A DNA stretch of 64,000 bases from a bacterium. Its GTDB lineage: Bacteria; Electryoneota; RPQS01. The DNA is taken from the NCBI GenBank assembly GCA_036504735.1, contig DASXUQ010000005.1, positions 341,377 to 405,376 of the forward strand, given 5' to 3'. Both the position numbers and the translations under genes were made by a program. Below are positions 1 to 64,000 of the stretch, piece by piece; position 1 is the stretch's first letter, and every line of letters starts with the position of its first letter. The notes under the pieces were generated by a model. It made no database searches and was not told the DNA's origin. It saw only the letters and a program-made list of their open reading frames with translations.

Positions 1-200
1 ATCGCCCATGTGTGGTCCGCGCCATCAAGTTTCCACGGAAACAGCCGGATCGGATCGGCCAGCGTGATCGCATGCCCCACCGCCGACTGCTCGCGGTCCG
101 GCGCGACCACCCAGATTTCTCCAAAACCCTGTAGGGCTTTCACCAGCGCGTGCAATCCCGGAGACTGAATTCCGTCATCGTTCGACAGCAGAACTCTCAC
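1..200 (-). CDS. surE: 5'/3'-nucleotidase SurE (5' part only, runs off window)
   Basis: Partial. Translating the minus strand from a GTG at 200 gives an N-terminus containing LLSNDDG followed by SPGL and [13 protein letters not shown]. This is the hallmark start of SurE, a metal-dependent phosphatase of nucleoside 5'/3'-monophosphates; the paired Asp and Asn of SNDDG are metal ligands in the family. The GTG overlaps the accD stop as GTGA, and the purine-rich AAGGCGG about 7 bases upstream is a plausible ribosome site, so surE looks translationally coupled to accD as the last visible gene of the operon. About 66 codons are present; the rest lies left of the window. Confidence 0.88.
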
Positions 201-1066
201 GCGTTTTCCGCCTTGCCGGTCATGAAGAAACTCAAAATGGTAATGAGCGTGGGCCGGATGTCGCCGCGCGATACAATGCGGTCCAGGAAGCCCTTATCCA
301 GCAGGAACTCGCTGCGCTGAAATCCCGGCGGCAGATCCTGTCCAATCGTCTGTTTGATCACGCGCGGTCCGGCAAAACCGATCAGCGCTCCCGGCTCGGC
401 AAGATTGACGTCGCCCAGCATTGAAAAGCTCGCGGTCGTTCCGCCCGTCGTCGGATTGGTCAGAATCGAAATGTACGGCAACCCCGCGTCGGAAAGCTCC
501 ACCAGCTTTACGCTGGTCTTCGCCATCTGCATCAGCGAGATCATCCCTTCCTGCATTCGCATACCGCCGGAGCGCGAAATCACGATCAACCCGCGCTTCT
601 CGGCAATCGCCTTGTCCACCGCGCGCGCCAGCTTTTCGCCCACCACGCTGCCCACGCTGCCGCCCATGAACACGAACTCCATGATCGCCAGCACCGCGGG
701 AATCTCTCCTACCGTACAGGTGCCGATGGTCACCGCTTCATTCTTGCCGGTCTTCTTGGTCGACGCGGTCAGACGGTCGCTGTATTTCATCTGGTCGCGG
801 AAACCGAGAGGATCCATCGACTTCAAATCATGCTCGAATTCCTGCCAGCTCCCTTCGTCGGCGATGATGCCGATGTATTTGTCGCTGGGCATAGGAAAAT
901 GGAAATTGCATTTCGGACAGACCAGCAGCCGCTTTTCCAGTTCGCGATTGAAGACGATTTCGCCGCAGCTCTCGCACTTCACCCAAAGATTGTCGGAGGT
1001 CGTCGTTTTCTTGTTGGGCTGTGGCACCACGCCCGTGCGATCCCGCTTAAACCATTCCAGAGCCAT
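197..1066 (-). CDS. accD: Acetyl-CoA carboxylase carboxyltransferase subunit beta
   Basis: AccD pairs with AccA to move the carboxyl group from carboxybiotin to acetyl-CoA, the first committed step of fatty-acid synthesis. The 289-residue length is normal. A four-Cys zinc ribbon is visible (C31, C34, C50, C53), then the crotonase-like carboxyltransferase fold with SGGMRMQEG (usually SGGARMQEG) and the Gly-rich TTGGTTASF segment. accA is not in the window. The gene sits 4 bases after rimI and shares a GTGA junction with surE. Confidence 0.97.
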
Positions 1067-1070
1067 GCGG

Positions 1071-1589
1071 CTATTTCTCCTCTGTTTTCGACCCGGTCTC
1101 TCCGGCCATCACCTCGTCCGTCACTGGGGCGGCAATCTCCGGCATCGCACAATGCATCACCAGAGCGTCCTCGCCGTCACCATAATATTTCTTCCGCACC
1201 GACAGCGGCTTGAATCCGAACCGCTCATACAGCGCCTGCGCCGGGGTATTGGTCACGCGCACTTCCAGAAACATGTCGCGCATTCCCTGCTTCTGCCCTT
1301 CGGCAACCAGGTACGACAGCAGTTTCGATCCTACGCCCTTGCGGTGCATCTCCTCGGCCACGGCCACATTCAGAATATGAATCTCGTCGATCACCCACTG
1401 CGTAATGATGTAGCCGACCACATGGCCATCCACCATCGCCACCCAGTTGTTCGGCGAAAAACTCATGATCTCCAGAAAGCTCGCAGCGGACCACGGGTCC
1501 TTGTAGACGGCCTTCTCGATCTTCAGAATAGCCGCAAAATGATCGGGCGTCAGCGTTACGAGCGTAATGTCAGGCTTTGAGTTGTCCAT
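1071..1589 (-). CDS. rimI: Ribosomal-protein-alanine N-acetyltransferase family (RimI-like GNAT)
   Basis: Single GNAT domain. The acetyl-CoA-binding loop RKGVGSKLL and the late NTPAQALYERFGF segment are characteristic of RimI, which acetylates the N-terminal Ala of ribosomal protein S18. I take the ATG at 1589 as start: an earlier in-frame start at 1610 would push the overlap with folP from 20 to about 41 bases. The C-terminus carries about 20 extra charged residues. The substrate is inferred from family likeness only; other RimI-like acetylases are possible. Confidence 0.82.
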   Translation of the reverse strand: MDNSKPDITLVTLTPDHFAAILKIEKAVYKDPWSAASFLEIMSFSPNNWVAMVDGHVVGYIITQWVIDEIHILNVAVAEEMHRKGVGSKLLSYLVAEGQKQGMRDMFLEVRVTNTPAQALYERFGFKPLSVRKKYYGDGEDALVMHCAMPEIAAPVTDEVMAGETGSKTEEK

Positions 1590-2445
1590 GGATTTCCCGG
1601 AAGCGATCAAGAATATCCACTACCTGTTTGATTTCCCGCACGTCATGAACTCGTACCACGTCCGCGCCGTAGAGCGCCGCTATGGCCACTGCCGCTGCGG
1701 TTGAATACTGCCGCTGATCGGGCGGCAGGTGATTGAATTCTCCGGTAAACGCTTTGCGCGACGGTCCCGCCAGCACGCCCGCCGCCAGGGTCCGGAAACC
1801 GTCCAACCCGCCCAGCAAACGGTAGTTCTGCTCAAACGTTTTGCCGAAACCGATGCCCGGATCTACAAGGATTCTCGAGCGCGGAATTCCTGCTTGTAGG
1901 GCGATGCGCACGCCGTCCGCAAGGTAGTCTTCGATTTCACCGAACAGATCGCCGTACTGAGTATCCTGCTGCATCACCTTGGGCATGCCCCGCATGTGCA
2001 TCAGCACGACCCCGGCGTTTTGCGCGGCGCACACTTCGGGCAACTCCACGTCGCCATGAAAGCCGCTGACGTCATTGACAATCGACGCTCCCGCCTGTAG
2101 ACACTCCGCGGCAACCTTCGCATAGGTCGTATCCACTGACAGCGGCACAGTCACCTTCCCGCGCAGCTTCTCAAATACCGGAATCAGCCGCCGCAACTGC
2201 TCGTCCGCATCCACCGCATCGCTTCCGGGGCGTGTGGACTCCGCTCCAAGATCCAGAAGATCCGCGCCATCCTGTATCAGTTGCAACGCATGGTCCGCCG
2301 CGCTCTGCGCATCGAAGAAACGTCCGCCATCCGAAAAGGAATCAGGCGTCACGTTCACGATGCCCATCAGCAGGGTTCGCTTGCCGAGCAGGAATTCTCC
2401 TCCCCGGTATTCCCACACCCGTGCGGTGGTGGCCTCAGCTTCCAT
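1570..2445 (-). CDS. folP: Dihydropteroate synthase
   Basis: Condenses 6-hydroxymethyl-dihydropterin pyrophosphate with p-aminobenzoate in folate synthesis; cytoplasmic TIM barrel. Visible signatures are GIVNVTPDSFSDGG near residue 30, AESTRPG near residue 70, NDVSGF, and DPGIGFGKTFEQN, in the usual order for the pterin-binding family. The 291-residue length is slightly long because of a 25-residue N-terminal extension. It overlaps folE by about 11 bases and rimI by about 20, so the folate genes are tightly coupled. Confidence 0.97.
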   Translation of the reverse strand: MEAEATTARVWEYRGGEFLLGKRTLLMGIVNVTPDSFSDGGRFFDAQSAADHALQLIQDGADLLDLGAESTRPGSDAVDADEQLRRLIPVFEKLRGKVTVPLSVDTTYAKVAAECLQAGASIVNDVSGFHGDVELPEVCAAQNAGVVLMHMRGMPKVMQQDTQYGDLFGEIEDYLADGVRIALQAGIPRSRILVDPGIGFGKTFEQNYRLLGGLDGFRTLAAGVLAGPSRKAFTGEFNHLPPDQRQYSTAAAVAIAALYGADVVRVHDVREIKQVVDILDRFREIHGQLKA

Positions 2446-2989
2446 TCATCAGGTGCAGTGCTTCCAGCCGCGTCGCTTCCTTGCCCATGGCACCGCGCAC
2501 CGCCGACGTAATCGTCCAGCTTCCGTGCACCTTTTCGCCGCGCATCATCAAACACAAGTGCTGTGCGCGCACAACCACAAACACGCCCATCGGTCCCAGC
2601 TTATGCATCAGCGCGTCGGCCAGCCCCGTCGTCATGGTTTCCTGAAGCTGTGGACGCTGCGCGAAAATCCGCACGATGCGCGCCAGCGACGAGAAACCCG
2701 TGACCATGGCATCCTTGGGAATGTAGGCAATCGACACGAATCCCCAGAAGGGCAGCAGATGGTGCTCGCACATGGAATAAAACGGGATGTCGCGATGGAT
2801 AATCATCTCATGGTGCTCGGCCGGAAACAGCTTTAATTCCATTTCCGGGTCCTTGCCCAAACCAGAGAAGACCTCTTCGTACATTTCCGCGACACGGCGC
2901 GGCGTTTCAACCAGCCCAAGGCGTGTCGGATCCTCGCCGATGCCTTCCAGCATCAACCGGACACCGGCCTCAATTTTGTTTCGGTCTAC
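2435..2989 (-). CDS. folE: GTP cyclohydrolase I
   Basis: Converts GTP to 7,8-dihydroneopterin triphosphate, the first step of tetrahydrofolate synthesis. Key motifs are MCEHHLLPF (Zn-binding Cys and His), the QLQETMT segment and MRGEKVHGS. The reading frame is open back to an ATG at 3049, but that would overlap the PEGA gene by 80 bases and add residues foreign to the family. A TTG at 2989 gives about 184 residues beginning where FolE homology begins. The start is therefore inferred; the identity is secure. Confidence 0.93.
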   Translation of the reverse strand, partial: VDRNKIEAGVRLMLEGIGEDPTRLGLVETPRRVAEMYEEVFSGLGKDPEMELKLFPAEHHEMIIHRDIPFYSMCEHHLLPFWGFVSIAYIPKDAMVTGFSSLARIVRIFAQRPQLQETMTTGLADALMHKLGPMGVFVVVRAQHLCLMMRGEKVHGSWTITSAVRGAMGKEATRLEALHLMNGS

Positions 2990-3599
2990 CAAAGCTGTCC
3001 ACCGGCAAAGGTTTAAGGTTGAAACGCACAATTTCTTCCTGCCCGGCACGCAGGTCCACCTTCACGTTGGCGGGGCCGTCAGGCACGTAGCCGTACTTCG
3101 TCACCGTAATCAGGTGCGGACCCACCGGGATATGATCCAGGCGCGAGTTCGTATGCAACTCCGTGGGCGATCCGTTCAGCACAATGGTCGCCCCCGGCAC
3201 GTTGGAAATCACCTGAATGCTGCCCGTACGGTCGCGCATCAAAATAATCAGTAGTGTGACCGCAAGAAACGCCAGCACGACGAGGAGCACCAGGCGGTTG
3301 CGCACGCGCCGCTGTCCCGCTTCCAGTTCCTCCATGTCCACGGGAATCTGACTTTCCCGCTCCCGGATCTCGTCGTCGGTCAGCCACTCGACCTCGCCGT
3401 CCTCGTTTTCGACGCGCTGATAGCCGCCCCGTGACAGGTAGTAGGCTTCAATTTCCTCTTCAATAATCCGCCGCCGGTCCTCCGGCATCCCCGCGGAACC
3501 GTGCTGCATCCGCGCCGGTCCGGCTCCGCGCATCTGCTCGCGGCTCTCCAGTTCCTTGCGGATCAGGTGACGAAGTTCTTCTTCTTCCCGATGGTCCAT
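2970..3599 (-). CDS. Single-pass membrane protein with C-terminal PEGA domain
   Basis: A 209-residue protein with a charged, Met/Arg-rich cytoplasmic N-terminal half, one membrane helix (LVLLVVLAFLAVTLLIIL, about residues 113-130) and a C-terminal PEGA-type beta domain (GSIQVISNVPGATIVLNG, then PVGPHLITVTKYGY). PEGA domains are extracytoplasmic and usually linked to surface-layer or envelope proteins. It sits between ftsH and folE in one operon. No enzymatic motif is visible and the specific role is unknown. Confidence 0.8.
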   Translation of the reverse strand: MDHREEEELRHLIRKELESREQMRGAGPARMQHGSAGMPEDRRRIIEEEIEAYYLSRGGYQRVENEDGEVEWLTDDEIRERESQIPVDMEELEAGQRRVRNRLVLLVVLAFLAVTLLIILMRDRTGSIQVISNVPGATIVLNGSPTELHTNSRLDHIPVGPHLITVTKYGYVPDGPANVKVDLRAGQEEIVRFNLKPLPVDSFGRPKQN

Positions 3600-3605
3600 G
3601 AAGCC

Positions 3606-5534
3606 TTATGCTGAGGTTGGTGACGCGCCGTCGCCGCGCTGCTCGCGGGCCATCGTAACATCCGCCGAGGACGGAATCCCCAGCGTCGCTTCGATTTCCG
3701 CCGCGTCCAAAGATTCATTCTCAACCAGCGTCGTTGCCAGTTTATGCAAACGGTCGGATTCGCGGGAGAGAATCTCCGCCGCCCGGCGTTCCGCCGTCTC
3801 CACGATAGTTCGCACGGCTTCGTCAATCGCCGTGGCCGTCTGGTCGCTGTAATCCTGCACGTGATTGTAGTCGCGTCCAAGGAACACTTCTTCCTCTTTG
3901 CGGCCATACGTCAAAGGCCCGAGGGCATCCGACATGCCCCACTGCGTGACCATCGTCTTGGCAATATCCGTGGCGCGTTTCAGGTCGTCGGAAGCCCCGC
4001 TGGTGAACTCGTCGAACACGAGTTTCTCCGCCACGCGTCCGCCCATCAGAATCGCCAACCGGCCTTCCAGATAGGTTCGCGAGTAGCTGTGCTTGTCGTC
4101 CAGCGGCACAAAATGCGTCACGCCCATGGCTCGCCCGCGCGGAATGATAGTCACCTTATGCACCGGATCCTGACCCGGCACAAATTTGGCCACCAGCACG
4201 TGTCCCGCCTCGTGATACGCCGTCGTCTTTTTCTCGTAATCGGAAATGACAGCCGACTTCCGCTCCACGCCCATCAGGACCTTGTCCTTTGCGGATTCGA
4301 GGTCTTCCATCGTGATCGATTCCGCGTCGTGCCGTGCGGCCAGAAGCGCCGCCTCGTTCATCAAATTCGACAACTCCGCACCCGCCATGCCGGGAGTGCT
4401 CTTGGCAATGGTCTCCAAATCGACGTCATCGGCCAGTGGCTTGTTCTTGGCGTGAACCTTCAGAATACCCAACCGGCCTCGCACGTCGGGACGGTCCACC
4501 ACGATCTGGCGGTCAAAACGCCCCGGCCTGAGCAGCGCCGGATCCAGAATATCAGGGCGGTTCGTGGCGGCAATCAAAATGACGCCGTCGTTGTCTTCGA
4601 AGCCGTCCATCTCAATCAGAAGCTGATTCAGCGTCTGCTCGCGTTCGTCATGCCCGCCGCCAAGGCCCGCTCCACGGTGCCGTCCCACGGCGTCGATTTC
4701 GTCGACGAAGATAATACAGGGCGCGTTCTTCTTGCCGGTCTCGAACAGGTCGCGGACACGGCTGGCGCCTACGCCGACGAACATCTCCACAAACTCCGCG
4801 CCGCTGATCGAGTAAAACGGCACGCCCGCCTCACCCGCGACCGCCTTGGCCAGCAGCGTTTTGCCCGTTCCCGGAGGCCCCAGCAGCAGGCAACCGCGCG
4901 GTATGCGTCCGCCCAGTTTGACAAACTTGCGCGGGTTCTTGAGGAAACTGATAATCTCGCCCAGTTCTTCTTTGGCCTCTTCCGCTCCCGCCACGTTGGC
5001 AAAGGTCGTTTTCGACTTGGAGTCGGTCATCAGCTTCGCCTTACTCTTGCCGAAGCTGAACAGGCCTTTGGGCCCCATCCCGCCCTGCATCCGCCCGAGC
5101 ATGAAGACAAAGAAGGCAATCATCACCAGCCACGGCAGAGCCCCGATCAGATAGGTCCCGAGATCGGGCCGCTTGATTTTCGAATCCAGCGCCACGCCGC
5201 TTTTCAGCAAACGCTGCACCATCAGGTCGTCTACGTCCTGCGGCAGCGTCGTGTGAAACTGCTTGCCGTTCTTGTAGAAGCCGTGCAATACCTGGCCGAC
5301 AATCGTGCCTTCCCGAACCTCCCCGGCGGCAACCTGCTGCTCAAAACGGTAGTAGGGAATCTCCACGTCCGCGGCGCGGTGCTGGAAGAGTTGCGATACC
5401 ACAATCAAAGCAAGCACAACCAGCAGCAGAATGTAGAGTGTGTGCGTAGCACGACGCCATTCGATTCGGTCTTCAGGTGGTTTCTTGCGCTTTGGATCGC
5501 GCTTGCCGTCCGGGTTCTGTTCTGAAGAACTCAT
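3606..5534 (-). CDS. ftsH: ATP-dependent zinc metalloprotease FtsH
   Basis: Membrane-bound AAA+ protease that degrades membrane and short-lived cytoplasmic proteins. Two N-terminal membrane helices (about residues 31-50 and 131-150) flank a periplasmic segment. The AAA module has Walker A GPPGTGKT, Walker B IIFVDEID and the second region of homology with LRPGRFDR. The protease domain carries the zinc site HEAGH. The 642-residue length is normal. It overlaps hpt by 4 bases (ATGA-type), so the two are probably translationally coupled. Confidence 0.98.
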
Positions 5535-6079
5535 TTATCCTCGACTAATGCATAGAGATCGGGCAATTGCCGCCATTGCTGCGCGTAGTCCAGCCCGTAT
5601 CCGATCACGAACTCGTCGGGAATTTCCATCCCTACGTATTCGACGGGCGAGCCCACTGCCGTAAAGCAGTGTTTCATGAACATGGCCGTCATGACGACGC
5701 TGGCAGGATTCTTATCCTGCATATGCTGCCGTAGAAACCCCAGCGACTTGCCGGTGTCTACAATATCCTCCACCAGTATCACGTGCCGGCCCGTCAGATC
5801 CATGTCCACATCCTTGGTCAGGGACAGATCTCCGGAACTCATGCCGTCACGGTAACTGGACAATTTGATAAAATCCACTTCGCACGGGATGTTCAATGCG
5901 CGGATCAGATCCGCCATGTAGATGAAGCAGCCGTTGAGCACGCCCACCAGCACAGGCCGTTTGTCCCGGTAGTCTTCACGAAGACGGTCGGCAACCTGTA
6001 ACAGATGCTCCTGAATGGTTTCGCGACTGATCAACATTTTGAAACGGTGCGGCCCTATGCCAATGATCTCAGACGACAT
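5531..6079 (-). CDS. hpt: Hypoxanthine phosphoribosyltransferase
   Basis: Purine salvage enzyme converting hypoxanthine or guanine plus PRPP to IMP or GMP. The PRPP-binding motif VILVEDIVDTGKSL and the early VGVLNGCFIYMADL loop are diagnostic. The open frame extends to 6175, but the ATG at 6079, 13 bases after the tilS stop, gives a standard 182-residue protein starting MSSEIIG. The tilS-hpt-ftsH order is the conserved one seen in Bacillus and many other phyla. Confidence 0.96.
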   Translation of the reverse strand: MSSEIIGIGPHRFKMLISRETIQEHLLQVADRLREDYRDKRPVLVGVLNGCFIYMADLIRALNIPCEVDFIKLSSYRDGMSSGDLSLTKDVDMDLTGRHVILVEDIVDTGKSLGFLRQHMQDKNPASVVMTAMFMKHCFTAVGSPVEYVGMEIPDEFVIGYGLDYAQQWRQLPDLYALVEDK

Positions 6080-6092
6080 TACCTGCGCCAAT

Positions 6093-7448
6093 TTATTCGC
6101 CCTCGCTCCAAGTAACCCAGACAATCTCACCCTGCGTTCCATCCGCCGCAATCCGCTCATCCACAATCGTGCCACTCAGCATCATCAGTGGCCCAGCCTC
6201 ATCTGCCAGTACCAGCACGCGCGACCGTTCGAATGGATCCATTTTCTTTTCAGCCAGCAGATCCGCAATCTTCTTCTCCGGCCTTCGCCGGGGAGTAATC
6301 CGGTCTCCCGGCTGCCAGTTCCGTACCACCAAATTGCGTCCCAAAACATCAGAACGCAGACCAATTGCAGCTCCGTTGGGGGGCGTGCTGCCGATTTCAA
6401 GTGTTGCCTTGCGGCCGGGGATCTGCCATAGTCCGACAGACACAGGCATTCGAACCTGATCAGCCGGCAAATCCTTCACCAGCCATGCGGTCCGTCCCCT
6501 CCGCACCAGTTGAATTCCAAAGGGAAGCGGCAGGGCGGCCTCGGGACCCCGGCCACACAAGAAAGATGTGATCTGCCGTCTCAATTTGGACGGCAACCGT
6601 GCGTCCTGTTGACCCGTCAGATGGCCCCACATGACTTCCGCAGGCAAAAAAGTCAAGTTATTAAAATAACGGAAAATCTCGTCAATTGCAAGGCCAACGG
6701 CACCTGCCTTCAAGCCCGGCTTATGCACTATGGGAAGCTCATAAACTAATCTTCGCCATACGTTTAGCACACGTTCCAGATCTCGTCCAGCCATCGAAAA
6801 TCGTTCGATTTGGTGACGATTCCAATACTCCGGGTGCTCCCTAAGTTCAGAGCGTAAACGGTTTCTCTGAAAGCGGAGATCCAGATTGGTAGAGTCTTCG
6901 TGAAACGGCAGCCCTGCCCCCGCAACCCAGGCGCGAACCTCACGTCGGAGCACGGTCAGCAATGGTCGCAAAATGTTGCCCCGCCGTGCCGGAATTCCGG
7001 TCCATTCATACCAAGGTGCACCGCTGCGCATCCTCATCAGCACCGTCTCTGCCGAATCATCCATCGTGTGCGCCGTCAGAATCCAGCGGCAGTGCATCTC
7101 GCTTGCCATCTCCTGCAGCGTCGCATAGCGCAAGCGGCGCGCGGCCGCTTCCAGGGACAGATGCTGATTCTTTGCCTCCAGCGGCACATCCACAGACTTT
7201 GCTATGACAGGAATCCGCCGCGGCTCCGTGATCTGAGCAATAGCCAACAGGTCTTTGTCCGCGTCTGTCCGAATGCCGTGATTCACATGCCCGGCCACCA
7301 GCCTCGCCGCAGGAATCCGCGCCCCATCCGCAAGCAACGCGAGCAAGCCCTGTGAGTCCGCTCCGCCTGACACGGCCACGAGGAAGCGGTCATCAGGCAA
7401 AGTACGCGCATTCAGAAAGCTCGAGATGTGAGACAAGCCATCGAACAT
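6093..7448 (-). CDS. tilS: tRNA(Ile)-lysidine synthase
   Basis: Modifies C34 of the CAU-anticodon tRNA-Ile to lysidine so that it reads AUA. The N-terminal PP-loop ATPase motif SGGADS lies near residue 27, followed by AGHVNHGIR and TAHTMDDSAETVLMR, both typical of TilS. The C-terminal third carries the TilS substrate-binding region (PGDRITP, KKIADLLAEKK). The 451-residue length is normal. A terminator-like hairpin ends about 20 bases before the start codon, so this first operon gene either relies on readthrough or has an unseen promoter. Confidence 0.96.
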   Translation of the reverse strand: MFDGLSHISSFLNARTLPDDRFLVAVSGGADSQGLLALLADGARIPAARLVAGHVNHGIRTDADKDLLAIAQITEPRRIPVIAKSVDVPLEAKNQHLSLEAAARRLRYATLQEMASEMHCRWILTAHTMDDSAETVLMRMRSGAPWYEWTGIPARRGNILRPLLTVLRREVRAWVAGAGLPFHEDSTNLDLRFQRNRLRSELREHPEYWNRHQIERFSMAGRDLERVLNVWRRLVYELPIVHKPGLKAGAVGLAIDEIFRYFNNLTFLPAEVMWGHLTGQQDARLPSKLRRQITSFLCGRGPEAALPLPFGIQLVRRGRTAWLVKDLPADQVRMPVSVGLWQIPGRKATLEIGSTPPNGAAIGLRSDVLGRNLVVRNWQPGDRITPRRRPEKKIADLLAEKKMDPFERSRVLVLADEAGPLMMLSGTIVDERIAADGTQGEIVWVTWSEGE

Positions 7449-7465
7449 GAGACGTTCAACCTGTG

Positions 7466-7498
7466 CAAAAAGAAAAAGCCTTGCCAGATCTGCAAGGC
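7466..7498 (-). terminator. Intrinsic terminator after the methyltransferase gene
   Basis: On the minus strand a perfect 7-bp stem, GCCTTGC/GCAAGGC with a 7-base loop, is followed by TTTTTCTTTTT. It lies about 37 bases downstream of the methyltransferase stop. It also lies only about 20 bases upstream of the tilS ATG. Confidence 0.8.
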
Positions 7499-7534
7499 AT
7501 GACCACTATGTCTTGAAAGCTGACATGCTGTGCC

Positions 7535-8386
7535 TCAAGCCATCTTCTTAACGGCCTTGAACTGCAGCGAGCCTGCAAACCGCATCTCCAGATCCTCGGG
7601 CGCTGATTTTCCTTTCATCCGGTACCCCGCCCGCCACAAAGCCAAACCAAGACGAAAACTGAGACGTCCCCACGCGCGATGGATTGCGCTCAACGCGGAG
7701 ATCTGGTTCCACACCCAAAAGGACTCATTCAGCGATTCGCGGAAGGACCAGCCGGGATAAACCTCAATAGCCTCAAAACCCGCTCTGCTGAGCAGTTCAC
7801 GAACTCCGAGGTGCGTCATGTGGAAGTACGTCTGCTTATCCTGAGCTTCGAGAAAGGCAACCGTTCCCACCAGCGCGCCTCCCGGACGCAGTACCCGGGC
7901 AATCTCCGAAATTCCCTTCAGAGGATCGGCCAGATACTGGAAGACCGAGATCGCCGTGACGATATCGAACTGGCTATCGGCGAAGGGCAGTTCGTGACCG
8001 TCACAAACATAATCCGAATGGTCTGAGGGGTAGACATCGAAGGCGGTCACCTCCAGCCCGCGGCCTTCCATCCATGCACGGTCGCCGCCCTCTCCGCAAC
8101 CGTAATTCAGCACGGTCTTGCCGGGCGTCGACACCAGAAGTTCGGCCAAGACTCCGGTTCGCCAGTGATTTCTCAGTCTGCGATGCCGTCGCTCCAGTGT
8201 GCGTCCCTTCGGAGCGCTCATGGTCTCCGCCGCCAGTCTACTGCGGCTGGAGATCAGAATAGGAATAGACCGGTATGAATGCCTCGCAAAGCTATGATTG
8301 CAGACCTTGCAGCGATACGTGCCATCCGGGGCAGGCAGGAGCGAATTCGCGCCACATTCCACACAGCGTAACGCCACAGCAGTCAT
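7535..8386 (-). CDS. Zinc-ribbon class I SAM-dependent methyltransferase
   Basis: A 283-residue protein with an N-terminal four-Cys ribbon (CVECG ... CKVCNHSF, about residues 8-30) resembling the Trm112/zinc-ribbon head found on some methyltransferases. A Rossmann methyltransferase domain follows, with motif I LNYGCGEGGD, an acidic post-I Asp in FDVYPSD, and the IARVLRPGGALVGTV region typical of Methyltransf_11. The C-terminus is hydrophobic and basic. The substrate is unknown; such proteins often act on glycans, lipids or quinones. A terminator follows it, so it is probably monocistronic. Confidence 0.8.
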   Translation of the reverse strand: MTAVALRCVECGANSLLPAPDGTYRCKVCNHSFARHSYRSIPILISSRSRLAAETMSAPKGRTLERRHRRLRNHWRTGVLAELLVSTPGKTVLNYGCGEGGDRAWMEGRGLEVTAFDVYPSDHSDYVCDGHELPFADSQFDIVTAISVFQYLADPLKGISEIARVLRPGGALVGTVAFLEAQDKQTYFHMTHLGVRELLSRAGFEAIEVYPGWSFRESLNESFWVWNQISALSAIHRAWGRLSFRLGLALWRAGYRMKGKSAPEDLEMRFAGSLQFKAVKKMA

Positions 8387-8454
8387 GAGGTGTCCACATA
8401 ACTAAATTCCCACTGCCGAAATTCCGCCAGTGGGCACATTAGAAGACAAGATTG

Positions 8455-8528
8455 TAGCGGAGGAGGGATTTGAACCCCCGACACCAGGATTATGATTCCC
8501 GTGCTCTGACCAACTGAGCTACTCCGCC
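8455..8528 (-). tRNA. tRNA-Met (anticodon CAT)
   Basis: Folds as a complete 74-base cloverleaf on the minus strand: acceptor GGCGGAG/CTCCGCT with one G-U, D-arm AGCTCAGTTGGT, anticodon loop ATCATAA (CAT) and T-arm with GGTTCAAAT. Discriminator A; no encoded CCA. The anticodon fits elongator Met or the lysidine-modified Ile tRNA; the overall sequence looks more like elongator Met, but the proximity of tilS makes the Ile2 alternative worth checking. Confidence 0.92.
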
Positions 8529-8571
8529 AAATGCTGACCCGTGCCTCCGCGGCCATCCAGATAAGCCGCCT

Positions 8572-8600
8572 AATATACGACAAAACCGATCTTCTGTCAA
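8572..8600 (-). promoter_or_regulatory. Sigma-70-type promoter for tRNA-Met
   Basis: On the minus strand a perfect -35 TTGACA (8600-8595) and a -10 TATATT (8577-8572) are separated by exactly 17 bases. The predicted start falls near 8565, about 37 bases before the mature tRNA 5' end. Confidence 0.85.
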
Positions 8601-8672
8601 GAGCATTTCGCACGGCCTAGCCTCCCTCCCGTCACAAATCCCCCGGATCCTCCGCACCGTGCATATCTCCTC

Positions 8673-8701
8673 TTGACTCTTCGCCGAAGCGGCGCTACAT
8701 T
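8673..8701 (+). promoter_or_regulatory. Sigma-70-type promoter for the epimerase gene
   Basis: Plus-strand -35 TTGACT (8673-8678) and -10 TACATT (8696-8701) with a 17-base spacer, about 65 bases upstream of the ATG at 8767. It is arranged back-to-back with the tRNA-Met promoter. Confidence 0.72.
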
Positions 8702-8766
8702 TGCATGGGTGAGTAATGCTCGACAGAGCCTCTCATCTCCGTCGCTCATCGAAAAACTTACACTAT

Positions 8767-9750
8767 ATGAACGATTTCAATACTTTACGCGTACTCGTCA
8801 CTGGCGGCGCGGGGTTCATTGGCTCGCACCTTTGTGAGGCACTCCTGACCCAGGGGGCCAAGGTTGCCGTCTTGGACAACTTTGACCCCTTTTATCCCCG
8901 TGCGTCTAAGGAGCAGAACCTCGCGTTCTGCCGCAGTCTCCCCGGTTTTTCGCTGGTGGAGGGCGATCTGCGCGATGCCGACCTTGTCGGACGGCTCTTC
9001 GGAGAATTCCGTCCGCAGGCGGTGGTTCACCTCGCTGCCCGGGCTGGTGTGCGGCCTTCCTTGGATGATCCGGCCCTCTACGCCGATGTCAATGTGCGCG
9101 GTACTACGGTACTACTCGAGGCGGCGCACCTCACTGGTGTGAAAAACTTCGTCTTCGCCTCGTCCTCTTCGGTGTATGGCAACCGCAACACCGTGCCCTT
9201 CCGCGAGAGCGATAACACCGACTTTGCGGTCTCTCCCTACGGTGCCACCAAGAAGGCCGGCGAGGTGCTCTGCCATTCCTATCATCAGGTCTATGGCATA
9301 AGCACGGCCTGCCTGCGCTTCTTCACCGTGTACGGCCCGCGCCAGCGTCCCGACCTGGCCATTCGCAAGTTCGTAAGGCTCGCCCTTGCCGGTGAGTCCA
9401 TTCCGGTTTTCGGCGATGGCACCACTCGCCGCGACTACACGCATGTCCGCGACATCCTCACAGGCATTCTGGGTGCGATCCGCTGGGGACAATCCCCCGA
9501 GCCCCGCTACGGCATCTTCAATCTTGGCTCGTCGCACCCCATCGAGCTGCGCGAACTCATATCACTGATCGGCGACTGCATCGGCCATCCCGTCGAGACA
9601 AAATCTTTGCCCTTCCAACCGGGTGACGTCGTCCAAACCTTCGCCGATTCAAGTCTGGCTGAACAGGAACTCGGCTTCAAACACGATGTGAATTTCCGCG
9701 ACGGCCTCAAAGATTTCGTCGCATGGATGAAGCAGCAAACCGAAGGCTGA
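8767..9750 (+). CDS. NAD-dependent sugar-nucleotide epimerase (UDP-glucuronate 4-epimerase-like SDR)
   Basis: Extended SDR protein of 327 residues. The NAD-binding GGAGFIGSH is at the N-terminus, then HLAARAGVR, the catalytic Ser in FASSSSVYG and the YGATKK (YxxxK) dyad, and FTVYGPRQRPDLA. This order and the RPDLAI segment match the UDP-glucuronate 4-epimerase/CapD-like branch used for envelope polysaccharide precursors. The frame is open further upstream, but the ATG at 8767 starts directly before the Rossmann strand. It stands alone between its own promoter and a terminator. Confidence 0.88.
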   Translation: MNDFNTLRVLVTGGAGFIGSHLCEALLTQGAKVAVLDNFDPFYPRASKEQNLAFCRSLPGFSLVEGDLRDADLVGRLFGEFRPQAVVHLAARAGVRPSLDDPALYADVNVRGTTVLLEAAHLTGVKNFVFASSSSVYGNRNTVPFRESDNTDFAVSPYGATKKAGEVLCHSYHQVYGISTACLRFFTVYGPRQRPDLAIRKFVRLALAGESIPVFGDGTTRRDYTHVRDILTGILGAIRWGQSPEPRYGIFNLGSSHPIELRELISLIGDCIGHPVETKSLPFQPGDVVQTFADSSLAEQELGFKHDVNFRDGLKDFVAWMKQQTEG

Positions 9751-9769
9751 TGGCAATATCGCGGTGTAG

Positions 9770-9790
9770 GGGCGGGTCTAAGACCCGCCC
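9770..9790. repeat. Perfect short palindrome GGGCGGGTCT-A-AGACCCGCCC
   Basis: A 10-bp perfect inverted repeat around one central base, 19 bases after the epimerase stop and before the true terminator. It lacks a T-tract. It may be a REP-like element or transcript-stabilising hairpin; only one copy was seen in the window. Confidence 0.6.
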
Positions 9791-9824
9791 GCTCTGTTTG
9801 AATTACCCCGTCGCGACATCAAAG

Positions 9825-9848
9825 CGCCCGCATTCCTGCGGGCGTTTT
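9825..9848 (+). terminator. Intrinsic terminator of the epimerase gene
   Basis: Plus-strand 8-bp stem CGCCCGCA/TGCGGGCG with a TTCC tetraloop followed directly by TTTT. It lies about 75 bases after the epimerase stop. Confidence 0.85.
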
Positions 9849-9898
9849 CTATCGGACCTTCCCACTTTGAAAAAAGGGGAACAAGAAGTGGGTTCCGT

Positions 9899-11461
9899 TC
9901 ACTTCACAGCGAGCGATTCGTAAACTACCTCTCCCCCCACCACTGTCATCAGTACTCTGGCATCTTTGATCTCGCGCGGCTCGCAGTCGAAGATGTTCTT
10001 CGAGAGCACCGTAAAATCCGCCAACTTTCCTGTGCTGATACTGCCCAGATCCTTCTCCCAAAATGCCGCATACGCGCCGCCCGCCGTGTAGGCATGGAGC
10101 GCTTCCGCCACGGATAGTCTCTCCTGCGCCAACCAGCCACCCGGCGGCTCATCGTTCTCATTCTGCCGTGTCACCGCCGCATGAAGCCCCGCCACCGCAT
10201 TCAAATCTTCCACCGGCCAATCCGTGCCAAACGCCAACCGTGCGCCGTGCTTCAGAAGGCTCTTCCAAACATAGGATCGAGCTGTGCGTTCGGCTCCCAA
10301 TCGCGGTTCGACAAACCGCATATCCGCCGTGCAGTGAATCGGCTGCATCGAAGCAATCACTCCCAATTCCGCAAAGCGCGGAATGTCCCGTTCCCGTAGG
10401 TGCTGGCAGTGTTCGATACGTGGCCTGTATTCCGGCCCGCGACCGCTGGCCGTTGCCATCTCAATCGCGTCGAGACAGATGCTGTTGGCCCGGTCTCCAA
10501 TCGCGTGAATCGCAATCTGATACCCTTCGCGGTGCGCCGCCTTAATCCATCTCCCCAGCGGCCCTTCCCGCACTAACGCTACACCCGTCCCCCCCGTATC
10601 GCTGTAGGGCTCCCAGAACGCCGCCGAACGCGACCCCAGCGCGCCGTCGGCAAAACCCTTCAGCGTCCCGTAGCGGAATCCCGTGCGTGACTGCCGCTCA
10701 AAGCGGTCTTCCTCGAAATTGAAATGCTCGCTCACACGCCAAAGATTGATCCGGATCCGGCAATCGGCGCTGTCAGCAAAACTTAAGTAGTGGGGAATAT
10801 CCTCTACCCGCGCACTGGAACTGATCGCCGTCACCCCCAAAGAAAATGCGTACTTTTGAGCACGCAGCAGCGCCTGTCTTGCTTCACTGTTCGACACCGG
10901 TGGAATCATCCTCTCCACCACGTGCGCCGCGCTTTCCCGCAGCACGCCGTTCAGTTTTCCCTGTGCGTCCCGCTCGAAGTGTCCACCTGCGGGGTCTTTC
11001 ACGCTGCCGTCAATCCGCGCGTGAATTAGCGCCGCCGAGTTGACAAACGCGCTGTGCAGATCATGGCTCCAGATAAACACCGGCACATCACTGCAAATGC
11101 GGTCGATTTCCAGCCGCGTGATTCTGACCCGCGTCTCATCCAGACTCACGCCACGAATCCAATCCGTGCCGTTCTGCTGCCGTACATAGTGTGCGAACAC
11201 ATCGGAAAACTGCTCGAGCGTCTTCACCTCTTGAAACCTGCACCACCCAAGTTGTAAACCACCGATCACCAAATGTGCATGGGCATCATGCAGACCGGGA
11301 ATCAGCAACGCTTCATCGGGCAGCGTAATCGCGCCTGCCAATACGGGCCGCGTTCCTTCGGGCACAACCGTCGTAATGCGATCTCCTTCCGTCTCGATCA
11401 GCACACGCCGTGGCGCGCCTTCGCCCGTCCACGCATTTGCGATGAACTGCCGCCCGCTCAC
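9899..11461 (-). CDS. Amidohydrolase family protein (YtcJ-like)
   Basis: A 520-residue metal-dependent hydrolase. The metal-binding LIPGLHDAHAHL follows a short beta domain, AIHAIGDRAN and RIEHCQHL supply further His ligands, and FGTDWPVEDLN carries the catalytic Asp. This pattern is typical of the YtcJ/Amidohydro_3 group. The start is a GTG whose bases overlap the ymdB stop (GTGA), indicating translational coupling to ymdB. The natural substrate is unknown; no signal peptide is seen, so a cytoplasmic enzyme is likely. Confidence 0.87.
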   Translation of the reverse strand: MSGRQFIANAWTGEGAPRRVLIETEGDRITTVVPEGTRPVLAGAITLPDEALLIPGLHDAHAHLVIGGLQLGWCRFQEVKTLEQFSDVFAHYVRQQNGTDWIRGVSLDETRVRITRLEIDRICSDVPVFIWSHDLHSAFVNSAALIHARIDGSVKDPAGGHFERDAQGKLNGVLRESAAHVVERMIPPVSNSEARQALLRAQKYAFSLGVTAISSSARVEDIPHYLSFADSADCRIRINLWRVSEHFNFEEDRFERQSRTGFRYGTLKGFADGALGSRSAAFWEPYSDTGGTGVALVREGPLGRWIKAAHREGYQIAIHAIGDRANSICLDAIEMATASGRGPEYRPRIEHCQHLRERDIPRFAELGVIASMQPIHCTADMRFVEPRLGAERTARSYVWKSLLKHGARLAFGTDWPVEDLNAVAGLHAAVTRQNENDEPPGGWLAQERLSVAEALHAYTAGGAYAAFWEKDLGSISTGKLADFTVLSKNIFDCEPREIKDARVLMTVVGGEVVYESLAVK

Positions 11462-12291
11462 AAGGTCACCTTTCGCTGAAACCGCTGAATAGCCAGCGCC
11501 TTTCCCGTCTGCGGATCCGCATCGACGATGACTCCATTCACCCGCAAGTCCCCTTCCGCCACACCTGCCCGCTGCGCACTCATCGGATAGAGAAACCGGT
11601 TCAAAGCATGTTCGGTTTTCATGCCGATCACGCCCGAATGCGGCCCGGTCAGTCCCACGTCCGTAATAAAAGCCGTGCCGCCTTCGAGGATCTGTTCGTC
11701 GGCTGTCTGCACATGCGTATGTGTGCCGAGCACCGCCGTCGCCAGTCCATCCACGTAGCGCGCAAAGGCCAGCTTTTCCGCCGAGGCCTCCGCGTGGAAA
11801 TCGACAATCACCAGCGGCGTTTCCGCCCGCAGTTCTTCAATAATCGCCTTGCCCAGCCGGAAAGGATCATCACTTGGCGGCAGCATCGCCCGCCCATGCA
11901 GATTCACCACCGCAATCCGTTTGCCGCCCGACGCGTCGAAAATTCCCGCGCCGCGCCCCGGGCTACCCTGCGGAAAATTGTATGGCCGCAAGAGTCGCGG
12001 TTCGCGGTCGAAGGCCTCGTGAGCCTTTTCCCTGTACAGGCTGTGATTGCCGCCGGTGATCACATCGGCTCCGGCATCGAAGATTTCGCGGATCTGCTGC
12101 GGCACAATGCCCTTCCCCTGCTCCGCATTCTCCCCGTTCACCAGGCAGAAGTCCACCTCTTCGGAACGCAAAAACCCGGGCAGTAGACGCCGTAACGCGT
12201 CCACTCCGGGCTTGCCAAATACATCTCCCGCAAACAGGATGCGCAACGCACCCCGCGGTTTACTTTGCGACACCGGTCGCTCTGAATTCAC
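11458..12291 (-). CDS. ymdB: YmdB-family metallophosphoesterase
   Basis: About 277 residues of the YmdB/TIGR00282 type, calcineurin-like phosphoesterases that hydrolyse 2',3'-cyclic nucleotides in Bacillus. Motifs [28 protein letters not shown] and [11 protein letters not shown] with [10 protein letters not shown] supply the dimetal ligands in order. It overlaps the rny stop by about 30 bases; a GTG at 12273 is an alternative start. The rny-ymdB pairing is conserved in many bacteria and suggests an RNA-turnover role. Confidence 0.93.
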
Positions 12292-13828
12292 GCAGAACCG
12301 TTACCTTAATCTGTCCGGGATATTCCAGTTCCGTCTCGATCTTCTTCGCGATCTCCATCGCCATAACTTCCGCCATAGCGTCGGTAATTTTCTCCGGTTC
12401 CACCAGCACGCGAACTTCACGTCCCGCCTGAATGGCGAAGGAACGCTGCACGCCCCGGAAGCCGCTGGTGATTTCTTCGAGCTTGTGCAGCCGCTGGATG
12501 TAAATTTCCAGTGTCTCGCGCCGCGCACCGGGACGCGCTCCGGAGATGGCATCCGCCGCCTGCGCGAGGACCGCGATGGGCGACGTAAACTCTTCGTCTC
12601 CGTGGTGCGCCGCAATGGTGTTGATCACCACCTTGGGTTCGCGGTACTTCTTGGCCAACTCCACACCGATTTGCACATGTGTACCCTCGGTGAAGCGGTC
12701 AATGGATTTGCCCAAGTCATGCAGCAGGCCTGCCCGGCGGCCTAACTTAGCATCGAGACCCAACTGTGCGCACATCAAACCGGTCAAGTGCGCCACTTCA
12801 ATCGAATGCTGCAAAATGTTCTGACCGTAGCTGGTGCGGTACTTGAGCCGTCCGAGCAGTTTGATGATTTCGGGATGCAGTCCGGCCACTCCGGCTTCGT
12901 GGGACGCGCTTTCGCCGATCACCACGAGCTGCTCCATCATCTCCTTCTCGCACTTCTTCACCAACTCTTCGATGCGGCCCGGATGGATCCGGCCATCGGA
13001 CATCAACCGTTCGAGCGCCAAACGCGCGATCTCCCGGCGCAGCGGGTCGAAGGCCGAGATGATCACGGCTTCGGGGGTGTCGTCCACAATGATGTCCACG
13101 CCGGTCGCCTGTTCAAAGGCTCGGATGTTCCGGCCTTCCCGGCCGATGATCCGCCCCTTGATTTCGTCGTTGGGAATCGGCACGACAGAAACCGTGCTCT
13201 CCACGGCATGGTCGGCGGCGCTCCGCTGAATCGCGGAAATCACCACCTCTTTAGCTTCCTTATTGGCCGTCAGGCGCGCCCGGTCGCGGAGTTCCTTGAT
13301 CATATCCGCCGTGACTTCACGGGCCTTCTCGACCAGGGATTCCTTGAGTTCCTCGAGCGCCTGCTCCTTGGTCAGACCGGCGACGCGCTCCAGCGCGTTC
13401 TGCGCTTCGGATTCGAGCGAGTCAATCCGCGACTGTTTGGTCTGCAGGGCCTTTTCCTTGGCCACATTCGACTGCAGCAGCCGGTCGGCTTCCTTGGTCT
13501 TCTTGTCCAACTCTTCGGCGCGAACCTTGACGTGCTGTTCGCGGTCACGCAGCGAGCGTTCCGTGCGGACCAGATCGTCCTGTTTCTGCCGGACATCATT
13601 CTCGAGGGTGCTGCGCAGCTTGAGTTGCTCGTCCTTCAGCTCCAGCATCTTCTCTTTATAGAGAGTCTCAGCTTCCTTCTGCGCATCAGCAATGATGCGA
13701 TCCGCTTCCTGACGCGACGCGGATAACTTGGCCTTGATCAGTCGCCGGCCGACGATCCAACCAATGGCAAAGAAGGCCAGCGCGGTGCCGAGTTCTATGG
13801 CCAGGTAGAGTATTAAATGCTTATCCAT
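12260..13828 (-). CDS. rny: Ribonuclease Y
   Basis: Membrane-anchored endoribonuclease that starts mRNA decay. From the ATG at 13828 (preceded by AAGGGGA) the 522-residue protein has an N-terminal membrane helix, a long Glu/Lys/Arg-rich coiled coil (about 30-200), a KH domain with [15 protein letters not shown] and an HD domain with LLHDLGKS. An open upstream extension to 13939 would place residues before the membrane helix and is unlikely. The gene follows the zapA-linked structured RNA and is coupled to ymdB. Confidence 0.97.
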
Positions 13829-13907
13829 GTGCTTCCCCTTGCGGCCTATAAAAAAAACAATCCCTGCAAGGCGCGGCGATGTACCAAGAACCTGGTACAT
13901 ACATGAT

Positions 13908-14030
13908 GGGAACCCTCCTGGTTCGGTTCTCGCTTCCACTATCCGTGGGTCGGCGCCCCGAAGGACACCGCGGAATCCACCCCGTGAAGGATGGACTTAG
14001 GCTTGCGATAGACGCCAGAGTAGAACTCCC
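13908..14030 (-). ncRNA. ssrS: Structured RNA, candidate 6S RNA, between zapA and rny
   Basis: The 338-base zapA-rny interval has no ORF. On the minus strand the two ends of this segment (GGGA...CTCTGG and CCAGGAG...TCCC) can pair, CCATCC pairs with GGATAGTGG using a 2-base bulge, and the centre holds an 8-bp helix CGGTGTCC/GGGCGCCG capped by a UUCG tetraloop with GTGG/CCAC outside it. This gives a long interrupted rod as in 6S RNA, and ssrS lies next to zapA in many bacteria. A further 8-bp hairpin (13879-13900) and T8 (13857-13850) follow before rny. The exact ends, and the 6S assignment itself, are inference. Confidence 0.55.
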
Positions 14031-14166
14031 TTAGCTTTTTCCTGTTGGTTCTTGAAAAAGCCTGGCTCAAGCAGGGACAGTTTTTAGATCACTATGTTAG
14101 AAAGAACGTGTACTCGATAGCGTTTGACCTCGTGGGTAAACGGGCAAGTGATTACATCCGCAAAAG

Positions 14167-14490
14167 TCACTCCAGAAGCCCTCGATTCAGGTGTTCCGTG
14201 AACTCTTTGACTTTACGCTCAAAACGGTCCGTAAGTTCCTGTTTCTCCTTCTTGAGCGCAAACAGTTCGTCAATCAAATTCAGTGCCGTCAGAATCGCGA
14301 TTTTCAACGCAGGCCGATTCGGGTCTGTCTGTTGCAGATTCCGCATCCGGGCATCCAGATGAGCGGCAATCTCACGAACGTAGACAGCGTCGGCCTCGGC
14401 CCGTACAGGATATTCCTGCCCAAGGATGGTCACTTTTACGATGTTCGCCCGGTCCCCAGTGGGTCGCAGGTCCTTGTCGTCGGCGGTCAT
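14167..14490 (-). CDS. zapA: Cell division protein ZapA
   Basis: A 107-residue FtsZ-ring stabilising protein. The N-terminal VKVTILGQEYPVRAEA beta-hairpin, then VREIAAHLDARM and ALKIAILTALNLIDELF, followed by a Glu/Lys-rich C-terminal coiled coil, match ZapA closely. It lies 23 bases after a small coiled-coil gene and is followed by the structured RNA and rny, an arrangement seen in several phyla. Confidence 0.93.
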   Translation of the reverse strand: MTADDKDLRPTGDRANIVKVTILGQEYPVRAEADAVYVREIAAHLDARMRNLQQTDPNRPALKIAILTALNLIDELFALKKEKQELTDRFERKVKEFTEHLNRGLLE

Positions 14491-14513
14491 CTCTTGACCT
14501 TCCGATACTGAGG

Positions 14514-14813
14514 TTAAGCAGTTTCTAATTTCGTCAACAACGCCGAGATCTTTGTGCGGATCAGCTCTTCCTGCTCGAAGTTTCGCTGATTACGCGCCAA
14601 AGCATCGCGTTCACGAGTCAACTCTTCAACGTGACGCGCCGCGTCTTCGTATTGCGACTGCACAGCGTCAAGCTGCTTTTGAAGCTCAAGCTTTTCCGCT
14701 TGAACGGTTTGCAGGCGATCCACGATCTGGCTAATCTTGTTTTCTAAGGCTTCAAACGTTTGGGAGTCCACCAGCCCCGTATCCTCAATTAAGTCGAATA
14801 AACCGTTTTCCAT
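14514..14813 (-). CDS. Small coiled-coil protein (ZapB-like candidate)
   Basis: A 99-residue, nearly all-helical protein rich in Glu, Gln, Leu and Lys with heptad spacing from about residue 18 to 90 (ALENKISQIVDRLQTVQAEKLELQKQ...). The ATG lies 3 bases after the pheT stop and 23 bases upstream of zapA. Coiled-coil genes next to zapA are often called ZapB-like and may bridge the FtsZ ring, but this protein lacks a decisive signature, so the role rests on context. Confidence 0.65.
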   Translation of the reverse strand: MENGLFDLIEDTGLVDSQTFEALENKISQIVDRLQTVQAEKLELQKQLDAVQSQYEDAARHVEELTRERDALARNQRNFEQEELIRTKISALLTKLETA

Positions 14814-14816
14814 ACC

Positions 14817-17198
14817 CTATCGAAGGTTCGCGCCGTGCGCGGCCTTCAGGCCCTCCACAATGTTGCTCATCCATTCATCCACTTCCGGCGACTCGAGGCT
14901 TCGTTCAGGATTCGAAAACTCCAGGCGGAAGGCGATAGATTTCTTGCCCAGTCCCAGTTTCTCCCCGCGGAAAATATCGAAAGGCAGCGCTTTGTCCAGG
15001 AATTCGCCGCCACGTTCGCGGATGGTCTTCACCAGTTCTGCCGCCGTCACCGTTTCATCCACCACCACGGCCAGATCACGCCAGGAAGTAGGAAACTTGG
15101 GCAGCGCCGCGTAGCTGATGCCGCGCCGCCGGTGCGCCTCAACCGCACCAAGGTCGAGTTCGAACCAGCCCACGTCCGCATCAATGTCCCGTTTGGTCAT
15201 CAAGGTCGCCGGCCACAGGCCCCACTTGCCGACCCGATCCCCGTCAGAACGCAGTTCTCCGCTCAGAACTTCACCGCTTTCAACATCATAGCAAATAATC
15301 TCGACATTGTCAAGCGAAATCTTGGCACAAAGAACTTCGAAAACACCTTTCAAGTCATAGAAATCAAATGGTTTGACCGCATGTGCCCAGCTTTGTGGAT
15401 AGCTTTGTCCGGTCATGACAGCACATAGCGTTTGACGCTCCCAAGTCCGTGGATCTTCTCGAGATCCCTCTTCAAAAACCCGTCCCACTTCAAACAACCG
15501 CAAGGTGCGGTCACCACGCTGCCAGTTTGCTGCCGCTGACCGCAGAAGCTGCGGCAGCAAAGACCCTTGCAGCAGAAGCATATCGTCGGTTACTGGGTTC
15601 TTTAGTTCAACACCCCGCGGCATATCCGGTGGATCCCGGCGCTCGTCTGGGGTGTACATCGAAAGCGAAAGTGTCTCCTGAAATCCGAGCGAAACCATTA
15701 CATCTACCGTCTTGGCGCGGAGCTTGAACAGCGGATTGTCGCTCCCTCCAAGCACCACGCGGCTGGTGATCGCCGACGGAATATCATCGTATCCGTGGAC
15801 ACGGATCACCTCCTCGATCAGATCCACCTCGCGCTCCAAATCCGGGCGGTAGGTCGGGGCCTCCACCTGCCAGATTCCGTCGCTCGAGCGCACGTTGCAG
15901 CCCAAACGCCGAAGAGTATCCTCCATCTCCGGAGAGGCGAGGTCGAGGCCAACCAGCGCCACGGCGCGCGTCGGACGGAACGGGATCTGCTTGGGCTGGA
16001 CCTTCGCCGAATAGTTGTCTACACGGCCCCTGAGGACCTTTCCTTCACCAAGCTTCTGCATCACAGATGCCGCCGCATCAATCACCCGCGGCACACCGTT
16101 GGGATCCGTGCCTCTCTCGAAGCGGCGGGAGGATTCGGTACTCATGCCGTTCGCATGAGCGGTGCGTCGCACGTGAACCGGATCGAAATATGCGCATTCA
16201 ATCAGCACATCCTGCGTATCGTCGCGGATCTCACTGTTGAGTCCGCCCATGATCCCCGCCAAAGCAATTCCCTTCTTCGCATCCGCAATCAGCAGATCGC
16301 GTGAGTCCAGTGCGTACTCTTTGCCGTCGAGGGTGGTAAACTTCTCCCCCGCTCCCGCATACCGCACCACGATCTTCTTGCCGTCCACAAATCGAAGATC
16401 AAAAGCATGCAGCGGATGTCCGAACTCCAGCATCAGCAAATTGGTCGCGTCCACGATGTTCGAGATGGGCCGCGTTCCGCAGCGGATCAGCCTCAGCCGC
16501 GTGGCAAACGGGGACGGCGCAATCTTTACGCCCTTCACCAGCCGCGCTGCATAACGCGGGCAAGCCTCCGGCGCGTGAATCTCCACCGATACCTCCGCCG
16601 CCTCATCCGCTGCTTCGGTCAGAGAATACTCCGGCCAGCGCCACGGAATACGGAACTTCGCTCCCAGATCCCGCGCCACACCCACATGGGAGAGGAAATC
16701 CGGACGGTTCGGCGTGACTTCCACATCATAGGTTGTATCGCTGAGGTCAAGGTACTGCGCCGCCGGGTTTCCCACCACCCAGTCGCCGTCGCCCTCGATA
16801 ATTCCTGCATGCTCGTCGGCCAGTCCCAGTTCCCGCTCCGAGGCCAGCATCCCGTGGGATTCCACGCCGCGCAGCTTGGCCTTCTTGATGGTCATGCCTT
16901 CAGCGGTCACCGACCCCGCCAGCATTACCGGCACCTTCAGTCCCACGCGCACATTCGGCGCGCCGCAGACAATCGACAACACCTCGCCGCCCACGTTGGT
17001 CCGTGTGGCCGTCAAATGCTCCGTGCCTTCGATGTGCGCACATTCCACCACCTCGCCGATCACCACCTTGTCCAGCGAGGCCCTGTAGTGCGTCACCTTC
17101 TCGACTTCCAGTCCCAAAAACGTCAAGACCTCCACCAGTTCCTCAGAAGAAACCGGCAGGTCAATCATTTCTTTCAGCCAGCGATAGGAGATTATCAT
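14817..17198 (-). CDS. pheT: Phenylalanine-tRNA ligase subunit beta
   Basis: The 793-residue beta chain of the alpha2-beta2 synthetase. Domains in order are the EMAP/OB tRNA-binding domain (about 40-150, with IVCGAPNVR and KLRGVESHGM), B3/4, B5 near residues 400-475, the catalytic-like core, and the C-terminal anticodon-binding ferredoxin-fold (FPTSWRDLAVVVDE). The subunit is complete. Unusually, it is separated from pheS by an unrelated gene, so the two subunits are no longer directly adjacent. Confidence 0.98.
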   Translation of the reverse strand: MIISYRWLKEMIDLPVSSEELVEVLTFLGLEVEKVTHYRASLDKVVIGEVVECAHIEGTEHLTATRTNVGGEVLSIVCGAPNVRVGLKVPVMLAGSVTAEGMTIKKAKLRGVESHGMLASERELGLADEHAGIIEGDGDWVVGNPAAQYLDLSDTTYDVEVTPNRPDFLSHVGVARDLGAKFRIPWRWPEYSLTEAADEAAEVSVEIHAPEACPRYAARLVKGVKIAPSPFATRLRLIRCGTRPISNIVDATNLLMLEFGHPLHAFDLRFVDGKKIVVRYAGAGEKFTTLDGKEYALDSRDLLIADAKKGIALAGIMGGLNSEIRDDTQDVLIECAYFDPVHVRRTAHANGMSTESSRRFERGTDPNGVPRVIDAAASVMQKLGEGKVLRGRVDNYSAKVQPKQIPFRPTRAVALVGLDLASPEMEDTLRRLGCNVRSSDGIWQVEAPTYRPDLEREVDLIEEVIRVHGYDDIPSAITSRVVLGGSDNPLFKLRAKTVDVMVSLGFQETLSLSMYTPDERRDPPDMPRGVELKNPVTDDMLLLQGSLLPQLLRSAAANWQRGDRTLRLFEVGRVFEEGSREDPRTWERQTLCAVMTGQSYPQSWAHAVKPFDFYDLKGVFEVLCAKISLDNVEIICYDVESGEVLSGELRSDGDRVGKWGLWPATLMTKRDIDADVGWFELDLGAVEAHRRRGISYAALPKFPTSWRDLAVVVDETVTAAELVKTIRERGGEFLDKALPFDIFRGEKLGLGKKSIAFRLEFSNPERSLESPEVDEWMSNIVEGLKAAHGANLR

Positions 17199-17243
17199 GA
17201 ACTTGCCAAGTACTTGCTTTGATTCTGTTGAGAGTTGCAGAAA

Positions 17244-18347
17244 CTATTTTGAGATCGAATCACCGAAGTGTTTGCGGACTAGATCTTCCACATCATCGAG
17301 AGAAGGGCCACTCAATGTGTATGCAAAGAACAAGGAAAGGGCTCGCACCTCAGCTTTGATAGCCATCCAGCGCAATGACACTTGCTCTTCAAAAGATCTA
17401 CCTGCGTCGTCAAACTTTCCATTGCCTGAGTACGACTCGAGAATCTCGTTATCACTTAAGTCAGGCAATCCGTGATACCATTCTAACACGCTTACGGTGT
17501 CGTCGTCTCGATATATCTCCCTGTACAAGGAGAGAACGTCCTCGCCAACGGCGTCAGAGAGGAAAGAGTAACCGGAGTCGTCAAAGAAGAGATTAAGCGG
17601 CGCGTTAAAACCGAACTTCTGAATGGTGTTAACTGGAAACAAGCATATTGGCCGCTTGACGACGGAAAGATGCACAAGGCACGCCACGGCCCGCCCAACC
17701 AATGCACTCCAGTAATCCAAAGCCTCATAGCCATATACCGGAGAATTCGTCCTTCTCACGGATGTGATTGACTCATCCAATGTGGGGCGATGCGCATACG
17801 CATTTACCGCCTTGTAGACTTTCTCGAATTCGCCACGGTCCGACCCCCCGTCTGGAAACGCCACTCCAGTGTAGATATCTCTCCGAATATCTGTAAAGGG
17901 CACAATACCGGAATCGCCTTGTAACCAGCGGTAAAACGTGTGAAATTCTCGATCCAACAGTCCGCGAGATTTCCACCAGTAGTGCGCTGCCATAAGTTCC
18001 ATGCTCGAGCGCATTCCAGCGAAGGAGCAATGGAACGCTCCATTTAATCCACTGATAATCACCTCGCGCAAGACACTAATCGACTCGTAAAAGCAGTAGT
18101 TCTGACTTGTGAAATAGCCACCGCGCGGCGGGAAGTTCAGATCTTGAAGATCCTCGAATGCTTGAAGCGCTTGACAATTTGCAGCTAGTTTCTTAAGCCC
18201 GACAGCCGAATCACCGTGCTCATCCAAAATTCGATCCAACGAAAATCGGCCCATGTCTGAGATCTCCGAATCCGGGATCAGCCAAGCATCAAGGATAACT
18301 TGTCTCGCGTTTTCGGATGGCTCCACGCTCATTCTCCATTGTCCCAC
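17244..18347 (-). CDS. Unrecognised protein inserted between pheS and pheT
   Basis: A 367-residue (or 362 from Met6) soluble, probably all-helical protein that I do not recognise. It has no signal peptide or membrane span. The middle contains SFAGMRSSMELMAAHYWW and, about 70 residues later, YKAVNAYAHR; an Arg/Glu helix followed by N-x-x-x-H is reminiscent of HEPN-like or DUF5677-type folds, but this is weak. Its base and codon use (many AT-ending codons, TTG, CTT, AAA, AGA) differs from the GC-rich pheS and pheT on either side, suggesting horizontal arrival. Gaps are 38 bases to pheS and 45 to pheT, so transcription can continue through it. Confidence 0.75.
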   Translation of the reverse strand: MGQWRMSVEPSENARQVILDAWLIPDSEISDMGRFSLDRILDEHGDSAVGLKKLAANCQALQAFEDLQDLNFPPRGGYFTSQNYCFYESISVLREVIISGLNGAFHCSFAGMRSSMELMAAHYWWKSRGLLDREFHTFYRWLQGDSGIVPFTDIRRDIYTGVAFPDGGSDRGEFEKVYKAVNAYAHRPTLDESITSVRRTNSPVYGYEALDYWSALVGRAVACLVHLSVVKRPICLFPVNTIQKFGFNAPLNLFFDDSGYSFLSDAVGEDVLSLYREIYRDDDTVSVLEWYHGLPDLSDNEILESYSGNGKFDDAGRSFEEQVSLRWMAIKAEVRALSLFFAYTLSGPSLDDVEDLVRKHFGDSISK

Positions 18348-18385
18348 GAACGAGTTCGCAATGAACAGGCGTGGCCGTGCTGATG

Positions 18386-19402
18386 TTACACCATTCCCAC
18401 AAACTGCCGCAGGAACCGCACGTCGTTGTCGAACAGCAAGCGGATATTGTCGATGCCGAAGCGCAGCATGGCGATGCGGTCGATGCCCAGGCCGAAGGCA
18501 TAGCCGGTGTATTTTTCGGTGTCATAGCCTACGCCCGCCAGTACGTTCGGGTCCACCATACCGCTGCCACCCATTTCCAGCCAGCCGGTCTGCTTGCACA
18601 CACGGCAGCCATTGCCCTTGCAGAAGAAGCAACTGACGTCCACCTCCGCCGACGGCTCCGTAAACGGAAAGAAATGCGGCCGCAGCCGGATCTTCGTCGT
18701 CTCGCCGAACAGCTTGCGGTAGAACTCCAGCAGTGTTCCTTTCAGGTCCGCCATCGTCACACCTTCATCCACATACAGTCCCTCGCACTGATGGAACATC
18801 GGCGAATGCGTGGCGTCGGGTCTGTCGCGGCGATAGACTCTGCCCGGCGAAATAATCCGGATCGGCGGCTGCTGCGACTCCATGGTGCGCACCTGCACCG
18901 GCGACGTTTCAGTCCGCACCACAAAGCCATTGGCCAGATAAATCGTATCGGTCTCGTCGCGCGACGGATGCCATTGCGGAGTATTCAGCATGTCGAAATT
19001 GTATTTCGTCAGTTCGATCTCCGGGCCATCCGCCACCTTGAAGCCCATGCCGCGGAAAATATCCGTGATCTCCCGCATGACGATGGTCAGCGGATGATAT
19101 GTCCCTACAAACGGCTTGCGCCCGGGCATGGTGATGTCCACCACGGGGCCGCGCTTCTTGGGCGTGAATCCTGCGACCAGCGCCTCGATCTTCGCTTCAA
19201 GGTCCGCGCGCAGTTCATTCAGCGCCTGCCCCATCCGTGGACGTTCCGCCGGCTCCACCGTGGGGACCAGCTTGAACAGATCCGCCACCTTGCCCTTGCG
19301 GCCCAGATATTTGATCTTGAGGGATTCGGCATCGGCCAGCGTGCTCGCGGAGGAAATCTCCGCCTGGGCCGAATTACGAACCGTTTCAATGTGCTCGTGC
19401 AT
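18386..19402 (-). CDS. pheS: Phenylalanine-tRNA ligase subunit alpha
   Basis: The 338-residue catalytic subunit that charges tRNA-Phe. An N-terminal coiled-coil arm is followed by the class II core with GPEIELTKYNFDMLNTPQWHPSRD, the motif 2 region RVYRRDRPDATHSPMFHQCEG and motif 3 GLGIDRIAMLRFGIDNIR. Length and motifs are complete. It is the first of the phe genes; pheT follows after the inserted gene. Confidence 0.98.
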   Translation of the reverse strand: MHEHIETVRNSAQAEISSASTLADAESLKIKYLGRKGKVADLFKLVPTVEPAERPRMGQALNELRADLEAKIEALVAGFTPKKRGPVVDITMPGRKPFVGTYHPLTIVMREITDIFRGMGFKVADGPEIELTKYNFDMLNTPQWHPSRDETDTIYLANGFVVRTETSPVQVRTMESQQPPIRIISPGRVYRRDRPDATHSPMFHQCEGLYVDEGVTMADLKGTLLEFYRKLFGETTKIRLRPHFFPFTEPSAEVDVSCFFCKGNGCRVCKQTGWLEMGGSGMVDPNVLAGVGYDTEKYTGYAFGLGIDRIAMLRFGIDNIRLLFDNDVRFLRQFVGMV

Positions 19403-19457
19403 GCTTTATGACTTTCTCACAGTAGAAACAGCTTAGCGGAAAAGCAGACTGGACATG

Positions 19458-19703
19458 TCAGTTTCGCGGCTTCTCCGGCGCAGCATCGCTCTGGGATTCT
19501 TCTTCATTTCCGGCGTTTCGTTCGACAATGACTTCCACAGCTCTGGACTGGTCGCGCGACAAGAACTCATCCGTCGCGCCCATTGCCACCGTCGTCATAC
19601 TCCCGCCGCCCTTACGGACCCGTATCCCGATCCATGCCAGCAAAGCCAGTATGCCCACGACAACGATCAAGGGAATCAAAATTGAAGACCATTCGTTCGA
19701 CAT
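19458..19703 (-). CDS. Small single-span membrane protein of unknown function
   Basis: An 81-residue protein with an N-terminal membrane helix (SILIPLIVVVGILALLAWIGI, residues 7-27), a Gly-rich hinge and an acidic cytoplasmic-type tail (DEFLSRDQSRAVEVIVER). A strong AGGAGG sits 5 bases before the ATG at 19703, which argues that it is real. It lies between rplT and pheS. The SRDQSRA...VIER tail resembles tails of small proteins of unknown function in related genomes; no function can be assigned. Confidence 0.68.
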   Translation of the reverse strand: MSNEWSSILIPLIVVVGILALLAWIGIRVRKGGGSMTTVAMGATDEFLSRDQSRAVEVIVERNAGNEEESQSDAAPEKPRN

Positions 19704-19740
19704 GCCAGCCTCCTGCCTATGATTCGGATAGGGCGTGTCT

Positions 19741-19779
19741 AAAAAAACAAGCGATCCCCAGAAACTGTGGAATCGCTTG
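19741..19779 (-). terminator. Intrinsic terminator after rplT
   Basis: On the minus strand an 8-bp stem CAAGCGAT/ATCGCTTG, extended by CC/GG pairs, is followed by seven T residues. It closes the thrS-infC-rpmI-rplT operon and separates it from the small membrane gene and pheS. Confidence 0.88.
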
Positions 19780-19837
19780 ACATCGGTCTCATTCTCACTC
19801 TGTCTTCACCCGCTTTGAGTCGTTCGCGGGATCGGAA

Positions 19838-20185
19838 TCAAGCGGCGATCTTGCGGGCCAACGTTTCAAATCCCGCCGGGTCGTTCACCGCCAGTTCGGC
19901 CAACTGCTTCCGGTCAAGTTCGATCCCCTGCGCCTTCAAGCCCGCCATAAATCGGGAGTAGCTGAGGCCACACAGCCGCGCCGCCGCGTTGATACGGACG
20001 ATCCACAGGCTGCGGTAGTCCCGCTTCTTGCGATGGCGATCCTTAAAGGCGCGGGCAAGACCCTTTTCCACCGTCTCCGTGGCCGCCTTGATCAGCGTAC
20101 GGCGACGACCCCGGTATCCCTTGGCCGCTTTGAAAACTTTGTTCCGGCGCGCCCTGTCCGCCGGGCCGTTTGTTGCGCGTGGCAT
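19838..20185 (-). CDS. rplT: 50S ribosomal protein L20
   Basis: The 115-residue L20, an early assembly protein of the large subunit. [38 protein letters not shown]-type basic helices and the C-terminal [12 protein letters not shown] globular part are all typical. It is the last gene of the infC-rpmI-rplT operon and is followed by a clear terminator. L20 represses this operon in several bacteria; I see no recognisable leader for that here. Confidence 0.98.
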
Positions 20186-20223
20186 GGTATATGTTCCTCT
20201 CTAAAACGCGATGGATAACCGGG

Positions 20224-20439
20224 TCACTTGCCCGGCGACTTTGCCCCTGTCGCCAGCATCCGCGCGACCTGCTTCACGTTGGCGGACTCGACGATATTAT
20301 TGCCCATCAACTGACGCTTGCGGTTGCGGCTCTTGCATTCCAGCATGTGACGGCGGAAGGCGCTGTGGCTGACCAGCAGGCCCGTGCCCGTCTTGCGGAA
20401 TCTTTTGGCGGCCGAACGCCGGGTCTTCATCTTCGGCAT
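20224..20439 (-). CDS. rpmI: 50S ribosomal protein L35
   Basis: The 71-residue L35, starting MPKMKTRRSAAKRF, a family signature, and carrying the His/Lys/Arg-rich centre (AFRRHMLECKSRNRKRQL). It lies between infC and rplT with short gaps of 29 and 38 bases, the universal order for this operon. Confidence 0.97.
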   Translation of the reverse strand: MPKMKTRRSAAKRFRKTGTGLLVSHSAFRRHMLECKSRNRKRQLMGNNIVESANVKQVARMLATGAKSPGK

Positions 20440-20468
20440 GTGGTGCCTCGTGTATGGTAAAAACCTTC

Positions 20469-20993
20469 TTACTTCTTAATCAAGATCATCGTCATCATCC
20501 GCGGGCCTTCCATCTTCGGCGGCATCTCCAGCTTGGCGATGTCCGACAGCTCACTGGCCATCTTATCCAGCATCCGGGTCCCAAACTCCTGATGAGTAAT
20601 CATGCGGCCGCGGAACACAATCGAGGCTTTCACCTTCGCTCCCTCCTCGATGAACTTCCGGGCCATCTTGACCTTCGTCGCCAAGTCGTGTTCATCGGTG
20701 GCGGGCGATAACCGAATGCCCTTCAAGACCGTCGCCTGCTGTTTCTTGCGTGCGACGCGTTCCTTCTTCGCCAGTTCGTACTTGTATTTGCCGTAGTCCA
20801 TGATCTTGACTACCGGCGGTGTCGCCGTCGGGGCGATTTCCACCAGGTCAAGAGTTTCCTGCCTTGCCAGGCTCAGAGCCTGGTCGGACGGCATGATACC
20901 TAACTGCGATCCGTCACTTCCGATTACACGAACTTGCGCCTCGCGAATTCGCTCATTCAGGCGCACTTTTTCAGTCTTGGGATCAGATCTGAT
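20469..20993 (-). CDS. infC: Translation initiation factor IF-3, with a probable ATC start codon
   Basis: IF-3 prevents subunit joining and checks start codons. The N-domain (LNERIREAQVRVIG...LGIMPSDQAL), the linker KIMDYGKYKYE and the C-domain (TDEHDLATKVKMARKF) are complete. No ATG precedes the conserved region. An internal GTG at 20966 is possible, but it has no ribosome site; an in-frame ATC at 20993 has GGAGG with a 7-base gap. There is no ATG, GTG or TTG between the thrS stop and that ATC in this frame. Rare AUU/AUC starts on infC are the known basis of IF-3 autoregulation, so I chose ATC (174 residues). Confidence 0.9.
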   Translation of the reverse strand: MRSDPKTEKVRLNERIREAQVRVIGSDGSQLGIMPSDQALSLARQETLDLVEIAPTATPPVVKIMDYGKYKYELAKKERVARKKQQATVLKGIRLSPATDEHDLATKVKMARKFIEEGAKVKASIVFRGRMITHQEFGTRMLDKMASELSDIAKLEMPPKMEGPRMMTMILIKK

Positions 20994-21005
20994 GGCGTGA
21001 CCTCC
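20991..21005 (-). promoter_or_regulatory. Ribosome binding site and ATC start of infC
   Basis: Minus-strand GGAGG (21005-21001), seven bases, then ATC (20993-20991). This strong site next to a non-canonical codon defines the start and implies the IF-3 feedback control known from Escherichia coli and others. Confidence 0.75.
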
Positions 21006-21020
21006 GAAAAAACCTTTGGA

Positions 21021-22997
21021 TTAATGCGAAACTTTGTCGTGAACTTCCTGCTGCAGCCGGGCGGCGATATCCGCTACGGACATCGCTCCAAGGTCGCCTT
21101 CCTTGCGGCGGCGCAGCGACAGCGTGGCGGTCTCCGCCTCACGCTTGCCTACCACGGCCATGTAAGGAACCTTGTGCACTTCGGCGTCGCGGATCTTGAA
21201 GCCCAGCTTCTCATTGCGCGGATCCAGCGACGCGCGCAGCCCCTGCGCGGTCAATTCAGCAACGGCTTGGCGCGCGAACTCCATCTGGTCTTCCGTAATC
21301 GGCAGCACACGAATGTGCTCGGGAGACAGCCAAAGCGGCAGGTCGCCTGCATAGTGTTCAATAAGGATGCCGATGAATCGTTCCATCGAGCCCAGCAGTG
21401 CGCGGTGAATCATCACCGGATTGTGCTTGCCCCCATCGGCTCCGATATACTCCAGACCAAAGAGCCGCGGCATGGAGAAGTCGCACTGCACCGTGCCGCA
21501 CTGCCATGTCCGCCCGATGGCGTCCTTGATGTGAAAATCGATTTTCGGCCCGTAAAACGCGCCGTCGCCCGGATTCAGCTTGTAAGAGACTCCGAGACGC
21601 TTCAACGCCTTGTCCAAAGCGTCTTCCGCCAGATCCCACACCTCGTCCGATCCCACGCGTGACGCGGGACGGGTGGACAGTTCGATATGGAAATCCTTGA
21701 AGCCGAAGTCGCGGTACATCTCGAAGATCAGTTCCACAACCTTGGCCGCTTCCACCTCGATCTGCTCGGGAGTCACATAGATGTGAGCATCGTCCTGGGT
21801 GAACACGCGCACGCGGAACAGTCCGTGCAGCACGCCGCTCTTTTCATAGCGGTGTACCATGCCCATCTCGCACAGTTTCCACGGCAGGTCGCGATACGAG
21901 ACCTGATGGCTGGCGAACACGAGGCAATGGCCGGGGCAGTTCATCGGCTTCAGCGCGAACATCTGCTCTTCCACTTCCGTGAAGTACATGTTCTCACGGT
22001 AATGGTCGTAGTGTCCGGACTTACGCCACAGCTCTTCGTTCAGGACCAGCGGAGTCCGCAGTTCCTCATAGCCGTGTTCGCGATGCTTCTGCTTCCAGTA
22101 CTTGGAAACTTCATCCCATATGACCATGCCGCGCGGGTGCCAGAACACCGACCCCGGAGCTTCATTGTGGAAGCTGAACAGATCGAGTTCCTTGCCCAGC
22201 TTGCGATGATCGCGGCGCTTGGCCTCTTCTATGCGCAGCAAATGCTCGGCGAGCTGTTCTTTGGTGGGATAGGCCACCGCATACAGCCGCTGCAGCATCT
22301 TGTTGTGCTCGTCGCCGCGCCAGTAGGCGCCGGCCACGGAGAGAATTTTGAAAAACTTGAGACGACCGGTGGTGTCGACGTGCGGTCCGCGGCAAAGGTC
22401 GGCCCAGTTGCCCTGCTCGTAGATGGTGAGTTCCGGATCGTGATCGCCCCCGGCGGCCTCCACGTCCCCTTCCATCGGCAGGCCTTCGGTCTTGCCCGAC
22501 GTCAGATCGCGGATCAACTCAACCTTGTAAAGCTCTCCCTGACTTTCGAAGAACTTGATCGCCTCGTCCTTGTCCATCGTCTTGCGCTTAAGCGGGAGAT
22601 TCCGCTTGGAAATCTCCGCCATCTTCGCTTCGATAACCGGAAAGTCTTCCTGGGTGAAGACGTGGGGCGAATCGATGTCGTAGTAGAAGCCTTCGGCGAT
22701 GGGCGGACCGATGGTGAGTTGCGATTCCGGCCACAGTTCCTTCACGGCATGAGCCATGAGATGCGCGGCCGAGTGCCAATAGACGAACTTCCCTTCGGGG
22801 TCGCTAAAGGTCACAAAACGCAAATCGCCGCCGTGCTCGAGCGGGCGGTGCAAATCCCAGATCTGGCCATCCAGCACGGCGGCGAGCACACCGGTCGCTC
22901 CCACCTGCTGGCCTTCTGGTAATAGATCTTTTGGTTTGGTACCTGCCGGAGCCTGGACGACTCTTCCGTCGGAGAATTTGACTTCCACGTCACTCAT
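21021..22997 (-). CDS. thrS: Threonine-tRNA ligase
   Basis: The 658-residue class II synthetase has a TGS domain (residues 1-60), a second N-terminal editing domain with HSAAHLMAHAVKELWP, the catalytic core with the zinc Cys in LKPMNCPGHCLVF and RVFTQDDAHIY, and the C-terminal anticodon-binding domain (HIRVLPITEDQ). It starts five bases after tRNA-Val and probably shares the tRNA promoter. No T-box leader is visible. Confidence 0.98.
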   Translation of the reverse strand: MSDVEVKFSDGRVVQAPAGTKPKDLLPEGQQVGATGVLAAVLDGQIWDLHRPLEHGGDLRFVTFSDPEGKFVYWHSAAHLMAHAVKELWPESQLTIGPPIAEGFYYDIDSPHVFTQEDFPVIEAKMAEISKRNLPLKRKTMDKDEAIKFFESQGELYKVELIRDLTSGKTEGLPMEGDVEAAGGDHDPELTIYEQGNWADLCRGPHVDTTGRLKFFKILSVAGAYWRGDEHNKMLQRLYAVAYPTKEQLAEHLLRIEEAKRRDHRKLGKELDLFSFHNEAPGSVFWHPRGMVIWDEVSKYWKQKHREHGYEELRTPLVLNEELWRKSGHYDHYRENMYFTEVEEQMFALKPMNCPGHCLVFASHQVSYRDLPWKLCEMGMVHRYEKSGVLHGLFRVRVFTQDDAHIYVTPEQIEVEAAKVVELIFEMYRDFGFKDFHIELSTRPASRVGSDEVWDLAEDALDKALKRLGVSYKLNPGDGAFYGPKIDFHIKDAIGRTWQCGTVQCDFSMPRLFGLEYIGADGGKHNPVMIHRALLGSMERFIGILIEHYAGDLPLWLSPEHIRVLPITEDQMEFARQAVAELTAQGLRASLDPRNEKLGFKIRDAEVHKVPYMAVVGKREAETATLSLRRRKEGDLGAMSVADIAARLQQEVHDKVSH

Positions 22998-23001
22998 AGT
23001 G

Positions 23002-23075
23002 TGGGCGTTAGAAGAGTTGAACTTCTGACCTCTTGCATGTCACGCAAGCGCTCTAACCAACTGAGCTAAACGCCC
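23002..23075 (-). tRNA. tRNA-Val (anticodon GAC)
   Basis: Complete 74-base cloverleaf on the minus strand: acceptor GGGCGTT/AACGCCC, D-arm AGCTCAGTTGGTTAGAGC, anticodon loop GTGACAT between CTTGC and GCAAG, and a T-arm with GTTCAAC. Discriminator A; no encoded CCA. It ends five bases before the thrS start codon. Confidence 0.95.
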
Positions 23076-23096
23076 GGTATCCGAAAAACAAAAAAG

Positions 23097-23160
23097 CGAA
23101 AAAACGGAAATCGAAAATCAGGAAGACTCGGCTTTCAAATTTCCCGTTCCCAATTCCATC
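23097..23160. repeat. Facing pair of A-rich/T-rich 7-mer arrays in the tRNA-Leu/Val spacer
   Basis: 23097-23125 holds four degenerate units of the form CGAAAAT (unit lengths 8, 7, 7, 7). 23133-23160 holds four units beginning TTTC or TTCC, exactly 7 bases apart. Reverse-complemented, the second array has the same purine GGAA/GAAA character, so the two face each other. Confidence 0.55.
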
Positions 23161-23265
23161 TGATACGAAAAAAACCACAACCCGTGGCCGTGGTCATGCT
23201 GTACAGCGTGTCCTTCGAGACCTCGCTCCGCGGACGCGCGAACAGTGGAACGGGACCAAGAGGGG

Positions 23266-23351
23266 TGCCGGGAGCCGGACTCGAACCGGCACGGGGTTTT
23301 TGGCCCCTGAGGATTTTAAGTCCTCTGTGTCTACCATTTCACCACCCCGGC
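23266..23351 (-). tRNA. tRNA-Leu (anticodon TAA)
   Basis: An 86-base class II tRNA on the minus strand with acceptor GCCGGGG/TCCCGGC, anticodon loop CTTAAAA between GAGGA and TCCTC, a long variable arm (GGGGCC...CCCC) and T-arm GGTTCGAGT. Discriminator A; no encoded CCA. Confidence 0.95.
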
Positions 23352-23401
23352 GCAAGCACGGGATCGGTCTGCCTCCGGGCGTGATCGCGGCTGCGACGGA
23401 C

Positions 23402-23477
23402 TGGAGGCGCCGAGCGGATTCGAACCGCTGAATAGAGGTTTTGCAGACCTCCGCCTTAACCACTTGGCTACGGCGCC
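23402..23477 (-). tRNA. tRNA-Cys (anticodon GCA), CCA encoded
   Basis: Cloverleaf on the minus strand with acceptor GGCGCCG/CGGCGCC, D-arm AGCCAAGTGGTTAAGGC, anticodon loop TTGCAAA-type (GCA) between GAGGTC and ACCTC, T-arm GGTTCGAAT and discriminator T. It is the only tRNA in the window followed by a genomic CCA (23404-23402). Confidence 0.95.
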
Positions 23478-23484
23478 AAAAAAA

Positions 23485-23557
23485 GGATGAAGGATGAGGA
23501 TTGAAGAATGAACGAAGACTCACCGGGCGCCACGGCTTCATCGTTCATCATTCATAC
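23485..23557. repeat. Facing pair of GATGAA-type 7-mer arrays in the tRNA-Gly/Cys spacer
   Basis: 23485-23519 carries five 7-base units of the NNATGAA type on plus (GGATGAA, GGATGAG, GATTGAA, GAATGAA, CGAAGAC). 23537-23557 carries three units TTCATNN, the reverse complement of the same motif. The two arrays face each other across 17 bases. The same unit recurs at 52496-52530. Confidence 0.75.
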
Positions 23558-23565
23558 TTGCGTTG

Positions 23566-23637
23566 AGCGGGAGACGGGACTCGAACCCGCGACAGCCACG
23601 TTGGCAACGTGGAACTCTACCACTGAGTTACTCCCGC
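23566..23637 (-). tRNA. tRNA-Gly (anticodon GCC)
   Basis: A 72-base cloverleaf on the minus strand: acceptor GCGGGAG/CTCCCGC, D-arm AACTCAGTGGTAGAGT, anticodon loop TTGCCAA between CCACG and CGTGG, T-arm GGTTCGAGT, and discriminator T as usual for tRNA-Gly. No encoded CCA. Confidence 0.95.
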
Positions 23638-23649
23638 AAAGAACAGACT

Positions 23650-23716
23650 AAGACTCGAGACCAGAGACTTGAAAATGCCTTGACACCCCTACTCAGGTCT
23701 CAAGTCTTGAGTCTCC
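23650..23716. repeat. Facing pair of GAGACNN 7-mer arrays in the tRNA-Ala/Gly spacer
   Basis: 23650-23670 has three units on plus (AAGACTC, GAGACCA, GAGACTT). 23694-23716 has about three NNGTCTC-type units, the reverse complement of the same motif. They face each other across about 23 bases. The same GAGACNN family recurs at 34330-34357 and 53352-53386. Confidence 0.75.
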
Positions 23717-23729
23717 GGCTTTTGTCTTG

Positions 23730-23802
<73 letters not shown>

Positions 23803-23826
23803 ATGGGACTTCTGAAACGAAACCGA

Positions 23827-23855
23827 AAGATAAGGATTTCTTTCAATGATGTCAA
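23827..23855 (-). promoter_or_regulatory. Sigma-70-type promoter of the tRNA cluster
   Basis: Minus-strand -35 TTGACA (23855-23850) and -10 TATCTT (23832-23827) with a 17-base spacer. The predicted start near 23820 is about 18 bases before tRNA-Ala. It probably drives the five tRNAs and reads on into thrS-infC-rpmI-rplT. Confidence 0.85.
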
Positions 23856-24079
23856 GCCACCCTTGCCGACCTGCCTCAGGACTCACAATTAAGATAAGTC
23901 CAATTTTGACAAAGACCAAGCAAGCACGTATTGCACTTCAGCTTAGGAATCTTATATTGCGACGCACGAGGTTTTTCGAAGTGATCCCTCATGCCCGGCA
24001 CATCACCGAAACTGTCCCGAAGTTAAGCATTAATAGAATGAATCGCAAGTGCTTTTTCGGGCAGTGAGGCGCCGGATAC
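23856..24079. other. Non-coding interval without recognisable features
   Basis: Between the tRNA promoter and the next terminator there is about 220 bases of moderately AT-rich DNA. I see no supported ORF, tRNA, repeat or riboswitch. Short open frames exist but lack ribosome sites. Confidence 0.6.
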
Positions 24080-24113
24080 AAATAAAACGCCGCGAGGCTT
24101 GCACCCCGCGGCT
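24080..24113 (-). terminator. Intrinsic terminator after the Cys-rich secreted protein gene
   Basis: On the minus strand, GCCGCG/CGCGGC with inner GG/CC pairs forms the stem and is followed by CGTTTTATTTG. It lies about 95 bases after the stop at 24208. A weaker CCCCG/CGGGG hairpin lies between the two. Confidence 0.78.
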
Positions 24114-24207
24114 AAAAGGCAAAAGTCAGTCTTGAATACCTATCGTGGTGAGGTCACCCCGCTTACCGGGGAGATCCCGAAAGAACACAGGTCAATAAGA
24201 TTCTGAT

Positions 24208-24843
24208 TTAGTTATGGATACCGGACTCTACCGCCGACAGATTCACGGTATCACTTAGGTAATACCGCTTTCCATCCCGGACTTTCACCGGCGAATCTGC
24301 CGTCACGATAAACACCTGCCCCGTTACCGGGCACTTGGCAAGGATCTGCCCATCCCGATTCCCGATGACGTTTCCATCCACAGTAGCCAAGGCCACTGCC
24401 TCTCGGTCCAGTTCGGAGGCCACTGCCTCCGGATCAGCCTGAAACGCCGGCTTCATGCACTCATCCGCGACATAGTAGCGGGCATCCCCCATGTCTACAA
24501 AGGGCGTGTCATTGTGGACTTCAAACACCTTGCCCTCGCACACGGCATACTGACGGCCGTCGCACACGTCAAATACATTCGCACCATAATAAACAATCGA
24601 AGAAGAGTGATTGCATGTCATTTGATTCGAACTTTTTTGAGCATCCTGCATCTGTTTCATGTACGGGCAGTTCGCCGCACTTCCGCAACCACTATACGGG
24701 CAAGCCGCTCCACTCTTCTCAAAGCTATTCATAACCTGGTTAGAAGAGGCCCCGTGGCCCCCACAAGCGAAACTGGCAACACCGATGGAAACCACCGCCA
24801 CTGCGACCAGAACCGCCATCGAAATACCAAGTTTTTTGTTCAT
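24208..24843 (-). CDS. Exported Cys-rich protein with two YHS-like segments, function unknown
   Basis: From the ATG at 24843 this is a 211-residue protein with a clear signal peptide (MNKKLGISMAVLVAVAVV). The mature part starts with a Gly/His/Cys-rich stretch (ACGGHG), then CPYSGCGSAANCPYM, and two similar segments, VFDVCDGRQYAVC...DMGDARYYVADEC and ILAKCPVTGQVF...VRDGKRYYLSD. The CPxTG...GKRYY pattern recalls YHS-type metal-binding modules, so metal handling is possible. It is an isolated gene with its own terminator. Function not assigned. Confidence 0.75.
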   Translation of the reverse strand: MNKKLGISMAVLVAVAVVSIGVASFACGGHGASSNQVMNSFEKSGAACPYSGCGSAANCPYMKQMQDAQKSSNQMTCNHSSSIVYYGANVFDVCDGRQYAVCEGKVFEVHNDTPFVDMGDARYYVADECMKPAFQADPEAVASELDREAVALATVDGNVIGNRDGQILAKCPVTGQVFIVTADSPVKVRDGKRYYLSDTVNLSAVESGIHN

Positions 24844-25096
24844 GATTACCTCGCACTCATCCATTAAGTCGGTCTCGTTTCCGCAAGACAATATACGAAA
24901 ATATTAGCCAATTTATCTAATTAAAATGCCGCCTTGTCACAGCGACTGAAACTGTATCCAGATAGATAGTTGGCACAATTAAAAGACTATTTTAATCCTA
25001 TTTAAAATTCTACCCAGCGGCCGCATCTGCCCCGCGACACGTACATGTTGACCAAGTAAATGAAAATCGAGAGGCATACCTCCGAGGAGTGGACCC

Positions 25097-26092
25097 GTGC
25101 TTCCCCCGATCCGTGAATTCTCTATCAGCAGTGTCCCCATGCGGGATTTCGCAGGCCTTCCCGGCTTTACCCTCCGGGAGCTGGCTCCGGCCGACATCAC
25201 CAACTTCATAGAATTGGGCCTCCCCACTTGCGCCTTTATGCACGGCAGGCCAGATACGCCGCCCGACAAGATGAAGCGCGATTTTGCCGGCTTCGTTCGC
25301 GACTATGCTTTTGACGGCGAAAGCGAAGTCTACATCGTCGAAGCTCCCGACCGCACACTCGCCGCTCAGTTGTGGCTGCACACCACCCGCAACCGCTTCA
25401 ATCGGCTTGATGAACTCTGGATATGGGATATTACGGTGCGCGAGGACCAGCAGCGAAAGGGAATTGGTCGAAAACTGATGGAATTTGCGCGATTCCGGGC
25501 AGAAACTAAAAGCTGCGCGGAACTATGGCTTTTGGTATCCAGTAAAAACAATAGAGCGATTGGGCTGTATGAGTCCGCAGGCTTGAGTGTGGCTGGCCTG
25601 TTGATGTCGGCTGGCATGAACCGTGACCATGCATCTAACCGCTCGCCTGTGGCACTCAGTAGCGCAATCCTGCAACCGCTGAAACCAGAGAACGTTCAAG
25701 ATCTTTATGATCTCTGGACCGCCGCCGGTTTGCCTTTCCGTCCCGAGGGCCGTGACCGCACCGACCGCCTCACTCTGCATCTTAGTCAACCGATGCTCGG
25801 TGGCTGGGGCATATTCGACGGCAAGACCCTGATCGCAGCGGCGCTCGTGAGCTTTGACCGTCGCAAAGGTTATATCGAACGCATGGCGACTCGTCCAGAA
25901 CACCGCCGGGCCGGCATGGCCAAAGCCTTGGTCATGGCCTGCCGCCAGACATTGCAGGAGGCGGGCGCACTCGTCATATCGGCCTTGATTGAATCGGAAA
26001 ATTCGGCCAGCAGGCAACTCTTCGAGTCCTGCGGCTTCGTCAATGAGCCGACGTTGTGCTATTATTCGTATCGTGAAAACAAGAACTGTTAG
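25097..26092 (+). CDS. Protein with two tandem GNAT acetyltransferase domains
   Basis: A 331-residue protein with two GNAT folds. The first (about 20-175) has WIWDITVREDQQRKGIGRKLMEFAR and NNRAIGLYESAGL; the second (about 188-330) has YIERMATRPEHRRAGMAKALV and ENSASRQLFESCGF. Both keep the acetyl-CoA pyrophosphate loop (QRKGIG and HRRAGM). The GTG start is supported by GAGGAG seven bases upstream. The substrate is unknown. It is transcribed alone on plus, convergent with nothing and upstream of the cupredoxin gene. Confidence 0.85.
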   Translation: MLPPIREFSISSVPMRDFAGLPGFTLRELAPADITNFIELGLPTCAFMHGRPDTPPDKMKRDFAGFVRDYAFDGESEVYIVEAPDRTLAAQLWLHTTRNRFNRLDELWIWDITVREDQQRKGIGRKLMEFARFRAETKSCAELWLLVSSKNNRAIGLYESAGLSVAGLLMSAGMNRDHASNRSPVALSSAILQPLKPENVQDLYDLWTAAGLPFRPEGRDRTDRLTLHLSQPMLGGWGIFDGKTLIAAALVSFDRRKGYIERMATRPEHRRAGMAKALVMACRQTLQEAGALVISALIESENSASRQLFESCGFVNEPTLCYYSYRENKNC

Positions 26093-26133
26093 GAAGTTTA
26101 CATATTGGGTTTTTGTAATTAAACGGAGGTCGT

Positions 26134-26760
26134 ATGTTGCATCGTTTACGATGGGTTTTTGCGTGCCTGGCTGCGGTACTGATTGCGATGCCTGCGTTGG
26201 CTGCGATTGACTCGGTCGTCGTGCAAAATTTCAGCTTTACGCCGGCGAATCTCACGATCAACGAGGGGGATACCGTTGTCTGGCACAACATCAGCGGTTT
26301 TCATAATGTGCATCACCTCGGGGGACTTTTCGGAAACACAGCCGCTTCAGCGCCCTGGTTCTATCAATTCGTTTTCAGCGGTGTAGGCGACAGCACTTTC
26401 CATTATGAGTGCCAGATTCACCCGACGCTGATGCAGGGTACCATAACCGTACAGGGGACGTCGGATGCGCCGCCGCCAAGGCAAGCGGCGAACGCTTCCG
26501 AATTCAGGCTGGCGCAGAACTATCCGAATCCGTTTAACAGCCAGACCAATATTGAATTCACGGTACCGACAGATGCCAATATCCGGCTCACAGTGATGGA
26601 TGTATTGGGGCAAACGGTTCGGCAGGTGTTCACAGGGCGGGTATCCGCGGGTCAGCATACCGTGCCCTTTAATGCAGACGGGTTGACGTCAGGGATTTAC
26701 TTCTATCGGCTGGAAGCGCCGGGAGCCATGATCGTGCGCACGATGCATTTCATCAAATAG
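26134..26760 (+). CDS. Secreted cupredoxin (plastocyanin-like) with type IX sorting domain
   Basis: A 208-residue protein with a signal peptide ending in PALAAID, a cupredoxin beta-sandwich (about 24-110) and the C-terminal sorting domain starting FRLAQNYPNPFNSQT. Type 1 copper ligands can be placed: His in FHNVHH, then Cys, His and Met in YECQIHPTLMQ. It therefore looks like a blue-copper electron carrier exported to the cell surface by type IX secretion. A GGAGG site precedes the ATG and a strong terminator follows. Confidence 0.9.
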   Translation: MLHRLRWVFACLAAVLIAMPALAAIDSVVVQNFSFTPANLTINEGDTVVWHNISGFHNVHHLGGLFGNTAASAPWFYQFVFSGVGDSTFHYECQIHPTLMQGTITVQGTSDAPPPRQAANASEFRLAQNYPNPFNSQTNIEFTVPTDANIRLTVMDVLGQTVRQVFTGRVSAGQHTVPFNADGLTSGIYFYRLEAPGAMIVRTMHFIK

Positions 26761-26785
26761 AGCTTTGGGATTCGGACAATGACTT

Positions 26786-26823
26786 AGGCGTGGGCGACAT
26801 AGATTCGCCCGCGCCTTTTGTTT
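26786..26823 (+). terminator. Intrinsic terminator after the cupredoxin gene
   Basis: A near-perfect 12-bp stem (AGGCGTGGGCGA/TCGCCCGCGCCT) with a 7-base loop is followed by TTTTGTTTG on plus. It lies about 26 bases after the stop codon. Confidence 0.92.
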
Positions 26824-26903
26824 GTCAAGACTTCTGGTACTGATTTTGCAGAAACCTGTTCGGGCAGGTAGACATTCTGCGACGATAAACCAGGTAAGTA
26901 AGT

Positions 26904-27305
26904 ATGGCACGCAAGCGTGAACGCGGCTTCATGATTCTGGAACTCCTGATTGTAATCGTTATCATCGCCATTCTGGCCTCGCTGACGGTGGTACGGTATC
27001 TCAATGTGCGGGACAAAAGCCGGATTGCAGCCGCGACATACGACTTGGACTGCGTACGCAAATTCCTCGCGTACTATTCCACCGACTACGACGGTTTCCC
27101 CCCTGCCGCTGCCACCTATGACGATCTCAAAAATCAGATGGTGGATCCCCGTGGAAATCCTTATGGCCGGTTGCCGCTTAGCAACACCTACACCTGGATT
27201 TCCTACGCCTTGAACCCCGACGGCACGTATCGCGTGCGCATTCAGGTGGTAGACAGAAACCATACCGTCCTTGTGGCCACTCCCGATGGAGTCCATCCGG
27301 AATAG
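26904..27305 (+). CDS. Type IV pilin/pseudopilin-like protein
   Basis: A 133-residue protein with a class III signal: basic leader ending in Gly, then FMILELLIVIVIIAILASL with Glu at position 5 of the mature chain. The rest (YDLDCVRKFLAYYSTDYDGFPPAAATYDD) resembles a type II secretion major-pseudopilin-like globular head with a short beta region. No other pilus or type II genes are nearby, so this may be one of several dispersed pilin paralogues. Bounded by terminators on both sides. Confidence 0.87.
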   Translation: MARKRERGFMILELLIVIVIIAILASLTVVRYLNVRDKSRIAAATYDLDCVRKFLAYYSTDYDGFPPAAATYDDLKNQMVDPRGNPYGRLPLSNTYTWISYALNPDGTYRVRIQVVDRNHTVLVATPDGVHPE

Positions 27306-27330
27306 CCGCACCCTCTAAGTCTCCATTTTG

Positions 27331-27363
27331 AGGCGGGCTCCCAGCGGTTCGCCTTTTTCTTTT
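27331..27363 (+). terminator. Intrinsic terminator after the pilin gene
   Basis: The stem AGGCG/CGCCT encloses a second short GCT/AGC stem and is followed by TTTTTCTTTT on plus, 26 bases after the stop. Confidence 0.75.
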
Positions 27364-27500
27364 GCCCTCGCTGAACAAATATACAAATCCACTGTACAAA
27401 TGTCAAGTGCCGCTGGCTCAGGCTCTATGCGTTTGCATGCATATTGGAATACAGAGTTCATGAGTCACGTTATGTGACGCCACATAATCTCCTACTAACA

Positions 27501-27533
27501 ACAGAGCCGCGCTTCCATGAAGCGCGGCTCTGT
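27501..27533. terminator. Long hairpin between the pilin and glgP genes, likely glgP terminator
   Basis: A perfect 14-bp inverted repeat ACAGAGCCGCGCTT/AAGCGCGGCTCTGT with a 5-base loop. It lies 23 bases beyond the glgP stop. T-rich tails on each side are short (TGTTTCACTT on plus, TGTTGTTAG on minus), so it may act for both strands. Confidence 0.75.
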
Positions 27534-27555
27534 TTCACTTAATGTGCTGACCTTG

Positions 27556-30120
27556 TCAGGCAACCGATACCGGTGCCCAACAAACCAAGCCCATTTTCAA
27601 CGGATTGCCTATCAGCGGATGATACGGAATCACCCGCACGGTGTAGCCGAAGCGGCCACTCTCCGGGAAGGTTACCGTGCCGAAATAAGCTCCCTTGGTG
27701 CCGGAATCGGCCTCGAGCACTTGGTAGCCCGAGAAGGCAATCGATCCGTCGGCGCGCAGCGGGCCGAAATAGGCCTGCACTTCCACATCGCCGGGCTGTA
27801 ATGTCCCCAAATTCACCTGCGTTGACAGTTCAACTTCCGCCCCCGAACTCAGCGTTGCGGACGGCGTCGTCTTCACACCGGCGATACTCACGCCATTCCA
27901 TGCGGCGCGGATCCGCTCTTTCCACACGGCCAGAGCCTTGGCCCCCGCACAGTTATCCTCCATCAAATGCCGCGAACGCGCCAGGGCGCGCGAATAATAA
28001 TCCTCGCAGTATTCCTTGACCATGCGGTTGGAGTTGAAACGCGGCACCAGTTCGGCAATGGACTCCTTCATCGAAGCAATCCAGCGCCGCGGAATCTTGC
28101 CGTCTTCATAGCCATAAAAGAGCGGGACAATCTGTTTTTCCAGCGTGTCATACAAGGACTGCGCGTCGCGGTCATCCTGCGTCTTCTCATCCGGAACGGT
28201 TCTTCCCCGCCCTATCGGCCAGCCTAAACCCGGCGCGTAGGCTTCGTCCCACCAGCCATCGAGAACCGAGAGATTCAAACCGCCGTTGGGCAGAATCTTC
28301 ATGCCGCTGGTGCCGCTGGCTTCGAGCGGACGGCGCGGAGTGTTCAGCCACACGTCCACACCGTGCGTCAGATAACGGGCCACGCCCAGATCATAGTTCT
28401 CGAGGAACACAATCCGGTTTTCCAGTCCCTGTGAACGCGCGAAATAGATAATGTCGTGAATCAGCGCCTTGCCCGCGTCATCCTGCGGATGGGCCTTGCC
28501 CGCAAAGACAAGTTGCAATGGCCGCTTGGGGTCGCGCAGCAGCGCCAACAGACGCTCCGGATATCGCAGCAGCAGTGTGGCACGCTTATAGGTGGCAAAA
28601 CGTCGCGCAAACCCTATGGTCAGAATCTGCGGATCGAGGATCACCTCAAGCTGCTCCGCACTCATCTCCACGCCGGTTGTGCGCGCGCGGTGCTCGGCCA
28701 ATCGGCGGCGTGTGAAGTTCAACAGCGCGTTGCGCCCGACCAGGTGCGCTTCCCACAGCTCCTCGTCGGGAATATCCCGCACCTTGGACCACAATTCCTT
28801 GTGGTCCGGGTTGCGCCGCCATTCGATTCCGAGATACTTATCATACAACGCCGCCATGTGCTCGTCGATCCACGTGCTCATGTGAACGCCGTTGGTCACA
28901 TAGTCGATGGGGATCTCATCGTGCGGCAGATTGGGCCAACTGTCTTCCCACAAACTACGGGACACGTCCGCGTGAAGCCGGCTGACGCCATTGGTGTAGT
29001 CCGATGTGCGGATCGCAAAGATCGCCATGTTGAAAAGCTGACCCGGGATCCCCGGTTGGCGCGAGCCCAAAGACAATAGCTCTTCACGCGACAAATTCAA
29101 CTGGCCGTAGATATGCCCGAAGTAACGGTCCATCAGGTCGCTGGGGAACTGGTCGATGCCCGCCGGGACCGGAGTATGCGTCGTGAAAACCGTTCCCGCG
29201 GAAATGAGCTGGACCGCTTCATCCGTGCTGAGGCCGCGCTTGGTTTCGCGGGCAATGCGCGCCAACTGAATGAATGCCGAATGGCCTTCGTTCATGTGGC
29301 ATACGGTGGTTTCGATTCCCAGCCGCGATACCAGTTCCACTCCGCCCATGCCGAGTACGATTTCCTGCTGAATCCGCGTCTCCCGGTCCCCGCCGTACAG
29401 CATGTAGGTGATGCGGCGGTCCGCCGGTGAATTCTCCGGCACGTCGGTGTCCAGCAGATACAATGGCACGCGACCAACCTGAATCCTCCAGGCCTGCACG
29501 ACGACATTCCGTCCGGGAAACGACATCGTAATCTTCAGCCGCGCACCCCGCGAATCCAGCACAGGCGTCATGCACAACCGCTCGAAATCATTCTCCGGAT
29601 AGGTCTCGGTCTGGTACCCATCCGCCGTCAGAAGCTGCTGAAAATAGCCTTGGCGATAGGCCAAACCGATACCCACCAGCGGCAATCCAAGGTCCGAGGA
29701 CGATTTCAGATGGTCGCCACTGAGCACTCCCAGACCGCCGCTGTAGACCGGCAGCACCTCCGAGAGTCCGTACTCCATCGAAAAATAGACCACGTCCGCA
29801 GGCGTTGCTGGCATACACGTCTTATCGAACCACGACGGTTCCCGCATATAGCGTTCAAGGAAGCGCAGGCAACGGTCATAGTGTTCGAGAAACGAGGGGC
29901 TCTGCGCCGCCTCAGTGAGCCGGTGCTGCGAGACTTCCCGCAGCAAACGCGCGGGGTTATGCCCGACCGCTTCCCACAAGTCCGCGTCCAGCGCCTGAAA
30001 CAGGGACAGGATGTCCGGATTCCATGACCACAAGACGTTATACGCAAGATCCCGCAGGCTGCTGATGTTCTCCGGCAGAACGGGTACCACCTCGACGGTG
30101 GCAAGAGGTTTTACCTTCAT
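27556..30120 (-). CDS. glgP: Alpha-glucan (glycogen/starch) phosphorylase
   Basis: GT35 phosphorylase releasing glucose-1-phosphate from alpha-1,4-glucans. The ATG at 30120 gives 854 residues starting MKVKPLATVEV, the short archaeal/bacterial-type family (TIGR02094). The pyridoxal phosphate Lys lies in EASGTSGMKILPNGG and the glucan-binding NEGHSAF and THTPVPAG segments are present. Family members of this type end in an extra beta domain, as here (FGPLRADG...YTVRVIPYHP). Apparently monocistronic. Confidence 0.95.
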   Translation of the reverse strand: MKVKPLATVEVVPVLPENISSLRDLAYNVLWSWNPDILSLFQALDADLWEAVGHNPARLLREVSQHRLTEAAQSPSFLEHYDRCLRFLERYMREPSWFDKTCMPATPADVVYFSMEYGLSEVLPVYSGGLGVLSGDHLKSSSDLGLPLVGIGLAYRQGYFQQLLTADGYQTETYPENDFERLCMTPVLDSRGARLKITMSFPGRNVVVQAWRIQVGRVPLYLLDTDVPENSPADRRITYMLYGGDRETRIQQEIVLGMGGVELVSRLGIETTVCHMNEGHSAFIQLARIARETKRGLSTDEAVQLISAGTVFTTHTPVPAGIDQFPSDLMDRYFGHIYGQLNLSREELLSLGSRQPGIPGQLFNMAIFAIRTSDYTNGVSRLHADVSRSLWEDSWPNLPHDEIPIDYVTNGVHMSTWIDEHMAALYDKYLGIEWRRNPDHKELWSKVRDIPDEELWEAHLVGRNALLNFTRRRLAEHRARTTGVEMSAEQLEVILDPQILTIGFARRFATYKRATLLLRYPERLLALLRDPKRPLQLVFAGKAHPQDDAGKALIHDIIYFARSQGLENRIVFLENYDLGVARYLTHGVDVWLNTPRRPLEASGTSGMKILPNGGLNLSVLDGWWDEAYAPGLGWPIGRGRTVPDEKTQDDRDAQSLYDTLEKQIVPLFYGYEDGKIPRRWIASMKESIAELVPRFNSNRMVKEYCEDYYSRALARSRHLMEDNCAGAKALAVWKERIRAAWNGVSIAGVKTTPSATLSSGAEVELSTQVNLGTLQPGDVEVQAYFGPLRADGSIAFSGYQVLEADSGTKGAYFGTVTFPESGRFGYTVRVIPYHPLIGNPLKMGLVCWAPVSVA

Positions 30121-30212
30121 GGGCGATGCATACCTTAGTGTTCTAAACTGAGGCAGAAGGAGCAACTATCGTGCCGCCTCCTGCACACGTGCACCCAAGC
30201 GTACACGTTATG

Positions 30213-30245
30213 CAGCAGAGGGTCACACTGTGCGACCCTCTGCTG
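30213..30245. repeat. Perfect 12-bp inverted repeat after the subtilisin gene
   Basis: CAGCAGAGGGTC/GACCCTCTGCTG with a 9-base loop, 25 bases beyond the subtilisin stop. There is no T-tract on either strand, so it is either a factor-assisted terminator or an mRNA 3' stabiliser. Confidence 0.65.
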
Positions 30246-30269
30246 AGTTACCCTATGCGTGACCGGCGA

Positions 30270-33200
30270 CTACCGCATCAGTAGCATTTTCTGAACGTGG
30301 ACAAATTCGCCCGCTCGCAGGCGGCAATAGTAGATGCCTGACCCAAGGTTCGTGCCGTCAAAGGAGACGGTATGGACCCCGGCGTCCTGCGTGCCTGCGC
30401 TGAGGACCGCCACATTCCGGCCAAGGATGTCAAAGATATCGAGGCTCACCGGCGCGGCCTTGGGAAGGCCGTACTCGATGCGCGTGGTGGGATTGAAAGG
30501 ATTCGGGTAGTTCTGCTTGAGGTAGAACGTCGTGGGAATCGTGTTCGTGTTGTCATCTGCGCCCAGCACCACCGCCACGCGGTAATGGTTAGACGTGTCC
30601 GACCGGCCGCCGTCATACAGACCTACGACCCAGAAAATGTGGTTTCCGCTCTGTGTGACGTGGTAGTTGTAGAAGGTATCCGTAACCGTGGCCACCGGCG
30701 TGCCTACATTGAACCGCCAGATCTCATACCCTGTGAAACCATCCAGCGGCGAGCCGCCTTCAAGGCAGGCCGGGCGGTTCCACGTCATCTGGATTTCCCG
30801 CACGTCCGGCGCATACTGGCCGGTCAGATTCCGCGGCGGATCCAGACGCAGCAGCGTGAAGCTCAGATTAACCGTGCTGTCCGGACGAAGCAGGAAGGTG
30901 TCCGCGCCGACTTCGTACGTCGCAATGGTCGCGTGGGCAATGTAGTTGGCCGCAAACATGCTGTCAGCCACGAAGTTGCCGCTGGCATTCGGATGAACCG
31001 TGCGGCTGCCGATGGTCACGGCGACCTGAGTGATGTCCGCTACCGGCGGCACGGTCGTTACGTGTCCAGTCACCGTACCGTATCCCGCCACCCGGCCCGT
31101 GGTAAAGAGCAGGGCATGCTCGGCGCGCAGCGGGAAGCAGTGCGGATCATAGCCACTGTCGAACACCACCTGAATGCCTTGCGTTCCGTCGCCGTTTTCG
31201 ATGCCGATCGTCGCGTCTGCATCCGCCACCGGGTTGTTATCGGAATAATCCACCGCCTGGTACTGGATCTGGAACTCATTGTCACCCGTCACTGTCGGAT
31301 GTGCGGTCTGCGGATACAGAATAAGCTGCGCCGTTACATGGTTGGTGTTCGGCGTGTAATGCGAGACGTAGTGGAACTCGATAATGAACCGCGAGTTCGC
31401 CGCGTCATAATAGGTGGCGTAGTCGCCGTCGCCCGGTGCGGGTGCCGGATTGAGGTCATCCCAGAACACGCAGATCATATTGTTGGGGACGCGCGCATTG
31501 GGAATGTCACGGTTCACGTAGACACTATCCCAGCCCGTGGTCGAACCAAAGGCCACATAGCCGTCGGCGCCGACCGAAGCCGTTGTGTAGTCCTGCCCAT
31601 AATAGCGGAAGGTAAACGGCAGCGTGACCGGCACGATCCAGTCATTGCCCGTGCCCGGAGTGATCGTCGTTCCCGGGCCGCCCACGGCCGGGCTGACTTC
31701 CAGCCAGTCATATTGCGCCGTCAAACCCGAATCCTGCTCTTCGAAAGCATAATAGCCGTGTGCATCGGGACCTGCCGGCAGGAACTGCGGACTGGTGATG
31801 GTGATATTCGCCGTCGTTGTCCCGTTCGGAGTCGGAGTCACATCCACTGCGGCCTTGGCTCCGTAATAATCCGCCACCACATGATAGACAATCGCTCCGG
31901 GCATCGAAGCCGAATAGGTGCCCGTTCCATCCGTCGTATCCGGTGCAACCGTCGCTCCGGGGAATCCAAAGCTGACCACCGCGCCCGGCAGATGTGCGCC
32001 GAACTGATTCGTCACCACGCCCGTCACGGTGCCGTTCGCCGCCACCGTCGGGAAGACGATGTTCACCGCGTTCTGTCCAGATACCGGCGTGAAGGTCGTA
32101 TCGCGCGGAACATAGCCGTACGCTTCCGCATGCAGCGTCACCGACTGCCCACCCGGAACATACAGCGCATAATGCAGCGTGCTGTCAGTCTCCGCAAGCT
32201 GAATGTCATTCACCACCGCCACGCGTCCGGGGAAAGCCGTCTGCGCGCTGTTCACCAACTGGCCTGTAACCGTCGCCCAGCCGGCCACCAGAGCCGCGTT
32301 GGAGGACAGTCCGAAGGTCTGGGTCTCGCTGCCGTTCAAGTGGCCCGTCACATGCAGCGTCCACGTTCCCGCGGCGGGATTGGCCACGTGCACGCGCTCG
32401 CAGACGTTGATCGAATCCACACCCGTCTGCGCGGGCGAACTCGGACTGGCCGCATTCAATCGCCACGGCAGATAGGACGTGCCGTTGGGATCCACCAGGC
32501 GCAGATCGAGGTCGTTCACCAGCGTCGGAATCACGTTGCCCAAGGCGGCGACGTCACTCCACGCCAGGCTGACATCCAGCGCGCTCTGTCCCGAGCCCAC
32601 CGTAAAGCTGTGCGTATAATCTTCGTCCGCACCCAGTTCACTCTCCAGAATGCCGCCGGCTTCCATGTTCTGGATGGCCTTGAGAGCATTAACCAGGCCG
32701 AAACCCGTGCCGAAATCCACGCCGGCCGTGCCCATATCCGTCGCGGAGTTAATGAGAATCGCCTTCATCGTTTCCGGCATCGGATCCGGCGCGCCCGGAA
32801 ACATGCGGTGCCAGCGCTGAAGAATCAGCAGGCCCACGCCGGCCACTGCGGGCGTCGCCATGGATGTTCCGCTCATCTGGCCGTATCCGCCGCCGGGCAT
32901 CGTGCTGGTCACGTTTTCGCCCGTCGCGCAGACTTCCGGCTTAATGCGCCCGTCATCCGTCGGACCGAAGCAGGAGAAAGACGAAATGCCGTCGGACGTA
33001 TTGGTCGAACCGACCGTGATCACGTTCTTCGCGCAGGCCGGGACCGACATGGACGAATAGTTCAAGCCGCAGGTTGCGCCGTTGCGGTCATTGCCGGCCG
33101 CAAAAAACATGGTCAGCGGCGAGCCTTCCGTGTCGCGGGTCAGAATATCCAGCGTACGGGCCGTCAGCTCATAGTCACCGAACCACGCGCAGGAGTAGCC

Positions 33201-34229
33201 GTTCTGCTCGATGTTGATACCGATAGAGTTCGTAGTCTCTTCGATATTGAACGTGCGGCGCGCGCGGCGGTAATCGGATTCGAAATTTCCGGGATTGTTG
33301 TAGAAAATCGGGTTCGTCGCCACGGTATAGGAGCCGCTGATGATTCGCGCCATGGGAGCCATGCCGCGTTCCGCGCCGCCCGCCTGCCCCGCGCCGCCCA
33401 CGGTGCCCGCCACGTGCGTCGAATGGTCCAGCACCGCGCCTGCGGAGTTCCACGTCACTCGGTCGCCGAAAGCAGGATGCGTGCTGTCCACCATACCGCC
33501 GTCAAACACCAGAATCGTCGTGCTGTCGCCGTTCAGGTTGTACGGCGTGGTCTGCACTTCGTTGACGTGCAGCCGTGTACGAGTCACGTCGTTCACCATG
33601 TCCAGCGGCGGTGAGATCTCATTGATGAAAAGCACGGCGTCAAGGCCCGCAATGTCCGCGGCATTCTTGGCGTCGAAAGCGGCAACCACACTGTGCGCCG
33701 CCTCAAAAGTGTTGCCCAGTTCGCAGCCGGCGGCAAGCAGTTCCTTGCGCGCCTGCTCCAGAGTCACATCGGGCATAATGTCCACCGAAAACACGTGGCG
33801 GCCGTTGGTGTACTCGCTCCACTTGCCCAGCTCTCCGGCAATGACGCGCGGGTGCAGTTTGTACACCGGCAGCATGGCCGAAATGTGCCGCACTCCCGCC
33901 TGCGCGGCGGTGGCGGCATCCAAACCCACTCTCACCGATGCCACGTAAGCGCGGTCCGGCAAATACCCCAGCAGTTCGATTCCCGCCGCTGCCAGATCCT
34001 GCTTCTGTCCCGCATGCAGATAATCGGCAAGCTGAACCAGTGCATGAACATGGTCAGCGCCCACGGTCTGCGCGGACAGCGCCGGAACCTCGTACACTCC
34101 CTCAGCGGGTGTGACCGTTCCACTCTGGAACCGAACCTCAAACGGTGCGGCCATTGCTCCGCGGATCATCACGAAGCAGGCAAGCAGCACCACGCACGTT
34201 GTCAAAAACATTCTCCGTGAATTCACCAT
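30270..34229 (-). CDS. Large secreted subtilisin-like (S8) protease with type IX sorting domain
   Basis: A 1319-residue protein. Signal peptide (about 1-28, ending RGAMA), propeptide-like region, then an S8 domain with catalytic Asp in LVFDGGMVDSTHP, His in DHSTHVAGTVGG and Ser in SGTSMATPAVAG. After it come carboxypeptidase-regulatory-like beta domains, a FN3-like segment near PRNLTGQY and the sorting domain starting FYLKQNYPNPFNPTT and ending in KMLLMR. It is expected to be exported by type IX secretion to degrade external protein. The ATG at 34229 has GGAGG eight bases upstream in the coding frame's leader. Confidence 0.95.
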   Translation of the reverse strand: MVNSRRMFLTTCVVLLACFVMIRGAMAAPFEVRFQSGTVTPAEGVYEVPALSAQTVGADHVHALVQLADYLHAGQKQDLAAAGIELLGYLPDRAYVASVRVGLDAATAAQAGVRHISAMLPVYKLHPRVIAGELGKWSEYTNGRHVFSVDIMPDVTLEQARKELLAAGCELGNTFEAAHSVVAAFDAKNAADIAGLDAVLFINEISPPLDMVNDVTRTRLHVNEVQTTPYNLNGDSTTILVFDGGMVDSTHPAFGDRVTWNSAGAVLDHSTHVAGTVGGAGQAGGAERGMAPMARIISGSYTVATNPIFYNNPGNFESDYRRARRTFNIEETTNSIGINIEQNGYSCAWFGDYELTARTLDILTRDTEGSPLTMFFAAGNDRNGATCGLNYSSMSVPACAKNVITVGSTNTSDGISSFSCFGPTDDGRIKPEVCATGENVTSTMPGGGYGQMSGTSMATPAVAGVGLLILQRWHRMFPGAPDPMPETMKAILINSATDMGTAGVDFGTGFGLVNALKAIQNMEAGGILESELGADEDYTHSFTVGSGQSALDVSLAWSDVAALGNVIPTLVNDLDLRLVDPNGTSYLPWRLNAASPSSPAQTGVDSINVCERVHVANPAAGTWTLHVTGHLNGSETQTFGLSSNAALVAGWATVTGQLVNSAQTAFPGRVAVVNDIQLAETDSTLHYALYVPGGQSVTLHAEAYGYVPRDTTFTPVSGQNAVNIVFPTVAANGTVTGVVTNQFGAHLPGAVVSFGFPGATVAPDTTDGTGTYSASMPGAIVYHVVADYYGAKAAVDVTPTPNGTTTANITITSPQFLPAGPDAHGYYAFEEQDSGLTAQYDWLEVSPAVGGPGTTITPGTGNDWIVPVTLPFTFRYYGQDYTTASVGADGYVAFGSTTGWDSVYVNRDIPNARVPNNMICVFWDDLNPAPAPGDGDYATYYDAANSRFIIEFHYVSHYTPNTNHVTAQLILYPQTAHPTVTGDNEFQIQYQAVDYSDNNPVADADATIGIENGDGTQGIQVVFDSGYDPHCFPLRAEHALLFTTGRVAGYGTVTGHVTTVPPVADITQVAVTIGSRTVHPNASGNFVADSMFAANYIAHATIATYEVGADTFLLRPDSTVNLSFTLLRLDPPRNLTGQYAPDVREIQMTWNRPACLEGGSPLDGFTGYEIWRFNVGTPVATVTDTFYNYHVTQSGNHIFWVVGLYDGGRSDTSNHYRVAVVLGADDNTNTIPTTFYLKQNYPNPFNPTTRIEYGLPKAAPVSLDIFDILGRNVAVLSAGTQDAGVHTVSFDGTNLGSGIYYCRLRAGEFVHVQKMLLMR

Positions 34230-34329
34230 CGCAACCTCCAAGGCCTCTTTGCCTTACGATTATTTTTCGCGACTTACGGGACGGTTCTCTGTCCCCTCAA
34301 CACAAAGGTACATCCAGCACACGCAATTC

Positions 34330-34357
34330 ATGTCTCGAGTCTCTGGTCTCACGTCTT
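34330..34357 (-). repeat. GAGACNN 7-mer array between the subtilisin and Rieske genes
   Basis: Four 7-base units NNGTCTC/T on plus (ATGTCTC, GAGTCTC, TGGTCTC, ACGTCTT), equal to GAGACNN on minus. It begins at the Rieske stop codon. The last Rieske codons (ETKDEDEED) have the same GAGACGA/AAGACGA texture, so the array may have grown into the gene end. Confidence 0.7.
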
Positions 34358-34691
34358 AGATATCTTCCTCGTCTTCGTCCTTCGTCTCAATATCGATCCA
34401 GACAAATCCTTCCTCGATCTTGAGCGGATGAGTCTTCAGGCGAACACCGGGGATAGTCAGGCACTCCCCGGTGGTGACATCATATTCCCAGCCGTGCATC
34501 GCACATTCGACAATGTTGCCATACATTGCGCCCGATGCAAGATTGGCCTTCATATGCGCGCAGCCGCCGTCCATGCCATAGAGCCTGCCGTCCACATTGA
34601 AAACGGCATAGGGGCGCGCATACAGCGAAACGGACGCGGCGTGCCCGGGCTTCACATCATCCGTGCGGCACACCTTAAACCAACGGGGCAT
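34356..34691 (-). CDS. Rieske-type [2Fe-2S] ferredoxin
   Basis: A 111-residue soluble Rieske domain. Both cluster motifs are present: CAH in GGCAHMKANLASG and CxxH in VECAMHGWEYD. The fold matches small NirD/biphenyl-dioxygenase-type ferredoxins rather than membrane bc-complex Rieske proteins, because there is no membrane anchor. The C-terminus is very acidic (about the last 9 residues) and overlaps a 7-mer repeat array. It is the last gene downstream of the complex II cluster; electron partner unknown. Confidence 0.9.
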   Translation of the reverse strand: MPRWFKVCRTDDVKPGHAASVSLYARPYAVFNVDGRLYGMDGGCAHMKANLASGAMYGNIVECAMHGWEYDVTTGECLTIPGVRLKTHPLKIEEGFVWIDIETKDEDEEDI

Positions 34692-34704
34692 AACGTCTCA
34701 AGGG

Positions 34705-35358
34705 CTAAAACAGCTTGACAGTAATCGACACGCCGTCCCGCAGCGGAACGACGCTGGTGCGCGTGCCCGGTGTGGCGTAAATCAGTTTCGTAAGATCACG
34801 GACGCCGCGCGTCGTCGGCTGCTGATCATCCGAGAGCACATTGCCGTGCCACAGCAGATTATCCGCAATAAACAGCCCGCCCACCTTCAGCTTCGGCCAT
34901 GCCGCGCGGAACCCCTGCGGATAGCCCTGCTTGTCGATATCCATGAAGATGATGTCGAACGGCCCGGCAAACCGCTCCAGAATCGACACCGCATCTCCCA
35001 CGTGGAACTCTAACTTCTCGCTCAGTTCGGCATCCGCAAAATACTTTTCCGCCCGCACCTTGTTTTCCGGATCCCCGTCCGTGCAAATCACCCGGCCGTC
35101 GGGCGGCATCAACCGCGCGAAATGCAGCGCGCTGTAGCCGAATCCCGATCCCAGTTCAAAAATTCGCCGTGCGTCCGTCGCTCGCGCCAGAATCCCCAGC
35201 AGATTGCCTGCCAGCGGCCCGATGAACGGAAATTTCTTCGTCAGTGCATACTGCTCCATCCGCGCCAGAACCCCGTCCGGCGGCGAGAGCAGGCTCAGAA
35301 GATACCGGTCCGTTTCCTTGTTGAAGGATTCATCCAGATAACCGTCCATAGCATACAT
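34705..35358 (-). CDS. SAM-dependent O-methyltransferase (cation-dependent family 3)
   Basis: A 217-residue methyltransferase of the catechol/caffeoyl-CoA type. Motif I IFELGSGFGYSALHFA, DGDPENKVRA, then the metal-ligand region FMDIDKQGYPQ and ADNLLWHGNV fit Methyltransf_3. It stands 13 bases upstream of the Rieske gene on the same strand. The substrate is unknown; a quinone or other phenolic compound is possible but not shown. Confidence 0.88.
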   Translation of the reverse strand: MYAMDGYLDESFNKETDRYLLSLLSPPDGVLARMEQYALTKKFPFIGPLAGNLLGILARATDARRIFELGSGFGYSALHFARLMPPDGRVICTDGDPENKVRAEKYFADAELSEKLEFHVGDAVSILERFAGPFDIIFMDIDKQGYPQGFRAAWPKLKVGGLFIADNLLWHGNVLSDDQQPTTRGVRDLTKLIYATPGTRTSVVPLRDGVSITVKLF

Positions 35359-35428
35359 CCTCTCGGTAGAGAGCTTCTGTGACTATATCATCGTATTAAA
35401 GGTGCGCGTGTTCCGGGCCGGGCCGGAC

Positions 35429-36433
35429 TCACATCTGCGCGTGCGCCGCCAGCAGACGCTGCCGCACATGCGCGATAATCAGTTCGCCGTGACGGCGGCT
35501 GTTCTCGATAAACACCTTGCGGTGATCCTTGCCGCCCGTAACCACGCCTGCCACATACAACCCGGGCACATTGGTTTCCAGGGTTGCCGGATCACTGGCC
35601 GGAGCCTGAGCTGCGCCGCCGAATTCCACTCCGGCCCGCTCCAGCAAAGCATAGTCCGGATGATAACCGATCAGCGCCAGCACGAAATCGTTGTCCACCC
35701 AGCGCTCGCCCTTGGACGTCCGCAGCAGCACCCGCTCCGGTTCAATCCGCAGTACCGAGCTGTTCCAGAAATGCGCGATCTTCTCCTCTTTGAGACGGTT
35801 TAAAAAGTCGGGCAGCAGCCAGTATTTGATTCCCGATTCATCCAGCGACGCGCCGTAGTCGAAAGCCCCGCGATGCACCACCGTCACCTGCGCTCCCTGC
35901 CGGTACAGATCCAGCGCCGTCTCCACCGCCGAATTCCTGCCGCCGATAATCATTACCCGCTTGCCGATGTACGGCTGAGACGAGTGATAGTAATGACTGA
36001 CATTGGGCAGATCTTCGCCCGGGACGTGCAGCAGATTCGGGCAATCATACGACCCCGTTGCCAGCACCACCGCGCCCGCCGCCAGACACCGCTTCGACGT
36101 CTGCACCTCAAAGTGGTCGTCCACCCGGCGAATGGAGGAAACCGCTTCGAAGGTGGAGACCGGCATCTCCTCCTTCAAAGCGATTTTCGTAAAATAGGAC
36201 ATCACTTCGTGGCGGTTCGGCTTGTCGCCGCTGATCACCATCGGCGCGTCCGGAAATTCCAGCAGATCCGCAGTCGAGAAAAACGTCATCCGCTCCGGGA
36301 AATGGAAGATCGTGTTGCAGATCGCCCCCTTCTCCAGAATCAGAAACCGCAGTCCCGCGCGCCGCGCCGCCCGGCCCACCGCTATTCCCGCCGGACCCGC
36401 TCCGATGATGATCAGATCCAGCGGGGCGTCCAT
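35429..36433 (-). CDS. ypdA: FAD/NADPH disulfide reductase, YpdA (bacillithiol disulfide reductase) family
   Basis: A 334-residue two-dinucleotide-binding flavoprotein. FAD motif IIIGAGPAGIAVG is at the N-terminus; the NADPH motif is MIIGGRNSAVETAL near residue 170. The segment CNTIFHFPERMTFFSTADLLEF closely follows the YpdA family, where N-terminal Cys and NTI.FP residues are conserved. YpdA reduces oxidised bacillithiol in Firmicutes; here this would imply a bacillithiol-type thiol, which no other gene in the window confirms. One base separates it from yjbQ. Confidence 0.82.
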   Translation of the reverse strand: MDAPLDLIIIGAGPAGIAVGRAARRAGLRFLILEKGAICNTIFHFPERMTFFSTADLLEFPDAPMVISGDKPNRHEVMSYFTKIALKEEMPVSTFEAVSSIRRVDDHFEVQTSKRCLAAGAVVLATGSYDCPNLLHVPGEDLPNVSHYYHSSQPYIGKRVMIIGGRNSAVETALDLYRQGAQVTVVHRGAFDYGASLDESGIKYWLLPDFLNRLKEEKIAHFWNSSVLRIEPERVLLRTSKGERWVDNDFVLALIGYHPDYALLERAGVEFGGAAQAPASDPATLETNVPGLYVAGVVTGGKDHRKVFIENSRRHGELIIAHVRQRLLAAHAQM

Positions 36434-36434
36434 G

Positions 36435-36845
36435 CTATTCTCCCATCACCTTGAGCACCACGCGTTTGGGCCGCTGCCCGTCGAATTCCGCGTAGTACAC
36501 CTGCTGCCACGGACCAAAGTCCGCCCGGCCGCCGGTGATGGGAATAATCACTTCATGGTGCAGCAACAGATTCTTCAGATGTGCCGCGCCGTTGTCCTCT
36601 CCTGTCCGGTGATGCCGGTAATCCTTGTCGGGAGCCAGCACGCGGAGCCAGTCCTTAATGTCTTCGATCAGGCCCGACTCCGCGTCATTGACATACACCG
36701 CGGCGGTAATGTGCATCGCCGACACCAGTATCATTCCTTCCTTGACGCCGGACTTGCGAATGGCGTCTTCCACCTGCGGCGTAATGTTCACGAACTCTTC
36801 ACGCCGCGCCGTCTTTAAGGTCAGATACTCGGTGTGCGTTTTCAC
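36435..36845 (-). CDS. yjbQ: YjbQ/UPF0047 family protein (secondary thiamine-phosphate synthase type)
   Basis: A 136-residue protein. The GTG start at 36845 overlaps the sdhB stop as GTGA. Conserved features are [33 protein letters not shown]-type core, then [17 protein letters not shown] and the [11 protein letters not shown] and [10 protein letters not shown] segments with clustered His. The family shows weak thiamine-phosphate synthase activity in vitro; the true role is unclear. The same frame is open far upstream through sdhB, which is only a shadow. Confidence 0.9.
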
Positions 36846-37594
36846 GACTTGTCTCCGCGAATCAACCGGAACAGCAGGCTCAGCGGATCGTAGAACCGTC
36901 CTGCAACCCGCTCCTTCAGCGGAATGATCGCGTTGTCGGTAATATGGATATCCTCGGGGCACACTTCCGTGCAGCACTTGGTAATATTGCAGTAGCCCAC
37001 GCCTGCCAGATCCTTGATCAGCTTGATGCGGTCTTCGGCGTCCAGCGGATGCATCTCCAGCGACGCCAGCCGCACCATGAATCGCGGCCCGTAGAACTCG
37101 TCGAACTTCGAACTGTTGCGCAGCACGTGGCACACGTTCTGGCACAGGTAGCATTCGATGCACTTGCGGAATTCCTGCACGCGGTCCACTTCGTACTGGT
37201 ACATCCGCCATGTGCCGTCGGGATTCTTCGGCTGCGGTTTGAACGGCGGAATCTTCTTGTTGACGCCGTAATTCCACGACACGTCCGTCACCAGATCCTT
37301 GACGTGCGGGAAGGTGCGGACCGGCTGTATCGTAAGGGCTTCGTCGGGCCGAAAGGTGTCCATGCGCGTCATGCACATCAGTTTCGGCTTGCCGTTGACT
37401 TCCGCACTGCACGAGCCGCACTTGCCGGCCTTGCAGTTCCAGCGTACCGACAGATCGGGAGCCTGTTCCGCCTGAACCTTGTGCACGACGTCGAGCACGA
37501 CCATGCCCTCGTCCACGTCCACCTGATAATCCACCAGCTTTCCGCTCGCCAGATCGCCGCGGAATATTTTCACGGTTTGCTTAGTACTGCTCAT
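36842..37594 (-). CDS. sdhB: Succinate dehydrogenase/fumarate reductase iron-sulfur subunit
   Basis: A 250-residue subunit carrying three clusters. The N-terminal plant-ferredoxin-like domain has the [2Fe-2S] ligands in CKAGKCGSC and KLMC; the C-terminal domain has [11 protein letters not shown] and [12 protein letters not shown] for the [4Fe-4S] and [3Fe-4S] clusters. The ATG at 37594 is one base from the sdhA stop. It passes electrons from SdhA flavin to the membrane anchor. Confidence 0.96.
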
Positions 37595-37595
37595 C

Positions 37596-39404
37596 TTACG
37601 CCTCCTCCACAAGCTGCTTCAATTCCGGAGGCAGCTCGGGCTTCGGCACTTTGACCACCGTCATCTTGCCGTTTTCCTTCCGCACCACCAGATTCACCTT
37701 GCTCAGTTCCGGGTCATAATTCGGATAGTCCGACCGCGCATGGCCGCCACGGCTTTCCTTCCGTTCCAGCGCCGCCATCGCAAGTGCATGTGACACCGTC
37801 AGGATATTCTTCAGATCCATCGCCAGGTGCCAGCCCGGATTGTAGGTTCGCGCGCCCTTCACCGACATGCGCGGCACGCGCCCACTCAGCTTTTCGATTT
37901 CCACCAGAGACTGCTTGAGTTCGTCTTCCGTACGCATGATGCCGACCAGATTGTGCATCATCTCCTGAATCTCATGATGCAGATCGTAGGGGTTCTCGCC
38001 ATCCTTGCGCTCAAAGAAACTCAGATTATATTTCACCGCCGCATCCGCCTGCTCGGAGTTGACGCGACCCGCTGATCCGCTCTTCTTCGCGTAATCCGCC
38101 GCGCCGGCTCCGGCGCGCTTGCCGAACACGATCAGGTCGGACAGCGAATTGCCTCCGAGACGGTTAGCCCCGTGCAATCCGGCGGCGCACTCGCCCGCCG
38201 CAAACAGTCCCTTCACGGTCGCCATCTCCGTCTGCGGATCCACCCGGATGCCGCCCATCGAGTAGTGCGCCGTCGGGCCGATTTCCATCGGCTCCTTGGT
38301 GATGTCCAGATTCGCCAGCTTCATGAACTGATGATACATCGAAGGCAGGCCGCGCTTGATCTCTTCGGGCGTGCGCTGCGAGGCGATATCGAGGAACACA
38401 CCGCCGTGAGGGGACCCTCTCCCGGCGTTGACCTCGTCGCGGATCGCACGCGCCACCACGTCGCGCGTCAGCAGCTCCGGCGGACGACGCACCGTAGCCT
38501 GTTTTCCCGCCACGACTTGCTTCACCCACTCGCGCGCCTCTTCTTCCGTGGAAGCCACGTCGTTCTTAAAGGCTTCGGGAATATAGTTGAAGATGAAGCG
38601 CTCGCCCTTATTATTCCTCAGAACGCCGCCGTCGCCGCGCACCGCTTCCGTGACCAGCAGCCCGCGCACCGAAAGCGGCCACACCATGCCCGTCGGATGG
38701 AACTGGAAGAACTCAATGTCCATCAATTCCGCGCCCGCGTCCAATGCCAGGCTCTGGCCGTCTCCCGTATATTCCCAGGAATTCGTTGTGATCTTGAACG
38801 CCTTGCCGAATCCGCCCGTGGCGATCACGATGGCCTTGGCGTGGAACAGGTGAAACTCACCCGTGTCCCGCGTATAGCACAGCGCGCCGCACACCGCGTC
38901 GCCGTCCTTGAACAGATGCGTGACCGTCATTTCCATGAAGATCTCGGCCGGCATATGCACCAGCTTGTCCTGCAGCGTGCGGATCATTTCCAGGCCCGTG
39001 CGGTCGCCCACGTGCGCCAGGCGCGGATAGGTATGCCCCCCGAAATTGCGCTGCTGAATCAGCCCGTCCTTGGTGCGGTCGAACACCGCGCCCCACTCTT
39101 CAAGCTCGAGCAGCCGGTCCGGCGCTTCCTTGGCGTGGATTTCCGCCATGCGGTAGTCGTTCATCATCTTGCCGCCCTTCATCGTGTCGCGGAAGTGCGT
39201 CTTCCACGAATCACGCGGGTCGGCATTCGCCAGCGCCCCAGCCGCGCCGCCTTCGGCCATCACGGTATGCGCCTTGCCCAACAGCGACTTCATAACCACC
39301 GCGGTCTTCGCACCCATCGCCGCCGATTCAATCGCCGCGCGCAATCCCGCGCCGCCGGCGCCAACCACCAGCACATCGGTTTCGTGTGTGATGTAATTTG
39401 CCAT
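37596..39404 (-). CDS. sdhA: Succinate dehydrogenase/fumarate reductase flavoprotein subunit
   Basis: A 602-residue flavoprotein that oxidises succinate or reduces fumarate. FAD motif VLVVGAGGAGLRAAI at the N-terminus, the HTVMAEGGAAGAL covalent-flavin His loop, and the active-site segment HPTGMVW with later TARHYSMGG-like TAHYSMGGI, plus GANRLGGNSLSDL. The ATG at 39404 overlaps the sdhC stop by one base (TAATG). A long upstream frame opening to 39536 lies inside sdhC and is not used. Confidence 0.96.
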   Translation of the reverse strand: MANYITHETDVLVVGAGGAGLRAAIESAAMGAKTAVVMKSLLGKAHTVMAEGGAAGALANADPRDSWKTHFRDTMKGGKMMNDYRMAEIHAKEAPDRLLELEEWGAVFDRTKDGLIQQRNFGGHTYPRLAHVGDRTGLEMIRTLQDKLVHMPAEIFMEMTVTHLFKDGDAVCGALCYTRDTGEFHLFHAKAIVIATGGFGKAFKITTNSWEYTGDGQSLALDAGAELMDIEFFQFHPTGMVWPLSVRGLLVTEAVRGDGGVLRNNKGERFIFNYIPEAFKNDVASTEEEAREWVKQVVAGKQATVRRPPELLTRDVVARAIRDEVNAGRGSPHGGVFLDIASQRTPEEIKRGLPSMYHQFMKLANLDITKEPMEIGPTAHYSMGGIRVDPQTEMATVKGLFAAGECAAGLHGANRLGGNSLSDLIVFGKRAGAGAADYAKKSGSAGRVNSEQADAAVKYNLSFFERKDGENPYDLHHEIQEMMHNLVGIMRTEDELKQSLVEIEKLSGRVPRMSVKGARTYNPGWHLAMDLKNILTVSHALAMAALERKESRGGHARSDYPNYDPELSKVNLVVRKENGKMTVVKVPKPELPPELKQLVEEA

Positions 39405-40195
39405 TAGAAGAACCTCACATCGGCGCACTTGCCCATGGCAATCATGCGAATGTAGAAATCGGCGAAGCCCACCGCAATCAGGCTGGCCCAGAAAAAGAAG
39501 TTGTGGAACTGGTTCAGCCAGCTCACGCCCTTCCACCCTTCATATCGCAGATGCCCGGCCTTGGCGCAGGAGAAGCAGTCCACATTGCCGCCGAGCAGGT
39601 GGCGGAAGGAATGGCAGCTCGCCACGTACAGCGTCAGCAGAATCGTATCCGCCGCCACCACCAGCGAGCCGATGCTCATGCCGAAACCGCCTTCAAAATG
39701 AAACGCATCATAGAAGTGCTTCCAGTGAAACAGCACCAGCAGCACGATCAGGTAGAAGAAATAGCGGTGCAGGTTGTTGATCACCCACGGAAACGCCGTC
39801 TCTCCTTTGTACCCGCGATCCGTTCCTTTGCCCACGGCGCACCCCGCCGGATTCAGCAGAATCGAACGGTAATAGGCCTTGCGCCCGTAGTAACAGGTCA
39901 CGCGGAATGCAATCGGCAGCCACACTACCCAGAACGCCGGGAAATACCGAAACGCCGCCACTCCCGGGAACATCTCGTGAAAGTTCGGGGAGTAGAACGG
40001 GGACAGGAAATGCGCACCGTCCAGATCGTAATAATAACGGTCGGGACCGGCCGCCGGATTCACAATCGCCGCAATCGTCGCGTAGATCACGAATCCGGTA
40101 AAAACCAGGAACATTGCCGATGGAGTCGCCCACCACGAGTCGCGCCGGAAGGTCTGACCGAGGCGATCCTTCATCGCAGGTGTAGTGTAAGCCAT
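39404..40195 (-). CDS. sdhC: Succinate dehydrogenase membrane anchor, fused cytochrome b type (Sdh1-like)
   Basis: A 263-residue polytopic protein with about five membrane helices, including FLVFTGFVIYATIAAIV and FYLIVLLVLFHWKHFY. The segments VTCYYGRKAYYR, NNLHRYFFY and SCHSFRHLLGG, rich in His, match the single-gene anchors of the Sdh1 type found in Mycobacterium and several candidate phyla. The ATG at 40195 is chosen because the 74 codons upstream are repeat DNA. It is the first gene of sdhC-sdhA-sdhB-yjbQ-ypdA. Confidence 0.87.
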   Translation of the reverse strand: MAYTTPAMKDRLGQTFRRDSWWATPSAMFLVFTGFVIYATIAAIVNPAAGPDRYYYDLDGAHFLSPFYSPNFHEMFPGVAAFRYFPAFWVVWLPIAFRVTCYYGRKAYYRSILLNPAGCAVGKGTDRGYKGETAFPWVINNLHRYFFYLIVLLVLFHWKHFYDAFHFEGGFGMSIGSLVVAADTILLTLYVASCHSFRHLLGGNVDCFSCAKAGHLRYEGWKGVSWLNQFHNFFFWASLIAVGFADFYIRMIAMGKCADVRFF

Positions 40196-40304
40196 GATGC
40201 ATCCAGACTTGAAAGGAAAGAAATAAGAGTGTGTGCAGCGGAAGAAAAAGAAGGGAACAGGTTTGCCCTGCTGGAATTCGTGGACAGGATTCGGGTTCTT
40301 TGTT

Positions 40305-40338
40305 CCCTCCACTTTAGTGGGGGGATTCAGGGGGGTGG
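40305..40338. repeat. G-rich dispersed element upstream of sdhC (copy 1)
   Basis: Contains CACTTTAGTGGGGGGATTC followed by AGGGGGGTGG. The CCCTCCACT/AGTGGGGGG part is an imperfect palindrome. A second copy at 53200-53240 matches over about 35 bases. In minus frame both copies read as NPPTKVxG. It lies between the HIT terminator and the sdhC start. Confidence 0.75.
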
Positions 40339-40385
40339 CCGAAGGGCCATCCGCTGCCCACTCGAATCCTGCACCCTTTTCCCGG

Positions 40386-40426
40386 ATAAACAAAAAGCGC
40401 AGCGAACTCACGCCCACCGCGCTTTT
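40386..40426 (-). terminator. Intrinsic terminator after the HIT gene
   Basis: AAAAGCGC/GCGCTTTT stem (8 bp) with an 18-base loop, followed on minus by TTTTTGTTT. It lies 8 bases after the HIT stop codon and ends the EF-G paralogue-HIT transcript. Confidence 0.78.
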
Positions 40427-40433
40427 CTGAAGA

Positions 40434-40916
40434 TCAGAACGCGGCCTTCAAACGCCGCCAGGTATCGATGAGGCTCTCCGAAATCACTTTCGTGTCCGCC
40501 ACCACCGACATGAAGTTCGCATCGCCGCTCCAGCGCGGCACGATATGGTAATGCAGATGATCCACAATTCCCGCTCCGGAAGCCCGGCCCAGGTTCATCC
40601 CGATGTTGAACCCGTGCGGCGAGAGCGATTTAGCCAGCGCCGCGTGCGACCTCGCGATCAAGGAATCGAGTTCGAGGTGCTCGTCCGCGGCCAGGGACGC
40701 AAAATCGCCCGTATGCCGCGTGGGAACCACCATCAAATGACCGGTATTGTACGGGAAGAGGTTCATGACCACGAAGGCATGCCCGCCGCGGTAGATGATG
40801 AGATTGCGCTCATCCTCCGCCTCGGCGAGCATCCTGCAGAAGACACAGCCCTCGTCGTTCTGTTTGACCGTGGACATAATATACGGCATCCGCCAGGGGG
40901 CCCAAAGGCGATCCAC
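40434..40916 (-). CDS. HIT-family nucleotide hydrolase/transferase
   Basis: A 160-residue protein of the diadenosine-polyphosphate (Ap4A phosphorylase-like) HIT branch. Starts MDRLWAPWRMPYI, has a CVFC pair, NLFPYNTGHLMVVPTRH, and the histidine triad HLHYHIVPRW after GMNLGRASGAGIVD. It cleaves or transfers nucleotides from dinucleotide or adenylylated substrates; the exact one is unknown. It lies 11 bases after the EF-G paralogue and shares its transcript. Confidence 0.92.
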   Translation of the reverse strand: MDRLWAPWRMPYIMSTVKQNDEGCVFCRMLAEAEDERNLIIYRGGHAFVVMNLFPYNTGHLMVVPTRHTGDFASLAADEHLELDSLIARSHAALAKSLSPHGFNIGMNLGRASGAGIVDHLHYHIVPRWSGDANFMSVVADTKVISESLIDTWRRLKAAF

Positions 40917-40927
40917 AGGCTTCTCTC

Positions 40928-43015
40928 CTATTCTTCTTCCTTCTCTTCCACATACTCGGCCACGAGACGCTGCTGGATTTCCGGCGGCACCTCTTCATAG
41001 TGAGAGAAGTTTTGCGTCGCCGCGCCGCGTCCCTGCGACATCGAGCGCAGGGCGGTGGCGTAGCGGTACAGCTCCTTCTGCGGCACCTTGGCGCGAATAA
41101 TCTGGTAACGGCCTTCACTCTCCATGCCGAGAATCTTTCCGCGGCGGGAAGACAGATCGCCCATCACGTCGCCCATATACTCTTCGGGCACCTTGACCAT
41201 CAGATCAAAGACAGGCTCCAAAATCACCGGCTTGGCCTTCTTGAACGCCGCGCGGAATCCGAGCCGCCCGGCAATCTTGAACGCCATTTCCGACGAGTCC
41301 ACATCGTGGTACTTGCCGTCAAACGCCGTCACACGCACGTCCACCACCGGATAGCCGGCAATCACGCCGCGCGGGGTGGTGTCCTGAATACCCTTGTCCA
41401 CGGCCGGCACAAACTTGGTGGGAATGGCGCCGCCCACAATCGCGTCCACAAACTCGTAGCCTTCGCCGCGCGGCTTGGGCTCCAGCTTCAGCCACACCAG
41501 ACCGTACTGGCCGCGTCCGCCCGACTGCTTCTTATGCTTGCCTTCGGCGTCGGCGCTGCCGCGAATCGTCTCGCGGTAAGGAACCTTCGGCTCCACCATG
41601 TCCGCATCCACATTAGTGCGCTCTTTCAGGCGGGAAAGAATGTTGTTCAGGTGCAGGTCGCCCTGTCCCTTCAAAACCATCTGCCCCAGTTCCGCGTCCT
41701 GATACAGCGTAAAGCTCGGATCTTCCGCCCGCAGCGCGTTCAAGCCGCTGGCGATCTTGTCCTCGTCGCCCTTATTCTTGGGAACCACGGCGGTCTCAAG
41801 CACCGGCTCGGGGAAGGCGATGTCCGCAAACTGCACGGGCCGCTTGGAATCGCACAGCGTGTCGCCTGTGCGCGTCGTCTTCAGCTTCACCATCGCACCG
41901 ATTTCGCCCGCAATGAATTGCTCCGCCGGAATACGGGTCTTGCCGCTGATGTAGAAAATCTGACCGACCTTTTCCGTCTTGCTCTGGTTGGGATTGAGCA
42001 GATCCGCACCCTGCATCACCTTGCCCGAATAGACGCGTACAAAGGAAAGTTCGCCCACGTGGGCCTCGGCGGTCGTCTTGAAACAGAAGGCCGAGAACGC
42101 CTCGTTCGCGTCGGCTTTGACTTCGATCTGCGTCCCGTTGTTCGGTCCCTTGCCGATAACCGGCGGCCGGTTCAGCGGCGACGGCCCGTAAGTCGTCAGG
42201 AACTCCACATATCGCGAAACGCCGATATTGCGCGCACCCGAACCGCATAACACCGGGAAGAAGGTCCCCTTGGCGATGCCCTGCCGGATGCCGCGCTCGA
42301 AGTCTTCGTCGCTGAGTTCGCCGTTCTCGAAGAACTTCTCCAGCAACGCGTCATCAGCCTCCGCCGCCACTTCCATAAGCTGCGCGCGCAAAGCGTCCGC
42401 CCGCTCCTTGGCCGCGGCACTCAGCGGCTGCTCCGTGACCTTGCCCGACCCGTCATCCTGATAATGATATTCCTTCATCGTGAGCGCGCTGGCGATCACG
42501 TTAAAACCCAATCCCGCGTTCACCGGAAACTCAATCGGGCTGACGTGCGTGCCGAACTCCTCGCGCAACCCGTCCACCGTCTCGTTCCACTTGATGTGTT
42601 CCCGGTCAAGCTTCGTCACATAAAACATGCGCGGCAGCCCCAGCTCGGTCGCCATGTTGAAAACGCGCGAATGCCCGATGTCGTGCCCCGTGCTCCCGTC
42701 CACAACCAACACCGCCAGATCCACCGCCCGCAGGCTGGAAAAGACTTCGCCCACGAAGTCCGCAAATCCCGGTGTGTCAATACAGTTAATCACGTGGTCG
42801 TGGTGCGTGCCCCGCAGCACTCCCGCCGTAATCGACATTTGCCGCTCCATCTCCTGCTTGCTGTAATCGGAAACGGTCGTGCCCTCTTCGACTTTACCCA
42901 TACGGGTGATGACGCCCATGGAGTATAACATGGCTTCCGCGAGCATCGTCTTGCCACTATGGCCATGACCGAAAAGTCCAATGTTTCGAATCTTATCTGT
43001 AGACAGTTGAGCCAC
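40928..43015 (-). CDS. Divergent EF-G-like translational GTPase
   Basis: A 695-residue paralogue of elongation factor G, not the standard one. GTG start at 43015 with GAGGAGG five bases upstream. G1 is GHGHSGKT (EF-G: AHIDAGKT), switch I reads RQMSIT (EF-G: RGITIT), G3 is DTPGFADF, and G4 reads TKLD where EF-G has NKxD. Domains II-V follow (PHVPYRETIRGSADAEGKHKKQSGG-like domain IV). This matches the EF-G-like subfamily (EF-G2 or FusA2) of unclear function. Usual fusA would be expected elsewhere with rpsL/rpsG. Confidence 0.9.
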   Translation of the reverse strand: MAQLSTDKIRNIGLFGHGHSGKTMLAEAMLYSMGVITRMGKVEEGTTVSDYSKQEMERQMSITAGVLRGTHHDHVINCIDTPGFADFVGEVFSSLRAVDLAVLVVDGSTGHDIGHSRVFNMATELGLPRMFYVTKLDREHIKWNETVDGLREEFGTHVSPIEFPVNAGLGFNVIASALTMKEYHYQDDGSGKVTEQPLSAAAKERADALRAQLMEVAAEADDALLEKFFENGELSDEDFERGIRQGIAKGTFFPVLCGSGARNIGVSRYVEFLTTYGPSPLNRPPVIGKGPNNGTQIEVKADANEAFSAFCFKTTAEAHVGELSFVRVYSGKVMQGADLLNPNQSKTEKVGQIFYISGKTRIPAEQFIAGEIGAMVKLKTTRTGDTLCDSKRPVQFADIAFPEPVLETAVVPKNKGDEDKIASGLNALRAEDPSFTLYQDAELGQMVLKGQGDLHLNNILSRLKERTNVDADMVEPKVPYRETIRGSADAEGKHKKQSGGRGQYGLVWLKLEPKPRGEGYEFVDAIVGGAIPTKFVPAVDKGIQDTTPRGVIAGYPVVDVRVTAFDGKYHDVDSSEMAFKIAGRLGFRAAFKKAKPVILEPVFDLMVKVPEEYMGDVMGDLSSRRGKILGMESEGRYQIIRAKVPQKELYRYATALRSMSQGRGAATQNFSHYEEVPPEIQQRLVAEYVEEKEEE

Positions 43016-43096
43016 AACAACCTCCTCGGGGCAGCAATTCACCATTTTCTTCGGGCGGACAAGGCTCATGCCCCGCCCGAAACCTGTAAGCTTATA

Positions 43097-43124
43097 AAGA
43101 TAAGCTTATCGCTGAAAGAGTCAA
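43097..43124 (-). promoter_or_regulatory. Promoter of the EF-G paralogue with overlapping palindrome
   Basis: Minus-strand -35 TTGACT (43124-43119), 16 bases, -10 TATCTT (43102-43097). The perfect 12-bp palindrome GATAAGCTTATC overlaps the -10 box and its TAAGCTTA core is repeated a few bases downstream, an arrangement expected for a repressor site. The predicted start is near 43090. Confidence 0.65.
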
Positions 43125-43155
43125 GCCAATTGACGGCTTCAAATGCCTTTGGCCG

Positions 43156-44148
43156 TCAGTCGCGGCGGACCTTCGCTGCAGCTTTCTGCCGCTTTGAATC
43201 CGCGGGCTCATGCAGCATTTTCACAATCTTTACCAACTCATGCACTCTGTCGCGGCATGCCTGCGAAAACAACATCCCACCACCAATTAACGCAATTCTC
43301 AAGCGCAGCAACGCGCATCCCTGCGTCCGCCATAAAGCATGTTGTCGTCTGGATTTATGCTTCCACCACAGCCGGTCCATCCCCCCAATCCGCCATCCCA
43401 GCACCGGCTGGTGCGGCAGCCTGTTCTGGCGGTAGCCTGATGCCTTGGCGTCCAGATGAATCACCTGCGCCTGCCGCACCGACCAGACTTCCCAGCCCGC
43501 TTTTCGCAGCCGGGTGCATAAATCCATCTCCTCGTGGTACAGGAAGAACTCGCCGTCAAATCCGCCGATCTGTTTCACGGCGTCCGTCCGGGCCATCAGC
43601 GCCGCGCCGCTGACGCAGTCCACCTGTATCGGTTCGCGCGGTTTATGAACATCCGTCACTTTCAGCCACGTGACCTGTGGCCGCAAGATGGCTTTCAGTT
43701 CCGGCAGGAAATTCCAGAATTCCCGGAACAGGCTCGGAAAGCGAAAGGTCGATCCCTGTAGCGATCCATCGGCATAGGTCAGCACCGCCCCCGCTACAGC
43801 CGCCGTCGGATTCATCACCATGAAGTCCATCAGTTTTCGGAGCGTTCCAGCCGGAACCACCGCATCCGGATTCAGCGCCAGAAACAGTCCCCCCTGACAG
43901 GCCTCGATGGCCTCGTTCATGGCGGCAGCAAATCCAATGTTTCTATCCAGCCGGATTAGCCGCACCTCCGGAAATTGCTCCACCACATAGTCCGCCGAGC
44001 CATCCGAGGACGCATTGTCCACCACAATCGTCTCGAACGGTGCTTCATCCGCCACACGGCGGAGCGAGCGCAGGCAGTCCGCGAGCAGGTCCCGCGTATT
44101 GTAGGAGACAATCAGGATAGATAAGAGAGGGTGTGACATAGACGGCAA
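43156..44148 (-). CDS. Family 2 glycosyltransferase
   Basis: A 330-residue GT2 (GT-A fold) enzyme. VSYNTRDLLADCLRSL, VVDNASSDGSADYV, the metal DxD-equivalent in FLALNPDAVVPAG and the acceptor-loop DGEFFLYHEEMDLCTRLRKAGW are all present and characteristic of rhamnosyl/hexosyl transferases of envelope glycans. The C-terminus has a hydrophobic helix near residues 285-305. Donor and acceptor are unknown. It stands alone on minus; the EF-G promoter follows its stop. Confidence 0.9.
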   Translation of the reverse strand: MPSMSHPLLSILIVSYNTRDLLADCLRSLRRVADEAPFETIVVDNASSDGSADYVVEQFPEVRLIRLDRNIGFAAAMNEAIEACQGGLFLALNPDAVVPAGTLRKLMDFMVMNPTAAVAGAVLTYADGSLQGSTFRFPSLFREFWNFLPELKAILRPQVTWLKVTDVHKPREPIQVDCVSGAALMARTDAVKQIGGFDGEFFLYHEEMDLCTRLRKAGWEVWSVRQAQVIHLDAKASGYRQNRLPHQPVLGWRIGGMDRLWWKHKSRRQHALWRTQGCALLRLRIALIGGGMLFSQACRDRVHELVKIVKMLHEPADSKRQKAAAKVRRD

Positions 44149-44522
44149 ACTCGGGAGGAAGTGAATCTAAAATATGCACTTTTCCCCCCTGAGTTGCAAG
44201 CGTGCTGCCGCTCCACGGTCTCCAACGGATGGCCTACAACCTACCACACCGAAAATTTTCTTAATCGAGATCCTCAAGCGTTTCCTGACAAAGAAGTCAA
44301 CTATTCTAAATGCCTCTCTGCCCACTAAAAACATTTGCTACATCACGCTCTTGCACCCTGATCATATCATTTAAAAATTTATTATTCCGGTATATATGAC
44401 AGCGATTCCGTTATGGTTTCTAACATTGACAATATGTGAAATAATTCCTAAGTTTAATCGTGACAATAACGATCACTATTCTCCTGTTCAATCAAAACTG
44501 TTCCCTATATAGAGGCTCCATC
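44149..44522. other. AT-rich intergenic region with probable rrf2-cydAB promoter
   Basis: This 374-base divergent interval is markedly more AT-rich than its surroundings and has no supported ORF. A plus-strand TTGACA at 44426-44431 is followed after 17 bases by a weak -10 (TAAGTT). Downstream, GTGACAATAACGATCAC (44460 onward) has inverted GTGA/TCAC ends and could be an operator for the Rrf2 protein encoded next. All of this is inference. Confidence 0.45.
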
Positions 44523-44996
44523 ATGCAGATTACTATGACCACTGAGTACGCCGTCCGTGCACTCCTTTATCTCTGCTCCGGAGACGTGAATTCTCCGCGC
44601 CGCATCGGAGAGGTGGCATCCGGCGCTCAAGTCCCGGAAAGCTATCTCCGCAAAATCGTCCCCGTGCTCACCAAGGCCGGCTTTGTCAGGTCTTCGGTAG
44701 GCGTTACCGGCGGCATCCAGCTCGCCGTCAGCGCCACAGAGCTGACATTACTCGATGTCTTCGAGGCGGTGGAGGGCAAAATGTTTTTGAACAAGTGCCT
44801 GATCCACCACAATGTCTGCCACCGCTCGCCCTACTGCGCCGTGCACGTCGTCTGGTCCGGAGTTCAGGAACAGATCAAAACCAGTCTGCGTGCCAAGACC
44901 CTCGCCGATCTGGCCACTGAAACCGCCGCCAATTTCGCCAGCTATATGAGCATGGCTGCGGGCGCCAAGGCCGCGCCTGCACCTGTATCCAATTAA
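44523..44996 (+). CDS. Rrf2-family regulator with a Cys triad (Fe-S type)
   Basis: A 157-residue winged-helix regulator. The start MQITMTTEYAVRALLYL and the recognition region PESYLRKIVPVLTKAGFVRSSVG are standard for Rrf2. Three Cys in KCLIHHNVCHRSPYC give a C-x6-C-x5-C triad close to those holding an Fe-S cluster in IscR, NsrR and RsrR. The gene is 41 bases upstream of cydA, so it probably controls cytochrome bd in response to oxygen, NO or redox state. The C-terminus has an Ala-rich tail. Confidence 0.92.
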   Translation: MQITMTTEYAVRALLYLCSGDVNSPRRIGEVASGAQVPESYLRKIVPVLTKAGFVRSSVGVTGGIQLAVSATELTLLDVFEAVEGKMFLNKCLIHHNVCHRSPYCAVHVVWSGVQEQIKTSLRAKTLADLATETAANFASYMSMAAGAKAAPAPVSN

Positions 44997-45037
44997 TCCA
45001 CTGACTACTCATAAGAACTGCGAAAGGAGTAATCCGT

Positions 45038-46381
45038 ATGAACCTCGATGTCGAACTTTTGTCGCGGATTCAATTCGCGATGACAGTGGGCTTCCACTTT
45101 CTATTCCCGCCCATAACCATCGGTCTTGCCTGGCTTCTGGTCATTATCGAATGGCTGGGCTGGCGGAAGAACAGTGCCGACTACGTGCGGCTGGGCAAGT
45201 TCTTCGGCAGGATTCTCGCTCTCACCTTTGCCGTGGGTGTTGCGACCGGTATCGTCATGGAGTTCCAGTTCGGCACAAACTGGGCCCAGTATTCCAAGTT
45301 TGTCGGTGATATCTTCGGCGCGCCCCTCGCCGCCGAAGGCGTGCTTGCCTTCTTCCTCGAATCCGCCTTCCTCGGGCTCTATCTCTTCGGCAGAAACCGT
45401 GTCAGCAAAGGCATGCACTGGTTCTCCAGCCTTATGGTTGCTTTTGGCGCGACGCTGTCCGCATTCTGGATCATTGTCGCCAACTCCTGGCAGCAGACTC
45501 CCGCCGGGTACTCGCTGAATGCGACCGCGCACCGTGCCGAGTTGTCCGACTTCTGGGCGGCAGCCTTCAATCCCTCCACCCTGCCGCGCTACTTCCACAC
45601 GGTAGATGCCGCTCTGATTGCCGGTGCCTTCCTCGTCGCCGGTCTGTCCGCTTACCTCATCCTGCATAATAAGGAAGCGGCACTGGCCCAAAAGTCCATG
45701 CGCATTGCGATCATCTTCGGACTCGTTGCCAGTTGCCTCGAGATCTTCCCCTTCGGACATGAGCATGGCCGGCAGGTTGCCGCCACTCAGCCGGAGAAGT
45801 TCGCCGCCATGAACGGCCTCTACACCTCCGTCGAAGGTGCGCCCATTGTACTGTTCGCAGTTCCGCAGGATCAGCCGCCACCCGTTCTCCGGGCTGAAAT
45901 CAAAATCCCCGGCCTTCTAAGCTGGCTGGCCTTCGGTGATGCGCACGCGCATGTGCAGGGAATCAACGAATTCCCTCCGGAGAACATTCCGCCGCTGTTT
46001 CTGACCTTCGTTTCGTACCATAATATGGTGCTGCTCGGCATGTACTTTGTCGGCATCATGGTTCTGGCGACCTTCCTGCTGCGTAACGGCGTGTTATTCG
46101 AGAAGAAATGGCTGCTCAAACTGTTTGTCTTCTCCATTCCCTTGCCCCTGTTGGCCTGCCAGCTCGGCTGGATGGCCGCAGAGGTTGGCAGGCAGCCTTG
46201 GATCGTCTATCATCTTATGCGCACCCGCGACGCCTTCTCCCCGGTGCTCAGTGAAGGCCAGGTCTGGTTCTCTCTTACGTTGCTCACCTTGATGTACGCC
46301 TTTCTTGGCGTCACGTATGTCTACCTGCTGAAAAAGAAACTGGCCGTCGGGCCGGTAGCCCTCACCGGAAAGGAGAAGTAA
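45038..46381 (+). CDS. cydA: Cytochrome bd oxidase subunit I (short Q-loop)
   Basis: A 447-residue quinol oxidase subunit with nine predicted membrane helices. Haem ligands can be placed: His19 in VGFHFLFPP, the His in RYFHTVDAALIAG, and Met in SYHNMVLLG. The proton-path Glu pair is in LAAEGVLAFFLESAF, and the GRQPW motif is present. The Q-loop is short. The loop Lys is kept (PEKFAAM), but the residue matching E257 of Escherichia coli is Asn (KFAAMNGLY). AAGGAG precedes the ATG. Confidence 0.96.
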   Translation: MNLDVELLSRIQFAMTVGFHFLFPPITIGLAWLLVIIEWLGWRKNSADYVRLGKFFGRILALTFAVGVATGIVMEFQFGTNWAQYSKFVGDIFGAPLAAEGVLAFFLESAFLGLYLFGRNRVSKGMHWFSSLMVAFGATLSAFWIIVANSWQQTPAGYSLNATAHRAELSDFWAAAFNPSTLPRYFHTVDAALIAGAFLVAGLSAYLILHNKEAALAQKSMRIAIIFGLVASCLEIFPFGHEHGRQVAATQPEKFAAMNGLYTSVEGAPIVLFAVPQDQPPPVLRAEIKIPGLLSWLAFGDAHAHVQGINEFPPENIPPLFLTFVSYHNMVLLGMYFVGIMVLATFLLRNGVLFEKKWLLKLFVFSIPLPLLACQLGWMAAEVGRQPWIVYHLMRTRDAFSPVLSEGQVWFSLTLLTLMYAFLGVTYVYLLKKKLAVGPVALTGKEK

Positions 46382-46385
46382 ACCC

Positions 46386-47402
46386 ATGGATTTGAACACC
46401 ATCTGGTTTCTGCTCGTCGGCATCCTGATCATCGGCTATGCCATCCTTGACGGTTACGATCTGGGTATCGGCGCCTTGCACTTTTTCGCCAAAAATGAAC
46501 GCGAACGCCGCATTCATCTCAACGCCATCGGTCCGCTCTGGGATGGCAATGAAGTCTGGCTGTTGACCGGCGGTGGCGCACTTTTCGCCGCCTTCCCCGT
46601 GGTCTATGCTACCGTCTTCAGCGGGCTCTATACGGCCTTAATGCTGCTCCTCGCCGCCCTCATTTTCCGGGCTGTAGCCATCGAATTCCGCAGCAAAGTC
46701 GAAGATTCCCGCTGGAGATCCTTCTGGGATTATGCCTTCAGCATCGGCAGCATTTTGCCTGCGGTGCTGCTCGGTATTGCCTTTGGAAACATCCTGCGCG
46801 GCCTTCCCCTTGACCAACAGGGTAACTACACCGGCAGCTTCTTTGGTCTGTTGAACCCCTTTTCCGTGCTCGTCGGGCTCGTCAGCCTTGCCGCATTTAC
46901 CGCACACGGCGCCATCTTTCTCGCCATGAAATCCGATGGCGAACTTCTTAAGCGGCTGTCTGCGCTGATCCCCAAACTCTGGCTCAGCTTCGTCGCCCTC
47001 TATCTGGTCGCATCCGTCACCGCGGTCTTCACGGCTCCCTTGCTGTTCGATGATTCCCTGTCAGATCCCCTCTTCTGGATTCTGCTCCTGCCACTCGTCG
47101 GAGCCATGCTTTACATGCCTGTTGCGGCCAAGTCGGGAAAATTCTTCCGTGCCTTTATCGCCTCATCGGTCACCATTGCCCTGATGATTGGCGAAGCGGC
47201 CCTCAGCCTCTTCCCACGGCTGGTGCCGTCCCTGACCGATGTGCGCTACAGCCTCGACATCTACAATGCGGCCTCCACACCGCAAACGCAAACCATCATG
47301 CTGATCATTGCCCTCATCGGCATGCCGCTGGTGCTGCTCTACACCGTTTATATTCATCGCGTCTTCCGTGGTCAGGTCATCCTCCATGAGGACAGCTACT
47401 GA
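46386..47402 (+). CDS. cydB: Cytochrome bd oxidase subunit II
   Basis: A 338-residue partner subunit with eight to nine membrane helices. The N-terminal YAILDGYDLGIGALHFF, GPLWDGNEVWLLTGGGALFAAFP and FRAVAIEFRSK segments are strongly conserved CydB signatures, with the Asp in WDGNEVW region. It starts 4 bases after the cydA stop with an AAGGAG site inside the cydA end. No cydX or cydDC genes follow in the window. Confidence 0.97.
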   Translation: MDLNTIWFLLVGILIIGYAILDGYDLGIGALHFFAKNERERRIHLNAIGPLWDGNEVWLLTGGGALFAAFPVVYATVFSGLYTALMLLLAALIFRAVAIEFRSKVEDSRWRSFWDYAFSIGSILPAVLLGIAFGNILRGLPLDQQGNYTGSFFGLLNPFSVLVGLVSLAAFTAHGAIFLAMKSDGELLKRLSALIPKLWLSFVALYLVASVTAVFTAPLLFDDSLSDPLFWILLLPLVGAMLYMPVAAKSGKFFRAFIASSVTIALMIGEAALSLFPRLVPSLTDVRYSLDIYNAASTPQTQTIMLIIALIGMPLVLLYTVYIHRVFRGQVILHEDSY

Positions 47403-47425
47403 CGGCTGACCTACATCTTACGCAC

Positions 47426-47457
47426 GCATCGGGGCCGACATTTGTCGGCCCCGATGC
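47426..47457. repeat. Perfect 15-bp palindrome downstream of cydB
   Basis: GCATCGGGGCCGACA/TGTCGGCCCCGATGC with a 2-base centre, 23 bases after the cydB stop. No T-tract follows, so it is either a factor-dependent stop signal or a 3' stabilising hairpin. From here to 47693 I see no ORF with a ribosome site and no other structure. Confidence 0.75.
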
Positions 47458-47693
47458 GCTCCAAGAGCATTCACCCTCTTTCACACGTCACCAACCCTAA
47501 CTCGCCCAAGCACGGCCTCGCAGCCTGCTGATGCGCAATGTGCTGTGCTCGGACTTTCGGGAATTCCTGTCATACACAATGTCAATGCGCATGTTCAGAG
47601 TTTCATGTGAAACCTCAGATTTCGCAGGCGCACGCAGTCCTGTCTCACTCGGTCGGCACCCCCACAAATCCTATTGCACGTAAGGGAAAGACA

Positions 47694-47724
47694 CAAAAAA
47701 GCGCGATACGAACCCGTACCGCGC
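47694..47724 (-). terminator. Intrinsic terminator of the sigma factor operon
   Basis: Minus-strand 10-bp stem GCGCGGTACG/CGTATCGCGC (one G-T) with a 4-base loop, followed by TTTTTTGTG. It lies about 60 bases beyond the stop of the Spy-like gene. Confidence 0.9.
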
Positions 47725-47785
47725 CATTTACACACCTTTAACCTCTACTGTCCTGCGAGCCTCCGTAAGCGTTTCGAGTGTCCGG

Positions 47786-48334
47786 TCAGTAGCCTCGACG
47801 GCTCCGCTGCCTGTCAGCCGGCGGGCCCATTCTGTGATCCTGCCGCATGTCCCGGTGTTCTTCGATATACTGCCGGATCCGCTGCGGAAGTTCATCCAGC
47901 AGAATCGAGCAGCGCGACACCTGCTGCGGTGTCAGAAAGCTGGACACATCTTTCAAAAACTCCTGCTTGTTGCGCAGCATCTGCTCCTGATCATGGGAGT
48001 TCTGCTCCACCAGAGTATTGACCTTCGTCTGGTCCGCTTTGGGATCCTGCGACAGCACATCAAGCTGGTCTCGACGGTCGCGCTGACCGCGCATCATCTC
48101 CTCCGTCGAATTCCGTAACTGCCGGAACCGTGGGAAAAACTTCTCCGCCTGCTCAGGAGTCAGGTTAAGCTCGGACGAGAACTTCCCAATGATCACCGTC
48201 TCGATCCGCTCGCGATTCGGACGCTGTCCGTCAGGCGGAGTCGGGCCGCCATCCGGTGGCTGCGCAAAGGCAGAAGCCATCAGGAAGAGCCCGGCAACGG
48301 CCGCCAGTAATTTAGAAGAAATTCGTGTCTTCAA
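47786..48334 (-). CDS. Spy/CpxP-like periplasmic protein
   Basis: A 182-residue exported protein: signal peptide ending ASAFAQ, Pro-rich linker, then a helical Arg/Gln/Glu-rich domain. LTPEQAEKFFPRFRQL and, about 75 residues later, LTPQQVSR are the two LTxxQ-type motifs of the Spy/CpxP/CnrX group, periplasmic chaperones or metal/stress sensors. It overlaps the anti-sigma candidate by 23 bases and is the third gene of an ECF operon, so it is probably part of an envelope-stress circuit. Confidence 0.85.
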   Translation of the reverse strand: MKTRISSKLLAAVAGLFLMASAFAQPPDGGPTPPDGQRPNRERIETVIIGKFSSELNLTPEQAEKFFPRFRQLRNSTEEMMRGQRDRRDQLDVLSQDPKADQTKVNTLVEQNSHDQEQMLRNKQEFLKDVSSFLTPQQVSRCSILLDELPQRIRQYIEEHRDMRQDHRMGPPADRQRSRRGY

Positions 48335-48947
48335 GTTCGTTCAACACCTCCTGCAAGGTTTGGGGATCGAGACTGAGGAGTTCATCCGTCAGCGGCTGAT
48401 CCGTATCCGTATCGAAATCCCAATTTGAAACGAGGTCGGGAACATCAAGGTAGACCGCCAATGACTCGGCATCCACCGACGCATCGGTCATTGAATCCGG
48501 CACCATGATGGCCGTCGGGTCAATCGCCGAGGCAAAGCTCTCCAGGGCCTGAGCATCTTGCGTCTGCATCGTTGCCATGGTCTGTGGCGTAACCTGATTT
48601 CCCGCCGTAAAAATCACCGCCATCATCAGTACGCAGACCGACGCCACCGCGCCGACTAACCGCCACGAACCGAAAAGTCCCCGTATCACGGGCTCTTTTT
48701 CAGCTTCAGCCAATTTATTACGCAAAGCCACCAGAAACGCTGCGTCGCTGGTCTTCGGCGTACCGTACAGATTCAGGTCCACAACCCGCCCCAGCGCCAG
48801 GCACTGCTTCAACTCCTGCGCGATCTCAGCATCCGTAATCGAAAGAGCCTTGGCTGCGGCAAGCTGCTCGGGGTCGAGCGTCGCAAGGGGCTCGCTCAAG
48901 ACCTCAAGTAACTTCTCACGCGAATATGTGCATCTTTCCTGATCCAC
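48312..48947 (-). CDS. Single-span membrane protein, probable anti-sigma factor
   Basis: A 211-residue protein directly after the ECF sigma gene (4-base gap). A soluble helical N-terminal part (about 1-95) is followed by one membrane helix (WRLVGAVASVCVLMMAVIFTAG, about 95-116) and an acidic periplasmic domain rich in Asp, Leu and Ser. Topology and position fit a membrane anti-sigma factor, but the HxxxCxxC zinc motif is absent and no family signature is recognised. Confidence 0.7.
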   Translation of the reverse strand: MDQERCTYSREKLLEVLSEPLATLDPEQLAAAKALSITDAEIAQELKQCLALGRVVDLNLYGTPKTSDAAFLVALRNKLAEAEKEPVIRGLFGSWRLVGAVASVCVLMMAVIFTAGNQVTPQTMATMQTQDAQALESFASAIDPTAIMVPDSMTDASVDAESLAVYLDVPDLVSNWDFDTDTDQPLTDELLSLDPQTLQEVLNELEDTNFF

Positions 48948-48951
48948 GGCT

Positions 48952-49512
48952 CTATTCCTTACCCTGCATGTACGGTCCCAGCTTGGCCCGCAGCTTCCTT
49001 ACCGCCTGAAAGTAGTTCGCCTTAATCGTCCCCTCATCCCGGTCCATGATCTTCGCAATCTCGGCGTGCGGCAGTTCTCGAAAGTGTCTGAGAATGAACA
49101 CCGCCCGCTGCTTCTCGGGGAGTTCCGAAATCGCCTGCCGGGCATGCTCGGACAGTTCGGACAACTCTACATCCTCATCGGCCTGCCTGTTGTCCGGCAA
49201 CGTCGCCGCCACCTGCTCCAATCCGAGGAAGGTCCGCGTCTTCCGTTTTCGAAGCTGGTTCAGGCACAGGTTCACCGTGATCCGGTAGAGCCACGTGTAA
49301 AATGCCGAGTCCCCGCGGAAGCTGTCCATCGACCGGTAGGCCTTGATGAACACCTCCTGCGCCACGTCCTCCGCGTCATCTGTGCTGCCTAACATGCCGG
49401 CAGCCGTCAAATAGACGGCTTGCCGGTGTTTCAGCACAAGCTCGTTGAAGGCGCGCTCGCTTCCCGCCCGGAATTCCCGGACAAGATCGAGATCATCCTG
49501 GCCATCGGTCAT
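48952..49512 (-). CDS. ECF-type RNA polymerase sigma factor (RpoE-like)
   Basis: A 186-residue two-domain sigma factor. Region 2 spans FNELVLKHRQAVYLTAAGMLGSTDDAEDVAQEVFIKAY with DAEDVAQEVF as its signature and FYTWLYRITVNLCLN; region 4 is ISELPEKQRAVFILRHF with GTIKANYFQAVRKLR as the helix-turn-helix. First gene of an operon with the anti-sigma and Spy-like genes. No convincing autoregulatory promoter was identified in the 47-base upstream gap. Confidence 0.94.
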   Translation of the reverse strand: MTDGQDDLDLVREFRAGSERAFNELVLKHRQAVYLTAAGMLGSTDDAEDVAQEVFIKAYRSMDSFRGDSAFYTWLYRITVNLCLNQLRKRKTRTFLGLEQVAATLPDNRQADEDVELSELSEHARQAISELPEKQRAVFILRHFRELPHAEIAKIMDRDEGTIKANYFQAVRKLRAKLGPYMQGKE

Positions 49513-49559
49513 GATGGGGTTCGCCTATAAGACACGCGAAATCCGCATAGGTTTAATGC

Positions 49560-50492
49560 CTATTTCCCCGCCGGGAAAACTGTCCCCAGAGTGAAACGGT
49601 GCAGATAACCCACTTCGCCCTGAGAAGTCAAGGCGTAGTCTAAGCTTAAGCTCTTCATGTGGAGCCCCAATCCTGCCGAAAAACCCGCCAGCGCGTCCTT
49701 GTTCGTCCCCACGCGCTCATCGAGGCCCACGGTATTGTAGCCGATTCTCCCCTGAATATACTGCGAGAACGTCAGCTCCAACCCACCCATGCCGCGGATC
49801 CCCTCTTTGTCCATATAATCCCCCGCTACGGAGAACCGCACCGGCAGATGCTCCAAAGGAACAGAGAACCCCAACCGGTAGCTGGTCGGCAGTTTGTCCT
49901 TCGTCTTCAGGTAGGCCGAGGTCGCAAAGCCCGCATTGAAGATGCCCGCGCCCACGTCCCAGTTCTTTACGCCTGTATGATAAAGTAAACCAACATCCGC
50001 CGCCATGGCCGAGGCCGTGTAGGAATCAATCGTCGAATTGAGGTACTTCAGCGAGATCCCGCCCTTCAAATTCTCGTACAATTCTCTCGCCGCGGATGCC
50101 GTCACCAGAAAATCTGAAGCCCCGAATTCGCCTGTTTTCTGGCCGAATTCCGTCGCCCGGTCAAACTTTCCATAGTCGAAATAGGTGAGCCCGAGCCCGA
50201 AAACGGCGATCCCGGAGAACGGTCTCGCGTACGCCAGACTGCCTGAATTGATGTCCAGCACGTGCTTGAAATAGCCCACTGTGCCCATCGGACGGGTCAT
50301 GTCACCCAGTCCGGCGGGGTTGGCATACAGGCTTTGCAGGTCGCCACCGACGCCAATCTGGCTCCCCCCGAGGGCGCTATTCCGCGCAAATCCGTCCGTG
50401 CGGAACAGTTCAAAGCCCGTCATTCCCGCCGAAGCGGCAAAGGCCGAAGCTGCCGTCAGCACCAGCAGCGCAATCACCAGCGTTCGTCGCAT
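49560..50492 (-). CDS. PorV/PorQ-like outer-membrane beta-barrel protein
   Basis: A 310-residue protein with a cleavable signal peptide (to ASAFAASAG) and alternating beta-strands. The segment ARNSALGGSQIGVGGDLQSLYANPAGL is the conserved start of the PorV/PorQ (UPF0164) family, components of type IX secretion that shuttle cargo or attach it to the surface. The final strand ends in TLGTVFPAGK. Its presence fits the five sorting-domain proteins in the window. It may be a paralogue rather than the core PorV. Confidence 0.82.
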   Translation of the reverse strand: MRRTLVIALLVLTAASAFAASAGMTGFELFRTDGFARNSALGGSQIGVGGDLQSLYANPAGLGDMTRPMGTVGYFKHVLDINSGSLAYARPFSGIAVFGLGLTYFDYGKFDRATEFGQKTGEFGASDFLVTASAARELYENLKGGISLKYLNSTIDSYTASAMAADVGLLYHTGVKNWDVGAGIFNAGFATSAYLKTKDKLPTSYRLGFSVPLEHLPVRFSVAGDYMDKEGIRGMGGLELTFSQYIQGRIGYNTVGLDERVGTNKDALAGFSAGLGLHMKSLSLDYALTSQGEVGYLHRFTLGTVFPAGK

Positions 50493-50628
50493 GAAGATTC
50501 TCCCTATCGTGAAGATGAACCAACCATCAGGAACCCCATCACAGAATCATTATCTTCACGTCATTCAACACCCTTTTTACATGAATTAGTAGACTACAGC
50601 GATCTGTGAAGTGAGATCGACCCATTTT

Positions 50629-50676
50629 GGCTTCTTGGCTTCTTGGCTTCTTGGCTTCTTGGCTTCTCGGCGTCTC
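50629..50676 (-). repeat. 8-mer tandem array GGCTTCTT
   Basis: Six 8-base units on plus: four identical GGCTTCTT, then GGCTTCTC and GGCGTCTC. It abuts and slightly overlaps the stop codon of the BNR-type gene, so it forms that gene's 3' end. A related 8-mer array (GGCTTTTT type) lies at 53393-53424. Confidence 0.85.
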
Positions 50677-52432
50677 ACTTCAAAACAAGAACTTTCACCG
50701 CCCGCACTCTCCCTCCCGCAGTCACCCGCAAAAGGTAGACCCCAGATGCTGCCTCTAAGTTACGATTATCCATCAAACTTATCAACTGCCCTCCCTGCCC
50801 CGCAACCTCCCTTTCCAGCAAACACCTCCCCAGCACATCATGCACTGAAATTCTCACTACCCCGTGCCCAAACCACCCCGGCGCAAGCTTAATGGAAGGC
50901 CAGCCATTGCTGGGGTTAGGGAAGACGGACACCGCGAAGGATAACGGCGGAAGGGTGACGGATGAAGTTGCTGACCAGCCGGTGGTGTGAAAGGTGAAGG
51001 CTCCGGTGTCCGGGAAGGCAGATACGTTTTCCCACATGTCTTCGGCGCGGTAATAGTAGACCCACTGGGTGGTGTCTTGGGGTACGGTCCACGTGCCGCG
51101 ATAATCTACGGACGTGATCCGTTCGGAGAGTGGCACCACAAGTGAATCGGCTGATCCTTGCCGCCTCAGCACCACATCCATGCGCACGAGCGAGTCATTA
51201 TCCATGGCCGAACCCATGAACTGCACGGTGGTACCCTGCCCCACATCGTTAGGCAGTGGGATGCCGATCTCGATTCCGGGAGCCAGTGTATCCACCGCCA
51301 TGCGCCCAACCGCTGTGGCATAGTCACTTTGAGCATTCCAGTACACATGTACTTCGTCACCAATGAACTGACCGCCGCTATAGTCCAGTTGACCGACGTC
51401 CAGTCCCAATGGCTGCGCGGGATACCAATCCTTGCCGTGGTTAGCAGACATGCGATAATATACCCCCCATTGCGTGGTGTCTGGATTCCAGAAGTCCTCC
51501 CACACTACGCCCCACAGTTTGCCGCAACAGAACAGCTCGGGATGACACAGAAACCGACTGTACGGATGGCCCTCGGACAGGTTCCTGCCGGGCTCCCAGT
51601 TCTGGCCTCCGTCGGTCGTGCGATACACAAACAAGTCGGCTTCGTCCATGGAAGCCCGTCCCACTGTCTGGCGTACCATCGCCGTTTCCGAGGTACTATC
51701 CCCAAGTATGAACGGAGTGTTGGTGTTTCCCGGCCATGAACTGGGCAATGCGACAAACGGAGACCACGTTTGGCCGGTTCGATCCGCCGACGTTGTTCCC
51801 AGTTCACCCAGGTCGTCGATATTCGCCAGCACCAAAAGGTGCCCCCGCGTCATAGCCACATCCAAAAATTCGAAGGTTGGCGGAAGATTCAAGGCAAGTG
51901 CCGAACCCCAGTGATCACCGCCATCCTCGCTAATCACGGCCCAGTAAGTCGGATCGGACTCGCCGCCTTGCCAGTGCCATTCAATCGTGATGGCCTGAGA
52001 TCCCAACATTGTACCCCAGCAAATCCCCGTATCGGATCGACGCTGGCGGTTGAGCTCCCACGTGGCACCTGCGTTCACGCTCCGGTAAAGGCAGCACATG
52101 AGGTTCACAAAGTCAGTCCCACCGTTGCCGAAAATTCGGCTCTCCGGGTATGCGAAAAGGGTGTCTCCCACGTATCGCCATGGACCAAAGGTCTGGCCGT
52201 TGTCATAACTGGCGATTACCGCTGGACGGAACATCCGAGGATTACCCGGATCGGGCACTGCGCCACAGAAAAGCAGTGTATCTCCCTTCAGCAAGGCAGG
52301 GTGCAGCGACGGACTCATTGCATTCCCGATCCCCAGCCGCCGCGGCTGTCCCCACACCACCGGCGCCTGCGGCTGTGCAAATAAAACCCCACTTGATAGC
52401 AGGCCCAACACAACAAAGCCCCACCGCACCAT
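50675..52432 (-). CDS. Secreted BNR/sialidase-fold protein with type IX sorting domain
   Basis: About 585 residues from the ATG at 52432, which starts a normal signal peptide (MVRWGFVVLGLLSSGVLFAQ). The body is a beta-propeller-like repeat of Asp-box type (SYDNGQTFGPW, SEDGGDHWGSA, TTDGGQNWEPG, SANHGKDWYPA). A linker beta domain and a sorting domain follow, with VSVFPNPSNG and ending KVLVLK. No sialidase Arg triad can be assigned, so a binding or adhesive role is as likely as catalysis. The open frame to 52507 is repeat DNA. Confidence 0.87.
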   Translation of the reverse strand: MVRWGFVVLGLLSSGVLFAQPQAPVVWGQPRRLGIGNAMSPSLHPALLKGDTLLFCGAVPDPGNPRMFRPAVIASYDNGQTFGPWRYVGDTLFAYPESRIFGNGGTDFVNLMCCLYRSVNAGATWELNRQRRSDTGICWGTMLGSQAITIEWHWQGGESDPTYWAVISEDGGDHWGSALALNLPPTFEFLDVAMTRGHLLVLANIDDLGELGTTSADRTGQTWSPFVALPSSWPGNTNTPFILGDSTSETAMVRQTVGRASMDEADLFVYRTTDGGQNWEPGRNLSEGHPYSRFLCHPELFCCGKLWGVVWEDFWNPDTTQWGVYYRMSANHGKDWYPAQPLGLDVGQLDYSGGQFIGDEVHVYWNAQSDYATAVGRMAVDTLAPGIEIGIPLPNDVGQGTTVQFMGSAMDNDSLVRMDVVLRRQGSADSLVVPLSERITSVDYRGTWTVPQDTTQWVYYYRAEDMWENVSAFPDTGAFTFHTTGWSATSSVTLPPLSFAVSVFPNPSNGWPSIKLAPGWFGHGVVRISVHDVLGRCLLEREVAGQGGQLISLMDNRNLEAASGVYLLRVTAGGRVRAVKVLVLK

Positions 52433-52487
52433 CCTGCGCAGCAAGGCTTTTAGGTCAAAATTCAAGTGATGTGCGCGCTGAAGCAAA

Positions 52488-54575
52488 TTACTCCGCTTTC
52501 CGTTCATCGTTCATCATTCCTCGTTCATCGTTTCCCCCAAGGCTTTCCAGCAGCTTGGTAAACACCGGGTTTTCCGGCTGCAATTCCACCATGATTTTCA
52601 CCAATGGCAGAATCCTGTCACTCTGGCCGCGTTTTGCATAAGCCTTGCAGAGGAACAGCAGGTACTTGGCTAAATCGGGCCGCGCGCTGGCCGCCGCAAT
52701 GTACAGCGGCTCGGCCTCCTCCAACCGTCCCGCCAGCCGCAACTCCTCGGCCAGATTCAGCTTGTAGCGCGGATTTTCGTCCAGCGCCATAGCTGCCTTT
52801 ACAGCCCGGATCGCATTGGGCGCGTCCCCTTCCCTGCGGTAATAGGCCGCCACACTCTCCCATCCGTACGCCGCCCTCGCAGGCTCAAGGCCCAGAATCA
52901 TCTCGCTGCGCGCCACCTCACTGCGGGCAAAAGCATTTTCCAATACATACGGCACCGGAACCAGCAGGGCAAATCCCACAATCACCGCCAGCACATCTAC
53001 CCGCCGCCCCTCCGCCATCTGCGCCAGCTTCCAAGCCCCCAGCACCACCAGCGGCCACAGTCCCAAACAGAGCAGATCCCAATCCCTCGCCGCCCCCAAA
53101 TCCGGACTGATAATAAACACAAATGCCCCCCCGCACACCCCCATCACCTGCAACACCCGCGAAGCAAAAAAGGCTGCTTTCTGCTCCCCTTTCCCCTCTT
53201 TTCCCCCTACTTTAGTGGGGGGAATACAAGGGGGGTGGGGAAAGTCTTTAGACCTCGACGAAGGCGGGGGGCCGGGGGATAGAGGTCTGCTGGCAAAATC
53301 TAAAGAGGATAAGGTTCCACTCAAGGAAGCACCAAGCTCTGAATCGCAATCACGTCTCACGTCTCGAGTCTCAAGTCTCCAATCTTCCTTTTGGCTTTTT
53401 GGCATTTGAGCTTTTTGGCTTTTGAGCAACGCCGCTCCCCCCGGCAGCGCCACGCACAGCAGCAGCACATTCAGCATGTCCCACCAATGCCGCCCCGCCA
53501 GCAGACTGTAGCCATCGGGAGAATCCGTCGGATACGGCGACAGCATATAATGCAGCCCCGGCCCGTAAAACACCACCACATAGGTCAGCACCGCCGCCAC
53601 GGCCATCGCCGCCACAAACCACCGCCACCTCACCGCGCGCCACAGCAGCCCCTCTTCCCCGCTCTGTTTGAGCAGCACCAGCAGTGCCACCGCCGGCAGA
53701 AACACCAGGGTCAATAAGTGACATCCCACCGCCACCGCGTACGCCAGCAGCGTCTTCAGCGGCCAGCGGGATCCGTCCGCACTCTCTTCGATGGCAAACA
53801 GCGCCACGGCGCAAATCGCCAGCGCCGTCCACGCATAGTCTTCCACATAGCCGAAGAAGAGCAGCACCCCTCCGCCGCATAAGAGCGTCGCCACAAACAC
53901 CGCCCGCGAGTTTTCCGGCAGCATCTTTCGCGCAAACCGCACCGCCAGCAGCACCAGCAAGGCTCCGGCTATGGCCGCCAACACAATATAGGACCACCGC
54001 CCCGCTTCAAAGAACCATGTCTTCTCCGCGCTGATCAAATTGTCATCCACGTCTATATCGTCGGGCCTGTCAGGCGGTGGGCGGAACTTCGCCACCAGCC
54101 GGAAGGCATTCTCGTGGAGTTCATACTCGAAAGGCTCCGTCCAATGTACGGAGCCCTTGTCCACCGAGGGAATCAGCCGCGCCTCCAGCCGCCCCAGCGT
54201 CACCAGATGCGTCAGCAGCAACTGGCCGTCGCCCATAAACGGCTCCTGCACACGCAGCAGCAGAAAAAGGGCAAAAGCCACTGCGGCCCATACCCACAAC
54301 GGCTGGGCCGGCGGAATCTTCCGCGCCAGATCCACCACGCGCCGCATCAGCGGCACACTCCACGGCGTCAAAAAGAATCCACCGGACAGGAGCAGCAGGA
54401 TGGAAACAGGCGGGGACAGAAACGCGAGATGATGGACTCCCCACCACCGCGCGGACGGAAAGACCCAACCGATGCACACCAGAACCAGCAGAATGGCGCC
54501 CGCGATTCTCAGCGGGACAAGGAAGGAACGGCGATCGGAGGACTCCGATCCGGAGGGAACTGCCATTGCGCACAA
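52488..54575 (-). CDS. Polytopic membrane protein with TPR tail; coding sequence contains repeat DNA
   Basis: A 695-residue protein with about 10-12 membrane helices (first near 22-40), FMGDGQLLLTH early (GDG/DxD-like, as in GT-C glycosyltransferases) and a C-terminal TPR-like segment (YYRREGDAPNAIRAVKAAMALD, ELRLAGRLEEAEPLY). Between two helices about 85 residues (KSQKAQMPKSQK, LETRDVRR, PPTKVGGKEGKG) are encoded by 7-mer, 8-mer and G-rich repeat DNA, and the last residues (NDERGMMNDER) by another 7-mer array. A glycosyltransferase-like role is an inference. It lies 14 bases after the next membrane gene. Confidence 0.8.
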   Translation of the reverse strand: MCAMAVPSGSESSDRRSFLVPLRIAGAILLVLVCIGWVFPSARWWGVHHLAFLSPPVSILLLLSGGFFLTPWSVPLMRRVVDLARKIPPAQPLWVWAAVAFALFLLLRVQEPFMGDGQLLLTHLVTLGRLEARLIPSVDKGSVHWTEPFEYELHENAFRLVAKFRPPPDRPDDIDVDDNLISAEKTWFFEAGRWSYIVLAAIAGALLVLLAVRFARKMLPENSRAVFVATLLCGGGVLLFFGYVEDYAWTALAICAVALFAIEESADGSRWPLKTLLAYAVAVGCHLLTLVFLPAVALLVLLKQSGEEGLLWRAVRWRWFVAAMAVAAVLTYVVVFYGPGLHYMLSPYPTDSPDGYSLLAGRHWWDMLNVLLLCVALPGGAALLKSQKAQMPKSQKEDWRLETRDVRRDCDSELGASLSGTLSSLDFASRPLSPGPPPSSRSKDFPHPPCIPPTKVGGKEGKGEQKAAFFASRVLQVMGVCGGAFVFIISPDLGAARDWDLLCLGLWPLVVLGAWKLAQMAEGRRVDVLAVIVGFALLVPVPYVLENAFARSEVARSEMILGLEPARAAYGWESVAAYYRREGDAPNAIRAVKAAMALDENPRYKLNLAEELRLAGRLEEAEPLYIAAASARPDLAKYLLFLCKAYAKRGQSDRILPLVKIMVELQPENPVFTKLLESLGGNDERGMMNDERKAE
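52496..52530 (-). repeat. GATGAA-type 7-mer array at the 3' end of the membrane-TPR gene
   Basis: Five 7-base units on plus (CTTTCCG, TTCATCG, TTCATCA, TTCCTCG, TTCATCG), the same family as 23485-23557. It is translated in frame as NDERGMMNDERK at the end of the membrane-TPR protein. Confidence 0.82.
53200..53424 (-). repeat. Cluster of three repeat families inside a coding sequence
   Basis: 53200-53240 is the second copy of the G-rich element of 40305-40338. 53261-53296 has inverted ends AGACCTC/GAGGTCT. 53352-53386 is a GAGACNN 7-mer array of about five units. 53393-53424 is an 8-mer array of four GGCTTTTT-type units. The reading frame stays open through all of them. Confidence 0.8.
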
Positions 54576-54589
54576 ACCCCGAAGGTTAG

Positions 54590-56113
54590 CTAACGCACAT
54601 CATAAAGACTGACACCGCCATGCCCGGCACAGCGGGCTCCAAGCAGCGGTAACTGAGCCAGAAAACTCGCCGCAGGCTTGGACTGAATACTGCGGTCCAC
54701 CACAATTTGCGCCGCGCCGTAACGCCGCAGAATCGATTGACGCTCCCCAAGAGTCAGAGGACTGTTGAAGAAGCGGTGAGCATCAATGCACCTCCGCTGC
54801 AATTCGTGGGGGATAATCGGACTGCCGTGCACGTGCGCCACCACCTTGCCGTCCATCACCACCGGCAAGATCAGCCCCAGATTTTCGTCCGACAGCACCA
54901 CCGTTCCCGCCGGAACATAGGCTCCCAGAAAGGACAGCCTCGCCGCCGCGCTTTCCGACGGCAAGTCCCGGTCCATCGCATGCCGCAAATCCAGCGCAAT
55001 CGCCTCGGCTTCGTGCACCCGGAATCGCAATCCCGTCAGAATAATCAACGCGCACAATCCCGCTTTCAAATACGTGCTGGGCCATGCCGTCTGCACCCAT
55101 CTCCATCCCACGGGCAGCGCATCGGCGATAAACAGCGCAATCCCCAAATGCAGAAACAGCGTACCGAAAAAGATAAATCGCCCACCAATCGCCGATTGCG
55201 CCAGAGCCGCCGAAACATACACTCCCGCGCAGAACAGAAAACCGTACACCACAAACGTGTGCCTCCCCACCCATGCATAATAGATGAGAATCGGAATCCC
55301 CGCCAGCGCCGGTCCCAGGCTCGAAATCTGTCCCGAAAAATGCGGCGTCGTAAACCATGATTCCGTCGCGCCGTGCGTCAGCACATGTCCGTAATCGAAA
55401 TACGGCCAGACAAACGCCGCCGCCACACACACCAGCGGCACCAACTGCACCGCCAGGGTCTTCTGCCACGTGCTCTCGGCCAGAAGCATTGCCCCTGCCG
55501 CCACAAACGCAAACATCGCCGTAATCGGATGCGACAGAAACGCCACCAGCATCAGCACCGTGTACATCGCCGCATCCGTCCGGCGCGCACCCGCAATCCA
55601 CTTCCGCAAAAATGCCAGCGCGTGAAAGCTGATCCCATACGTAAAGGTCGCAACGTACGGCAGCGTGTACAGAAACATGTGCAACTGATACGCATTGGAC
55701 TGCCCATACCCCGTGCCCCACACCACAAGCAGCACCAACAGCGCAATCAGCGGCAATTTCGGGTCTTTGAACTGCAGCCGAATCAGCCGCGCAAACCCCG
55801 TTACAAAGAGCACATAGTTCACCACCCCCGCCAGCATCAGCACCGCAAACACATCGAGATGCGTCACCCTGAGCACCACTCCCCAGAACACTGTGTACGG
55901 CGTAAACCTCGGCGACGTATCGCCCGGCAGCGCCAGCAACGGATTGGCCGGATGCGCCACATCCTGCGCAATCGCCCGCATCGCCGCCGCCTGTTCCCAA
56001 ATGTCCGCTGTATCCCGCCACGGCATCGAAGACAAATACAAAACAATAATCGGAAGTAATATCAAGCAGAACGCCCAGTACGCCCGGGCCGTACGGCTCC
56101 TTTCCACACTCAT
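54590..56113 (-). CDS. Polytopic membrane protein of unknown function
   Basis: A 507-residue protein with about 11-12 membrane helices and short loops; the only long exported segment is early (SMPWRDTADIWEQAAAMRAIAQD). A C-terminal soluble part follows about residue 370. The ATG at 56113 has GAGG six bases upstream. The layout with Asp/Glu in the first loop resembles GT-C-fold glycosyltransferases, but no diagnostic motif is visible. It is upstream of, and probably co-transcribed with, the membrane-TPR gene. Confidence 0.75.
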   Translation of the reverse strand: MSVERSRTARAYWAFCLILLPIIVLYLSSMPWRDTADIWEQAAAMRAIAQDVAHPANPLLALPGDTSPRFTPYTVFWGVVLRVTHLDVFAVLMLAGVVNYVLFVTGFARLIRLQFKDPKLPLIALLVLLVVWGTGYGQSNAYQLHMFLYTLPYVATFTYGISFHALAFLRKWIAGARRTDAAMYTVLMLVAFLSHPITAMFAFVAAGAMLLAESTWQKTLAVQLVPLVCVAAAFVWPYFDYGHVLTHGATESWFTTPHFSGQISSLGPALAGIPILIYYAWVGRHTFVVYGFLFCAGVYVSAALAQSAIGGRFIFFGTLFLHLGIALFIADALPVGWRWVQTAWPSTYLKAGLCALIILTGLRFRVHEAEAIALDLRHAMDRDLPSESAAARLSFLGAYVPAGTVVLSDENLGLILPVVMDGKVVAHVHGSPIIPHELQRRCIDAHRFFNSPLTLGERQSILRRYGAAQIVVDRSIQSKPAASFLAQLPLLGARCAGHGGVSLYDVR

Positions 56114-56216
56114 AACCATCCTCGCAAATCCACTCCCCGCCCCCACCCATCCACGTCGGCAGAGAGTCTTTCATGTGTATCGAATTTTAATACATCGTTC
56201 TCATAATGGTGCGGGA

Positions 56217-57293
56217 TCAGTCGCCCGGCGGCTGATCACTGGCCTCAGTCGGTTTTCCCTGAGATGTGTCCTCCTCTTCTCCTTGACGGCTGCGAATAAT
56301 CGTATAATTGACAATATACGGCGGCCACGTTTCCCGCGGCCCACCGTGAGTCCCCATCTCTTCATCTTTCCATTTCGCCAGTGTGCGCCGCCGCCGGTAC
56401 CACATCGCTGTCCCTGCCGCCAGCACCAGCAAAACAAACAACCCCGACAGCCACAACTCGGTATCGCCAATCAGCGAGAGCCGGTACGTGCTCTTGATGT
56501 ACGCCACATACTGGTTCTCGAAGCTCCCGCTTGACACGCCGAAAATCCGCGCGAATGCCTCATCGTAATCCTGCCCTGTGCGCAGTTCATGCACCAGATT
56601 GGACAGCCCCGACATTCCGTAGCGCAGTTGGAGCAGTTGCACCGCCACCGCCGACTCCGCGTACCCCTGCCTCGCCTCCAGCCCGCTCATGGCCAGCATG
56701 CTCTCCAGTTGCCGGAAAGAGTGCAGCCGGTTCGCCGCCGCAGCCCGCGCCAGCGCCGCCGACTCCACATAGTCAAATTGTCCCGACAACACCTGCGCCA
56801 AACCTTCATCCAGCCAGCGCGGAATTTCCGCCCGGGGCGCGCCCGCATGCAGCAGCAGATGGACATATTCATGCGTCGCCGTTGTCGGGAACGGTCCATA
56901 CTGCTGGCCAAATGATGGCGATTTCAGAATCGCTATGCCCCGTTCGGAGTATGCCACTCCATTCGCCCACAACGGTGTGCCCTGAGTGAGCCGCCCCCAC
57001 TCCATCTGATCCGGCGCGATGATAAACCGAACCGTATCACCCAGAGCCAGTCCTAAGTTCTGTTCAATCACAGGCACACGTTCCCGCAACACCCGCCACA
57101 AATCCCGCACGACGCCCGCATCCTTCGTGCTATACAGGATACGAAACCGCGCGGAGTCTTGTTCCATGTACTCCCGCTTCGATGTCTGCGCAAAGAGCGC
57201 CGTACACAACCACAGCACGCATAGGACAACTCCCATCATGCCGTGCAGTCGTCGCGGAACAGGCACACTATGACACCGATTGCGGATCAACAT
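56217..57293 (-). CDS. Peptidase MA-like (gluzincin) membrane protein
   Basis: About 358 residues. Signal peptide near residues 20-37 (MMGVVLCVLWLCTALFAQ), then an extracytoplasmic domain with the zinc motif HEYVHLLLHAG and the downstream Glu in PRWLDEGLAQVLSG, as in Peptidase_MA-like proteins. A membrane helix (LWLSGLFVLLVLAAGTAMWY, about 280-300) and a basic cytoplasmic tail follow. It overlaps the priA end by about 26 bases; a start at 57239 is an alternative. The substrate is unknown. Confidence 0.83.
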   Translation of the reverse strand: MLIRNRCHSVPVPRRLHGMMGVVLCVLWLCTALFAQTSKREYMEQDSARFRILYSTKDAGVVRDLWRVLRERVPVIEQNLGLALGDTVRFIIAPDQMEWGRLTQGTPLWANGVAYSERGIAILKSPSFGQQYGPFPTTATHEYVHLLLHAGAPRAEIPRWLDEGLAQVLSGQFDYVESAALARAAAANRLHSFRQLESMLAMSGLEARQGYAESAVAVQLLQLRYGMSGLSNLVHELRTGQDYDEAFARIFGVSSGSFENQYVAYIKSTYRLSLIGDTELWLSGLFVLLVLAAGTAMWYRRRRTLAKWKDEEMGTHGGPRETWPPYIVNYTIIRSRQGEEEDTSQGKPTEASDQPPGD

Positions 57294-59787
57294 CCACCTC
57301 AATCTCTACGCCGGGTTCGCCCTTCACCTGCCTGTATTGCATCAGCGCCATTCGCACCGCCTGATGCAGATGATTCCCTGCCGGGTCATCCGCCCGCGAC
57401 GTCCTCACCAGCATCTGAAAACGGTACAATTCACGGATCTTCGCCACCATGGCCGGGGCAGGTCCCAAAATCTCTACCTTGCCGATGGTTTGCAGCAACC
57501 GGCGAATCCTGAGCAAGGCCTTCGCCGGCGGCGTCTCTTCTTTACCAATCGCCCGCAGCAGAATCAGCCGTGCATAGGGCGGAAAATTCGCCTGCTGGCG
57601 GCTCTGCAACTCCGTCTGGACAAACGTCTCCCAATCGTGCTCCACGGCCACTTGCAGCACCGGATGTTCCGGCACAGATGATTGCAGGATCACCATTCCC
57701 GTTTCCGCGCGCCGCCCGGAACGTCCCGCAATCTGCACAATCAGGCTCGCGCCGCGCTCAGACGCTCGAAAATCCGGATAAAACAGTTCCGCGTCCGCCT
57801 GCACCACCGCGGACAGTTCCACATTGGGAAAGTCCAGCCCCTTGGCAATCATCTGCGTTCCCGCCAGCACATCGTATTCGCCCGCCGCAAAGGCCGTCAC
57901 CATCCGTCCGTGCATGCCCCGTCGCGATGCCGTGTCGCTGTCCATTCTCAGAATCCGCGCATCAGGAAATTCCTTCACCAATTCCTCTTCCAGCCGCTGT
58001 GTGCCCAGCCCTTGCGTAATCCAATCCGAGGCCCCGCACTTGCCGCACGTGTCCGGTGCAGGTTCTCGATAGTCACAATAGTGGCAACGCAACACCTGCC
58101 CCTTGCGGTGATACGTCAAACTTACCGAGCACTGCGGGCACATCGGCAGATTTCCGCATTTCCGGCAGATGATGAACGGCGAGAAACCACGGCGGTTCTG
58201 CAGCAGGATGGCCTGCTTGCCGCGCTTCAGCGTGATGGCAATCCGCTCTTTGAGTTCCTCGGTCAGAATCGGCGGTTCCTCGTGCTTCGGCGGTTTGTCT
58301 TCTTTCTTCGGAGGCTCTCCGTTGACCCATTTCTCCTTTGGGACCTCGCCCTCGATCTGCGGTTTAGGAAAACGCTGCACGATCCGCACTTCGGGCAATA
58401 TGGCTCCACCCACGCGCTCCGGCAGTCGCAGCATCGTGTATCGCCCTTCCAGCGCCTGATAAAACGACTCGATGGAGGGCGTCGCGCTCCCCAGCACAAT
58501 CACCGCATGTTCCATTCGCGCCCGCATCAGCGCCGCGTCCCGCGCATGGTAGCGCGGTTCCGGCTCTTCCTGCTTGTAGCTGGCTTCCTGCTCCTCATCC
58601 ACCACCACCAGCCCCAAATTCGGCAGCGGCGCAAACACCGCCGAACGCGCGCCGACTACCACGGGGAACCGTCCCGCGCGAATATCCCGCCACAAATCAA
58701 ACCGCACCGAAGATCCCTGCGCGCTATGCTGAATCGCCACGCGATTGCCGAAGGCCTGATAAAACCGCCCCCACACAAACGGTGTCAGCGCAATCTCCGG
58801 CAGCAGCACCAGCGCACTCTTCCCCATCTCCAGCGTTCGGCGGATGGCCTCGATGTACACCTGCGTCTTGCCCGATCCCGTCACCCCAAACAGCAGAAAC
58901 GGGTCGAACTGCCCGCGCTCCAGCGAACGGCTGATGGCCTCCACCGCCATCTGCTGATAGTCCGTAAGCTGTTTCGGAACGCTGATCTTCGGAGTCGCTT
59001 CGGTGTGCGGGTCCCAGCGCGTCACCTCCTCCAACCGCAACGCCAAAGAGCCTGCCGCCAAAAGCCGCGCAAAGGCCTGCTTCCGCGCCGACGTGGCCCC
59101 CTTCAGCAGGTCCGAACGCAAAATTCCTTCGGGTCCGCATTCGAAGATCATCCGCAACAGATGCTGCTCGTGCACCGAGCGCAGCCGCCCCAGATAATCC
59201 GGCCCGTATTCCGCCTGCACCTCCGCCGACAGATTCACCACCGAATCGAAGTGCGATTTTACCTTTGGCGGACGGAGTACAGGTCGAAAACTGACCAGCC
59301 CCGCATCCTGCATTCGCTTCAGCATCGCCGACCGCGGACCGAAGCCGTACTGCTTGGCCATTCTCTCCGGCGGCACAGGTCCGGCCTTCAGCGCTTCCAC
59401 CACATCGTGCGCGTCCGGATACATCTTCAAAATCTCCGCCAGCCGCGCTTCATCGAACGGCTCGGAGAGCACCCAGTGGCGCTTTTCGTCGAGCGAAATG
59501 CCCGCGGGCAGAGCGGCTTTCAGCACGTCTCCCCACGGGCAAAGATAATACTCCGACATCCAGCGCGTAAACTGCAGCATTGCCGGCGAAAAGGCAGGCC
59601 GCTCATCCAGCACATGCTCAATCTCCCGCGTGGCCTTGGGATTCTCCGCCGTATCGGTGCGGATGATAATCCCCGTCAGGCGCCGATGTCCGAAGGGCAC
59701 CAGCACCCGCATTCCGGGCAGAGCCGACGCGGCCAGTTTCGATGGCACGCGATAAGAAAACGCGCCCTCCACGCCCGGAACAACCAC
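57268..59787 (-). CDS. priA: Primosomal protein N' (replication restart helicase PriA)
   Basis: A 839-residue 3'-5' helicase that reloads the replisome at stalled forks. N-terminal DNA-binding domain, then Walker A GVTGSGKTQ, Walker B region VVVDEEQEASYKQEE, GSATPS, four-Cys pairs ICRKCGNLPMCPQC and CHYCDYREPAPDTCGKCG forming the zinc sites, and LAGTQMIAKGLDFP as motif V. Starts at GTG 59787; homology hints at about 10 further residues with no standard start codon upstream, so the exact start is uncertain. Confidence 0.96.
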   Translation of the reverse strand: MVVPGVEGAFSYRVPSKLAASALPGMRVLVPFGHRRLTGIIIRTDTAENPKATREIEHVLDERPAFSPAMLQFTRWMSEYYLCPWGDVLKAALPAGISLDEKRHWVLSEPFDEARLAEILKMYPDAHDVVEALKAGPVPPERMAKQYGFGPRSAMLKRMQDAGLVSFRPVLRPPKVKSHFDSVVNLSAEVQAEYGPDYLGRLRSVHEQHLLRMIFECGPEGILRSDLLKGATSARKQAFARLLAAGSLALRLEEVTRWDPHTEATPKISVPKQLTDYQQMAVEAISRSLERGQFDPFLLFGVTGSGKTQVYIEAIRRTLEMGKSALVLLPEIALTPFVWGRFYQAFGNRVAIQHSAQGSSVRFDLWRDIRAGRFPVVVGARSAVFAPLPNLGLVVVDEEQEASYKQEEPEPRYHARDAALMRARMEHAVIVLGSATPSIESFYQALEGRYTMLRLPERVGGAILPEVRIVQRFPKPQIEGEVPKEKWVNGEPPKKEDKPPKHEEPPILTEELKERIAITLKRGKQAILLQNRRGFSPFIICRKCGNLPMCPQCSVSLTYHRKGQVLRCHYCDYREPAPDTCGKCGASDWITQGLGTQRLEEELVKEFPDARILRMDSDTASRRGMHGRMVTAFAAGEYDVLAGTQMIAKGLDFPNVELSAVVQADAELFYPDFRASERGASLIVQIAGRSGRRAETGMVILQSSVPEHPVLQVAVEHDWETFVQTELQSRQQANFPPYARLILLRAIGKEETPPAKALLRIRRLLQTIGKVEILGPAPAMVAKIRELYRFQMLVRTSRADDPAGNHLHQAVRMALMQYRQVKGEPGVEIEVDVDPQSVS

Positions 59788-59816
59788 ATCGGCCGTGAGC
59801 GCGACGGACGAGGATG

Positions 59817-61133
59817 CTATGACTTCTTGCGAAACGCTAATCGGATCGGTACTCCTTGAAATCCATATTGCTCACGCAGCTTGCGCTCCAGATACTTCCG
59901 GTAATTATCCGTCATCAGTTCCGGATAACGCATCCAGAAGACAAACAGCGGCGGTTCCACCGCCGGTTGCGTGACGTAGTGCAGCCGCATGTCGCGGCTC
60001 TTCACGGACGGCGGCGGATTCGCCTGCATGAGTGCCTCGAGGAACCGGTTCAACTCCGGCGTGGCAATCCGCTTCTGCCGCTCTTCATGCACCTTCAACA
60101 CCAGTTCGAGTGACTTGAAAACGCGCGTCTTGTCCAGCGAGGAAATGAACAACTTGGGAACATGACTGAACGAGGCAAACCGCTCATCCAGCAGCCGCCG
60201 GAAATTGTCCGCCGTCGCGGTCTCCTTTTCGATCAGGTCCCATTTGTTGATGCAGAGAATAATTCCCTTGCCCAGTTCGTCCGCCATTTGCAGAATGCGG
60301 ATGTCCTGCGCCACCACGCCCTGCGCCGCGTCGGTCAGCACTACCGCCACGTCGCATTCGTTCAGCGCGCGCTCGGTGCGTACGGTGGTGTAGAATTCCA
60401 CCGCTTCTTCCACCTTCGTTTTGCGCCGCAGACCCGCCGTGTCGATCAGCGTCATCTCCTGGCCGTAATACGTAACCACGGTGTCGATGGCGTCCCGCGT
60501 CGTACCGGCAATCTCCGTCACAATCCGCAGTGGCTTTCCTGCCACGGCATTCACGAAGGACGACTTGCCCGTATTGGGCCGTCCCACAATCGCCACCAGC
60601 GGACGGGGGCGCGAGAGCGCCTCACTGCTTCCCGCCGACGGCAACCGCTCGGCCAGCAGGTCCAGCATGTCGCCCACGCCGCTGCCACCCGCGGCGCTCA
60701 CCGGCACCGGCTCTCCAAGGCCCATCCCGTAAAAGGACGATACTTCCGGGTACTGCTTCGGCCCGTCGGTCTTGTTCACCGCCAGAATCACCGGCAGCTT
60801 GGAACGCTGAAGCATGTGCGCGATGTCCATATCCACATCCGTTGGCCCGGTGTGCGCGTCCACCAGGAAAAGCACCAGATCGCATTCCTCCAGCCCGAAC
60901 TCCACCTGCTCGCGGATGGCGCTCTCAAACACGTCTTCCGAGCGCGGCACCCAGCCGCCCGTATCCATCAACAAAAAGGTGCGTGATTTCCACTCGGCCT
61001 CGGCAACATGACGGTCGCGCGTGACACCCGGTTCGGGCGATGTAATCGCCCGCCTCGAGTGAGTGATTCGATTGAAGAGCGTGGACTTGCCGACATTGGG
61101 ACGGCCGACGATGGCCACCATGGGAATTTTCAT
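59817..61133 (-). CDS. der: Ribosome biogenesis GTPase Der (EngA)
   Basis: A 438-residue protein with two tandem GTPase domains, needed for 50S maturation. G1 motifs GRPNVGKSTLFN and GRPNTGKSSFVN, G3 DTGGW and DTAGLRRK, and the G4 motifs NKTD and NKWD are all present, followed by the C-terminal KH-like domain. Length is normal. It is followed by priA after a 29-base gap. Confidence 0.98.
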   Translation of the reverse strand: MKIPMVAIVGRPNVGKSTLFNRITHSRRAITSPEPGVTRDRHVAEAEWKSRTFLLMDTGGWVPRSEDVFESAIREQVEFGLEECDLVLFLVDAHTGPTDVDMDIAHMLQRSKLPVILAVNKTDGPKQYPEVSSFYGMGLGEPVPVSAAGGSGVGDMLDLLAERLPSAGSSEALSRPRPLVAIVGRPNTGKSSFVNAVAGKPLRIVTEIAGTTRDAIDTVVTYYGQEMTLIDTAGLRRKTKVEEAVEFYTTVRTERALNECDVAVVLTDAAQGVVAQDIRILQMADELGKGIILCINKWDLIEKETATADNFRRLLDERFASFSHVPKLFISSLDKTRVFKSLELVLKVHEERQKRIATPELNRFLEALMQANPPPSVKSRDMRLHYVTQPAVEPPLFVFWMRYPELMTDNYRKYLERKLREQYGFQGVPIRLAFRKKS

Positions 61134-61145
61134 AAAATTGAATTG

Positions 61146-62327
61146 CTATCGTATAGTGATCAGCTCGAGGCGCGGCGAGTGTGCGTCGCCGACAACGAGC
61201 TGGTTGGACGTCACGTCAAGACCGAACGCCGAAATGGATGTATCGGGAATGGTGCGTGTGCGGAACGGGCTGACCACGGGCCGCAAACTGTTCAAACTGT
61301 ACTGCCCGATTCCCACGTCTGCGCCGTCCTTTTCGAGAAGAAACACTGAAAAAACCGGCTCCGCCGGATCTACCTGTATGTCCACGCCCCGGAAGGCGCG
61401 ATAGTTCCACGGCATACCCGTCACCGTGCCCACATTCACGCTATCATAATCCGAGCCGAACCGCGCCAGGTATCCCGCGCCGTTATTGCGCGCCGCAAAC
61501 ACATTCTTGCCCTGCGCGCCGATCATGCTCTCCGCCCGCAGGCTGGCCACGCCCCCGCCCACCGTGCTCAGCCGCGCAGTCCCGGCCAGGCCGGGGAAGG
61601 AATGCGGGGTCTGACGGTTCAGATGCCCCCACACACTGCTATCGATCACCGAGATGTAATCGTCGCCGAGATTCGCCACCATCAGCTTCCGCGTCGAACC
61701 GTCGAACACCATTCGCGACGGCTGATCGAAGATCCCGCTCACCAGCCCATTATCAAATACAAACGGCGCCTGTCCGTCGTTATCCGCATCCACCAGCGTC
61801 TTGGTCGTCAGCGAAATTTTGTAAACGCCGTCGCTGCTTCCGCCGCCGGAGTGCGAATAATACACAGAGCCGCCCGCCGAGTCCACCGCCAGATACCCGT
61901 GCGCACCGCCTGCCGTCGCCGTGATGACGCGCGCTTCCAGCACCAGGTTGGGCAGACTGAGAAACTGCACGGCATAGCCCGTGCCGCCCATCATCGCGCC
62001 CGCCACGCAGGCTTCGTCATTCGGCAGGAACTCAATATCGTAAGCATCGTGATAGTCGAGAATCCGCGTCGCCAGCACGCTGCGCCGCTGCAAGTCGACC
62101 AATTGCACCGCCGGACCGCGCGAGGATGTGCTGTCATGCAGCAGCAGTGCCCAATGCCGCGACGGACTGATCTTAATCGCCACCGGGTTGTCATAGGTCA
62201 GCCCGATCACTTCCGCCCGCGGACCGGGATTGGTCAGTTTGTCCTCATCACTGCTGCATCCCATCAGGAGCCCGATCAGCAGCAGGGCCAAGCCTGCGAT
62301 CACAAAGCGAAGCCAGTTTGCCTGCAT
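61146..62327 (-). CDS. Secreted lipoprotein with beta-propeller-like body
   Basis: A 393-residue protein starting with a lipoprotein signal (LALLLIGLLMGC, Cys about residue 24). The body reads as beta-strands with repeats such as VQLVDLQRRSVLATRIL, SVYYSHSGGG, LMVANLGDDYISVIDSS, which fits a seven-bladed YVTN/NHL-type propeller. No catalytic motif. It lies 8 bases downstream of the EEP-fold gene and 12 before der; it may belong to the secreted-protein group at this end of the window. Confidence 0.82.
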   Translation of the reverse strand: MQANWLRFVIAGLALLLIGLLMGCSSDEDKLTNPGPRAEVIGLTYDNPVAIKISPSRHWALLLHDSTSSRGPAVQLVDLQRRSVLATRILDYHDAYDIEFLPNDEACVAGAMMGGTGYAVQFLSLPNLVLEARVITATAGGAHGYLAVDSAGGSVYYSHSGGGSSDGVYKISLTTKTLVDADNDGQAPFVFDNGLVSGIFDQPSRMVFDGSTRKLMVANLGDDYISVIDSSVWGHLNRQTPHSFPGLAGTARLSTVGGGVASLRAESMIGAQGKNVFAARNNGAGYLARFGSDYDSVNVGTVTGMPWNYRAFRGVDIQVDPAEPVFSVFLLEKDGADVGIGQYSLNSLRPVVSPFRTRTIPDTSISAFGLDVTSNQLVVGDAHSPRLELITIR

Positions 62328-62334
62328 ATCTTCC

Positions 62335-63606
62335 CTACCTCACATAAGAAACGCGCTGCACGCTGGAAGCGGCAGGCGTGTGCCATTGAACAAAATAGGT
62401 GCCCGTACCATACGCGGAAAAGTCAACCTGCAACGGACGGAGCGCCACGCCGTCGCCGCGAAAACTCCGCTCATACACCGGACGGCCCAAAAGATCGTAG
62501 ATCGTCAAGGCTGCCGCGCCACTCACCGGCGGCAGCTCAATCGACAGCACCGAATTGAACGGATTCGGATAACAGACGACCAGCCCCATCTCTCGCGGAA
62601 CCGCCGGACGCATCGCAATCGCCGTCGGCTCGCTGCGCAGCACCATGTCCACCACCACCGGAAGATGGTCCGATTGGTGATGCAGCGCATACGCCACGCT
62701 GTCCGGAACCGAGTGGTTCGTCCCGTCATCGATGGACTGATTGAAATGCTGCCCGTCATTTCCAAAGGAATGATAGGTCCCCGGAATCACATGGCTTCCC
62801 ACCGTATCCATCAGCGCCGCCGAAACCAGAATAAAATCAAACCGGTCATCCAGACCGCCGGACGCCCCGCCATCGCTCTCGCTCCCCGTGCGCGTAGACT
62901 GCGTATGAATACCCGCAAAACTCCCGTTGTTGTTCCAGTCGCCGGGCCGGTTGATCGGATCGAAAAACTGTCCATTGGCGTTCGTGCCGGGCGTGATCAT
63001 CGTCTGGTAGGCCGGCTCGGTCGACGTGTACAGGTTGAAATCTCCGCAAATGAAGAAATTCGTCCCCGCCGGAAAAAGATTCGTCGCCTTGCGCGCCGAA
63101 TCCGCCTCCTGCCTCCGCTCTTCCTCGTAGCCCTGCGATGCTTTTAAATGCGTCACCAGCGCGTGCAGCCGAACCGACGTGTCCCCCACCGCCGGCCGCA
63201 GCACGAATTCGTTGATGTTGCGCGGTTCCGCGCGGATCGCCCGCTGCGACACCAGCGCCAGCTTCGACATCCGGTAGAAACACACCTGATTCAGCGAACC
63301 GTTGTACATAAAGCTCGCCGTCGTCCAATCCGTGTCGATCTGCGCAAATACCTGCGCCAGCATCAGGTCCATCGCCTGCTCGTTGCCCATCTCTTCCACC
63401 AGCACCAGGTCCGGATGAATCGCCCGCATCACGGTCCGGAAATACGGGATCCGCGTCGTCGCCGACTGGCCCGAAAAATCCAGCGCATTCTGCGTCACCA
63501 CCCGCAGCGTGTCGGCCAATCCGGTCTGCGCAGCCAGCAGGACTCCCGCCGCGCACAACATCACACACATCGAAGAGCGCAAGGCACGTCTAACAACAGT
63601 CATCAC
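62335..63606 (-). CDS. Secreted endonuclease/exonuclease/phosphatase-fold protein with type IX sorting domain
   Basis: A 423-residue protein with signal peptide (to LADTLR), an EEP domain and a C-terminal sorting domain starting VCYPNPFNSVLS. EEP residues seen are the Asn in VTQNALDF, Glu in LVLVEEMGNE, Asp/Asn in FFICGDFNLYT and the final SDHLPVVVD histidine. It could be a nuclease, a phosphodiesterase or a phospholipase C-like enzyme; the substrate is unknown. Confidence 0.9.
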   Translation of the reverse strand: MMTVVRRALRSSMCVMLCAAGVLLAAQTGLADTLRVVTQNALDFSGQSATTRIPYFRTVMRAIHPDLVLVEEMGNEQAMDLMLAQVFAQIDTDWTTASFMYNGSLNQVCFYRMSKLALVSQRAIRAEPRNINEFVLRPAVGDTSVRLHALVTHLKASQGYEEERRQEADSARKATNLFPAGTNFFICGDFNLYTSTEPAYQTMITPGTNANGQFFDPINRPGDWNNNGSFAGIHTQSTRTGSESDGGASGGLDDRFDFILVSAALMDTVGSHVIPGTYHSFGNDGQHFNQSIDDGTNHSVPDSVAYALHHQSDHLPVVVDMVLRSEPTAIAMRPAVPREMGLVVCYPNPFNSVLSIELPPVSGAAALTIYDLLGRPVYERSFRGDGVALRPLQVDFSAYGTGTYFVQWHTPAASSVQRVSYVR

Positions 63607-63613
63607 ATCATCC

Positions 63614-64000
63614 TTATCGAAGTAACAGAGCTTTGGTGATGCGGGTCTGACCCGCCGCCGTCAATTGAACAAAGTACGTGCCGGACGCTGCTCCCTGGGC
63701 CGGCCACTGAATGCGCCCGCGCCCCGCCGGCTGAAAACCGCTAAGCAGCGTCGCCACTCGCCGCCCCGTAATATCGAACACCGTTAACTGGGCACGCCCC
63801 GCCGCCGGAATATCATAATCGATTGTCGTCAGGGCATTGAATGGATTCGGATACAACGATACCGTCAGATACGAGGACGGCACCCCGCGCGGCGTCTCCC
63901 CTGCGGCAAGCTGCGTCAGATCCAGCGTGTACATCGAGCGGCCGTAGGTTGCCGCCACCAGTTGGTGCGACGGCGTATGCAACACCAGTTGCATCACCGG
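63614..64000 (-). CDS. C-terminal end of a secreted protein with type IX sorting domain (5' end outside window)
   Basis: Partial. The frame is open at the window edge. The visible 128 residues contain ATYGRSMYTLDL, the usual last blade of sortilin/BNR-propeller exoproteins, then VSLYPNPFNALTTIDYDIP and the standard sorting domain ending in KALLLR. Upstream domains cannot be seen. It is followed after 7 bases by the EEP-fold gene. Confidence 0.85.
   Translation of the reverse strand, partial: PVMQLVLHTPSHQLVAATYGRSMYTLDLTQLAAGETPRGVPSSYLTVSLYPNPFNALTTIDYDIPAAGRAQLTVFDITGRRVATLLSGFQPAGRGRIQWPAQGAASGTYFVQLTAAGQTRITKALLLR

Follow-up and report, generated by a model that had tools for sequence, protein, structure and literature searches.

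Many bacteria carry more heptamer arrays than expected, and no cause for this excess has found acceptance. The STRR heptamers of cyanobacteria such as Calothrix form degenerate intergenic arrays with several unit types. In Xanthomonas, GGGAATC heptamers make up 70 and 75 convergent pairs in two species, mostly with four units per array and with 89-93% of the arrays intergenic, lying on average 28 nt from the 5′ neighbouring ORF versus 160 nt from the downstream ORF, and the prominent array sites differ between the two species (Rehm et al. 2015, PMC4692102). Nostoc sp. PCC 7120 has only few inverted heptamer pairs (PMC4692102). In the P6b stem-loop of the Nostoc tRNA-Leu(UAA) intron, the repeats are heptamers of class I (TDNGATT) or class II (NNTGAGT) with a conserved core and variable bases, and one class can substitute for the other with the fold retained (Kaasalainen et al. 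2015, PMC4476775). The TAACTGA repeats of Beggiatoaceae form intergenic arrays at gene borders, some of them split by related 7-mers (MacGregor 2015, PMC4679880). The Xanthomonas pairs and the Nostoc P6b stem are direct precedents for facing heptamer pairs, so that the claim of the first-pass annotation that such pairs were undescribed fails. The facing arrays reported here are a richer form of a known, unexplained bacterial repeat kind and no new system.

The genome studied (G000) is assembled into 4.16 Mb on 19 contigs, and the window, the whole stretch of 64,000 nucleotides that was analysed, corresponds to C5:341377-405376. Five consecutive minus-strand tRNAs (Val, Leu, Cys, Gly, Ala) occupy window positions 23001-23802, upstream of thrS (Table 1). 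In dinucleotide-preserving shuffles (300 per lag, nine lags per spacer, with p per lag and uncorrected), 0 of 300 shuffles were equally good at period 7 for the Cys/Gly spacer, p was 0.007 at period 7 for the Gly/Ala spacer, and the purine stretch of the Val/Leu spacer gave p 0.02 at period 7 and 0.003 at period 8. Tandem Repeats Finder, which is independent of the shuffles, lists 23082-23117, 23483-23512 and 23537-23555. No array was seen in the Leu/Cys spacer by sequence reading, Tandem Repeats Finder or shuffles, and an Rfam search of the window returned tRNAs only, with no group I intron of tRNA-Leu. Facing heptamer pairs had been proposed for three of the tRNA spacers; by the shuffles they are clear in Cys/Gly and Gly/Ala, and the Val/Leu pair is weak because an A-rich stretch faces only about 2.5 pyrimidine units. 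The accompanying description, two arms of opposite type with a unit that varies between spacers while the architecture repeats, was borne out, and the view of the pairs as specific to tRNA spacers is not supported, since they occur genome-wide.

Table 1. Features of the tRNA cluster and of further 7- and 8-base arrays in the window (window positions)
Feature	Position	Strand	Evidence
tRNA-Val(GAC)	23001..23075	-	ARAGORN + Rfam RF00005
Val/Leu spacer, purine arm, A-rich, mixed period 7/8, weak	23082..23125	+	Tandem Repeats Finder (TRF; 23082-23117), shuffles
Val/Leu spacer, pyrimidine arm, ~2.5 TTTCCCG-like units, weak	23133..23157	-	Reading of sequence; pairs with purine arm in fold
tRNA-Leu(TAA)	23264..23351	-	tRNA search
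tRNA-Cys(GCA)	23402..23477	-	tRNA search
Cys/Gly spacer, purine arm NNATGAA, ~4 units, AAGGATGAAGGATGAGGATTGAAGAATGAA	23483..23512	+	TRF score 37; 0/300 shuffles
Cys/Gly spacer, facing pyrimidine arm TTCATNN, TTCATCGTTCATCATTCAT	23537..23555	-	TRF score 31
tRNA-Gly(GCC)	23565..23637	-	tRNA search
Gly/Ala spacer, purine arm GAGACNN, AGACTAAGACTCGAGACCAGAGACTTGA	23645..23672	+	Sequence; pairs in -34.7 kcal/mol hairpin
Gly/Ala spacer, facing pyrimidine arm NNGTCTC, CTCAGGTCTCAAGTCTTGAGTCT	23692..23714	-	Shuffles p 0.007; hairpin z -3.2
tRNA-Ala(GGC)	23729..23802	-	tRNA search
(TTGGCTTC)6 octamer array, spacer of two minus-strand genes, short flanking inverted repeat	50627..50675	-	TRF score 84
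CGTTCAT heptamer array, 3′ end of ORF 52488-54575, purine type on coding strand	52501..52532	-	TRF score 50
GTCTCNA heptamer array, in frame inside ORF 52488-54575	53350..53385	-	TRF, genome census
TTTTGGCT octamer array, in frame inside ORF 52488-54575	53389..53423	-	TRF, genome census

The genome-wide census covered 1.6 Mb (38%) of this genome, with ORFs from a simple hexamer-based caller and self-matches scored at fixed lags. Among non-coding arrays with a score of at least 12, 50 had period 7 and 27 had period 8, the other periods from 4 to 13 contributed five together, and the 33 arrays of period 14 represent the double of 7. Although non-coding sequence makes up 11.5% of the sample, it contained 50 of the 67 period-7 arrays at this score. 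The arrays are thus of the STRR type, degenerate, with a 7-base period, mainly intergenic and dispersed, with 8-base arrays alongside, and their likeness to the Calothrix heptamers in degeneracy, intergenic position and several units is one by description. About nine unit families could be distinguished, and four is the most frequent number of units per array (63 of 121). The units include AAGGATG, CTGAAANN, AAATAGG, GACTTGA and GGGATAA and are mostly without runs of three G, unlike the GGGANTN unit of Xanthomonas with its quadruplex potential.

The resemblance to the Xanthomonas system (PMC4692102) lies in heptamers of about four units, mainly intergenic, arranged as convergent pairs at unshared sites, whereas one G-rich, quadruplex-capable unit is used there and about nine A/G-rich 7- and 8-base units are used here, with tRNA-tRNA spacers prominent. 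With Nostoc P6b (PMC4476775) they share a stem of heptamer repeats with a conserved core plus variable bases, but P6b is a single site in a group I intron, and the present arrays occupy tRNA and gene spacers genome-wide. The Beggiatoaceae repeats (PMC4679880) are likewise intergenic heptamer arrays linked to gene borders; in contrast to this genome, they use one unit, mostly as direct repeats right before start codons, with one inverted case.

Further repeat features were observed in the same sample. Array density in C5:1-500000 is about tenfold below that of C8 at equal GC (0.585 vs 0.588). Two contigs end within perfect (AAGGATG)n of 13-15 units (G000:C8:357341-357446 and G000:C17:1-93), so assembly breaks probably occur at the longest arrays, and counts of these are too low. 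Another, distinct set of 165-240-base dispersed repeats with 89-97% identity (CCCCCTTNNAAAGGGGGAA..., ACGGGCACGACATGGCCCTTCGGCC...) lies in intergenic gaps, for example at C8:311418-312475, C10:153244-153897 and C17:2075-3763. By spacer similarity, one cluster joins 111 spacers of the 1.6 Mb, short arrays among them.

Orientation is the most regular property of the arrays. Among 22 pairs no more than 120 bases apart, 18 have the order purine-pyrimidine, three are purine-purine, one is pyrimidine-pyrimidine and none is pyrimidine-purine, and the excess of the purine-first order has a binomial p of 3e-8. As in the convergent pairs of Xanthomonas, the arms are close, on opposite strands and in one order (18 vs 0). 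Arrays in random orientation would have refuted the proposal of the first-pass annotation by its own criterion; with 18:0, orientation is non-random genome-wide. Arms match better within the 18 pairs than across pairs (permutation, p 0.024); about seven of the 18, counted by eye, combine arms of different families, so that the purine-first order extends beyond arms that are exactly complementary.

A polarity is also visible at gene borders. Arrays within 15 bases of a gene, read on the sense strand of that gene, are of purine type behind stop codons (40:2) and of pyrimidine type before start codons (16:3); all three purine exceptions before starts are AAGGATG arrays, whose reading as AAGG-ATG may mislead the calling of starts. 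In spacers with a single array, purine arrays lie nearer the left gene (21:2) and pyrimidine arrays nearer the right gene (19:5). Single arrays were considered as pairs with a decayed partner and this was rejected: the inner spacer remainder shows no pyrimidine bias (purine 0.49), and over all arrays, an array pairs no better with its own inner flank than with the inner flanks belonging to others (p 0.24), so that a good part of the lone arrays look genuinely single. Most purine arms contain TGA, TAG or TAA in every frame, the AAAAGCCA and AAAGCAG families being the exceptions. A function as back-up stop codons was discarded, given that these two families do not have a stop in every frame and that tRNA spacers are untranslated.

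Comparison with relatives shows that array sites turn over. Across 168 orthologous neighbouring gene pairs compared with G001, arrays were present only here in six, only there in four and in both in none. Where this genome has a spacer with an array, the two genes in relatives are close together or overlap (66 vs -4 in G001, 80 vs -6 in G011, 110 vs 15 and 131 vs 37 bases), and the converse, array spacers in relatives that are short or overlapping junctions here, is also seen. Families that bear stops are found within genes almost exclusively in the pyrimidine orientation, which is free of stops. Compared with 3dme, a related oxidase is longer at one place, with 58 residues (173-230) instead of 15, and a TTCATCC array encodes SSFIPHPSSFILHPSSFIL in this segment. 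In five genes, arrays fall in a linker 80-90 codons before the end, just ahead of a C-terminal domain of the Por_Secre_tail type (five tails similar by comparison, one of them confirmed by Pfam). Junction lengths, in-frame arrays and the stop-free sense together point to gain at the DNA level filtered by coding constraint. An aldehyde dehydrogenase with an in-frame array was set aside as an insertion case, its length there being only 2-6 residues off solved relatives.

Two observations concern the in-frame repeats themselves. At window positions 53200-53440, within the minus-strand ORF 52488-54575 for a membrane/TPR protein, a stretch of about 240 bases is read in frame that contains several repeats otherwise typical of intergenic DNA, namely a palindrome of the CCCCTACTTTAGTGGGG type together with heptamer and octamer arrays. 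A heptamer-encoded linker (SFILHPSSFIL-like) precedes the C-terminal secretion sorting domain at C8:248420, C8:249840, C8:313898, C10:84196 and C10:86785.

Given these patterns, we somewhat favor the interpretation that the arrays are STRR-like short tandem repeats, specific to a lineage and able to form hairpins, which originate at the DNA level and persist in free sequence. A purine-rich 7- or 8-mer is multiplied, about fourfold, and the arm of opposite type lies 15-50 bases from it, so that both DNA strands and any transcript read purine arm, loop and pyrimidine arm. The simplest route for arrays to arise and turn over would be slippage within an arm, together with hairpin-templated copying or gene conversion from arm to arm; in G008 and G009 the units are more alike within an arm than between arms. 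Arrays persist wherever sequence is free, as seen in the gaps between tRNAs, in those between genes and in protein linkers. The stop codons in purine arms may shape survival, with sense-strand purine arms ending up behind the stop codon, and the same effect could be why nearly only stop-free orientations are left inside genes. In the tRNA transcript, the pairs would fold into stem-loops between the tRNAs, which are probably tolerated by precursor separation and are perhaps useful to it; a selected role there is possible. The stem-loops are dispensable, since sister genomes have the tRNAs in the same order without them. Tolerance alone does not explain the purine-first order in all families, including mixed-family pairs, nor does it explain the border polarity of single arrays.

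Unlikely, though by no means negligible, is the alternative that the arrays are selected RNA elements, in which intercistronic stem-loops direct processing (e.g. by RNase III) or shield tRNA precursors and operon mRNAs at their 3′ ends, the unit being free to change provided that the arms pair. The thrS-Val-Leu-Cys-Gly-Ala cluster is kept across the family and the order of this genome, and the relatives compared differ from one another at the genus level. In favor of a selected element, facing arrays recur, with different units, in the same two tRNA spacers of several genera: the Gly/Ala unit is GAGACTN here, AAATCNG in G009, the octamer GAAATGCN in G001 and AAAATCC in G011 (another family), and the Cys/Gly unit is mostly NGATGAA in G000, G008 and G009 and NTATGAA in G001, where GATGAA has become TATGAA in both arms. 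Facing heptamers that form a stem and differ in unit at the same site also characterize Nostoc P6b; in the relatives compared here, either repeated unit change in one ancestral stem or separate gains in free spacers could have produced this. Predicted single-strand RNA folds in this genome reach -34.7 kcal/mol (z -3.2) for the Ala-Gly spacer, -20.1 kcal/mol (z -1.6) for Gly-Cys and -58.3 kcal/mol (z -1.1) for Leu-Val, so that here a hairpin well above chance is predicted for Gly/Ala only; z is -4.9 for Ala-Gly in G011, and -6.4 and -3.0 for Gly-Cys in G001 and G009. The strongest folds (z -3.2, -4.9 and -6.4) favor selection and agree with the imperfect hairpins between tRNAs that the first-pass annotation had suggested. 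Four of the five tRNA-tRNA spacers in the 1.6 Mb sample bear arrays, the weak Val/Leu case included, versus 68 of 551 CDS-CDS spacers (12%; Fisher p 0.001), an enrichment from two clusters that hints at selection; the second cluster has another unit in its gap, AAAAATG facing CATTTTT (C10:107375-107464). Against a selected element, tRNA order is unchanged in G007 and G010, where the Gly/Ala spacers measure only 32 and 38 bases and are free of arrays, and the Cys/Gly spacer of G011 has none. Array sites at protein genes are moreover unconserved (0/168), and arrays also lie in convergent and divergent gaps and within coding sequence.

Array density per 100 kb at the main threshold is 6.6 here, a value inflated because stretches on C8, C10, C17 and C19 were picked partly for pattern matches (orientation and position being unaffected), and 3.1 and 2.5 in G001 and G011; 400 kb of G007, from a sister genus, contained no period-7 or period-8 array at this threshold. 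Among the 41 genomes sampled, 22 (mostly from the same phylum) contain the AAGGATG unit, and the reversed control gave zero in all but one. The exact facing-pair pattern matched one site, in this genome, among 39 genomes of the phylum and none in reversed order, which indicates that exact patterns are too strict for such a survey. Clusters of 7- and 8-base arrays were also noticed in L094 (5507-5840, a Cloacimonadota MAG), L081 (4383, a Zixiibacteriota MAG) and L117 (12970), so such arrays are not confined to this phylum.

A MITE-like or REP-like mobile element, with the facing arrays as terminal inverted repeats and a transposase acting in trans, is very unlikely. It would fit the near-identical arrays of the AAGGATGAAGGCGGAAGGATGA type at about ten sites and the extra sequence in overlapping gene junctions and protein loops. 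However, copies with the same arms share neither loops nor flanks, the variant units of CTGAAANN arrays are ordered differently at each locus, and the arms of one pair can come from different families; neither fixed ends, target duplications nor full-length copies were seen.

Bidirectional transcription terminators, with a purine arm upstream and a pyrimidine arm downstream in either direction, would account for the purine-first order by giving a U-rich 3′ arm on both strands, and would suit the purine arrays behind stop codons. Location rules against this reading, which we take to be highly improbable: most arrays are found between genes in tandem and within tRNA operons, and convergent gaps are at most mildly richer (9/60, vs 52/417 tandem and 2/29 divergent). 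The arms are mostly A/T-rich, not the GC-rich stem and following T-tract of an intrinsic terminator at a transcript end, and the spacers behind the tRNA clusters contain just such an ordinary, terminator-like GC hairpin plus T-tract without arrays, so that the earlier idea of stop signals is not supported. Chance or assembly artefact, suggested by the weakness of the Val/Leu pair by itself (which alone could be chance) and by the contigs that end in the longest arrays, is refuted for the class and deserves hardly any weight, because not one period-7 or period-8 array appeared in 400 kb of third-order Markov control sequence, reversed-pattern controls gave 0 in this genome, and separate genomes have facing arrays in the same spacers.

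Our results also raise a broader possibility, distinctly unlikely at present, that one active process in the phylum writes genome-specific 7- and 8-base arrays as purine-first facing pairs at gene borders, and that in tRNA operons the stem persists through repeated replacement of its unit, structure rather than sequence being inherited. By analogy, the convergent pairs of Xanthomonas suggest that the cause may be general. In-frame arrays within proteins can shift gene-start and gene-end calls. Any cause must account for the rules seen here, namely units of 7 or 8 bases only, about four units, purine first, stop/start polarity, units that differ between related genera at the same tRNA spacers, and a sister genus with no arrays; as these rules are simple in this genome, the origin of the arrays is testable by comparing close strains.
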